Assembly: GCA_905479115.1 (NCBI GenBank)
Contig: CAJQLF010000014.1
Coordinates: 1 to 41,027 of the forward strand
Length of the DNA: 41,027 bases
Direction of reading: 5' to 3'
DNA from: an uncultured Flavobacteriales bacterium
GTDB taxonomy: Bacteria > Bacteroidota > Bacteroidia > Flavobacteriales_D > Sanyastnellaceae
Part shown: positions 1 through 41,027 of the stretch, piece after piece
How the letters are laid out: every line of letters starts with the position of its first letter
Numbering within the stretch: position 1 is the stretch's first letter
The notes under the pieces: generated by a model
What the model saw: only the letters and a program-made list of their open reading frames with translations
Told to the model about the DNA's origin: nothing
Databases searched by the model: none
Program-made: the position numbers and the translations under genes

Positions 1-475
1 TGCTCACCAACTCAAACACGGGTTCTTTGGAGGTGCCGTAGCAACGGACCACGCGATCGACGGTGTCGGCTAGAATGGCGTATTGTCGGTAAGCGCCAGT
101 AGAAACGGCACTCAGGTCGCAAACAATGCCTTGAAGTTCGCCCGAAACGGAATGATTCTGGCCTTTCCAAATCCCCGCAAAGGTGGATACACGTCCGTCT
201 TCTTGGGACTGAATCATCTCCACTTTTCCATCCGGTTGAATGTCGAAGGAGAACTGGCTGCCGCCAACTTTGGCTTCTTTTCCCCGGATGACAATGACTT
301 CACCCTCGGCATTGGTCAGCGGGTAATCAGGTTGTGTGCCTTCCCAAATGGTAAACCAATTGGGCACCTTAAACGGCCTCTCGGGCTGAGAGATGTCGGG
401 AGAAGAAGCGCAGGAAACTAAAAACACCAAGGCCAGAGACCAGGCAACGCAGGAACGAGCTTTAGAGTTCTGCAT
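1..475 (-). CDS. Putative lipoprotein, 5' part only (runs off the left edge)
   Basis: Reading the minus strand from the ATG at 475–473 gives an open frame to the window edge without a stop, about 158 residues. It begins MQNSKARSCVAWSLALVF and continues into a lipobox ending L-V-S-C with the Cys at about residue 23, so a lipoprotein signal peptide is clear. The rest is hydrophilic with alternating strand-like stretches and no motif I recognise. Its ATG overlaps the TGA of the upstream metalloprotease gene (ATGA), which suggests co-transcription and translational coupling with the protease. The function is unknown and the C-terminus is missing. The open frame on the opposite strand here is a shadow. 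Confidence 0.75.
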   Translation of the reverse strand, partial: MQNSKARSCVAWSLALVFLVSCASSPDISQPERPFKVPNWFTIWEGTQPDYPLTNAEGEVIVIRGKEAKVGGSQFSFDIQPDGKVEMIQSQEDGRVSTFAGIWKGQNHSVSGELQGIVCDLSAVSTGAYRQYAILADTVDRVVRCYGTSKEPVFELVS

Positions 476-2949
476 CATGGTTCACACGTTTCGGCGAATT
501 GACTGAGCAGCAGCAATAGGTCAGCCACGGTGGTGAGGTCGTCGCCATTGATGTCCCCCAAGCACAATGGAACCACGCAGCCGTAGTCCGAAAGAAACAG
601 CAGCACATCCGTCACAGCGACCATTCCATCGTCATCTAAATCTCCCACGCAATAACCGCAGTCATACGTGCAGGATTCATCCTCGATGGTGGCTGCAGGA
701 TCGTAATTACAGGCTTCCAAATCGGTGCAGCCGGTGCAGGTATAGAATTCACAGGTCCCATCGTCAATGAGTGCGGTCAAATCAAAATTGCACGCTTGAG
801 GATTCGTGCATCCCTGGCATGAAATAGACTCACACGAGCCGTCGTCTTCAGTCGCACCCGGCGTGTAATTGCAGGCTGACGCATCGGTGCATCCATAACA
901 CGAGACAAAGTCACACGACCCGTTGTCAACCGTTGCGGCAGGATTGTAATTACATCCAGCAGGGTCCGTGCATCCTGGGGGGTCCACATCAAAGCACAGG
1001 TTCCAAATGGAAATATCGGCTGAAAAGGACGCGCCTTCTGAACCGGACCACCCATTGCCGATGCGGATAAACCACGTGCCAATTCCTTCCGGAGCGCCTG
1101 GGATGGTCGCCGCACCCACGTATTCACCACTCTGCGTAGATTGCCAAGCCGTCGGCCAAAATCCCGTCGTAGGGCATCCAAAATCCACATCGAATCCTCC
1201 AATTTGTCGGCACTCACCATTGGGGGCTTCGATAATGACAGTGAGGTCACTGGCCCGCGATTCGTCCAAGTTGATGTTTTCAAAATTCAGAAAGACCGTA
1301 ACTGCAGCGACGTAGCCGAAACCGCTCACGGCTGTTGAAACTGTTTCACCTGGGCCCAGGGTGCCTGCGAGTGAAATTACAGCTTCACAGTCACACGCCC
1401 CTCCATTGGGGGAGTAAAAACAACTGCCATCGTCGATAATGAATGCTTCCTCGTAATTGCAAGCGACGGGGTCCGTGCATCCCTCGCAGGAGGTGCCGTC
1501 CCCTCCGCACTCACCACACACATCTTCGGTGGCGCAAGAGCCGTCGTTGATGACCGCCTCGGGATCATAATTGCAAGCGGTCGGAAAGGTGCAGCCGTAA
1601 TAGGCGCAGCTGGTGGAAAATTCATCGCAAGTGCCAAAACACGACCCTTGGCCATTGATGGAGGGAATCAGCGCGACGCTCTCTACCGTAGGGTGAAATT
1701 CGAGGTTGACTGAACCACCAGAGACAGCATGGCAATAACTCATGATGGTGCCTACTTGGGGAGCAGGTGAATTGGTGCAGCCTCCCTCGGCTGTGTAACA
1801 ATCGTCGATGGGGCCACCCGGCCATCCGCACCAGTGGGTGTGATTGGACCCGAAGTTGTGGCCCAATTCGTGCGCGACGACGTTCAAATTCCAACTGTAA
1901 TTGTTCAGGTTGTACGAGGTGGAAGGACTGAGGTAGGCACTGAACCCAGCCGCATATGCGTTGTTGCAAATGACGTTTAAGTAAGCAATTCCACCCGTTC
2001 CCGTATCCGGTCTGCGAGTCAACAAATGCACCAGGTCACGAGGACGGTCAACGAGGTCCGGGTTGGTGAGCCACTCCTGCCGAAAAGCGTCGAGCATTGC
2101 TCCTGCATTGCCCACGAAGGCAGCATACGGATCCGTGGTTTCCCATACATTGATGTACGACGCAGCGAGGTAGACCAGGTCGTTCAATTCCGTTTCATAG
2201 ATTTCACTGACTCCCGTGAGCAGAGCCAGCGCCCATTCCACAGAGGTGGTGCAGTCGTTGCCAAACGTACCATAGGTATAATGGTCGATGTCCAAGGCGA
2301 CTTCGATACAGCTCGTAATGGACGACCTTGGTGATGGAGGCGGCGCTCCTTCGCCATGGGGGGCGTGCACATGCTCGCTTACCGTTTCCACGCCGCAGTT
2401 AAAGGCAGGGGGATTCACGGCGTCCGATATAGCATAAAGAACAAATTGTCCGGTGGGTGCTCCATCGCACTCGAGTCCGCCCAATTCGTATTGGACCCCC
2501 GCGTGTCTCACTGCCCCGACGATTTGTTCGTCCAGAAAGATCACCGTACCGTGAAATCCAGCCGTTCCGATCCGATAGCTGAGGAGCCGGGGGATGTACC
2601 GTTCGGCGCGCACGCCTGATTCCGTCATGTGTCCAATTTCCAAGTCGTCTGTGTACGCTTTGACTTTGTGCAGCTCCAGAACTTCATGTGTCCCATCCGG
2701 TAACGTCAAAGGGAGCTCCCAAAAATCTGGACGTTCTTCTTGTATGCGTTGCCAAACTTCGGGCTGTGCGTTCAATACCACGCTAGAAGAAGCGCGGTGC
2801 GTCGGAATGCAGCTCGGGGAAGTGTCGGAGACATTGAAAAGAGCTGCTGCTGCCTGCCACGTCACGCAACCGTTGGAATGCGTGGACTGGCTGAGTCCCG
2901 AGAGCGCGAGGCACATCCCAAGAAATAGAGGGAGAAGTCGGTTTGGCAT
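475..2949 (-). CDS. Secreted metzincin zinc metalloprotease with P-domain, GCTD repeats and dockerin-like C-terminus
   Basis: About 824 aa when started at the ATG at 2949, which places a clean signal peptide (MPNRLLPLFLGMCLALSGLSQS) at the N-terminus; an upstream in-frame ATG at 2973 would only add eight residues. The catalytic site is HELGHNFGSNH near residues 360–370, a full HExxHxxGxxH zinc motif of the reprolysin/M12B-like metzincins, followed by a Met-turn (TIMSYC, about 403). A propeptide-like region precedes it. C-terminal to the catalytic domain are two Cys-rich GCTx–ACNYD–DDGSC modules, a proprotein-convertase-type P-domain (about 525–650), four more Cys-rich modules, and two dockerin-like Ca-binding segments (GDLDDDG..., GDINGDD...). 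There is no typical T9SS C-terminal domain. It probably acts outside the cell on proteins. The substrate is unknown. It is divergent from the giant repeat protein, which shares its modules. Confidence 0.9.
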   Translation of the reverse strand: MPNRLLPLFLGMCLALSGLSQSTHSNGCVTWQAAAALFNVSDTSPSCIPTHRASSSVVLNAQPEVWQRIQEERPDFWELPLTLPDGTHEVLELHKVKAYTDDLEIGHMTESGVRAERYIPRLLSYRIGTAGFHGTVIFLDEQIVGAVRHAGVQYELGGLECDGAPTGQFVLYAISDAVNPPAFNCGVETVSEHVHAPHGEGAPPPSPRSSITSCIEVALDIDHYTYGTFGNDCTTSVEWALALLTGVSEIYETELNDLVYLAASYINVWETTDPYAAFVGNAGAMLDAFRQEWLTNPDLVDRPRDLVHLLTRRPDTGTGGIAYLNVICNNAYAAGFSAYLSPSTSYNLNNYSWNLNVVAHELGHNFGSNHTHWCGWPGGPIDDCYTAEGGCTNSPAPQVGTIMSYCHAVSGGSVNLEFHPTVESVALIPSINGQGSCFGTCDEFSTSCAYYGCTFPTACNYDPEAVINDGSCATEDVCGECGGDGTSCEGCTDPVACNYEEAFIIDDGSCFYSPNGGACDCEAVISLAGTLGPGETVSTAVSGFGYVAAVTVFLNFENINLDESRASDLTVIIEAPNGECRQIGGFDVDFGCPTTGFWPTAWQSTQSGEYVGAATIPGAPEGIGTWFIRIGNGWSGSEGASFSADISIWNLCFDVDPPGCTDPAGCNYNPAATVDNGSCDFVSCYGCTDASACNYTPGATEDDGSCESISCQGCTNPQACNFDLTALIDDGTCEFYTCTGCTDLEACNYDPAATIEDESCTYDCGYCVGDLDDDGMVAVTDVLLFLSDYGCVVPLCLGDINGDDLTTVADLLLLLSQFAETCEP

Positions 2950-3178
2950 CAAAAGCGATAAATGGCCTCTCAAGGTACGTGATTTTTCTTGAGCTCACTT
3001 TTTTCTGCCTCAAACGTAACTCTGAACAGAGGTGCGACGTATGTGGAGGCAGTATGCGTACCCCAACACCGGAAAAATGATTCAAAATCAGTGGTCTCAA
3101 AGCGAAAATAAATCGATTAATTATCGAATTGTGTTGTTTAATTCGCTATATTTAAGTAGGAATTGGATTATATCGGCG
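2950..3178. promoter_or_regulatory. Divergent intergenic region with candidate Bacteroidota −7 elements
   Basis: This 229-base AT-rich gap separates two divergently transcribed genes. On the minus strand a perfect TAnnTTTG element (TACGTTTG) lies at 3018–3011, about 60 bases upstream of the protease ATG, but no clear TTTG lies 19–20 bases further upstream. On the plus strand TATATTTA (3147–3154) matches 7 of 8 consensus positions, 24 bases before the ATG at 3179; its −33 element is also weak. The plus-strand frame stays open to 3032, but the Lys/Asn/Ser-rich translation there is not protein-like and a signal peptide starts only at 3179. Confidence 0.35.
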
Positions 3179-6100
3179 ATGAATTACTCTAAAATCACAA
3201 CAACATGGAAGCGGCTTTCGCTGTTTTCATTCTCCACCTTTCTGCTGTCTGCAGTGGGGTTTTCTCAGTTCACTGGGTTGGAGAGCGAGGTATATGCTAC
3301 CTCAGAATTTGGCACCACCTACCGCATTTATGCGGAGTTTGCATCTCCAACGGATGAATGCATCGCGGTGTATTCCATCGGTTCGGCTGAAAGTAACTCG
3401 GTAACGCTCGAGACCAGCGTAACGACGGCTTTCTACCAGAACGGAGGGGGCGCCAACCTGGGCTCGGGTATTAATGCCTTCTTCTTGACGCTTCTTCCGG
3501 ATCTTGCCTACGACAGCTGGTTCACAATTGGTTCAGAGACGAGTGACGATCCAACCGTGAGTGCGATAGGCATGTCGGGAGCTTTTACAGAGTTCAATGC
3601 GGGAAACGGATTCATCTTGGATGGCGCCGTTGGAGGAAGTTGGTACGTGACGCCAGAATCGAATGCGCTCGCGCTAGCGGGAGATGACGGACAGGTTCTT
3701 TTGGGACAATTCACCGTTGAAGATGATGTGGATGGCAATCCGGGACACATGACCTGTGATTGGAATATCCAATGGCAAGACGCTGGAGATGCATCCTACA
3801 ATGAAATTGGACAGACCCATAATACAGCGGACAATTTACCGGACGTGATGGGCTGCACAGATGCCTCTGCGTGCAATTACGATGCTGCAGCTACCGCAGA
3901 TGATGGATCTTGTGATTTCCTTGATGCATGTGGTGTTTGCGGCGGAGATGGCATCGCTGAAGGTACGTGCGATTGCGATGGCACCGAGCCTTCAGTCGGG
4001 TACGATTGTGATGGGGATTGTTTGGCGGATACCGATGAAGATGGTATTTGCGACGCTAATGAGATCGCGGGATGCACAGACGAATCCGCTTGTAATTTTG
4101 AAGTTTCCGCAACGGATGATGACGGCTCTTGCGCTGTTTTGGACGAATGTGGCGTGTGCGGTGGTGATGGTATTGCCGACGGCGCTTGTGATTGCGATGG
4201 CAATGTGGAAGACGAATGTGGCACGTGCGGTGGTAGCGGAATCGCTGAAGGAACATGCGATTGCGAAGGCACGCTTCCTGCAGCAGGATATGATTGCACC
4301 GGCGCTTGCTTGAATGACGCAGATGAGGATGGAATTTGCGACGAATTTGAGACGGCAGGTTGCACCAATCAAGATGCGAGCAATTACAATGGAAGTGCTA
4401 CAGATGATGATGGTTCATGCTTGTTCTCTACGACCTTGAATGTTGACATGTCGTGTGTCGAATTCTCTTTTTCCACGGTTCATGTAACTGGGCCGTTTTG
4501 CGGTTGGTGCGGATCTGATGGATGGAACGACTTGATGGACTCCGATGAAGACGGGATTTATACCGTCGTGCTCGAACTTCCTGCTGGTGAGGTTGAATAC
4601 AAGTACATGGTTGATAACTGGGCTGGACAAGAGGACTTGGTCGACGACATGGCCGGTGGAGCTTCTTGCGCACCCGTGACAGATTACAGTACGTATGCTA
4701 ACCGTTTGACCGACGCGGGTTCTACGACCAATGATACCTATGGTTCATGTGTGGCTTGCAGCGAGCAACAGTTTTATGAGACGGTTACGTTTGAAATCGA
4801 CATGAATAATTCCCCATACCCGAACGGGGAGTATGACAATGTGGTAATAAATGGAAGTTGGAATGGCTGGAATGGCTGGGGAGTTACTCTTTCAGACGAG
4901 AATGGTGATGGAATTTATTCGGGCTCTGCCGATTTCGAAGAGAATACATCCTTCGAATTTGTAATTGCAGTTACCGGACCGGCTGATGGTTGGTCAGGAT
5001 GGGGGCAAATAATCAACGCTCCTGCAGAATGCAGCACTGCTCCTGAGCTCCCAGTGGGCTCCGGAGGTGGAAATTATGGAGTTTCCGTTGGCGATGCTCC
5101 TTCGACTATTGCTTATTGCGCCGGAGAATGCACGGCCGTGTGCATTCCGATGATTCCAGGGTGCATGGATGCTGAAGCTTGCAACTATGACGCTGAGGCG
5201 AATACGGACGATGGTTCATGCCTTGAACTGGACGTCTGCGGCGAATGCGGCGGAGAGGGCATCGCAGAAGGATTTTGCGATTGCGAAGGAGGTCTTCCTG
5301 CAGAGGGGTATGATTGCGATGGTGCCTGCCTCAGTGATTCGGATGATGACGGCGTGTGTGACGCATTTGAAACGATGGGATGCACAAACGAATTGTCACC
5401 CAATTACAATGAAGAGGCAACAGACGACGATGGATCGTGCATCATCTTGGATTATCCATTCTTGCACGCCGAAGTGCATGCAGAAACTGATTTGGGAACG
5501 ACTTACCGCGTTTACGCTCAGTTTGAAAATGCTGGAGATGAGTGCACTGCTCTCTTTGCGGTAGGTGATCAAGAGTTGAATCCAGTCGACCTAGAATTGG
5601 AGGTTACCACCGCTTTTTGGCAGCATCCTGCGGGAGCTGATTTGGGAAGCGATTTGAATGCGGCTTTTTATGCAATTGATTCAACCCTGGTATATGATAG
5701 TTGGTTAACGATTGGATCTTCGAGCACGTTGGATGCGGATGTAAGTTCCATCGCTATGGCGAGTGCATTTGAGGCCTTCAATGAAGGCAACGGATTTGTC
5801 CTGAACGGCGCTGCTGGTGGAAGCTGGTATGTAACGCCGAATTCCAATTCCTTGGCTTCAGCGGGAGATGACTTGCGGGTCCTTGTGGCTCAGTTCACAG
5901 TTACCGATGATGCGGAAGGTGAGCCCGGCGAAGTATCCGGACTATGGAACATGCAATGGCGCACAGAAGAAGGGGTAACCACGGAAAACCGCGAATTGTA
6001 CTTCACTACAGGCACGTATATGCCTCCTTTGGATGGCTGCACAGATCCTTCTGCATGCAACTACAATGCGATGGCCACCGATGATGATGGTTCTTGTCTT

Positions 6101-9100
6101 GCTTTAGATGAATGTGGAGTTTGCGGTGGTGAAGGCATCGCGGAAGGAGCTTGTGACTGCGATGGCAACGGCCCTGAAGCAGGATATGACTGCGATGGTA
6201 TTTGCCTCAATGACGAGGACGGCGATGGAACATGCGATGAATTTGAAGTGCTTGGATGCACGGATGCATCTGCTTGCAACTATGACGAAGCAGCTACAGA
6301 GGAAGATGATTCATGTACCGTCTTTGATGAGTGCGGGGTGTGTGGTGGCGACGGTCTCGCCCCCGGATCGTGCGATTGCGACGGTACGTTACCTGAGCTG
6401 GGTTATACCTGCGAAGGCGAGTGCATCGTGGATAGTGATGGAGATGGCATATGCGATGTCTTTGAAATCGCGGGTTGCACAGATGCTGCAGCCTGTAATT
6501 TCGATGCAGCAGCCACAGATGAGGACGGTTCATGTGACTTTCCGGCACCGGGTGAAAATTGCGCAGGTGATTGCCTTGCGGACCACGATGGAGACGGTGT
6601 GTGCAACGATGCCGAAGTGGCAGGTTGCTCCTCGAGCTCGGCTTTGAACTACGATGTGAATGCGACGGATGATGATGGTTCGTGTGAATGGCCAGAAGGC
6701 TTATTCACAGGATTGAGCTACGAGTTGGTTGGACATGACTTGATCGAAGGAACGTCGACGTACCGTGTTTATGCCAATTTTGACGCCGATACCGCCATTC
6801 AGGTCGTGGCATCATACGGAACAAATGCGGACGTCTGGAGCATTGGTTCAACAGAGCCCTTCCACCAGGTGGCGACCGGTGCCTTGTTGGCCCACAGTAT
6901 TAACCCGGCGATGTTCCCATTCGCACCGGATCTCGAGTATGATACGTGGATTGCCTTAGGAGGCGGCCCGGGTTCTCCTGTCGAACTGCAAACCATTGGA
7001 CTTTCGAATTTCTTTACGGACTTTGAAGAGTCAGGTGCTGACGTAAACGTGAATACAGCCGTAGGTGCAAGTTTGTACTACATTCCCGGTTCAAACGGCA
7101 GTGCACTTTCATTTGTCCAAGACGGCCAAATGTTGTTGGGTCAATTCACGACCAGCGGTGTGGTATCGGTGAAGTATAATTTACAGTTCCGGGACGCAAC
7201 CAGTGCGACTCACTATGCTACTGACCTGAACTTGGTGTTCCCAACCTTTGGCGTCGGATGTACGGATGAAAGTGCGTGCAACTACGATCTGGAAGCAACC
7301 GACGATGACGGCACGTGCTACTACAGCACCGAACATGTGGATTGCGACGGAAACTGTTATTCTGACGTGGACGGCGATGGCATCTGCGATGGCCAAGAAG
7401 TGCCGGGTTGCACCGACGCTGCGGCCTACAACTTCAACGAAGATGCAACCGACGAAGACGGCAGCTGCCTCGAGGCGGGATGTTTTGACGAGTTGGCTTG
7501 TAACTATGATCCCACAGCAGATGTTAGCGTACCTGAGATTTGTGAATACGCAGGGGCTTATTCGAATTGCGACGGCACCTGCAATGGAGATTACGAGGGT
7601 GATGGAGTAGACGAATGCGATGAGGTTTGGGGCTGCGCCTCGAACTCAGCGAACAACTACGACTCCGCTGCAACCAACGATGACGGTTCATGTGTTTGGG
7701 GCGACGATGTATTCCAAGGGTTGACCTATGAGTTGGTTGGCGAAAGCACTGTGGATGGCGATGCGACTTACCGCGTCTATGCCCAGTTCGCTCCAGAAGC
7801 GACGGTGGATATGACAGCCCTATATGGAGATGCGACGGCACCTTGGTGGACGACGACGACCGGTTCATTCTACCAGCATCCGTTTGGAGCTGATTTTGGA
7901 GGAAACATCAATCCCGGATTCTTTGCGTTGTTCCCAGAGCTCGAATTTGATTCGTGGTTGACCATTGGTGCAGCTCCGGGGGACTACAATGCCCTGGCAC
8001 AGGAAAACATGTACCTCCACTTACCTGCATTCAATGCGGGGGAGAATATGATCATTGACACACCCGAGGGAGCACAAATCTTCCTCAATCCAGGTGCCTC
8101 GGACACCCAAGGTGTTCCCGATGCAGATGGACGATTGTTGGTGGGACAATTCACGACGAATGGTGTGGTGTTCTTGAGATACAACATCCAGTTTCAGGGT
8201 GAAGGCGATGTGCTTTACCAATTTCCAGATGTTGAGCTCACCTTCCCTCAGATTGCGGGTGGTTGCACCGATCCTGGCGCAGCGAACTTTGACCCTTCAG
8301 CGAATTTCGACGACCTCGGATGTATTTACACAGGTTGCACCGATGCAACGGCTGACAATTACAACCCTTCATCGAACTTCAACGATGGCTCGTGTCTGTA
8401 CACCGGCTGTATGAACGCAGAGGCTGACAACTACGATGCGGGAGCCAACACAGGCGATCAAGATGCCGTGTGTCTGTTCACGGGTTGCTATGATGTCGCT
8501 GCTGACAACTATGATGATCAAGCCAACACAGGCGACCAAGAAGCGCTTTGTGAGTACCTCGGTTGCATGGATTTAGCAGCGGACAACTACGATGCGGGAG
8601 CCAATGTTGAGGACGGATCTTGTCTGTATACAGGCTGCTATGACCCTGCTGCAGATAACTACGATGATCAGGCAAACACAGGAGACCAAGGGGCTCTGTG
8701 TGAGTATTTCGGATGTACGGACGCCACAGCGGACAACTACGATGCTGGAGCCAACGTGGACGACGGAACGTGCTTGTTCACCGGTTGTATGGATGCAGAA
8801 GCAGACAACTACAATGCGATGGCCAATACGGGTGATCAGGCATTACTCTGCTTGTATACAGGATGCTACGACGAGTTGGCATCGAACTATGATGGACAAG
8901 CGAACACAGGAGATCAAGAGAGCCTGTGTGAGTACAACGGATGCACGAATTCAGCTGCGGATAACTTCGACCCTGGAGCAAACGTGGATGACGGGTCTTG
9001 TATCGTTGCGGGTTGCATGTATCTAGCTGCCTCGAACTACAGCGAATCAGCGACGTATGATGACATGTCGTGTGAATTCGAGGATCAGGGTTGCACGGAT

Positions 9101-9466
9101 CCTATGGCCTCCAATTATGATGAAAATGCAGGTACGGAAAACGGCTCTTGCCTCTATCCGGGTTGCACAAGCGTGGATGCCACCAACTACAATGCTAATG
9201 CGTTCGGCGATGACGGATCTTGTGAGTTTGCGGGTTGCATGGACGCAACGGCTTGCAACTACGACGCCGAAGCCACTTCCGATGACGGTTCCTGCCTCCT
9301 TGTGGGTTGCATGGATCCCGATGGATTGAATTTCGATGCCGGTGCAAACTATCCCGGAGGGTGTGATTATCCGGACCCTTGTCCTGGAGACATCAACGGG
9401 GACCAATTTGTCGACGTAAGCGACTTGCTGACATTCTTCCAATACTATGGAACTGCTTGTCCTTGA
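3179..9466 (+). CDS. Giant modular Cys-rich secreted repeat protein (about 2,095 aa)
   Basis: I start it at the ATG at 3179, which gives a signal peptide ending ...LLSAVGFSQ; the frame is open further upstream. Modules in order: domain A copy 1 (about residues 31–208); three GCTD–ACNYD–DDGSC modules mixed with DECGVCGGDG and DxDxDGICD acidic Ca-binding-like segments; two beta-sandwich domains resembling starch/glycogen-binding folds (nt ~4437–5150, with W-rich G-x-W-N-G-W); two modules; domain A copy 2 (nt ~5440–6020); four modules; copy 3 (nt ~6698–7240); four modules; copy 4 (nt ~7708–8250); fifteen tandem modules (nt 8261–9376); and one dockerin-like GDINGDQ...DLLTFF end. I count 28 GC-type modules. 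There is no catalytic motif and no typical T9SS signal. A structural or adhesive surface protein is an inference. It shares modules and terminus type with the divergent protease. Confidence 0.88.
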   Translation: MNYSKITTTWKRLSLFSFSTFLLSAVGFSQFTGLESEVYATSEFGTTYRIYAEFASPTDECIAVYSIGSAESNSVTLETSVTTAFYQNGGGANLGSGINAFFLTLLPDLAYDSWFTIGSETSDDPTVSAIGMSGAFTEFNAGNGFILDGAVGGSWYVTPESNALALAGDDGQVLLGQFTVEDDVDGNPGHMTCDWNIQWQDAGDASYNEIGQTHNTADNLPDVMGCTDASACNYDAAATADDGSCDFLDACGVCGGDGIAEGTCDCDGTEPSVGYDCDGDCLADTDEDGICDANEIAGCTDESACNFEVSATDDDGSCAVLDECGVCGGDGIADGACDCDGNVEDECGTCGGSGIAEGTCDCEGTLPAAGYDCTGACLNDADEDGICDEFETAGCTNQDASNYNGSATDDDGSCLFSTTLNVDMSCVEFSFSTVHVTGPFCGWCGSDGWNDLMDSDEDGIYTVVLELPAGEVEYKYMVDNWAGQEDLVDDMAGGASCAPVTDYSTYANRLTDAGSTTNDTYGSCVACSEQQFYETVTFEIDMNNSPYPNGEYDNVVINGSWNGWNGWGVTLSDENGDGIYSGSADFEENTSFEFVIAVTGPADGWSGWGQIINAPAECSTAPELPVGSGGGNYGVSVGDAPSTIAYCAGECTAVCIPMIPGCMDAEACNYDAEANTDDGSCLELDVCGECGGEGIAEGFCDCEGGLPAEGYDCDGACLSDSDDDGVCDAFETMGCTNELSPNYNEEATDDDGSCIILDYPFLHAEVHAETDLGTTYRVYAQFENAGDECTALFAVGDQELNPVDLELEVTTAFWQHPAGADLGSDLNAAFYAIDSTLVYDSWLTIGSSSTLDADVSSIAMASAFEAFNEGNGFVLNGAAGGSWYVTPNSNSLASAGDDLRVLVAQFTVTDDAEGEPGEVSGLWNMQWRTEEGVTTENRELYFTTGTYMPPLDGCTDPSACNYNAMATDDDGSCLALDECGVCGGEGIAEGACDCDGNGPEAGYDCDGICLNDEDGDGTCDEFEVLGCTDASACNYDEAATEEDDSCTVFDECGVCGGDGLAPGSCDCDGTLPELGYTCEGECIVDSDGDGICDVFEIAGCTDAAACNFDAAATDEDGSCDFPAPGENCAGDCLADHDGDGVCNDAEVAGCSSSSALNYDVNATDDDGSCEWPEGLFTGLSYELVGHDLIEGTSTYRVYANFDADTAIQVVASYGTNADVWSIGSTEPFHQVATGALLAHSINPAMFPFAPDLEYDTWIALGGGPGSPVELQTIGLSNFFTDFEESGADVNVNTAVGASLYYIPGSNGSALSFVQDGQMLLGQFTTSGVVSVKYNLQFRDATSATHYATDLNLVFPTFGVGCTDESACNYDLEATDDDGTCYYSTEHVDCDGNCYSDVDGDGICDGQEVPGCTDAAAYNFNEDATDEDGSCLEAGCFDELACNYDPTADVSVPEICEYAGAYSNCDGTCNGDYEGDGVDECDEVWGCASNSANNYDSAATNDDGSCVWGDDVFQGLTYELVGESTVDGDATYRVYAQFAPEATVDMTALYGDATAPWWTTTTGSFYQHPFGADFGGNINPGFFALFPELEFDSWLTIGAAPGDYNALAQENMYLHLPAFNAGENMIIDTPEGAQIFLNPGASDTQGVPDADGRLLVGQFTTNGVVFLRYNIQFQGEGDVLYQFPDVELTFPQIAGGCTDPGAANFDPSANFDDLGCIYTGCTDATADNYNPSSNFNDGSCLYTGCMNAEADNYDAGANTGDQDAVCLFTGCYDVAADNYDDQANTGDQEALCEYLGCMDLAADNYDAGANVEDGSCLYTGCYDPAADNYDDQANTGDQGALCEYFGCTDATADNYDAGANVDDGTCLFTGCMDAEADNYNAMANTGDQALLCLYTGCYDELASNYDGQANTGDQESLCEYNGCTNSAADNFDPGANVDDGSCIVAGCMYLAASNYSESATYDDMSCEFEDQGCTDPMASNYDENAGTENGSCLYPGCTSVDATNYNANAFGDDGSCEFAGCMDATACNYDAEATSDDGSCLLVGCMDPDGLNFDAGANYPGGCDYPDPCPGDINGDQFVDVSDLLTFFQYYGTACP
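8261..9376 (+). repeat. Array of 15 tandem Cys-rich 'GCxDxxADNYD' coding repeats
   Basis: Fifteen in-frame repeats of about 23–26 residues each begin with G-C-(T/M/Y)-(D/N) and contain an (A)(D/S)NY(D/N) core. They end either in DDGSC/DDGTC or in a variant, NTGDQxxxLC. The two end types alternate so that a two-repeat unit (NTGDQ...LCEY followed by ANVxDGSC) recurs at about nt 8485–8635, 8635–8785 and 8863–9010, which indicates local duplication of ~150-base units. The period is codon-based and protein-level. It is not a CRISPR. Confidence 0.9.
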
Positions 9467-9538
9467 CCTGACCGGAATAGAGAAAATTGATTGAAACCAA
9501 CGATTTGGACCAACCTTCCAAATTCACTTGAAAACGTG

Positions 9539-9570
9539 AGAGCCACCCCTTCTGGGTGGCTCTTTCTTTT
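9539..9570 (+). terminator. Rho-independent terminator after the giant repeat protein gene
   Basis: A perfect 10-bp stem (AGAGCCACCC, 9539–9548, pairing with GGGTGGCTCT, 9554–9563) closes a 5-base loop and is followed by TTCTTTT. It lies 73 bases after the upstream stop and 29 bases before the next ATG, so it separates the two plus-strand genes. Confidence 0.85.
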
Positions 9571-9598
9571 TCATGGCAGTCAACGCGTATTTTTGGGG

Positions 9599-12500
9599 AT
9601 GCTTAAATCTGTGGTCCGGTTCTTTCTGCTTTTACATCTGGCTTTTTCTCTTTCTCCCGTTGCGGCTCAGCACGTGCCGCAAACCCCTTATCGCGCAGCC
9701 AATGATGCGCCCCAGTGGGTGCGCATGATGTACAGTGCTGACGCATCTCCGGAGTTGGTCAGGGAGGCGTACGAAGCACATTACGCTGTATTTCCGTTCG
9801 AAAAAAATAAGGACACCCAGTATTACAAGCGCTGGATGCGCAATGCTGAATTGCCAGCGCCGTCAGTGAGCCGCGCTTATGTGGCGATGCATGCCGAATC
9901 CGCGCAGCGAATGACAGGGCAATGGGAAGAGCTCGGCCCTTGGAGTTATGACCCGGAAGTTGCCATGGAATTTCAAGTACAAAGCCCGGGGGCTTGCCAT
10001 GTCTATACGGTGGAGCAAGCGGCATCGAATCACGAGGTGGTATGGTGCGGCACAGCAACGGCGGGTGCTTGGAAAAGCTCAGACCACGGTGTGCACTGGG
10101 AATTGATGACCCGGGATTTGCCCGTAACCAGCATCTACAGTATTGCCGTTCATCCCCTCGATGAAAACCGGGTGTGGATCGGGGCAGGTTCTGGCCAGCT
10201 TTGGCGGTCGGAAAATGGCGGTTTGACGTGGGAAGTATGCGGGAATTCTACGTTTCAAGGTGCGGACCGATGGTACCGAGATGTGATTTTCTCTCCCGCG
10301 GCGGAAGGCACCGAACCGCAGTTGTTTGCTGCGACCAATTTTGGTTTGTTTCGAAGCGAGGATGGAGGTGAAACCATGGTTCAGGTCATGTCGGGCGAGT
10401 ACATGGAATTGGCTTTTCACCCTGCCGATCCCGCCATTTGCTATACCGTCCAATTACTGGGTGAAAGCACGGTGTTCAAGCGTTCAACAGACGGAGGATT
10501 GACCTTCGTTTCCGGTGCAACGGGCTGGCCATCGGTAGGGCCAGATGACGGTCAACGACGGTGTGAAATCGCCGTGACGCCAGCCGATCCAGATCGCGTG
10601 GTCGTGCTCGCTTCGGGGAGCACGACCGACGGTGGGGGGCTCTATGGTATCTACCAGAGTTCAGACGCGGGAGCATCGTTCGAGTTTATGTGCTGCGGAG
10701 ACGGACCAGGTGGTCCTTGGTCCGAGGGAACGAACCCCAATATTTTGGGTTGGAGCGGGGATGGCACCGGAGACGGGGGGCAATATTATTATGACTTAGC
10801 GCTTGACGTCAGCCCCACGGATGCGGACAGGCAGTTTGCCGCTGGTATCAGCGTCTGGAGATCGGAGAATGGCGGGGTAGACTGGTCGCTCAATGCCCAT
10901 TGGGTCACGTGGGCGGGCGAATTCACCCATGACCGCTATACGCATGCCGATGTGCATGACATCCAGTTCTTCACCCGAACGGATGGAACCGTTGACCTGT
11001 GGGTCGCCTCCGATGGAGGATTGTTTTATTCCGCAGACCAGGGAGATCACATCGAACCGCGCATGTACGGATTGCACGGAACCGATTTTTGGGGATGGCA
11101 AGCGGGTTGGAGAGGGCCGGAGGTCATGGTGGGCGGAACGTACCACAACGGGACCTTGATCCGCAACGGAGAACTGTACCATTGGGGCAAAGACAGTGAC
11201 AGCTCGGGCGGCTGGTTGGCGGAATTGGCCGGAGATAATTTCAGGGGATTTATCAACCCGGGTGATGCGCATTTGGGCTACCACGATGGAGGGGCCTTTC
11301 GCTTCACCGAAGACCGGTTTGATCGAATTGATCCACGGCCATTTGATGGATCCAAAAAACCCAATACAGGCTATTGGTTTGGCGAATATGGAAACCTCGA
11401 GTGGGATCCGACCTGCTACAATTGCATGTATTCCCCGGTCGGATCTGAGCTTTGGTATTCGGAGGATGGCGGGGCTTCATGGGCCTTGGTCCATGACTTT
11501 GGAGGAGATAAAATCATTTCGGTGAAAGTGAGTCCCCGTGACCGCAGCCGCATTTACGTGTCGCACAAACAGAGCGGTTCGGTTTGGCGGGTGCACCGAT
11601 CAATGGACGCTGGACAAACCTGGGAACTTGCTTCACCCACGCCCGGTGAAAACGGAAACAACAGCAATCAACCGATGTACCTTGATGTGGATGGAACGAA
11701 CCCTGATCAACTCTGGTGCGTTTTGACCGGGAACCAAAACGGCCACAAGATTTTGGCCTCTTCCGATGCAGGCGAAACATGGCAGGATTGGAGCACGGAG
11801 ACGATTGCGGGTGAACGCGTTGTGAGCCTGGCGCATCAGCGGGGATCCAATAGCGGTGTCTACATCGGAACGACTCAAGCGGTTTATTATCGGGATGCCG
11901 AATTGGAAGACTGGGTGCTGTACAACTCAGGACTTCCGATGATCACGGTTGGTACATTTTTGCAAGCAGATTATTGCGGCGGGCACATCCGTGTCGCCGG
12001 AACCCGCGGGGTGCATCAAGCGGATTTTTTCGCGCCTTCTGATGTGCTCTCTGGATTCATGGCCGACCGTACGCACTTGAATTTGGCGAGCCCGTGTCAA
12101 GTTTCTCCCGTGCATTTTTCAGCCGTATCTGTGGTGAACTGTGCGGGTGCAACGTACGAATGGGACTTCGGGTCGGGAACGCTGCTTGAAACCACTGGTC
12201 CGGAGGCCTGGGTTGTTTTTGATGAAGTCGGAACGTATGCCATAACACTTACAGTGACCGATGCAGAAGGCAATGCAGATACGTGGACCTGGGACGAAAT
12301 GATTCAGGTTGTCAATGAACCGGTAGTAGCGGCAACAGGATTTGTGGAGGGGTTTGACGGCGATCAATTTCCGCCCCCACACTGGCGCATGGAAGTCAAC
12401 GGCCACGCCTGGGAGCACGCTTGGGACTTGACGGATTCTGAAAACGGGGTGGCCCAATTCCCCAACTACTGGGTGGATACGCAGGGTATGGCAGATTTAT

Positions 12501-13093
12501 TGATTACTCCCGCCTTCAATCCTACGGGCATGAATCAAGTTTCCTTTGACGTGGCCCACCAAGTTTACGCATCGGCTATCGATGGCTTAGAGGTTTGGGG
12601 CCGTCCTGGTGGAACAGAAGATTGGACCGTATTGTGGACGGCGTATGGCAATGAACTGGCCGTAGACGGATGTTACACCTGGTTTTGGTACGATTTGGGC
12701 GGAACAATTCAATGGGAAAATCACAGCATTGATCTACCAGTTGATTGGACAGATGGAGAGGTCTCGTGCTTAGAAATGGCCTTTGTCAACGTCGGGGGCT
12801 ATGGAAACCACATTTGGATTGACAATGTGAACCTGAATACCCCGAATTCGATATCAGAATTGCTTGACCAATCGCGGATTCAGTTGTACCCTAACCCCAG
12901 TAGCGGTCAATGCACGGTGGTGGTGCCAAGCCATGCTGTCGGAAAACCAGTTCGTATTTTCGACAGCGCGGGCCGGATGGTGCGAATGGACCGAATAGGC
13001 GGGGAGCGGGAAGTTTGGCAGGTGGACTTGCCTGCCGGCCTGTATTCAGTTCAAATTCCAGGGGTGCAAACCTTGCACTGGGCTGTGCAATGA
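9599..13093 (+). CDS. T9SS-exported BNR/Asp-box (sortilin-like) beta-propeller protein with PKD domain
   Basis: About 1,164 aa from the ATG at 9599, chosen because it opens a signal peptide (MLKSVVRFFLLLHLAFSLSP...AAQ) and lies after the terminator; the frame is open back to 9491, but that part encodes the terminator hairpin. Repeated Asp-box motifs of the SxDxGxxW kind (SSDHGVHW, SENGGLTW, SEDGGASW, SMDAGQTW, SSDAGETW and others) mark a BNR/VPS10-type beta-propeller over the first ~800 residues. A PKD-like domain follows (about 828–905, with YEWDFG), then a jelly-roll/MAM-like region (about 910–1085). The T9SS type A sorting domain at the C-terminus begins LYPNPSSG near residue 1096. Such proteins are surface-attached or released. 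The ligand or enzymatic activity is unknown. Its stop overlaps the selU start (ATGA). Confidence 0.9.
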   Translation: MLKSVVRFFLLLHLAFSLSPVAAQHVPQTPYRAANDAPQWVRMMYSADASPELVREAYEAHYAVFPFEKNKDTQYYKRWMRNAELPAPSVSRAYVAMHAESAQRMTGQWEELGPWSYDPEVAMEFQVQSPGACHVYTVEQAASNHEVVWCGTATAGAWKSSDHGVHWELMTRDLPVTSIYSIAVHPLDENRVWIGAGSGQLWRSENGGLTWEVCGNSTFQGADRWYRDVIFSPAAEGTEPQLFAATNFGLFRSEDGGETMVQVMSGEYMELAFHPADPAICYTVQLLGESTVFKRSTDGGLTFVSGATGWPSVGPDDGQRRCEIAVTPADPDRVVVLASGSTTDGGGLYGIYQSSDAGASFEFMCCGDGPGGPWSEGTNPNILGWSGDGTGDGGQYYYDLALDVSPTDADRQFAAGISVWRSENGGVDWSLNAHWVTWAGEFTHDRYTHADVHDIQFFTRTDGTVDLWVASDGGLFYSADQGDHIEPRMYGLHGTDFWGWQAGWRGPEVMVGGTYHNGTLIRNGELYHWGKDSDSSGGWLAELAGDNFRGFINPGDAHLGYHDGGAFRFTEDRFDRIDPRPFDGSKKPNTGYWFGEYGNLEWDPTCYNCMYSPVGSELWYSEDGGASWALVHDFGGDKIISVKVSPRDRSRIYVSHKQSGSVWRVHRSMDAGQTWELASPTPGENGNNSNQPMYLDVDGTNPDQLWCVLTGNQNGHKILASSDAGETWQDWSTETIAGERVVSLAHQRGSNSGVYIGTTQAVYYRDAELEDWVLYNSGLPMITVGTFLQADYCGGHIRVAGTRGVHQADFFAPSDVLSGFMADRTHLNLASPCQVSPVHFSAVSVVNCAGATYEWDFGSGTLLETTGPEAWVVFDEVGTYAITLTVTDAEGNADTWTWDEMIQVVNEPVVAATGFVEGFDGDQFPPPHWRMEVNGHAWEHAWDLTDSENGVAQFPNYWVDTQGMADLLITPAFNPTGMNQVSFDVAHQVYASAIDGLEVWGRPGGTEDWTVLWTAYGNELAVDGCYTWFWYDLGGTIQWENHSIDLPVDWTDGEVSCLEMAFVNVGGYGNHIWIDNVNLNTPNSISELLDQSRIQLYPNPSSGQCTVVVPSHAVGKPVRIFDSAGRMVRMDRIGGEREVWQVDLPAGLYSVQIPGVQTLHWAVQ

Positions 13094-14133
13094 AGGAGCC
13101 TGAGCAACAGCGGGAAGTCGGCCCATGGATCTTCGATGATGCACATGTAATCTTGGACACGCGATCGCCTGGAGAGTTCGAGAATGGCCACATCTCTGGA
13201 GCGACATGTTTTCCACTTTTTGAAAACGATGAACGCGCCGTCATCGGGACGCTTTACAAGCAGCAAGGCAAAGACATTGCCGTGGAAAAAGGATTGGAGT
13301 TTGTAGGCCCTAAAATGGCTGAGTTTGTTCGGCAGGCCAAGCAATTATTTGAAGAGCAGCCAACCCAAAACCCTTTGGTGGTGCATTGCTGGCGTGGAGG
13401 AATGCGATCAGGTGCCGTTGCTTGGTTGCTTGAAACCTCGGGGGTGCCCGTTGTCAAGTTAATTGGAGGATACAAGGCCTACCGTGCGTGGGCCAGGAGC
13501 GACTTCAAGCAACTGACCAACCTGCACGTGTTGGGTGGGATGACCGGTGTGGGGAAGACCCGAATTCTTCATGCAATGCACGCCCAAGGAGCGCAGGTGG
13601 TGGACTTGGAGGGCATTGCGGGCCACCTGGGCTCAGCCTTTGGCAACTTGGAACGCATTCCACAACCTAGCTCTGAGCAGTTTAGCAATGCCTGTCACCG
13701 TGCAATTCAAGAATGCGACTGGAACCGTCCAATTTGGATGGAAAATGAAAGCCGCGTCATTGGAAAAGTATACTTGCCCGAAGATTTATTCGATACGCTG
13801 CGGGTGGCTCCGGTCTGGGCTGTTGAACGCACGGAAGAAGAGCGGCTGGACGAGCTCTGCTTGGTTTACGGAGATGCCAAGCTAGAGGCGTTAAAAGACG
13901 CCTTTGGGCGCATCCGAGAAAAGCTGGGTGGCGCTCTGTGTCGAGACGCGATCCAAGCACTGGACCAGGGCGATTTGCGAGCGGCCGCCGCCATTGGCTT
14001 GGTGTATTACGATAAGCTATACAAGCATACCCAGGAGCGTTATGCCAGAGCAACCCTAACGCCGGTAGATGGCCGGGGGATCAGTTTGGATGATATCGCT
14101 CAACGGTTGATTGCCGATACGCAATCCGCTTGA
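13090..14133 (+). CDS. selU: tRNA 2-selenouridine synthase (SelU/MnmH)
   Basis: 347 aa from the ATG at 13090, which overlaps the preceding TGA by ATGA; the longer open frame upstream only reads through the previous gene. The N-terminal rhodanese domain starts with the LDTRSPGEF motif and carries the catalytic Cys at about residue 100 in HCWRGGMRS. A P-loop follows at about 149–157 (GGMTGVGKT). This is the SelU domain order and its usual length. The enzyme replaces sulfur by selenium at the wobble 2-thiouridine of tRNA(Lys/Glu/Gln), via a geranylated intermediate, using selenophosphate. The next gene is selD, which supplies that donor, so the pair forms a functional unit. Confidence 0.95.
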   Translation: MKEPEQQREVGPWIFDDAHVILDTRSPGEFENGHISGATCFPLFENDERAVIGTLYKQQGKDIAVEKGLEFVGPKMAEFVRQAKQLFEEQPTQNPLVVHCWRGGMRSGAVAWLLETSGVPVVKLIGGYKAYRAWARSDFKQLTNLHVLGGMTGVGKTRILHAMHAQGAQVVDLEGIAGHLGSAFGNLERIPQPSSEQFSNACHRAIQECDWNRPIWMENESRVIGKVYLPEDLFDTLRVAPVWAVERTEEERLDELCLVYGDAKLEALKDAFGRIREKLGGALCRDAIQALDQGDLRAAAAIGLVYYDKLYKHTQERYARATLTPVDGRGISLDDIAQRLIADTQSA

Positions 14134-14176
14134 GGAAGTTCGTAAACTTGCAGATTCAATCAAATTCTCTCCGATC

Positions 14177-15223
14177 ATGGATCCCATTCGACTGACTCAA
14201 TTTTCGCATGGCGCCGGATGCGGTTGCAAATTGTCTCCTGCGGTGCTGCACGATATTTTATCCGGTGTGGATCGAAGCGAGGTGTTTCCGCATCTGCTTA
14301 TTGGAAATGACACCAAAGACGACGCGGCGGTCATGGATTTGGGCGATGGAACGGGCATTATTTCAACGACGGATTTTTTCATGCCGATTGTGGATGACCC
14401 GCGCACGTTTGGGCGCATTGCGGCGGCGAATGCCATCAGCGATGTGTATGCAATGGGAGGGACTCCGTTGATGGCCATTGCCATATTGGGGTGGCCATTG
14501 GGCAAGATTCCTGAAGCAGTAGCGAGCGAGGTGGTTGATGGCGGTCGAGCGATATGCTCAGAAGCGGGTATTCCGCTGGCGGGTGGACACAGCATAGACA
14601 GTCCAGAGCCTATTTTTGGGTTGGCCGTGACAGGCCGCGTTCCGCTCAATCGCTTGAAGGCCAATGCATCCGCAAAGCCTGGAGATCACCTGTATTTGAC
14701 CAAAGGCCTTGGCGTAGGCATACTGACCACCGCGCAGAAGAAAGGCCTTGTCGAACCGGCTGATTTGGAGCTCGCCGTGGCATCCATGCAAGAACTTAAT
14801 CGCGTTGGTGCGGAGTTGGCGGCCATTGAAGGGGTTCATGCCATGACGGATGTGACCGGATTTGGCTTGTTGGGACATTTGGTGGAAATGTGCGAAGGTT
14901 CGGATTGGCAAGCCATCGTTGATGCGTCAGCTCTTCCCGCTTTGGCGGAGGCGCGCTTGAAGGTTTACCACGCTGCGGGTTGTGTTCCGGGAGGCAGCAA
15001 ACGCAATTGGGCCAGTTACGGTCACCGCGTAGACAGCATCGAAGGATTTCAGCGTGACTTGCTGTGTGACCCCCAAACGAGTGGAGGGTTATTGGTGTCA
15101 GTGTCTCCTGAGAGTACAGCACAGGTGGAGCAAGTCTTGAGCACAGCGGGCTTGCCTTCGCGTTGCATAGGCAGCATGACCGATCATCCGGCAGCTGATA
15201 GTGCGGCGGTTCGCTTCAAATGA
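14177..15223 (+). CDS. selD: Selenide, water dikinase (selenophosphate synthetase)
   Basis: 348 aa from the ATG at 14177 (MDPIRLTQFSHGAGCGCK); an in-frame ATG at 14111 inside the selU end is less likely. The N-terminal Gly-rich loop contains Cys15, Cys17 and Lys18, matching the catalytic Cys/Lys region of E. coli SelD (Cys17, Lys20). The catalytic position is Cys encoded by TGC, not selenocysteine. The AIR-synthase-like body is intact, with DDAAVMDLGDG, the DFFMPIVDDP region, an AGGHSID segment and a C-terminal DPQTSGGLL motif. It makes selenophosphate from selenide and ATP. It lies 43 bases after selU. No selA, selB or selC lies in the window, so the visible use of selenium is tRNA modification. 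Confidence 0.96.
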   Translation: MDPIRLTQFSHGAGCGCKLSPAVLHDILSGVDRSEVFPHLLIGNDTKDDAAVMDLGDGTGIISTTDFFMPIVDDPRTFGRIAAANAISDVYAMGGTPLMAIAILGWPLGKIPEAVASEVVDGGRAICSEAGIPLAGGHSIDSPEPIFGLAVTGRVPLNRLKANASAKPGDHLYLTKGLGVGILTTAQKKGLVEPADLELAVASMQELNRVGAELAAIEGVHAMTDVTGFGLLGHLVEMCEGSDWQAIVDASALPALAEARLKVYHAAGCVPGGSKRNWASYGHRVDSIEGFQRDLLCDPQTSGGLLVSVSPESTAQVEQVLSTAGLPSRCIGSMTDHPAADSAAVRFK

Positions 15224-15275
15224 GAATGTAGAGGGCCAAAGCTCATCTCAGGCAGAAAAATATGGCGCATAAAAA

Positions 15276-15302
15276 AACCGCCGGCCACGATGGCCGGCGG
15301 TT
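15276..15302 (-). terminator. Bidirectional intrinsic terminator between selD and the rhodopsin gene
   Basis: A perfect 12-bp GC-rich stem (AACCGCCGGCCA, 15276–15287, with TGGCCGGCGGTT, 15291–15302) has a 3-base loop. On the minus strand it is followed by a run of T (the A-run 15271–15277), which makes it a textbook terminator for the rhodopsin gene ending at 15333. On the plus strand TTCGCTTTTT follows, so it can also stop selU–selD transcripts. Confidence 0.92.
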
Positions 15303-15332
15303 CGCTTTTTCAGGACGTTTATTGAGTTCGAA

Positions 15333-16055
15333 TCAGTCTTTGCTCACAGCCAAGCTGTAAATGACCAATCCGAAACCGATTTTGTTGATCGCATCACCGA
15401 TGTTGTAGACAACATCCATGTTCAGTCCGATTCCGTCAACGAAATCGTACCAACCGTCGGTACCAATCATGTAACCGAGTGGGTAGATACCCCAACCGAT
15501 CAAGACAAACTTGCACAGGATGTTGTGCGCACGCTGGACGGAAGCAGAAGATTTATCGGCCAACGCCTTCGCTTCTCCGAACATGATGAGATAAACAATG
15601 TAGAAGTAGGCAATACCGGAGAACAATCCCCAGACTGCTGGTCCATTGCCTGTTGTGTAGACGGCCTCACCGAGGTATCCTGTAACAAGCATCACAACGG
15701 ATGCCCAAATGAGTTTCCACAACAGTCCTGTCTTCGCACCAGCCGCTTTCAGGATGAGGTAGAATTCAACGCACATCAATGGAACGGTCAGGGTCCAGTC
15801 GACATACCGAAAGAAGGTAGGTGACTCATGCAGTTCTGCCCAGTAATCGCGCATGTAGTAGTAGTGCACGGCGGCGATGAATGTGATCAATCCGCTTATT
15901 AACAAGGAAGTTTTCCATTTTCCCTCCACCATGTTGATGGAGAAGAAAAAGAAAGCCGATGCAGCCATCATGGCCATGCAACCGACAAAGAATGTGAAGC
16001 CTACATAGTCGTCGGCTGGCATCGCTTTAATAGCAGCGAAAATAAAAGAAGTCAT
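15333..16055 (-). CDS. Proteorhodopsin, light-driven proton pump
   Basis: 240 aa with seven hydrophobic helices, the usual proteorhodopsin length without a long signal peptide. With an offset of 11 from the green proteorhodopsin numbering, the key residues are all present: His64 (H75), Arg83 (R94), the proton acceptor Asp86 (D97), Thr90 (T101), the proton donor Glu97 (E108) and the retinal Schiff-base Lys225 in helix G (DAINKIGFG). The D-T-E set predicts outward proton pumping rather than Na+ or Cl− pumping. The colour-tuning position is Met94 (position 105), as in flavobacterial green-absorbing pumps. The gene stands alone between its own promoter and a strong terminator. No retinal synthesis gene (blh, crt) is adjacent. 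Confidence 0.97.
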   Translation of the reverse strand: MTSFIFAAIKAMPADDYVGFTFFVGCMAMMAASAFFFFSINMVEGKWKTSLLISGLITFIAAVHYYYMRDYWAELHESPTFFRYVDWTLTVPLMCVEFYLILKAAGAKTGLLWKLIWASVVMLVTGYLGEAVYTTGNGPAVWGLFSGIAYFYIVYLIMFGEAKALADKSSASVQRAHNILCKFVLIGWGIYPLGYMIGTDGWYDFVDGIGLNMDVVYNIGDAINKIGFGLVIYSLAVSKD

Positions 16056-16114
16056 TTGTTTGGGTTTTGGTTACTTTGAAATATCGTGTCCTGAAAACAA
16101 GCATTTAACATCTG

Positions 16115-16146
16115 CTAACATATTTTGTTCAACGCAATCTATCAAA
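16115..16146 (-). promoter_or_regulatory. Candidate Bacteroidota promoter of the proteorhodopsin gene
   Basis: Read on the minus strand, TTTG (16146–16143), a 20-base spacer and TATGTTAG (16122–16115) match the Bacteroidota −33/−7 pattern TTTG–N19-20–TAnnTTTG with one mismatch. The predicted transcript would have a leader of about 50 bases ending in the A-rich stretch CAAAACCCAAACAAATG, typical of this phylum, which uses few Shine–Dalgarno sites. Confidence 0.55.
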
Positions 16147-16173
16147 GGTTCACCAAGAAGCCAGTGTAAGTTG

Positions 16174-16770
16174 TCAAACTTTTGGCTTTAAGTTGTTTAT
16201 AAGTTGAAATAAAAGATGCGTTGGCATTCCCATGACGGTAAAATAGGAGCCTTTCATTTCGCTAACACCGGCAAAACCGATTAAGTCTTGTACTCCATAC
16301 GCACCTGCCTTGTCGAACGGTTGGTAACCATCGAGGTAGTGGTCGATTAATTTGGGTTCCAGTGGGTGGAAAGTGACTTCGGTTGTGTCGACTTTCGCTT
16401 GAATACCGCTGATCTTGGTGGTGACGGCTATTCCAGACGCAACGGTATGCGTCTTGCCGCTCAAAGCCTCAAGCATACCCTTCGCTTCCTCGCGTGAGGT
16501 GGGTTTTTGCAGCACTTCGTTCCCGAGCAGCACCACGGTGTCTCCTGTGATGAGCACATCATTTTCTTCAAGGTCTTCCCAATAAGCTTGGGCCTTGAGC
16601 CTTGTTACATACAGTGCGATCTCTGGCCCGGAAATTTCAGCGGGGAAACTTTCGTCTACTTCTTTGAGCCACGTGATGGGGTTCAATTCGAGGCCACGAA
16701 CCAATTCCAATCGGCGAGGGGATTGGCTCGCTAAGATGACCCTGCGACCGTTTAAATGTGGGTATAGCAT
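16174..16770 (-). CDS. maf: Maf family nucleotide pyrophosphatase
   Basis: 198 aa, the normal length for Maf/YhdE proteins. The signature SQSPRR sits near residue 15, ITGDTVV in the middle with the catalytic Asp, and QKPTSREEA followed by the [11 protein letters not shown] motif after that. These match the family that hydrolyses dTTP, UTP or modified nucleotides to the monophosphate and limits their incorporation. The C-terminal [16 protein letters not shown] is also typical. It is divergent from guaA, with 74 bases between the start codons. A perfect −7-like TATTTTTG lies at 16782–16775, very close to the ATG, so the mRNA may be nearly leaderless, though no clear −33 element accompanies it. 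Confidence 0.93.
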
Positions 16771-16844
16771 GGTGCAAAAATACCGGTTCCAAAGTCAGGG
16801 GCACCCAACGGCGCGAACTACCTTTGAAGCTCACAATTCAAGCC

Positions 16845-18380
16845 ATGCAGCACGAACGTATTCTGATTCTCGATTTTGGTTCCCAATACACCCAGTTGAT
16901 TGCTCGCCGTGTTAGGGAATTGAATGTTTACTCAGATATCATACCCTGGAGTCATTTTGATGAGGTGCCATCCGATGTGAAAGGTGTGATTCTCAGCGGT
17001 TCGCCGCATAGTGTTCGAGATTCGAATGCACCAAGACCTCACCTCGATGCCATGCTGGGGCAGGTGCCCGTGTTGGGAGTCTGCTATGGCGCACAGTATC
17101 TAGCACAAACTCATGGTGGTTCGGTGGAGGCTTCCGATTCCCGTGAATACGGCCGGGCGAATTTGGTCGAAGTCAACAGCAAGGATCCGCTACTGCAAGG
17201 GGTTCCTATCGAATCCCAGGTGTGGATGAGCCACGGCGATACGATTTTATCGCTCGGTGACCAATTCGAACCAATCTGCAGCACGCACGATGTGAAGTTC
17301 GCCGGATTTCGCGATGTAAAAAGACCCGTGTGGGGGATTCAGTTCCATCCAGAAGTCTGGCATAGCAAGGACGGACCTTTGCTGCTGAAGAATTTTGTTC
17401 ATGGTATTTGCGGGTGTTCAGGAGATTGGACTCCAGCGAGCTTTGCAGACGAAACCGTTGCCAACCTGCGAAGTCAGATTGGCGAGGATCAGGTGATTTT
17501 AGGATTGAGCGGCGGCGTAGATTCCACGGTCGCGGCCGCCTTGCTTCACCGCGCCATTGGTTCCCAGCTCCACTGCATTTTTGTAGATAACGGTTTGTTG
17601 CGAAAGAATGAGTTTGAGGAAGTGTTGGAGAGCTATGAAGACATGGGGCTTCAGGTCAAGGGTGTCCGAGCTGCAGATCGGTTTTTAGAGGCGTTGGCAG
17701 GAGAGTCGGACCCTGAAACCAAGCGCAAGGCAATCGGCAAGGTGTTCGTGGATGTTTTTGACGATGCGTCGAAGAAAGTAGAGGGTGCTCATTGGTTGGC
17801 CCAGGGCACCATTTATCCCGATGTCATCGAAAGCGTCAGTGCAACCGGAGGACCTTCCGCTACGATTAAGAGTCATCACAATGTCGGTGGATTACCAGAT
17901 TACATGAAGTTGAAAGTAGTCGAACCCTTGCGTCTGTTGTTCAAAGACGAAGTGCGGAGAGTGGGCAAGGAAATCGGGGTGAAGCAATCGATCTTAGGCC
18001 GCCATCCTTTCCCCGGGCCGGGCTTGGCGATTCGCATCCTCGGCGATATCACAGCCGAAAAGGTTCAGATATTGCAGGAGGTCGATCACATTTGGATTCA
18101 AGGTCTCAAGGATGCTGACTTGTATGACGAGGTATGGCAGGCGGGTGCAATTTTATTGCCGGTGCAGAGTGTCGGCGTCATGGGAGATGAGCGCACCTAT
18201 GAGCAGGCTGTGGCGCTGAGAGCCGTGACTTCGACAGACGGGATGACGGCGGATTGGTGTCACTTGCCCTATCCATTCTTGGCCAAAGTCTCAAATGACA
18301 TTATCAATAAGGTTCGCGGCGTCAACCGAGTCGTCTATGACATCAGTTCCAAGCCCCCTGCGACCATTGAATGGGAATGA
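16845..18380 (+). CDS. guaA: GMP synthase (glutamine-hydrolysing)
   Basis: 511 aa from the ATG at 16845; the frame is open upstream into the divergent maf gene, but the family begins at [17 protein letters not shown]. The class I glutamine amidotransferase domain carries the nucleophile Cys80 in GVCYGAQ and the His168/Glu170 pair in QFHPE. The ATP-pyrophosphatase P-loop is SGGVDS at about 222–227, and the C-terminal dimerisation domain ends in the usual PPATIEWE. It aminates XMP to GMP using glutamine and ATP. A −7-like element (TACCTTTG, 16819–16826) lies just upstream, without an obvious −33 box. Confidence 0.97.
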
Positions 18381-18381
18381 G

Positions 18382-18576
18382 ATGATTTGTATTCCTGCTG
18401 AAATACCCCGAGAATTGCGTGAAATTGATGACGAATTAAAAGCCATCTACCACAGCAATAATTCCGTGTGTATTTGGGTTTTTAACTCAACTGAAGACCG
18501 CAACAGCTTCGTAAGCCGTTCCATTGGTATGAATAAACATGAACGCTCTGCCTTGTATGATGAATCATTCCGATAA
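18382..18576 (+). CDS. Small hypothetical protein (64 aa) downstream of guaA
   Basis: An ATG one base after the guaA stop opens a 64-residue frame (MICIPAEIPRELREIDDELK...) ending at the TAA at 18576. The protein is charged, with a helical N-terminal half, no membrane segment and no motif I recognise. The start is positioned for translational re-initiation from guaA, and there is no other gene in this stretch. It could be a real small protein or a chance open frame. It ends 22 bases before the LysM gene start chosen here. Confidence 0.42.
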   Translation: MICIPAEIPRELREIDDELKAIYHSNNSVCIWVFNSTEDRNSFVSRSIGMNKHERSALYDESFR

Positions 18577-18598
18577 CTACAGCCTCAACTTGGCGGAG

Positions 18599-20188
18599 AT
18601 GAGGCGGAGATTTCTTGTGGAATCGTTGGTCCGCGGCTTCTTTGTTGCTGGACTGCTGGTTTTTGCATTGCTGGTTTCTGGACTTTTTGGGACGGGATTG
18701 GCTCAAACGACTTACACTGTTTTGCCAGGGGATACGTTTTCCCGCATCGCCCGTGCACATGATGTGTCACTGACCGAATTGCAGGAGGCGAATGGAGGTC
18801 GGCGTGAGGATTTATCCCCTGGGGATCAGATTCAAATTCCTACTCCCGTTGTGCTGGCTCCTGTGATATTACCGGGAGCTTCCCCTGCATCGGCCATTGA
18901 CGTCAGGCATACGGTTATCGCAGGGGAAACACTTTACGGCATCAGCCAGCGGTATGGCACAGCAGTGAGCGAATTGGAACGTCTGAACCCCGCTGCGCTG
19001 AATGGATTGGAAATTGGAGATGTGTTGGTGATTCGTGCGGTTCCAACTGATAATGGACGGGCTTCAGCTCCAGCTTCTTCTTTCGTTTCCTTGTCTGATT
19101 CGATCGGGGGGTGGCCGGCTTTGAGAACCGACACTTTACGTGCGTTGGTGATGTTGCCTTTTATGCTGGAATCAGATACAGTTAAAGGAGGAGGGTACGA
19201 CGCAAAAACAACGCGTTTACGGGACATTTCTTTGGAGTTTTTACACGGTGCAAGATGGGCTGCTGAAATGTTGCGGGACTCTGGGTACACCGTGGCGCTG
19301 AAAGTGGTCGATACAGAGCCGGATAGCGTGGGGGTGCATGCTTGGACCGATGCAGATTTGTACTGGGCTGATGTGGTCCTTGGGCCGCTCAGAAAGGCTC
19401 CGTTGGATTCTGTGAATGAAAAGCTGCGGTTGTCTGTGATCCCGCAGTGGGTTTTGACTCCGCAAAAGCCAGAGGTTTGGCACAAACATCCTTGGGCCTT
19501 TTCATTGGAAGCTCAGCCAGAAGTAGGGATGGAACAACTGGGGGCATTTGCCGCTCTTCAACATGCGGGGGACACGGTCTTGCTCCTAGAAACGAGGGGA
19601 GCAGGCGCTTCTATGGAAGCCGCATTCCGAGCGGGCTTTGAAAAAGCGAAGGCCGATTCGACTTTTCTTCAATCCATGCCGGCCAACGCTCAATTTTGCG
19701 AAGGATTGATTGCTGCATTGGATACGAGTAAATTAAATATCATCGCGGTGCCGGCAGGCCGTTCGGCACAGTCGCTTGTCGCATACGTTCAAACCGAGTT
19801 GCAATCGGCCGATTCATTTCCCGTTCAACTTTATGGGCATCCTGAATCACGAAGTTTTGAGTTTCTGGAGCGTCCATTTCTAGAACGCTCCCATTGGACT
19901 TCACCGGTGTCGGCACAAACGCTCTGGAGCGATGTTGATGTGGCAAAGCAGGTGCAAACTTTTCGGGACCTGTTTCAGACTGACCCGTCTTTGTATGCAT
20001 TCATCACATGTGAAGCTTTGCGCGAGACAGCACGGTGGCAAGGAAAACCGTGGCCTATCCCGGCCTCGGTATACCAACAAACGCGATGGGAGTGGGATGG
20101 GAATTTAGGTCGCTGGATGAACCGCTATTGGACCATCGAGTCTTTCACCAACGACGGCTGGTTCGATTCACTGAATCTGGAAGATTAA
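18599..20188 (+). CDS. Exported protein with two LysM domains and a periplasmic-binding-protein-like domain
   Basis: 529 aa from the ATG at 18599, which starts a Sec-type signal segment (MRRRFLVESLVRGFFVAGLL...GLAQT); ATGs at 18539 and 18557 in the same frame are alternatives. Two LysM peptidoglycan-binding domains follow (YTVLPGDTFSRIARAHDVS... and HTVIAGETLYGISQRYGTA...), spanning about residues 35–150. The rest resembles a type I periplasmic-binding fold (LPFMLESD..., DVVLGPLRK) as in the LysM/ABC-substrate-binding-like proteins often found next to guaA in Bacteroidota. It probably binds the cell wall. No ligand can be deduced. Its stop overlaps the stop of the convergent lolA-like gene by two bases. 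Confidence 0.87.
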   Translation: MRRRFLVESLVRGFFVAGLLVFALLVSGLFGTGLAQTTYTVLPGDTFSRIARAHDVSLTELQEANGGRREDLSPGDQIQIPTPVVLAPVILPGASPASAIDVRHTVIAGETLYGISQRYGTAVSELERLNPAALNGLEIGDVLVIRAVPTDNGRASAPASSFVSLSDSIGGWPALRTDTLRALVMLPFMLESDTVKGGGYDAKTTRLRDISLEFLHGARWAAEMLRDSGYTVALKVVDTEPDSVGVHAWTDADLYWADVVLGPLRKAPLDSVNEKLRLSVIPQWVLTPQKPEVWHKHPWAFSLEAQPEVGMEQLGAFAALQHAGDTVLLLETRGAGASMEAAFRAGFEKAKADSTFLQSMPANAQFCEGLIAALDTSKLNIIAVPAGRSAQSLVAYVQTELQSADSFPVQLYGHPESRSFEFLERPFLERSHWTSPVSAQTLWSDVDVAKQVQTFRDLFQTDPSLYAFITCEALRETARWQGKPWPIPASVYQQTRWEWDGNLGRWMNRYWTIESFTNDGWFDSLNLED

Positions 20189-20844
20189 ATCCGGTTATCG
20201 ACCAAATTCACACCGGGAAATTTAGCGGGATCAAACCGAAATGTGCCCGCAGGAATTTTCGCCTGTGGCTTGAACGTCAGCACGTCATAGGTAACATCGG
20301 TGCCCTCGCGCCCTTTGACGACAGCCCGTTTTAGTTCCAATGCGTCCTCGTCGATAAAAAGCTGGATCGTGTGAAAGGGCTTTTCGTCTGCCTGCAAGGG
20401 GTAGAGGTTAATCTGAACAAGCGATGTTCCATTGACTTCTTTTTGGCCTTTCCATTCTGTTTTGAAGTCATCCTCCCATATGGTGAATAGCTTGGCTGGA
20501 TCCATGCCTTCCTCGGCCATGACATCTGCATCGTCAACGTAACAGTCATTCACCGCAGGTTCGTATGTCCAAATAGTCACTCCATCTGAAATGATGATGT
20601 AATCCCCGATGTCCAAACTGTATTTATCTCCTTCCACGTATATGGTGCCCGATTGTGCAGCTTCAAAGTCGCTGACCCGATCTTCCATCTTGGAGGTGTA
20701 GGTCGCTTCGATGGACCCATACGATTTAGCTTCCTCACTGAGTTTATCCAGCAGCACTGTGGCATCTTGCGCCCAAGCAGAGGCTCCGACAAAGAAGGTC
20801 AATCCAAAAGCTGTCAAAAATTTCATGGTGCGAAGATGCTTCAT
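20185..20844 (-). CDS. lolA: LolA-like outer-membrane lipoprotein carrier
   Basis: 219 aa with a signal peptide (MKFLTAFGLTFFVGASAWAQ) beginning at the sixth codon after the upstream ATG. I keep the start at 20844 because it overlaps the ftsK stop by ATGA; 20826 is the alternative. The body follows the LolA half-barrel pattern: a short helix (LLDKLSEEAKSYGSIEATYT), repeated strand pairs, SDGVTIWTYEP, and a C-terminal FRFDPAKFPGV. LolA ferries lipoproteins across the periplasm. The order ftsK–lolA is common in Bacteroidota. It fits with the many lipoproteins in this window and with the Lnb-like enzyme at 30838. Confidence 0.85.
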   Translation of the reverse strand: MKHLRTMKFLTAFGLTFFVGASAWAQDATVLLDKLSEEAKSYGSIEATYTSKMEDRVSDFEAAQSGTIYVEGDKYSLDIGDYIIISDGVTIWTYEPAVNDCYVDDADVMAEEGMDPAKLFTIWEDDFKTEWKGQKEVNGTSLVQINLYPLQADEKPFHTIQLFIDEDALELKRAVVKGREGTDVTYDVLTFKPQAKIPAGTFRFDPAKFPGVNLVDNRI

Positions 20845-23426
20845 GCTTCTCCCATCTGCAACATCTGTTCCAAACTTGCTTCGTCAGGAACGAGCACCTT
20901 GCGCGCTTTGGACCCTTCGAAATGTCCTATGATTCCAGCATCCTCGAGTTGGTCGATAATTCTCCCGGCGCGGTTGTAGCCAATTTTTAATTTGCGTTGA
21001 AGCAGAGAAGTGGACCCTTGTTGGTGCATGACGATCAAGTGTGCAGCCTCTGCGAACATGTCATCGCGTTCATCATCGCTGATGTTACCTGTTTCTCCGC
21101 TTCCTCCTTCTTCTGTGTATTCGGGCAGGATGAAGGCGTCCGGATATCCTTGTTGACTGCCAATGAATTCGCAAATGGCCTCTACCTCGGGCGTATCTAC
21201 AAACCCACATTGTATGCGAATCAGGTCGTTGCCGTTGCTCAGGAGCATGTCTCCGCGGCCAATTAATTGATCAGCACCGCCTGCATCAAGAATGGTCCGG
21301 GAATCAATTTTGGACGTAACGCGAAAGGCAATTCGTGCGGGGAAATTGGCCTTGATGGTGCCCGTAATGATGTTCACCGAAGGTCGTTGAGTTGCGATGA
21401 TGAGGTGAATCCCAATGGCCCGTGCCAATTGAGCAAGTCGTGCAATGGGGGTTTCGACTTCCTTGCCCGCGGTCATAATGAGATCGGCGAACTCGTCCAC
21501 GACCAAAACGATGTAAGGTAAGTAGCGATGTCCTTCCTCTGGATTCAGCCTTCTTCGAACAAATTTGGCGTTGTATTCTGCGAGGTTTCGGCATTGTGCA
21601 TCTTTGAGCAAGTCATACCGCTGATCCATCTCAATACACAAGGAATTCAAGGTTGCCACCACTTTGGAGGTGTCCGTGATAATCGCATCTTCTGAGTCAG
21701 GAAGTTTGGCGAGGTAGTGCCTTTCGATGTGATTAAAAAGGGTCAGCTCCACCTTTTTGGGGTCGACCAAGACAAACTTCAATTGCGAGGGGTGCTTTCG
21801 GTAGAGCAAGCTTACAAGCATGGCATTCAATCCTACAGATTTTCCTTGCCCTGTAGCACCGGCCATGAGGAGGTGGGGCATTTTTGCCAAGTCAAAGACA
21901 AACGTCTCGTTGGAGATGGTCTTGCCAATGGCTATTGGCAGTGCAGCATTGGATTTGTTGAATTTATCCGAAGCAATCAACGTCCGCATGGAGACGATGT
22001 CTGGATTCGAATTGGGGACTTCGATGCCGATGGTGCCCCTTCCAGGGATGGGGGCGATGATGCGGATGCCCAAAGCTGCGAGACTCAGGGCTATGTCGTC
22101 CTCCAGGTTTTTTATTTTAGAAATCCGGATACCAGGGGCTGGCACAATTTCATACAAGGTGACCGTTGGGCCGACCTGTGCCGTGATGCTGGAGACTTCG
22201 ATGCTGAAATTTTTCAGGGTCCGAAGGATGCTGTTTTTTTTGTCCTCTAGTTCCTTTTCGCTGACTCGAACCTTTCCATCGCCGTGTTCCATGAGCAAAT
22301 CGAGGTTGGGCAATTCGAACCGACTTAAGTCCAGTTTGGGGTCGTATTCCCCAAATTCCTGAACTTTTTTGTCAATTTCAACTTCGGTTAGTTGTGCTTC
22401 GTCGTCCGCCAATTTGACCTGGAATGTTACGTCTTCATCAAGAGATTCGGGTTCGGGGGCAGGTTCAGGGGCAGGTGGAGCAACGGATTCAGCCTTTGGC
22501 GACAGTTGTGGCACGGTTGGGTTTCCTTCTTCTTCGCTTGTTTCCACCTCCAAATCACCTTCCAGGATTTCATCCAAGGCACTGTCGGAAGCTTCGTCCC
22601 ATCCAGGGGTTGCCTCATCGGATTCCTTCACAGGAAAGTCTTCCATGTCAGACGGTGCAGCCTCCGAATCTTCCGGGTTATTCCAAACGTCTGATTCACC
22701 GTCTTCTGAAACAAACCATTTTTTGATGCCTTGCAAAGAGAAACGGGGAAATTGGTCAATTCTCGGTTGAAGGTAGAACATGGCGACCGAGGCAATGATT
22801 CCCAAAATGACCATGCCACTTCCCAGCATGCCCAAATAAAGGAGTCCCATGTCCGTGCTGTATCGGCCAGTTGCCCCAACCCAGTGGTCCCAACCGCTGT
22901 GTCCCCAATGATCGGTAAGGGTAGCCAAGTATCCACCAATCCATGGCGTAAAAAGCATCCATGCAAGGGAAAATCGAAACCACTTACCTCGATTCAAAAT
23001 CGGGCGCTGCGTGATCAGGGGCCAAGCGACTAAGGAGAGCAGGACGGGCCAAGCCAAGGCACCAATACCAAATCCTTGCCTACCAATCCAAAACGCGAAA
23101 TATGCACCGCCAGCCCCAAGCCAATTCCGGAACGGCTCACGGGTGGATTCTAACCCTTCTGGTGTCAGCCCTTCCGAAACCAAGGCATAGTCTGCAGATC
23201 CAGTAAACAGTCCAGCGATTAAGGAGACGGCCAAAAAAAGAGCCCCAGCTAGCAAAAGGGTTCCCCCGGCTGCTTGCAACCTTGCATTGTTCAAAGCCTT
23301 TTTCAATGCTGCCCATCGAGGGCCGGGAGTCCGAGGGGGCTTCTTGCCCCCTTTTTTCTCAGCCACGGGCTTCGTGTCCCGTTTGAGACGATTTTTTGGT
23401 TTTTGGCTGGGTTTGGATTTGAACAT
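20841..23426 (-). CDS. ftsK: DNA translocase FtsK/SpoIIIE family
   Basis: 861 aa. A basic N-terminus (about 1–45) precedes four hydrophobic segments (about 52–75, 108–138, 150–172 and 195–220). An acidic Pro/Glu/Ser-rich linker (about 235–350) leads to the motor domain with Walker A GATGQGKS (near residue 522), Walker B ILVVDEFADL-type sequence and a RPSVNIITG motif. The C-terminal gamma winged helix (GSTSLLQRKLKIGYNRAGRIIDQLE) is complete; it reads the KOPS/FOPS-like polar sequences. FtsK pumps chromosome ends through the septum and activates Xer recombination at dif. It is the first gene of the ftsK–lolA pair. Confidence 0.96.
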   Translation of the reverse strand: MFKSKPSQKPKNRLKRDTKPVAEKKGGKKPPRTPGPRWAALKKALNNARLQAAGGTLLLAGALFLAVSLIAGLFTGSADYALVSEGLTPEGLESTREPFRNWLGAGGAYFAFWIGRQGFGIGALAWPVLLSLVAWPLITQRPILNRGKWFRFSLAWMLFTPWIGGYLATLTDHWGHSGWDHWVGATGRYSTDMGLLYLGMLGSGMVILGIIASVAMFYLQPRIDQFPRFSLQGIKKWFVSEDGESDVWNNPEDSEAAPSDMEDFPVKESDEATPGWDEASDSALDEILEGDLEVETSEEEGNPTVPQLSPKAESVAPPAPEPAPEPESLDEDVTFQVKLADDEAQLTEVEIDKKVQEFGEYDPKLDLSRFELPNLDLLMEHGDGKVRVSEKELEDKKNSILRTLKNFSIEVSSITAQVGPTVTLYEIVPAPGIRISKIKNLEDDIALSLAALGIRIIAPIPGRGTIGIEVPNSNPDIVSMRTLIASDKFNKSNAALPIAIGKTISNETFVFDLAKMPHLLMAGATGQGKSVGLNAMLVSLLYRKHPSQLKFVLVDPKKVELTLFNHIERHYLAKLPDSEDAIITDTSKVVATLNSLCIEMDQRYDLLKDAQCRNLAEYNAKFVRRRLNPEEGHRYLPYIVLVVDEFADLIMTAGKEVETPIARLAQLARAIGIHLIIATQRPSVNIITGTIKANFPARIAFRVTSKIDSRTILDAGGADQLIGRGDMLLSNGNDLIRIQCGFVDTPEVEAICEFIGSQQGYPDAFILPEYTEEGGSGETGNISDDERDDMFAEAAHLIVMHQQGSTSLLQRKLKIGYNRAGRIIDQLEDAGIIGHFEGSKARKVLVPDEASLEQMLQMGEA

Positions 23427-23579
23427 CGTTGGGTTGCCTTGGCAGTGGATAAAGCTAAACGTTGAAAGCCGCGTGAAACGTATCTTTCCACTGGTTTTTC
23501 CACGTGGGATTGTTGGGTTTACAAAAAGGCCTTGTTACCTCACGCCGATTAGCTATATTTGCATCCCAATTCTCGAAAG
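23427..23579. promoter_or_regulatory. Divergent ftsK/rpmG promoter region; consensus promoter of rpmG
   Basis: On the plus strand TTG (23532–23534), a 19-base spacer and the perfect −7 element TATATTTG (23554–23561) form the best Bacteroidota promoter in the window. It is followed about 18 bases later by the rpmG ATG, so the leader is short. On the minus strand TAGCTTTA lies about 25–35 bases before the ftsK ATG with only a weak upstream element. Confidence 0.7.
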
Positions 23580-23762
23580 ATGGCCAAGAAAGGCAACCGT
23601 ATACAAGTAATTTTGGAGTGCACTGAGCACAAGACTTCTGGCATGCCCGGAACGTCCCGATACATCACGACCAAAAACCGGAAGAATTCTCCGGATCGAA
23701 TTGAATTGAAAAAGTACAACCCGGTGTTGCGCAAGAATACCGTCCACAAAGAGATTAAATAA
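23580..23762 (+). CDS. rpmG: 50S ribosomal protein bL33
   Basis: 60 aa from the ATG at 23580 ([18 protein letters not shown]); the in-frame ATG seven codons upstream lies too close to the promoter. The sequence [23 protein letters not shown] is the core of bL33. Only one Cys is present, so this is the zinc-free (C-minus) form. It starts a short transcription unit with the DUF4295 gene. rpmB, which often precedes rpmG, is not here, and ftsK occupies the upstream side. Confidence 0.97.
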
Positions 23763-23770
23763 GCTGAGTC

Positions 23771-23926
23771 ATGGCAAAGAAAACAGTAGCATCGTTGCAG
23801 ACAGGCGGCGGTAAGCAGCACACGAAAGTGATTAAGATGGTCCGCAACACAAAGTCTGGTGCTTATTCTTTTCGCGAAGAGGTTGTGCACAACGACGATG
23901 TCAAGGACTGGTTAGCACGCGACTAA
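23771..23926 (+). CDS. DUF4295 family small basic protein (Bacteroidota-specific, ribosome-associated candidate)
   Basis: 51 aa (MAKKTVASLQTGGGKQHTKV..., ending NDDVKDWLARD), eight bases after rpmG. It is short, Lys-rich and has the MAKKxVAxLQ start and the VKMVRNxKSGAYSF-like centre of DUF4295 proteins, which occur beside rpmG in Bacteroidota. Flavobacterial ribosome structure work described an extra phylum-specific protein, bL38; identity with this family is likely from my memory but not proven here. It is followed directly by a terminator. Confidence 0.88.
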   Translation: MAKKTVASLQTGGGKQHTKVIKMVRNTKSGAYSFREEVVHNDDVKDWLARD

Positions 23927-23953
23927 AATCGCTGGACCTGCCACAAACGATTT

Positions 23954-23987
23954 GGGCCGAACTCCAGCGGAGGCGGCCCTTTTTTTG
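23954..23987 (+). terminator. Intrinsic terminator after rpmG–DUF4295
   Basis: GGGCCG (23954–23959) pairs with CGGCCC (23974–23979). An inner stem CTCC/GGAG (23962–23965 with 23969–23972) is separated from it by a small asymmetric bulge, and seven T follow. It lies 27 bases after the DUF4295 stop and before ftsY, so ftsY may depend on read-through or on its own promoter. Confidence 0.85.
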
Positions 23988-24007
23988 TCACATTATTTTC
24001 GAAATCG

Positions 24008-24982
24008 ATGAGTTTTTTTAAACGCATTTTTTCAGGGAAGCAGAAGGAAAGCCTCGACAGCGGACTTGCAAAGTCACGCACGAACGTATTCCAAAAACTG
24101 ACCAAGGTGTTTACCGGCCGTCGCCGGGTCGATGAGGATTTGATGGAGGAGCTGGAAGAGGCGCTCATTACTGCTGATGTGGGGGTGGAGACGACCATGA
24201 AGATTTTAGATCGGTTGCGGAAGCGTGCGCGGTTTGAGGCCTATGCGGAAGTGGAGGAGCTTTACACGATGCTGCGGGAAGAGATTGCGGGCTTGTTCGA
24301 AGGAAACGACTCAGGTCCCGTGAAGGACATGGCTTCTCCCCACGTGGTGATGGTGGTGGGGGTGAATGGAGTGGGTAAGACCACGTCGATTGGGAAATTA
24401 GCCTGGCGTTACAAGCAAGCGGGAAAGCGAGTTTTACTGGGGGCGGCAGACACGTTCAGAGCAGCAGCAATCGATCAACTTACAGTCTGGTCTGAGCGAG
24501 CGGGTGTGGAGATTGTCGCCCAGCATATGGGGGCTGATCCAGCCGCCGTGGCATACGACACATTGGAGGCTGCCGTGGCTAGAAATTCTGAGGTCGTGAT
24601 TATTGATACCGCTGGACGGCTGCACAATAAGCGGGGATTGATGGAGGAACTAACCAAAGTGCGCCGAATTATGGATCGAATCGTCCCGGGTGCGCCGCAC
24701 GAAGTGCTGTTGGTTTTGGATGGTTCTACAGGCCAAAATGCGGTGGAGCAAGCCAAGCAATTTACCTCTGCAACCGAAGTGACGGGGCTTGTGCTCACGA
24801 AGTTGGATGGCACAGCCAAAGGCGGTGTGGTCCTCGCTATCTCTGACCAACTCAACATTCCCGTTCGGTATGTTGGCATCGGAGAAAAAATGGAGGACCT
24901 ACAAGATTTTGAAATGATTGAATTCATCGACAGCTTACTCCCAGAGAATTGGGAGGACGCTGCCCAAGCCGCCCAATCCTAA
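24008..24982 (+). CDS. ftsY: Signal recognition particle receptor FtsY
   Basis: 324 aa. There is a short basic N-terminus instead of the long acidic A domain of E. coli, which is normal for Bacteroidota. The helical N domain (LMEELEEALITADVGVETT) precedes the GTPase domain with G1 GVNGVGKTTS (about 118–127), DTFRAAAIDQL (about 148–158), DTAGR, and TKLDGTAKGG, and the C-terminal GIGEKMEDLQDF. It docks SRP–ribosome complexes at the inner membrane and, with Ffh, delivers membrane proteins. It is followed 10 bases later by rimO. Confidence 0.97.
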   Translation: MSFFKRIFSGKQKESLDSGLAKSRTNVFQKLTKVFTGRRRVDEDLMEELEEALITADVGVETTMKILDRLRKRARFEAYAEVEELYTMLREEIAGLFEGNDSGPVKDMASPHVVMVVGVNGVGKTTSIGKLAWRYKQAGKRVLLGAADTFRAAAIDQLTVWSERAGVEIVAQHMGADPAAVAYDTLEAAVARNSEVVIIDTAGRLHNKRGLMEELTKVRRIMDRIVPGAPHEVLLVLDGSTGQNAVEQAKQFTSATEVTGLVLTKLDGTAKGGVVLAISDQLNIPVRYVGIGEKMEDLQDFEMIEFIDSLLPENWEDAAQAAQS

Positions 24983-24992
24983 CCCACACTTC

Positions 24993-26306
24993 ATGAGAAC
25001 TCGGACTACCCGCGCCCGCAAGGTCAATGTTATCACCTTAGGGTGTGCCAAAAACATTTACGATTCAGAGGTGCTCATGGGCCAACTTCGGGCCAACTCG
25101 TATGAGGTTGAGCACGAAAGTAAAAAGGACGATGCCGGCATCGTGATTGTCAATACGTGTGGTTTTATTGAGAGTGCGAAGCAAGAGAGCATCGACACAA
25201 TTTTGCAATTTTCTGAGGCGAAAAAAGCCGGCCTTGTGGACCGCGTCTATGTCACAGGATGTTTGTCTGAACGCTACAAGGATGAATTGAGTGACGGCAT
25301 TCCAGAAGTGGATGCATGGTTCGGAACGCGTGATTTACCCAGGCTTTTAAAAACATTGAAGGCTGACTACAAGAAGGAACTGGTGGGCGAGCGATTGCTC
25401 ACGACGCCTGCGCACTATGCGTATTTGAAAATCGCCGAAGGATGCGACCGACCCTGCGCGTTTTGTGCGATTCCCTTGATGAGAGGCAAGCACGTTTCTA
25501 CCCCCATGGAGGATCTGGTAAAACAAGCTGAGATGCTGGTAGCCAATGGCACACGGGAGCTCATTCTGATTGCCCAGGATTTGACTTATTACGGTTTGGA
25601 CATCTACAAAAAACGCGAGCTAGCGACCTTGGTGGATCGATTGAGTGATGTGGAAGGACTGGACTGGATTCGCTTGCATTACGCGTTCCCCACTGGTTTC
25701 CCGATGGACGTGCTTGACGTGATGGCAGCGAAGCCCAACGTTTGCAATTACCTGGATATGCCATTGCAGCACGCTTCGGACGAGATGCTCAAGTCAATGC
25801 GACGAGGAATCACGCAGGAAAAGATGGACCGGTTGATCGGGGATATTCGCAACCGCGTTCCGGAAATTGCTTTGCGAACGACCCTTATCTGTGGATTCCC
25901 GGGTGAAACGGAGGCTCACCATCAAGACATGCTCAATTGGACGGAGCGCATGCGCTTTGACCGCGTTGGTTGTTTTACGTATTCGCATGAGGAAAACACC
26001 CATGCCTATAGTCTGCAAGATGATGTGCCTGAGGAAATTAAGAAGAAGCGAGTGGATGAAATCATGACCCAACAAGCGGGCATTTCATTCGAACTCAATC
26101 AAAAATTTGTCGGCACGCAGCAACGCGTTCTAATCGATCGATTGGAGGACGGACAATGGATAGGACGGACCGAGTGGGATTCACCTGACGTGGATAATGA
26201 AGTGCGCATTACTGCACCCGATGATGTACACCTGAGAATCGGTGACTTTGCTATGGCACACATCGATTCGGCTACTGAATTTGACTTGCATGGGCGACTG
26301 GCGTGA
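24993..26306 (+). CDS. rimO: Ribosomal protein uS12 methylthiotransferase RimO
   Basis: 437 aa from the ATG at 24993; the open frame runs back into ftsY. The N-terminal UPF0004 domain holds the three cluster Cys at about 18, 56 and 90 (LGCAKN, NTCGFI, TGCLSE), and the radical-SAM domain holds CxxxCxxC at 151–158 (CDRPCAFC). The C-terminal TRAM domain ends DLHGRL. LMRGKHVSTPMEDL and LQHASDEMLKSMRRG match RimO rather than MiaB. It methylthiolates the conserved Asp of uS12. The stop codon lies inside the start of queE. Confidence 0.96.
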   Translation: MRTRTTRARKVNVITLGCAKNIYDSEVLMGQLRANSYEVEHESKKDDAGIVIVNTCGFIESAKQESIDTILQFSEAKKAGLVDRVYVTGCLSERYKDELSDGIPEVDAWFGTRDLPRLLKTLKADYKKELVGERLLTTPAHYAYLKIAEGCDRPCAFCAIPLMRGKHVSTPMEDLVKQAEMLVANGTRELILIAQDLTYYGLDIYKKRELATLVDRLSDVEGLDWIRLHYAFPTGFPMDVLDVMAAKPNVCNYLDMPLQHASDEMLKSMRRGITQEKMDRLIGDIRNRVPEIALRTTLICGFPGETEAHHQDMLNWTERMRFDRVGCFTYSHEENTHAYSLQDDVPEEIKKKRVDEIMTQQAGISFELNQKFVGTQQRVLIDRLEDGQWIGRTEWDSPDVDNEVRITAPDDVHLRIGDFAMAHIDSATEFDLHGRLA

Positions 26307-26904
26307 CGTGAATTACCCGGTAATGGAACGGTTTTTTACCGTTCAAGGTGAAGGTGCTTATACTGGAGCCTCGGCTTGGTTCATCCGGTTGGGTGGGTGT
26401 GACGTCGGATGTGCTTGGTGCGATGTGAAAGAAAGTTGGGACGCCGAAGTACATCCGAAGGTAGATGCGGGAACGTTGGTGGACGAAGCGGTTCAATCCG
26501 GGGCCCCCATTTGTGTGATCACGGGGGGAGAGCCTGCGATGCACGACCTGACATCCTTGACGTTAGGCCTTCAATCCGCGGGATTGCGCACGCACATTGA
26601 AACGTCTGGAACGCACCCGATGACGGGGACATGGGATTGGGTGACATTTTCTCCCAAGCGATTTAAATCCCCGCTAGACGCCATTTATGGCGCTTCGCAT
26701 GAACTCAAGATTGTGGTCGTCAATCGGCATGATTTGCAATGGGGAGAGGAACATGCGATGAAGATGCCTCCGGCTGCCTCTTGTTACTTCCAGCCTGAAT
26801 GGGATCGCCGAGACAAAGTACTTCCATACATCATGAAGCACTTGCGAACGAGTCCGAGCTGGCGCATCAGCTTGCAAACGCACAAATATCTGGGGTTGCC
26901 TTGA
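26290..26904 (+). CDS. queE: 7-carboxy-7-deazaguanine synthase QueE
   Basis: 204 aa from the ATG at 26290, overlapping the rimO end by 17 bases; an ATG at 26323 (MERFFTVQGEG) is the alternative start. The radical-SAM motif CxxxCxxC is at residues 37–44 (CDVGCAWC), preceded by the family's VQGEGAYTG and followed by TGGEPAMHDL, HIETSGT and SPKRFKSP. It converts carboxy-tetrahydropterin to 7-carboxy-7-deazaguanine in the queuosine pathway. Other que genes are not in the window. Confidence 0.95.
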   Translation: MGDWRDVNYPVMERFFTVQGEGAYTGASAWFIRLGGCDVGCAWCDVKESWDAEVHPKVDAGTLVDEAVQSGAPICVITGGEPAMHDLTSLTLGLQSAGLRTHIETSGTHPMTGTWDWVTFSPKRFKSPLDAIYGASHELKIVVVNRHDLQWGEEHAMKMPPAASCYFQPEWDRRDKVLPYIMKHLRTSPSWRISLQTHKYLGLP

Positions 26905-26922
26905 CGGCTCCTTGATTCAAAT

Positions 26923-28026
26923 TCAATTGACCAGCCGTAGCTTGAGGGTAGGGGAAAGAGGTTGAGCTCTGCAGCAAAGAACCATGCCTTGGGCTTTTTC
27001 TCCTTCGGTCAACCCGCTGATTCCCTCGCGTTGCACCTGTCCTTCCACAATTTGTGCTTGACACGATAAGCAAATTCCGCCGCGACAACTGCTGGGAACA
27101 TCGATGCCTGCCTGATGAGCCGCTTTGAGAATGGACTGTCCTGATCCGTGCATCCGGAAGGAACGAACACCGTTGTCTTGTTCAATTTCGACGTCGCAAT
27201 GCGGCCTTAAAGTGCCGAGCTGGTTCAGAAGAGGAGCTTCTGTCTCGTGGCTCAACTGTCGGTCCGTGAAGTACTCCGTATGTCGCTGGGACATGGGAAT
27301 ACCGAGCGCATCCAATCCCCGGTGCACCTCTTCCATCATGCCGTGCGGGCCGCTAATTAAATACGTCGCATCCTGAATCCCTGGTTTGTTGCGCAGCCAG
27401 CGGGCGACTTGATCTCGCTTGATTCTATTTGCACCAAGTGAGTCGTTGTTGTTGCTGTCTGTGCTGAGGAAGTACGTCGCCATTCGGTCATGCGCTTGAA
27501 ACGGCAGGAAATCATTTTTTAGCAACCGCCGGCGTTCAGAAGGGCTGGAGTGGTAGAGTGTAAATCGATGGGGTAGTTCACTTGTCATTGCCTGCTGCAT
27601 GCAGCTGAAAACCGGCGAAATCCCGATGCCTCCTGAGAATGCGATGAAATCTTGCGGAAGTGTATTCCATTCAGGTTGCCAGAGGTGATTGCCTAGATTG
27701 ACAACTTCCAATGTCATTCCGGCCTTGGCCTCCGTGTGGAAAAATCGGCTAGCTTGACCTCCCCGGAGGTTTTTGACCAAGAATTCGAGTTCTCTTGATT
27801 CAGCCGGAGAAATAACAGAATAACTTCGATGCAGTCTTGGTTCTGTGGGAAGATGAAAGGAGATATACGCCCCGCCCCATTCAAAGGCATCGTTTTTGAC
27901 TGCAACTGCGGTTGATGACTCACTGGGCGGTGCGATACGAACCCGCACGGCCTCAGGTCCTTCACGAAGGATGGACGTTATTTTCCAATGACCGAGTGCA
28001 TCGTTTGCCATGCTTTTCCAACCCAT
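26923..28026 (-). CDS. PaaE-like ferredoxin–NAD(P)H oxidoreductase (FAD, NAD, 2Fe-2S)
   Basis: 367 aa in the order FAD domain, NAD domain, ferredoxin. The FAD-binding RSYS motif is at 67–70, the NAD-binding GGIGISP at 132–138, and the plant-type 2Fe-2S Cys set at 314, 319, 322 and 352 (CRGGICLSC ... CC). This is the architecture of PaaE, the reductase of ring-1,2-phenylacetyl-CoA epoxidase, and of related electron-transfer reductases. No paaABCD genes are near, so the electron acceptor is unknown; in Bacteroidota such stand-alone reductases may serve desaturases or other oxygenases. It is convergent with queE, with only 18 bases between the genes. Confidence 0.9.
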   Translation of the reverse strand: MGWKSMANDALGHWKITSILREGPEAVRVRIAPPSESSTAVAVKNDAFEWGGAYISFHLPTEPRLHRSYSVISPAESRELEFLVKNLRGGQASRFFHTEAKAGMTLEVVNLGNHLWQPEWNTLPQDFIAFSGGIGISPVFSCMQQAMTSELPHRFTLYHSSPSERRRLLKNDFLPFQAHDRMATYFLSTDSNNNDSLGANRIKRDQVARWLRNKPGIQDATYLISGPHGMMEEVHRGLDALGIPMSQRHTEYFTDRQLSHETEAPLLNQLGTLRPHCDVEIEQDNGVRSFRMHGSGQSILKAAHQAGIDVPSSCRGGICLSCQAQIVEGQVQREGISGLTEGEKAQGMVLCCRAQPLSPTLKLRLVN

Positions 28027-28083
28027 TGAAAAGGTGAAAAGTTCTCGCAGCAGCTCTGCTCATCCAATTCGATGCTTGGCCCG

Positions 28084-28103
28084 AACTTCGTTGAACGAAA
28101 GTT
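28084..28103. promoter_or_regulatory. Imperfect inverted repeat upstream of the PaaE-like gene
   Basis: AACTTCGTT and AACGAAAGTT form a near-perfect dyad around a short centre, 58 bases upstream of the reductase ATG and 25 bases past the stop of the minus-strand unit above it. No T-run follows on the minus strand, so a terminator is unlikely. An operator-like site is possible but unproven. Confidence 0.25.
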
Positions 28104-28127
28104 TTATCGCGAAATAATGATTCTGTG

Positions 28128-28709
28128 CTACTCAGAATGAGAGTCTAATCGGGAGAGCAAAGCGGCCAGTGTCATCTTGTCGACAGGTTCATAGCCGAGG
28201 GGCATGGTAAAGTGATCTTCCTCCCATTGGGAAGGTGCAATGGTCTCTTGCGATTCCATGATCAAGCGGTATGCAGCAGGACCATCGGTAAGCTCGATTT
28301 CTCTCGGTAAAGCGCCGACCGACCAGGCGCAGGGGGCCAGACCAAGATCGAAGGACTCAGGATCATCCGTTTTGTCCAACGGCGGCGGGCACGTCTCCAA
28401 AAGTTCCACGGCATGGCCCAAGAAATGGAAAAGAACATGGTAGGTGTTCGAATCAAATTGTCCGTACCACAGACGTTCAAAACTGGTTCCTTTCTCAACC
28501 AAACGCCAATGGCCCCCATTGGTTTCCCAGACGACTTGCTTGGGCAGGTAATCCCATTTTTCCATCGCCCCAGGGGACGTCTCTGGCACAGCTTGTGCTG
28601 AAGGCACCGCTCGGTATTGAACGCGGCCACTCCAAGTGGGAGGCGACTGCGTCCATGCCACGGAAGCGCAAAGCAGCAAAAGTCCAGCAATCAATGTACG
28701 TTGCGTCAT
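28128..28709 (-). CDS. Hypothetical secreted protein (GLPGLI-like size and start)
   Basis: 193 aa from the ATG at 28709, which begins a signal peptide (MTQRTLIAGLLLLCASVAWTQ) and overlaps the last base of the upstream E1 stop (TAATG). A longer frame starts at 28736, inside the E1 gene. After the signal comes SGRVQYRAV, then a periplasmic domain with three Cys. The overall plan resembles small Bacteroidota secreted proteins that start with a beta-strand 'GxVxYR' segment, but I cannot assign a family. It is likely co-transcribed with the E1 gene. The function is unknown. Confidence 0.7.
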   Translation of the reverse strand: MTQRTLIAGLLLLCASVAWTQSPPTWSGRVQYRAVPSAQAVPETSPGAMEKWDYLPKQVVWETNGGHWRLVEKGTSFERLWYGQFDSNTYHVLFHFLGHAVELLETCPPPLDKTDDPESFDLGLAPCAWSVGALPREIELTDGPAAYRLIMESQETIAPSQWEEDHFTMPLGYEPVDKMTLAALLSRLDSHSE

Positions 28710-30784
28710 TAAAATGCGAGGGTTTCGTCGAGGCATGATCGAACTTTCTCGGAATTGACAAGCACAAACCGTTCCAAGGATTCATTCAAAGGAATGGCCG
28801 GTGTTTCCATGGACCCGACCACTTGAACGGGCGCATCCAAATGCTCGAAAAGCTCTGCACTGATTCGGCCAGCAAGTGCCTGTGCAAAGCTGTTTTGGAC
28901 AGGTTCTTCTGTAACGATCAAGGCGCGGTGTGTTTCCTTCACCCGATGTGCAATGAGGTCAAAGTCGATCGGACTGATCGACCTCAAATCGAGGATTTCG
29001 GTGCGTTCCTCCAATCCGTTGGTCGCTTCTTTAGTCCAATAAACTCCGCGTCCATACGTGATGATGGTGCAGGTACTTTCATCGTTGGTTCCTGTGTGCG
29101 TCAAGCTGCGAACCATTCGGCCTTGCCCAATCGGAACCCGATAATCGGCATCGGGCTCGATGACTTTGGCCTCTTCCGTGCCGGGGATTTTGGACCAATA
29201 GAGTCCTTTGTGCTCCAATACAATGACGGGATTGGGGTCGTAATAAGCAGATTTGAGCAAGCCTTTGAGATCGGCTCCGTTGGATGGGTACACGACTTTG
29301 ATGCCGCGAATATTGGCCAATATGGATTCGATGCTAGAACTGTGGTACGGACCTCCAGATCCATAAGCCCCGATGGGTACTCGAATTACGCTGTGCACAG
29401 GCCATTGCCCGTTGGAGAGAAAATAACTTCTGCTCAGCTCCGTGAACAATTGATTCAGTCCGGGCCATAAGTAATCGGCGAACTGTACTTCCACAATAGG
29501 GCGCAACCCCACAGCTGACATGCCTGCCGTAGAGCCAATGATGAATGCTTCTTGGATGGGCGTGTTGAAGACCCTGGAATCCCCAAATTTTTGTGCGAGT
29601 GTCGCCGCCTCTCGAAATACCCCGCCCAAACGTCCTCCTACATCTTGTCCGTACAAAAGGGCCTCTGGATGGGCTTCTAGGATTTCTTGCATCGCGTGCA
29701 GAGCGCAATCGACCATCAGGGTCGTTTCATCTCCGGACCCGACGCGCTGCCCCGTCTCTTCTATAATTTCGGTTGGTGCCAAAACATGGGCAGCCAACTT
29801 ATTCGGATCGGGTTCGTCGTGCTGCTGGGCTCGATCGAATGCGGCTTGCACCTCGTTCGCTGCGTCGCTCTGGATTTGATCCAATTCTTTCTCGTCTATG
29901 CCGAGTTGAATCAAGCGGTTGCGCAAGGCGGTCAGGGGGTCACGCTTTTCATGTTCTTCCAGATCGTCGCGGTACCACTCTTTGCGGACTCCACTGGTGT
30001 GGTGTCCGAGAAGCGGAACATGCGCGTGCACCAGCACCGGCGCACGCTGTGTTCGAACGTGCTCGAACGCAGCGTTCATCGCAACCATGCTTTCTTCCGT
30101 ATTGGCACCATCGACCTCGATCAATTTAATCTGGGGAAATGCTTTGGCCAAGGTTGAAGCGTCATGGGAACGAATCTCGGAGGCGTGGGCGGAAATATCC
30201 CATTCGTTGTCCTGTACCAACCAAATAATGGGAAGTTTGCGCAAGTCACTCATGTGCAGGGCCTCACTCACTTCCCCCTCCGTCATGGCTGCATCACCGA
30301 TGGAGCAGACGACCACAGGTGGGGCGCCTTCTCGGTCGTGGGGGATGCCCTGAATTTCTTTGTACTGCAAGCCCAATGCCACTCCAGCTGCGGGAATGGC
30401 CTGCATTCCGGTGGCACTGCTTTGGTGGGGAATTCGCGGTAAATCAGGCCGGTTTAAGGAGGGGTGGCTGTAATACGTCCGTCCACCGCTAAAGGGATCA
30501 TCTCCTTTGGCCAGCAATTGGAGCATCAGATCTTCCGGTTCCATGCCCATCGTCAACAGCAAACAATCATCCCGGTAATAGGCGCTCAGGTAATCCTGGT
30601 TTTCGAGAAGCCGGCCTGCGGCCCACTGAATGGCTTCATGGCCTCGAGCACACGCGTGCACGTATTTGGAGGTCAATCGCGCATTGGCTTCGTACAGGTC
30701 GCTCATGGCTCGGGCAGTGCTCATGGTGCGAAATGCCTGAATCAATGCTTTGACGCCGGATTTGATGGTGGAAGCTTCCTTCAT
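28709..30784 (-). CDS. Fused alpha/beta E1 subunit of a 2-oxoacid dehydrogenase complex (branched-chain type)
   Basis: 691 aa in one chain. The N-terminal half is the alpha subunit, with ARGHEAIQWAAG, YYRDDCLLL and the ThDP–Mg motif GDAAMTEGEVSEALHMS...LVQDNEW (the usual GDG/NN appears as GDA/DN). The second half, from about residue 355, is the beta subunit, with LYGQDVGGRLGGVF, RVFNTPIQEAFIIGSTAGMS, EVQFADYLWPG and PYHSSSIESI. Such alpha–beta fusions are known in Bacteroidota and usually annotated as 2-oxoisovalerate dehydrogenase E1. The enzyme decarboxylates branched-chain 2-oxoacids and passes the acyl group to E2 lipoyl domains. E2 and E3 are not in the window. It is divergent from dapF, 53 bases apart. 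Confidence 0.92.
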   Translation of the reverse strand: MKEASTIKSGVKALIQAFRTMSTARAMSDLYEANARLTSKYVHACARGHEAIQWAAGRLLENQDYLSAYYRDDCLLLTMGMEPEDLMLQLLAKGDDPFSGGRTYYSHPSLNRPDLPRIPHQSSATGMQAIPAAGVALGLQYKEIQGIPHDREGAPPVVVCSIGDAAMTEGEVSEALHMSDLRKLPIIWLVQDNEWDISAHASEIRSHDASTLAKAFPQIKLIEVDGANTEESMVAMNAAFEHVRTQRAPVLVHAHVPLLGHHTSGVRKEWYRDDLEEHEKRDPLTALRNRLIQLGIDEKELDQIQSDAANEVQAAFDRAQQHDEPDPNKLAAHVLAPTEIIEETGQRVGSGDETTLMVDCALHAMQEILEAHPEALLYGQDVGGRLGGVFREAATLAQKFGDSRVFNTPIQEAFIIGSTAGMSAVGLRPIVEVQFADYLWPGLNQLFTELSRSYFLSNGQWPVHSVIRVPIGAYGSGGPYHSSSIESILANIRGIKVVYPSNGADLKGLLKSAYYDPNPVIVLEHKGLYWSKIPGTEEAKVIEPDADYRVPIGQGRMVRSLTHTGTNDESTCTIITYGRGVYWTKEATNGLEERTEILDLRSISPIDFDLIAHRVKETHRALIVTEEPVQNSFAQALAGRISAELFEHLDAPVQVVGSMETPAIPLNESLERFVLVNSEKVRSCLDETLAF

Positions 30785-30837
30785 TTTTCGTCTTCGTCGT
30801 AAAGATAGAGCAGTCCGGATGGGCTACCTTCGCCGAG

Positions 30838-32892
30838 ATGCACTTCAATTGCTGGAAATGGGAAGGGACGGGCAATGATTTTGTCCTATTTGACCGACGC
30901 GATTGGCCGGAATTGCCTGATGCCGGCGAAATTCATCGGCTTTGCGATCGAGACGGACCGGTGGGAGCGGATGGGGTCATCTTTTTTCGACCGATGGTCG
31001 AACTGCGGGCCGAAGGGATGGCAACAGATTGGGAAATGGACTACATCAATGCAGATGGTTCGAGGTCTTTTTGTGGCAATGGAAGCCGTGCGCTCTTCTC
31101 TTTCCTGCGAGAAAAAGGATGGATGCCTCAGAAGGGAGGAGTCTTGCATGCCTGCGACGGTGCCCATGCGGTATGCTGGAATGCGGCCCTTGGCGAGCCC
31201 GGAGTCGAAATGCGTTCAGTGGCTCCACCTCGTGTGGTTCCAAGTTTTTTGGGGGGCGATCGAGCGCATTTCGTGGATACGGGATCGCCTCATCACATCG
31301 AGTGGGTGGACGAGGTGAGGCAATTGGATGTGATTCAACAGGGTCGAGCGATTCGAAATGCGTCAGAATATGCGCCCGATGGGACCAATGTGGATTTCGT
31401 TCGGGTCGCAGGAGACGGCTTGCTGGAGATGCGCACCTTCGAACGCGGAGTCGAAAATGAAACGAAAGCCTGCGGAACTGGCGCAGCTGCAGCTGCCATT
31501 GCGGATTACTCGGAGCGGGGAGGAAGCCTCGAACGCCACATGGCCATGCCAGGTGGGAGGCTCACCGTGCAGGTGCAGCCCCCCGATGCAAAGACGGGAC
31601 AATTTGATGGAGTCTGGTTATTTGGAGCGGCAAGGCAAGAAATGGAAGGAATTTGGGATGCAGCCAAAGGCCGATTGATTGCGGCGATGGTGGCGATGTT
31701 GGCTATATCTGCGGTCTCGGCTCCACTGAATACAATAAAAGCGGCGCCTTGGACAGACCAAGTCCGTGTCTCGGTGCTGACCGGCTCGCCGGGTCCTGAG
31801 CTCTACAGTGCTTGGGGACATACCGCCATCCGGGTGCTTGACATGGGGCAGGTGCCACCTGTTGATTTGACATACAACTATGGAACCTTTGAATTCAGCG
31901 AAGGATTCTACCTGCGGTTCTTGAAAGGAGAATTAAATTACCGACTCGCGCGCTCTTCTTTTTCAGCATTCCAGCTCGAATACATGCGGGAAGGACGGGC
32001 GGTTTTGGAGCAGCCCCTCGCTTTGGAGCCTGATGATGCCCGGGCGCTTGTGGCTTATTTGGAATGGAACCACTTGCCTGAAAATCGCGTCTATGCATAC
32101 AAGTTCTTTGAAGACAATTGTTCTTCCCGCGTCCTGAATCTCCTCAATGCTGTTTTTGGTGAACGCTGGGATAGCGGCTGCGCCGGCGATGTCGCATCCG
32201 GGGTAACTTACCGCCAAGCGATTCGCCCCTACATCGTTGGAGATGCCTGGACCGAGGCGGGAATTGATTTTATTTTGGGGCCGCACGCCGATGAGGTCAT
32301 GCCACCCTGTGGTTCCAGTTTTTTGCCGGACGGTTTGATGGTCCAATTGCTCCAAGGAAGCTTGGACGGTCGCACGGTTGCTCAGCAGCCATCTGAACTC
32401 TTGCCTCCTGAGCGCTCGTGGTACCGAGGTGTGGCATCGAACCCCATTTCCTCTCCTCCTTTTTGGGCGTGGATGCTGTTGCTGTGGTCCTTCATTTGGT
32501 CTATTCGGCGATTGGTGCAGCACAGAGCGGGAGTCGCAGTCCCCCGATGGGAACGAAGGCTTGGGAAGGGAGTTCAACTTCTTGCGGGGACATTGGGTGT
32601 GCTGTTGGCGTTGATGTGGATGTTCACGGATCATACGGACACTTGGGCCAATTGGAATTTAATCTGGGCCTCACCTGCATTGATATTGCTCATTCGGAGA
32701 GGAGGCAGGTTAAAGCCTTGGCAGGATCGCACCCGATGGGGGCTCTCCGTTGCGATTTTGCTGTTCTTGTTGGCTTTACCGTTTGTTCCGCAATTCGTAT
32801 CTTTCCTCTGTGCATTGGTCGCCTGGTCTGTTTGGTTGAGTTTGGATCCGTGGGATGTGCCTGGCGGATGGCCGATGCGAACTAAAAAATGA
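30838..32892 (+). CDS. dapF: Diaminopimelate epimerase fused to an Lnb/DUF4105-type membrane protein
   Basis: 684 aa in one frame. Residues 1–265 are DapF: WEGTGNDFVLFD at the start, the first catalytic Cys (about 79) in SFCGNGSRA and the second (about 212) in ENETKACGTGAAA, so epimerisation of LL- to meso-diaminopimelate for peptidoglycan and lysine looks intact. Residues ~280–300 form a hydrophobic segment that would act as a signal anchor. Residues ~305–530 are a DUF4105 domain (LTGSPGPELYSAWGHTAIRV ... FFEDNCSSRVLNLL), with candidate active-site His (~328) and Cys (~429). Four or five helices follow to the end. DUF4105 plus C-terminal helices is the layout of Lnb, a lipoprotein N-acyltransferase reported in Bacteroides. 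Cytoplasmic DapF, then a membrane anchor, then a periplasmic domain is topologically possible. A lost stop or a base error could also join two genes. Confidence 0.85.
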   Translation: MHFNCWKWEGTGNDFVLFDRRDWPELPDAGEIHRLCDRDGPVGADGVIFFRPMVELRAEGMATDWEMDYINADGSRSFCGNGSRALFSFLREKGWMPQKGGVLHACDGAHAVCWNAALGEPGVEMRSVAPPRVVPSFLGGDRAHFVDTGSPHHIEWVDEVRQLDVIQQGRAIRNASEYAPDGTNVDFVRVAGDGLLEMRTFERGVENETKACGTGAAAAAIADYSERGGSLERHMAMPGGRLTVQVQPPDAKTGQFDGVWLFGAARQEMEGIWDAAKGRLIAAMVAMLAISAVSAPLNTIKAAPWTDQVRVSVLTGSPGPELYSAWGHTAIRVLDMGQVPPVDLTYNYGTFEFSEGFYLRFLKGELNYRLARSSFSAFQLEYMREGRAVLEQPLALEPDDARALVAYLEWNHLPENRVYAYKFFEDNCSSRVLNLLNAVFGERWDSGCAGDVASGVTYRQAIRPYIVGDAWTEAGIDFILGPHADEVMPPCGSSFLPDGLMVQLLQGSLDGRTVAQQPSELLPPERSWYRGVASNPISSPPFWAWMLLLWSFIWSIRRLVQHRAGVAVPRWERRLGKGVQLLAGTLGVLLALMWMFTDHTDTWANWNLIWASPALILLIRRGGRLKPWQDRTRWGLSVAILLFLLALPFVPQFVSFLCALVAWSVWLSLDPWDVPGGWPMRTKK

Positions 32893-34436
32893 ACGACGTG
32901 CGTCCATTGACTCGAGGAAAGGTGCTGGTGCTGATTGGATGTGCAATCATGGTGCTTGGCGGTTGCAATCGGCAACCCATCACGTGGGAGACCAACATTG
33001 CATTGCCCTTGGTTGACCAGGTTTGGACATGGTCGGAGGTGATTCAAGGTGCTTCGGATGATTCTACGCTTGCGGTTGATGTTGGGTCACCGGGAACGAT
33101 TGTGTTCAGCGGTCCCGTCGCTGAATGGGGCATCGAATCCCTGACGCAGTTACCAGACACCATTGTGTCGCAAGAATTAACCCCGGATTTTGACGGTGGA
33201 CCCTTTGCTGTTCCTCCAGGAGCCGTTTTGTTGGACACGGAAGAGGACATCGTTTTTCAAGGAATCGACCAAGCTTTTACAGGGATTGTCTTAGAATCAG
33301 GTCGAATCGAATATTTCGTGGAAAGCTCAACGAATGGGTACGTAGAGCTCTTCTATGCATTCCCGAGCGTCACCATTTTTGGACAACCGGTGGAATTGCA
33401 GGTGGTCTTGCCGCCAAGCGATGGCGTTGCTTTTGAGACCCGCGAAGGCACCATTGACCTCAGTGGAGCGGTGATTGATTTGACCGGCGTTTCAGGGAAT
33501 GAAATCAATCGAATTGCGAGCCAATTAATCATCGGAACGCCGAGCAACATCAATGACACCGCGCAGGTGTATGGGTCCGATAGCATCCGAGTGCAAATGC
33601 ATTTTCAGGAATTGCTCGTCCGTGAAGTGTCTGGTTACTTTGGGCAAGAGACCATAGGTTTTGATGTGGAGCAGCAGGTGTTTGATCCCGTTGATTTCCC
33701 TTCCGGATTCGTGGAAATAAATCCAACACGGGCCACCTTGCAATTTCGAAATACCATTGCGGCTGACCTTCGTTTGCAGTTGGATGCCATGTCGGTGGAC
33801 GGTTTGCAAGTAACGCATCCTTCCTTGGGCCTTCCTCAATTGATTTCGCGGGCCGCCTGGGAAGATGGAGCGCTGGAGCCGGCTATCTGGGAGATGGACT
33901 TATTGGAAACAGCACCATCTATTTTTGAATTGTTGAGCTATTTGCCGCAATGGGTTCAGGTCGTTGGAGAGGGTCTTTTGAACCCGCTGGGCGATGTGTC
34001 GGGCGGTCATGATTATTTCGATACACGTGTCCCACCTGCCTTGTACTTGGATTTGGAGTGGCCGTTGGTGGGGACAATTGAAGACTTTCAAATAGCGCGT
34101 TCGCTGGAACTGTCCCCCACCGATTTGCCGGGTTTTAACGGGGATTTATTGGTTCGATTGACCAATGGATTTCCTGTGGAATGGACCTTCAACGCGGTCT
34201 GGCGGTTTCCGGGCACCGGGATCGACCCCGTGTTCATAGAAGGATTGGTGCCCGCCTTCCCAGGAGGTGAAATGCTCGAGTTGCGTATTCCCGTGGATGA
34301 ACAGCGATTGGCGACCGCTGGGGTGATTGACGTGGTTGCATCCATGCGATCCGAAGGGCCGGTGGAATTTACCGGTCGAGAACGCATGAGATTGGAGTTG
34401 GGCGTCGAAGGAATGTATCAAGTCGAAGTCCCATGA
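32889..34436 (+). CDS. Large hypothetical lipoprotein
   Basis: 515 aa, starting with an ATGA overlap on the previous stop. The N-terminus is a lipoprotein signal (VLVLIGCAIMVLGGC, lipid Cys at about 26). The rest is beta-rich, with no helical membrane segment and many Val/Ile/Asp/Gly alternations, and starts ITWETNIALPLVDQVWTW after the anchor. I recognise no family motif. Its position between the Lnb-like enzyme and an outer-membrane barrel suggests an envelope role, and the 4-base overlaps on both sides indicate one operon. As a lipoprotein it would itself be a substrate for N-acylation. Confidence 0.8.
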   Translation: MNDVRPLTRGKVLVLIGCAIMVLGGCNRQPITWETNIALPLVDQVWTWSEVIQGASDDSTLAVDVGSPGTIVFSGPVAEWGIESLTQLPDTIVSQELTPDFDGGPFAVPPGAVLLDTEEDIVFQGIDQAFTGIVLESGRIEYFVESSTNGYVELFYAFPSVTIFGQPVELQVVLPPSDGVAFETREGTIDLSGAVIDLTGVSGNEINRIASQLIIGTPSNINDTAQVYGSDSIRVQMHFQELLVREVSGYFGQETIGFDVEQQVFDPVDFPSGFVEINPTRATLQFRNTIAADLRLQLDAMSVDGLQVTHPSLGLPQLISRAAWEDGALEPAIWEMDLLETAPSIFELLSYLPQWVQVVGEGLLNPLGDVSGGHDYFDTRVPPALYLDLEWPLVGTIEDFQIARSLELSPTDLPGFNGDLLVRLTNGFPVEWTFNAVWRFPGTGIDPVFIEGLVPAFPGGEMLELRIPVDEQRLATAGVIDVVASMRSEGPVEFTGRERMRLELGVEGMYQVEVP

Positions 34437-35593
34437 ATATCCGAATTCTACTGCTCATTGGATGGCTTATGGCGCCAATGTGGGTTGCCGCCCAGTTGGA
34501 CAGCATTCCATGGACGCTCACAGTTTGGGGGCAACAGCGATCCAATTCGTTGGACCGGGATATGGGACAAAAACTCTTTCGAGGTGGACACATCACTCCC
34601 GAAATGGTGGCTTCTTCCAGCGCAGCTCAAGGTCAGGATATGGGAGCACTGGGCTTCACAACGGGGGTGGATTGGCGGTGGACTTCTCTTAAAGCGTGGA
34701 AGAATTCGAATGCTCGGATCTGCGGATCTATTCAGGGGAAATGGGTGGGCGATTCGAGGTGGACACCGGAGCTGTTAGATTTGGTTTTTTCAGGCAACGC
34801 TGGGCATTTGGGACGATGGGATGTCTTGGACGGTTCCCGCGTTCGGACTGCGGCTTGGATGAATGCTGCCATAGGCCTCGAAGGACAAAATCAAAACCGC
34901 ATTGAGATTGGGCTGGTGTACCTGCCAGCGTACACCGGAGTGCACATTCGCAACGGATATTTCCATGTGGACGAAGACATCGACTCTTTGCAGGCTTATA
35001 TGCGAGCTGATGCGGAAGTGAGTCAGCGGGCTGCCTGGGGCAGTGCCATCAATGCCGAATGGCATTTTTTGCGCGAAGAAGCGCCTTTCGCTTTTCATTT
35101 GAGGATTCAAAATCTCGGATGGGCGGTTGTGCCAAAAATGACGCAGTGGAAAGTGGACACCTTGATCGAGACCACAGGGTTGACGTTTCAGGGACCGGAA
35201 TGGTCATTGGAGGCAGTTCAGCAGGAAGGGTGGGGAGCAGGTTTTGCTTCGGTTGATTCGAATAAGACAGTCGTGCGCATGCTTCCTGCCCGGCTCGACG
35301 CATCTTTTGAATACCCGCTTGGCCCACGTTCTGGATGGGATGTGCAAGTGCAGTTGGGAGAATGGATGCCCTTGCCTCGAGCGATCACGGGATACCGAAG
35401 GGCCATTGGAAAGCAGTGGCAAGCCGGGATCCAAATGATTGCAGGTGGCTGGGGACGGCTGCGTCCAGCGGCTTGGGCCCGCTGGCGTGTACCCGGTGAG
35501 CACGCCATCGTTATTTACCTCGAAGATCCATTTGGATGGGGAACTCATTCTGCCTTCGGTAGAGGCATCACCCTTCAATTCCAGAACATGTAA
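34433..35593 (+). CDS. DUF5723-like outer-membrane beta-barrel protein
   Basis: 386 aa with a signal peptide (MNIRILLLIGWLMAPMWVAAQ) and an ATGA overlap with the lipoprotein gene. The body has repeated short amphipathic strands rich in Trp, Tyr and Gly (GFTTGVDWRWTSL, QIMIAGGWGRL-like, FGRGITLQFQNM) and ends with an aromatic/polar strand, as in beta-barrels. The start pattern and length resemble the DUF5723 family of Bacteroidota barrels, but my assignment rests on general layout. Probably the last gene of the dapF–lnb operon. Confidence 0.65.
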   Translation: MNIRILLLIGWLMAPMWVAAQLDSIPWTLTVWGQQRSNSLDRDMGQKLFRGGHITPEMVASSSAAQGQDMGALGFTTGVDWRWTSLKAWKNSNARICGSIQGKWVGDSRWTPELLDLVFSGNAGHLGRWDVLDGSRVRTAAWMNAAIGLEGQNQNRIEIGLVYLPAYTGVHIRNGYFHVDEDIDSLQAYMRADAEVSQRAAWGSAINAEWHFLREEAPFAFHLRIQNLGWAVVPKMTQWKVDTLIETTGLTFQGPEWSLEAVQQEGWGAGFASVDSNKTVVRMLPARLDASFEYPLGPRSGWDVQVQLGEWMPLPRAITGYRRAIGKQWQAGIQMIAGGWGRLRPAAWARWRVPGEHAIVIYLEDPFGWGTHSAFGRGITLQFQNM

Positions 35594-35667
35594 TGCGAAC
35601 GAGTTGCGGAACTTGGTTTTTCATACCCACCTTTGTGGCTGGAATGTGAACGCTGAGGTACAGCATC

Positions 35668-36504
35668 ATGTCAAGATCAAAAATGGAGAATACATCGAAT
35701 TTGAAGGATGCCGGCTGGACCGCTGGTGACCGGTTGCAGATCATAGCTGGGCCGTGCGCCATTGAAGGCGAAGACATCGCCATGCGTGTCGCCGAAGGAG
35801 TGATTGCAACATGCGCCAAATTGGACTTGCCTGTGATTTTCAAAGGATCCTACCGAAAGGCGAACCGGTCTCGGCTCGATAGCTTTACGGGCATTGGAGA
35901 CGAAAAGGCCCTGGGTATTTTAGCCAAGGTCGGGGAAGCATTTGGAGTGCAGACGACCACAGATGTTCACGCAGCCGAAGAGGCGTCCTTGGCAGCTGCC
36001 TACACGGATGTGCTTCAAATCCCCGCATTTTTGTGTCGGCAAACAGATTTATTGGTCGCTGCAGCACAAACAGGCAAGGTGGTCAACGTCAAAAAAGGCC
36101 AATTCCTCGCCCCTGAGTCCATGGAGCACGCCGTCCGAAAGATTCACGATTCGGGCAACCCAAAAGCTTGGTTGACTGAACGCGGAACGATGTTGGGATA
36201 CCAGGACATGGTGGTGGATATGCGCGGCTTTCCTGTGATGCGTCAATACGGTCCTGTCATCGCTGATATTACCCATAGCTTGCAGCAGCCCAACCAACAA
36301 TCCGGCGTTACCGGGGGGCGTCCAGAACTTATTGCGACGATAGGCCGAGCAGCGGTAGCGGCGGGTGCCAACGGTGTTTTCATCGAAACCCATCCCGAGC
36401 CATCGCAGGCGCTTTCTGACGGAGCCAATATGCTGCCGCTGGACCAATTGGAGGGATTGCTTGCGCAGTTAAAACGGGTGCACGAAGCGGTGCAGCATGG
36501 ATAG
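35668..36504 (+). CDS. kdsA: 3-deoxy-8-phosphooctulonate synthase (Kdo-8-P synthase)
   Basis: 278 aa from the ATG at 35668; ATG 35683 is an alternative. The TIM-barrel motifs are present: IAGPCAIEG with Cys30, FKGSYRKANRS, QTTTDVH, IPAFLCRQTDLL, KKGQFLAP, TERGTMLGYQDMVVDMR and IETHPEP. The Cys in AGPC is the metal ligand of the metal-dependent class (Aquifex type) rather than the Asn found in E. coli KdsA. It condenses phosphoenolpyruvate with arabinose-5-phosphate, the first step to Kdo for lipopolysaccharide, and so supports a Gram-negative outer membrane. The 3' end overlaps the next gene by eight bases. Confidence 0.96.
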   Translation: MSRSKMENTSNLKDAGWTAGDRLQIIAGPCAIEGEDIAMRVAEGVIATCAKLDLPVIFKGSYRKANRSRLDSFTGIGDEKALGILAKVGEAFGVQTTTDVHAAEEASLAAAYTDVLQIPAFLCRQTDLLVAAAQTGKVVNVKKGQFLAPESMEHAVRKIHDSGNPKAWLTERGTMLGYQDMVVDMRGFPVMRQYGPVIADITHSLQQPNQQSGVTGGRPELIATIGRAAVAAGANGVFIETHPEPSQALSDGANMLPLDQLEGLLAQLKRVHEAVQHG

Positions 36505-37948
36505 AATACGGGCCTTTGCATGCCTTGCGTTGACATGCTTTATGGCATGGGTCAGCGTGACCTCTGCGCAAACGGACACCCTCGAAGTGCGCGTATTGGG
36601 TGGACAACAGGATGACCGGGGTCAGCAATTGGTCGAATTGGCCAACGGAGATGTCCTCTCGATCAGCTCTACCAATAGCACAACGGATGACGAACCGCGG
36701 GGCTGGTTGCATCGCTTTGATTCGGCTGCGCACGTTATTTGGGAGGCGACAATCGAAGATGCGCCTTTGCTGCAGCCAGTCGATGCTATGGAACACGGCG
36801 ATGGGCTCCTTACGGTATTCGGAATGCGATTTGGTGGCGTTGGCAATGCGTACGACTGGGGATGGTACACCTTAGATGCGAACGGTGCTTTTTTGACGCA
36901 AACTACTTGGGGCACGGACGCATGGGATTTGCCCACACGGATCATGTTCCACAACGATACGATGTGGTCGGTGGGTACCTCTTACATTTCGGGCAACGGC
37001 GATGTTTGGGCAACGGGCCACATTTGGATGGACGGTGCTTGGATGCTGGTGCATGAGGGCAATGTGGCTTCGATGCCCGAAGAGGAAGTAGCGGTAGATG
37101 CAGCATTTCAGGGTGATACCCTGCTCGTTTTGAGCTCGCTGATCGAGGAAAGTGCTGCACGCTGGCAGGGGGTGAATGCGGCATCGGGTGAGGTGCATTG
37201 GTCGCATCAAAGCAGCTGGGTAGATCCAACGGCTGCTGTAGCCATCGATGTGAATAGCACAAATGCAGTAGCGCTGATGAATGTGTCGACGGCGGATGGA
37301 ATGCGGCTTGCATTTGCAGTGGTAGATTCCGCGGGGAATCTGGTCCTTGAGCAATTGCCTGGTTCCGGTGTGGACATCGCCGGATGCGATGTGCAGTGGT
37401 ATAGCCCCACGGATTTTGCCACAGTCTCAGTCACCAATGAATTGGGGCTGGGAGGAGAAGAAATCCTGTTCTCACGTTGGTCTGCGGTGAGTGGCGCCTG
37501 GCAAGGTGGCCCATCCATCGGTACGCCTTGGGATGAGGTGCCCAGCGCCATGCTGCACGATGAAGATGGACGATTGTGGGTGCTGGGATCGACGAATGGA
37601 TATTCCAATGGCCGCGATGATGTGTATTTGGTTCAAATTCCGAATGCCTCCATTTCAGATTATACCAACAACGTAGAAACGAACATTTTGGACACCACCT
37701 TGTCCATGGAAGAGCCCGTGTTTGAAGCTGGATTTTCTGTCTATCCAAATCCAGCGACGGACTCCTTCACTTTAGAAGGGGTGGACTCGGCTGGGTTTTG
37801 GAAGATCTTCAATGGAACAGGCCAACCGGTGAGGTCGGGGAGGGGATCTCAAGGATGGGTTAGCGGCTTACCGCCCGGATCGTATTGGCTCGTTGTGGGC
37901 AATGAACGCGGCGGAAGCATGGATGCTGTGCCGCTTTGGATTCGCTAA
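36497..37948 (+). CDS. T9SS-exported hypothetical protein (repeat beta-propeller-like)
   Basis: 483 aa, overlapping the kdsA end by eight bases. A signal peptide (MDRIRAFACLALTCFMAWVSVTSAQ) is followed by repeated strand blocks with DTLEVRVLGGQQDDRGQQLVEL, GWLHRFDSAAHVIWEATI and HDEDGRLWVLGSTNGYSNGRDDVYLVQI. These resemble the propeller-like 'delayed/dispersed' repeats in Bacteroidota surface proteins where each block reports a value, but no catalytic motif is visible. The last 70 residues form a T9SS type A sorting domain starting SVYPNPATDSFTLEG, so it should pass the outer membrane and be anchored or released. Its function is unknown. Confidence 0.85.
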   Translation: MDRIRAFACLALTCFMAWVSVTSAQTDTLEVRVLGGQQDDRGQQLVELANGDVLSISSTNSTTDDEPRGWLHRFDSAAHVIWEATIEDAPLLQPVDAMEHGDGLLTVFGMRFGGVGNAYDWGWYTLDANGAFLTQTTWGTDAWDLPTRIMFHNDTMWSVGTSYISGNGDVWATGHIWMDGAWMLVHEGNVASMPEEEVAVDAAFQGDTLLVLSSLIEESAARWQGVNAASGEVHWSHQSSWVDPTAAVAIDVNSTNAVALMNVSTADGMRLAFAVVDSAGNLVLEQLPGSGVDIAGCDVQWYSPTDFATVSVTNELGLGGEEILFSRWSAVSGAWQGGPSIGTPWDEVPSAMLHDEDGRLWVLGSTNGYSNGRDDVYLVQIPNASISDYTNNVETNILDTTLSMEEPVFEAGFSVYPNPATDSFTLEGVDSAGFWKIFNGTGQPVRSGRGSQGWVSGLPPGSYWLVVGNERGGSMDAVPLWIR

Positions 37949-37973
37949 AGAAGGCGAGGTAAAATCGAATGGT

Positions 37974-37992
37974 AGCGTTTGGAACGCTTTTT
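37974..37992 (+). terminator. Probable intrinsic terminator after the T9SS cargo gene
   Basis: AGCGTT (37974–37979) and AACGCT (37983–37988) form a 6-bp stem with a 3-base loop, followed by TTTT, 25 bases after the stop codon. The stem is short, so termination may be partial. Confidence 0.55.
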
Positions 37993-38006
37993 GAAAAGGT
38001 TGTAAA

Positions 38007-38525
38007 ATGAATGAACCCATGAAACGACGAAATCTATTGCGCGTCCGTGCAGGGGCCATTGCGGCTTTTGTGGTGACCTTGGTTTGGACAGGTTGCCAAC
38101 CCACGCTCCACACGATCGGAACGCGCACATGCGAAGAATCCAAGTGGACGCCACAATCCTATTCAATCCAGGACATTCTGCCGGGTGTAGAAAGCAATTT
38201 GCAGGCGCAGCGGACCTACGTTGTTTCAAGAAAGGATGGGGCGGACGGGGGTGCTGCCGAGTCGGCATCGTGGTTTCTTGCGACGGATTCGGTGCTCCTT
38301 CCAATGCGTTTTCGATTGGACAGCGAAGGAGCTGCTCAATGGTCGGGTACGCGGAATTTTTATGGAGAAGTTCGCCCAGGCGTTCCGACATTGGCAGAAG
38401 TGTTCCCGTCTCTTTCGGGAGCTTCTCTGACTGACACGGCTTGGCTAATTCGAGAGTCGCCTGAGGGATGCATGGCGGTCTCCTTGCCACCGGTACAAAA
38501 ACTGCAGGCGATCGCTGCACCTTGA
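38007..38525 (+). CDS. Small hypothetical lipoprotein
   Basis: 172 aa from 38007, or 168 aa from the ATG at 38019 (MKRRNLLRVRAGAIAAFVV). The signal ends LVWTG-C with the lipid Cys near residue 30. The mature part (TLHTIGTRTCEESKWTPQSY...) is mostly polar with a few strand-like blocks and no recognised motif. It follows the short terminator and may have its own promoter, though I see no clear one in the 58-base gap. The function is unknown. Confidence 0.7.
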   Translation: MNEPMKRRNLLRVRAGAIAAFVVTLVWTGCQPTLHTIGTRTCEESKWTPQSYSIQDILPGVESNLQAQRTYVVSRKDGADGGAAESASWFLATDSVLLPMRFRLDSEGAAQWSGTRNFYGEVRPGVPTLAEVFPSLSGASLTDTAWLIRESPEGCMAVSLPPVQKLQAIAAP

Positions 38526-38630
38526 AGCTAAAGTGACTCTTGGCAATGCAGGTGAAGTTAGGATATTTGCGAAATCTGGAAATTCCTGCATTGAGGGTGG
38601 AGGAAATGCTGTGTTTTTGCAGGTGTTCTG
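38526..38630. other. Convergent intergenic stretch with a long inverted repeat
   Basis: Between the plus-strand lipoprotein and the minus-strand CsgG-like gene, AATGCAGG (38545–38552) and CCTGCATT (38585–38592) are perfect inverted repeats 32 bases apart. No T-run follows either arm, so I do not call it a terminator. Nothing else is seen. Confidence 0.3.
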
Positions 38631-39782
38631 TTAATACTGAATGGCCTCGAGAAGTTCCTCAGCCGTAATTGATCTGTCAGCATTTTTTAGAATTGCTGAC
38701 CAAAGCAACAAGCTTGAATTGATGCTGATCATCTTGACCTTGAGGACATTTTGATTGCTCAGACATGTTGGTTGTATGGTGACAAGGGCTTCTGCTCCAG
38801 CAAATTGTCCTGCTTCGATAAAGTCAGAATCGCGGAATAGCCCATCCATATTGAGTTTGTGTTCTTTGAGAATGTGATCTGTTACAGATCGATCTACAAC
38901 GTCGTAAGACTCCAGAAACCCCAAGGCTAACTCATCTTCAAAATGCATTCCTTGTAAGCCTAAGCAATCCTCTCCTGGTTTCGCAATGGTAAGAATGGTT
39001 TGAATATGAGCGATTTCATTGCTGTCGCCTTTGACGTTAAAAGAAACGTCGCTTTTAGCAGCGGTTCTGTTACTCACGACCTTTTCGCGCATGTCTTTTG
39101 TTACTCGTCGCACAATTTCATTGGCAATACGCTGGGGGCAATAAGATGAGAGACTAGGTTGGCTGAAGTCAAAGTCTATGATTTGTTCATTGAGATCGCC
39201 TGAGATATCTCTTATAGTGCCATGGAGCTCGCTTAGGGTGGTTCCACAACTCAGCGATTCTCTGTAAGTGTAATTAAATGATATGAGGTGTAAAGTGTTG
39301 GGCTCAGACCATGTTTCCTGTGGAATCTCTCTACCCTCTACCCATGAATAGAAAGAGGTTGTCTTGTCCCATCGATTACCTTCAATGAGCCGCTCTTCTT
39401 CAATAACATGGCCAGAAGCGACAAGCGATTGAAGTGCGCCTCTCCATCCAGCAAAATAACCACGCTCTTTGAGCTGCTTCTTCAGCTGATCTTCATCTAA
39501 TTCTCCGTTAATCGAGCTCAGATGAGTAGCAATTTGAATCTTATTTTGTTCAGCATTGATTTGTTGTTGAGCCCAGTCAGGGTTGACAACATTGAATCCT
39601 GCTCTTTGGAAGGCTGAGAGGAAATTTGAGTACATCCCAGCTTGATCCGCGTTCATTCTTGCAAAGATGAAAAAGTCGGGCTTTGTAAAGCCGTCCTCCC
39701 CTTGAGTAGAAAAACGCTGGCAAACTGCATCTCTTGAGAAAAATGCGCAGAAAGCAAGGATAGCGAACCGTTTAAATTTCAT
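38631..39782 (-). CDS. Exported protein with CsgG/LpoB-like features, AT-rich gene
   Basis: 383 aa with a signal peptide (MKFKRFAILAFCAFFSRDAVC, cleavage likely near residue 21). The middle (SFNYTYRESLSCGTTLSELHG) and the C-terminal part are reminiscent of CsgG/LpoB/FlgO-type assembly proteins: DRSVTDHILKEHKLNMDGLF, then GQFAGAEALVTIQ and LLWSAI, which recall their 'Gxx(L/A)GAD-LVxGxV ... ilWs' pattern. That match is weak and mine alone. No catalytic motif is visible. It lies 165 bases downstream of a lipoprotein gene on the same strand that has clearer CsgG-like motifs. The DNA looks AT-richer than the rest of the window, which could mean acquisition by transfer. Confidence 0.6.
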   Translation of the reverse strand: MKFKRFAILAFCAFFSRDAVCQRFSTQGEDGFTKPDFFIFARMNADQAGMYSNFLSAFQRAGFNVVNPDWAQQQINAEQNKIQIATHLSSINGELDEDQLKKQLKERGYFAGWRGALQSLVASGHVIEEERLIEGNRWDKTTSFYSWVEGREIPQETWSEPNTLHLISFNYTYRESLSCGTTLSELHGTIRDISGDLNEQIIDFDFSQPSLSSYCPQRIANEIVRRVTKDMREKVVSNRTAAKSDVSFNVKGDSNEIAHIQTILTIAKPGEDCLGLQGMHFEDELALGFLESYDVVDRSVTDHILKEHKLNMDGLFRDSDFIEAGQFAGAEALVTIQPTCLSNQNVLKVKMISINSSLLLWSAILKNADRSITAEELLEAIQY

Positions 39783-39947
39783 GCTAGCTGTTGTTTAGAA
39801 TCTAAGGAATAAAACTAACTACTTATCCCTAAAAGGTAAATTGGCCCTAAAAAGCTGTTTGTTCAGAGTTGATTGACTTTTTAAAAAAAAAAGCTCGAGC
39901 AAATTTTAATGCCGTAGAACTGGAGCTTCTCCTTGTCATTCTCTCGA
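39783..39947. promoter_or_regulatory. AT-rich intergenic region with a possible terminator (minus strand)
   Basis: On the minus strand, downstream of the lipoprotein gene ending at 39948, a GCTCGAGC palindrome (39893–39900) is followed by ten T (A-run 39883–39892), and AAGCTC about 30 bases upstream can pair with it (39925–39930). This could terminate transcription, so the following CsgG-like gene would need its own promoter. I see no convincing −33/−7 pair in the remainder. Confidence 0.35.
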
Positions 39948-40790
39948 TTACCAGCCGTTCCGTGATTTTTTAGTTGGAGGATCGGTCACTTTTTGTTGAC
40001 GAGGGTTCCCATTCACTACTGGATAAGTGTAGTGGTAGTTTCTGTAAGTACGGTCCTTATACTCGTCGTAAGTCTCACCGCTCAATGTGTCTCGAACTGC
40101 CTGTGTAACACGCGAGGCGCTCAATATTGATCCCGTTGCAACGTCTAATACTTTTAGGTCAATAACAGTCCGCGCCTCTCTAATAACGCGCTCGACGTAA
40201 CCAAAGTCTGACTGCTCCTCTTCGATTACAATGCCGCACTCAACAATCTTATAGGACAATGCCTTTTGAGCTGTGTTTAGGGATGTAGAATCCTTGTAGA
40301 CCCAGTTTTTCTTGTCATAGTATTCACTTCCACCAATGCCTCGACTAGAGCTATATCCGCTTGAATATCCGCCTAAATAAACTGAACTGCCGCTAGACTC
40401 TGCGCTCAAAGCGCTTCCTGTGGACCAATTTTTTTCAGGATTTATCTGAATAAAACCATCCCCTGATTCAGCGAGCATGCGGTAAATCAAGTCTTGATCT
40501 CGTTCTAGAAGTTGGTAACCCTCATTTAACAATGATCTGATTAGCGCACCTTCAAATGAAGCAGTGATGCTGTTGTCTGTGGTTATTCTTTGCTCTTCGT
40601 TCCAGATTACCAAGGACTCAGATATATCAACTTCTGAATCTAACTCTTGCAATATCTGATTGATGGGAAGGCTCTTTTCGATGAGGACTGGATTTGAGTT
40701 TTCCCAGGAAAGAACGCCAACAGCCGACTGACTGACATAGCAACCCACCAATAGAACTGAAGCTGCGGAAATGGAAGCGACGTATTTCAT
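39948..40790 (-). CDS. CsgG-like lipoprotein, AT-rich gene
   Basis: 280 aa from the ATG at 40790, which opens a lipoprotein signal (MKYVASISAASVLLVGC, lipid Cys at 17); an ATG at 40859 is 23 codons upstream. Two CsgG-family-like segments can be seen: ALIRSLLNEGYQLLERDQDLIYRMLAESG, like the 'L...l...g.F.VvER..l..ll.E' motif, and ARTVIDLKVLDVATGSILSASRV, like the 'a.lrlvDt.TGeil' strands. A Ser/Gly/Tyr-rich loop (SGSSVYLGGYSSGYSSSRG) interrupts the fold. CsgG-type lipoproteins form outer-membrane secretion pores, and the relatives LpoB and FlgO have other envelope roles. Which one applies here is unclear. It is neither near csgE/csgF nor similar enough to call csgG. Confidence 0.65.
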   Translation of the reverse strand: MKYVASISAASVLLVGCYVSQSAVGVLSWENSNPVLIEKSLPINQILQELDSEVDISESLVIWNEEQRITTDNSITASFEGALIRSLLNEGYQLLERDQDLIYRMLAESGDGFIQINPEKNWSTGSALSAESSGSSVYLGGYSSGYSSSRGIGGSEYYDKKNWVYKDSTSLNTAQKALSYKIVECGIVIEEEQSDFGYVERVIREARTVIDLKVLDVATGSILSASRVTQAVRDTLSGETYDEYKDRTYRNYHYTYPVVNGNPRQQKVTDPPTKKSRNGW

Positions 40791-40896
40791 TCTTTTGATT
40801 TTTGAAAAAGGTACAATTACCTCATTGATTGAGCAAACTAGTCGATATGTGAGTTGCAATCAGCAGGGTTATTTGTCATGCCGATGGATTGAACCC

Positions 40897-40928
40897 TTTG
40901 GCTCATCGCGCAATTCAGCGTATATTTA
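40897..40928 (+). promoter_or_regulatory. Promoter of the tRNA-Ala gene
   Basis: TTTG (40897–40900), a 20-base spacer and TATATTTA (40921–40928) fit the Bacteroidota −33/−7 pattern with one mismatch. The tRNA begins at 40952, so transcription would start about 15–20 bases before it. Confidence 0.6.
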
Positions 40929-40950
40929 CGGCAGCTCTTAAGGGCGAAGA

Positions 40951-41027
<77 letters not shown>

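Follow-up and report, generated by a model that had tools for sequence, protein, structure and literature searches.

A DapF–Lnb gene fusion with a signal-peptide-like segment at its joint in one lineage of Flavobacteriales

The lipoprotein N-acyltransferase of Bacteroides is Lnb (Armbruster et al. 2024 PNAS, as cited in PMC12994826 and PMC13103446), an identity on which both citing papers agree. The first of these equates DUF4105 with Lnb, relates it to permuted NlpC/P60 enzymes with a conserved His and Cys, and describes Lnt as repeatedly displacing DUF4105 proteins across genomic contexts (PMC12994826); the word 'dapF' is absent from its main text. Within the openly licensed literature on DapF fusions, DUF4105 and Lnb, we found no described case of a DapF–Lnb fusion and no paper combining DapF and DUF4105, which agrees with the initial annotation of this locus, whose author was not aware of one. 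The papers that this literature lists on internal signal peptides deal mainly with viruses and with secretion in general. Precursors that give rise to two proteins are exemplified by FbcH of Bradyrhizobium japonicum, a cytochrome b/c1 precursor that is cut at an internal signal sequence. Here we analyse a DapF–Lnb fusion within a 41,027-nucleotide stretch of DNA from an uncultured Flavobacteriales bacterium (the window), together with its relatives.

The fused frame and its domains

Positions 30838–32892 (+) form a single open frame of 684 amino acids without an internal stop. The protein matches DAP_epimerase (PF01678) in two stretches (90.8 bits against a Pfam cut-off of 34.7) and passes the NCBIfam DapF equivalog TIGR00652 (157.8 bits; cut-off 114.65). 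Both of its presumed catalytic cysteines are present (Cys79 and Cys212). Its second part passes the Pfam cut-offs for Lnb_N (PF13387; 76.6 bits against 22.2) and 5TMH_Lnb (PF25221; 39.6 bits against 25.2), and retains both residues presumed to be catalytic in the permuted NlpC/P60 fold, His328 and Cys428. The initial annotation had described an uninterrupted frame with a complete DapF and both its Cys, followed by a DUF4105/Lnb part with a His and an NC(S/T)R-type Cys, and these features are all recovered. The second half matches PF13387, a check which that annotation had suggested; against the NCBIfam Lnb equivalog NF051878 it scores 169.9 bits, where the cut-off is 550. Three unfused relatives also fall short of this cut-off (212.5–283.5 bits, 3 of 3), so the shortfall does not come from the fusion alone. 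Judged by its domain content, 30838–32892 is a complete DapF joined to a complete Lnb-type lipoprotein N-acyltransferase (Table 1).

Table 1. Features of the fused gene and the two genes downstream, in window coordinates
Feature	Position	Strand	Remarks
DapF domain, diaminopimelate epimerase, residues 1–272	30838..31653	+	PF01678, TIGR00652
DapF Cys79 (CGNGSR)	31072..31074	+	Cys in 35/35 fused proteins
DapF Cys212 (ACGTG)	31471..31473	+	Cys in 35/35 fused proteins
ATG, residue 269, possible separate Lnb start, not conserved	31642..31644	+	Sole ATG between DapF end and core
Hydrophobic core, residues 280–293, LIAAMVAMLAISAV	31675..31716	+	Contains ATG at 31687; matches N-terminal signal peptide of unfused lnb
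Out-of-frame TGA named in the initial annotation	31676..31678	+	Relatives give no sign of a gene end there
Possible signal peptidase I sites, residues 294–303	31717..31746	+	Weaker than in many relatives
Lnb_N periplasmic domain, residues 307–441	31756..32160	+	PF13387
Lnb presumed catalytic His328 (GHTAIR)	31819..31821	+	His in 34/34 fused proteins with a filled column
Lnb presumed catalytic Cys428 (DNCSSR)	32119..32121	+	Cys in 34/34 fused proteins with a filled column
Lnb transmembrane domain	32452..32838	+	PF25221, residues 539–667
Next gene, 515 aa, lipoprotein-like N-terminus (LGGC)	32889..34436	+	No Pfam match; start overlaps fusion stop by 4 bases (ATGA)
Second downstream gene	34433–35593	+	No Pfam match; overlaps 32889–34436 gene by 4 bases (ATGA)

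An AlphaFold model of the fusion, built on an alignment of 7 sequences, is usable for DapF (pLDDT 54–87 by block) and poor outside it (mean pLDDT 52.7), the Lnb half included. At low confidence, it places helices at residues 540–563, 570–595, 602–611/613–618, 626–646 and 654–668 in the transmembrane part, and draws the joint as one long helix (265–291).

A search of the bacterial family covered 114 genomes and located the fusion in four genera, namely g1 (the genus of the window, 22 genomes), g9 (2), g14 (14) and g3 (11). One protein from each of the three other fusion genera was compared with Pfam: DapF and Lnb_N were matched in all three and 5TMH_Lnb in two.

The two downstream genes, 32889–34436 and 34433–35593, probably form an operon with the fusion and share its transcript. 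Scanning for promoters and terminators returned 1 promoter-like site, where shuffled sequence averaged 3.7, and 10 terminator-like sites, where it averaged 7.9. On the other side, dapF–lnb adjoins another fused pair, a 691-aa frame (28709–30784, −) that unites E1_dh (E1 alpha) with Transket_pyr/Transketolase_C (E1 beta) of a 2-oxoacid dehydrogenase. Elsewhere in the window lie a reprolysin-like metallopeptidase (475–2973, −) and two genes with a possible type IX secretion sorting tail, one sortilin-like with PKD (9491–13093, +; tail below the Pfam cut-off) and one whose tail is below the Pfam cut-off and over that of NCBIfam (36497–37948, +).

The joint between the two enzymes

Unfused DapF proteins end about 10 residues past a GPA-type motif, and the N-terminal segment of unfused Lnb reads as a signal peptide in 20 of 21 loci (no start was located for genus g36). 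The fusion joins these two elements, the DapF end and the Lnb signal peptide, with few residues between them (about 13 more in g9). In a hydropathy segment search, the hydrophobic core had a median length of 12 residues in 35 fused proteins and 13 in the signal peptides of 20 unfused Lnb proteins, whereas the transmembrane cores in the C-terminal parts of these fused proteins have a median of 22.5 (n = 66, some being two merged helices). Downstream of the core, 29 of the 35 fused proteins carry the motif [AVSTLI]xA[not P]; shuffling the residues gives 18.7 ± 2.6, and none of 2,000 shuffles scored as high, in a test that ignores kinship. The unfused set, with kinship likewise ignored, passes moderately (13 of 20 against 9.1 shuffled; 63 of 2,000 as high). 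The window protein offers VSA followed by Pro, and IKA before Ala, the latter being its sole pass of the strict motif. As far as such features can tell, the joint looks less like a plain anchor than like the signal peptide that once began the lnb product and has become internal. This revises the 'hydrophobic anchor' of the initial annotation to a probable lnb signal peptide with a short core and signal-peptidase-like sites above chance.

The same annotation had DapF tethered to the membrane. In the natural topology, as we infer it, DapF would indeed be cytoplasmic and Lnb periplasmic; a lasting tether, however, has to compete with a second possible outcome, because the core is short and signal-peptidase-like sites occur above chance. 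An uncut signal anchor, holding DapF permanently on the inner membrane face with Lnb in the periplasm, accounts equally well for the frame and the domains, and it gains from the weak cut sites of the window protein and from the 6 of 35 fused proteins in which the strict motif is missing. The core is nevertheless shorter than the transmembrane cores of these proteins, and a permanent anchor would have no need of the signal-peptidase-like sites seen above chance in four genera. We consider it unlikely, yet deserving of serious attention, that the anchor stays uncut.

The two parts might also be separated at translation, with Lnb made additionally or mainly from an internal start codon, so that most of the protein would exist as two separate enzymes. 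Between the DapF end and the core, an ATG is found in 12 of the 35 fused genes, including that of the window (ATG 31642), and in 8 of the 11 from genus g14; counting ATG, GTG or TTG, the number rises to 27. Ancestral-type ATGA/GTGA overlaps between dapF and lnb, detailed below for unfused relatives, imply in addition that translation was coupled. The candidate start positions nevertheless vary between genera, and internal initiation as a general rule was rejected, 23 of the 35 genes having no ATG and 8 none of the three codons in this stretch. Moreover, none of the 35 fused proteins has a stop codon between its DapF and Lnb parts, so the long product is expected in any event. A second start is possible in g14 and at the window ATG 31642, judging from the codons present; that it supplies most of the Lnb strikes us as distinctly improbable.

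Distribution and origin of the fusion

The same junction recurs in related genomes. The frame is open across it in 42 of the 49 genomes of the four genera (19 in g1, 2 in g9, 14 in g14 and 7 in g3), at 38–63% identity. In nine of the 42 (G016, G021, G002, G020, G134, G133, G127, G099 and G106) the match is partial yet crosses the junction; these matches begin or end at or near a contig end, those of G002 and G134 beginning at base 1 or 6. In G129, also one of the 42, a TGA lies within the match only after residue 671, among the last residues, and the junction frame is open. The remaining seven genomes consist of two with contig-end fragments that stop short of the junction (G013, whose contigs break right at the joint, and G007) and five without a match (G005 and G100–G103). 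The two-gene arrangement on one contig was seen in none of the 49. A sequencing or assembly frameshift joining two normal genes, raised as a caution in the initial annotation from a TGA in another frame (31676–31678) and an ATG in frame (31687), both of which are where it placed them, is refuted by these relatives and has next to no probability left. The DapF–Lnb fusion is real and not an assembly error, and it is fixed in the sampled members of one clade.

Beyond the four genera, none of the other 65 family genomes (57 with matches) spans DapF and Lnb among the matches listed. Samples of the order (399 genomes) and the phylum (395 genomes), both of which also contain family members and in which a DapF–Lnb match would be expected near the top, likewise hold no DapF–Lnb outside the family among the matches listed. 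One candidate from these samples, G575, was rejected: its match covers query residues 192–655, and its 494-aa frame is Lnb only, with the DapF part unmatched. At this locus (L089, G575:C1:3072700-3075200), about 100 residues without a DapF match lie upstream of a signal-peptide-like segment, probably as an out-of-gene reading. Loci from metagenome bins gave five full fusions and one part; they include contigs of some genomes already counted and were not added.

PF13387 is found once in the genome of the window and in 99 of the 114 family genomes, always as a single copy except in G002 and G075, where the second is a short piece. DAP_epimerase is matched in 20 of the 22 genomes of the window's genus, in each case within the fused frame or contig-cut pieces of it, and no stand-alone DapF was seen in these 20. 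With a single PF13387 and no separate DAP_epimerase, the fused gene is therefore the only detected source of DapF and Lnb in the genome of the window. The Lnt N-domain exceeded its cut-off in none of the 114 family genomes (one match, 20.3 bits in G087, contains three stops and is below the cut-off), in a search that as a control detected it in 7 of 14 named genomes; Lgt is present. The presence of Lgt and an Lnt N-domain under the cut-off lend indirect support to a role of the Lnb part in N-acylating diacyl lipoproteins. Across 11 close pairs, dN/dS is below 1 in every computable part: 0.07–0.23 for DapF, 0.02–0.13 for Lnb_N (one pair saturated), 0.14–0.60 for the joint, from 23–37 codons per pair only, and up to 0.57 for the rest of the fusion (one pair without codons, from a truncated row).

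A concatenated tree of 54 rows was built, to which DapF contributed the residues up to 272 and Lnb those from 304 onward, the columns of the joint being excluded; it took 29 of the 35 fused rows, and two of the six left out are truncated. The fused rows form one clade (support 100/99) that requires a single change, as it does in every one of 200 bootstrap trees. Lnb alone recovers this clade with a support of 99 and DapF alone weakly (61). Its sister is genus g10 (support 100, quick tree version), in which dapF and lnb are separate and, in 5 of 6 genomes examined, overlap by the 4 bases of a GTGA stop/start; in the sixth, G115, the lnb start lies, measured from the end of the dapF stop, either 11 bases upstream or 1 base downstream. 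An ATGA overlap of the two genes is also found in examined members of g4, g7, g8, g37 and g38, and a further gene lies between them in g2, g5, g6, g12 and g16. The loci with an intervening gene in these five unfused genera are L053, L054, L060, L064, L075 and L084; the one such gene checked in Pfam has a weak BadF/BadG-type ATPase match, below the cut-off. The tree fits a single fusion event of neighbouring dapF and lnb in one Flavobacteriales lineage, and the path likely ran from neighbours through a coupled overlap to the fusion.

A proposed precursor and its place among known systems

Considering the joint, the frame and the tree together, we think it probable that the gene encodes one precursor whose DapF part remains cytoplasmic while Lnb is exported by the internal signal peptide, which would probably be cut by signal peptidase I. 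After a single ancestral event had fused the adjacent genes, the product would be made co-translationally as one chain. Its DapF part (residues 1 to about 272) would fold in the cytoplasm and serve meso-diaminopimelate synthesis, and the former lnb signal peptide would direct the following domain to the Sec translocon, delivering Lnb_N to the periplasm and the transmembrane helices to the membrane. Lnb would there add the third acyl chain to lipoproteins. Signal peptidase I would most likely cut past the short core. Lnb would then be free, and DapF would keep a short membrane-seeking C-terminal tail, from which it may be released by signal-peptide-degrading proteases; without cutting, DapF would be tethered to the membrane. 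One-chain translation, the cutting of the signal peptide and both enzyme activities are here predicted from sequence.

In its fullest form, this precursor would be a polyprotein of core envelope metabolism: the only detected copies of two enzymes, obligately co-translated and split by signal peptidase I, with DapF at the membrane and in fixed ratio to Lnb, a state that four genera would have retained after a single event. We hold this fuller picture to be evenly poised between right and wrong. What is new is that a probable signal peptide sits inside the chain, with a cytoplasmic enzyme before it and a periplasmic one after it; the component parts were already known. Lipoprotein maturation would be linked to the supply of meso-DAP through one precursor. 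If it is cut, the fusion is a rare bacterial polyprotein with enzymes of two pathways and two compartments; if it is not, DapF is membrane-bound. The lineage also allows neighbouring genes, overlapping genes and fusion to be aligned on a tree, and annotation pipelines should be warned that dapF and lnb found in these genera are one gene.

Compared with stand-alone DapF (TIGR00652), the fusion has the same full-length domain, with both catalytic Cys and a score over the curated cut-off, but it lacks the DapF stop codon and continues into a C-terminal signal peptide and Lnb. With Bacteroides Lnb it shares the Lnb_N and 5TM domains, the His and Cys, and a family in which the Lnt N-domain stays under the cut-off; it differs in that its signal peptide is internal, behind DapF, and in its NF051878 score (169.9 against 550). 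FbcH differs in that its products share one complex, whereas the halves of the fusion, separated by a predicted cut, would serve different pathways, one of them being soluble and cytoplasmic. The two are alike in that one gene gives, or here would give, two proteins with an internal signal sequence between them; in the fusion, one frame over both parts is conserved in 42 of 49 genomes.
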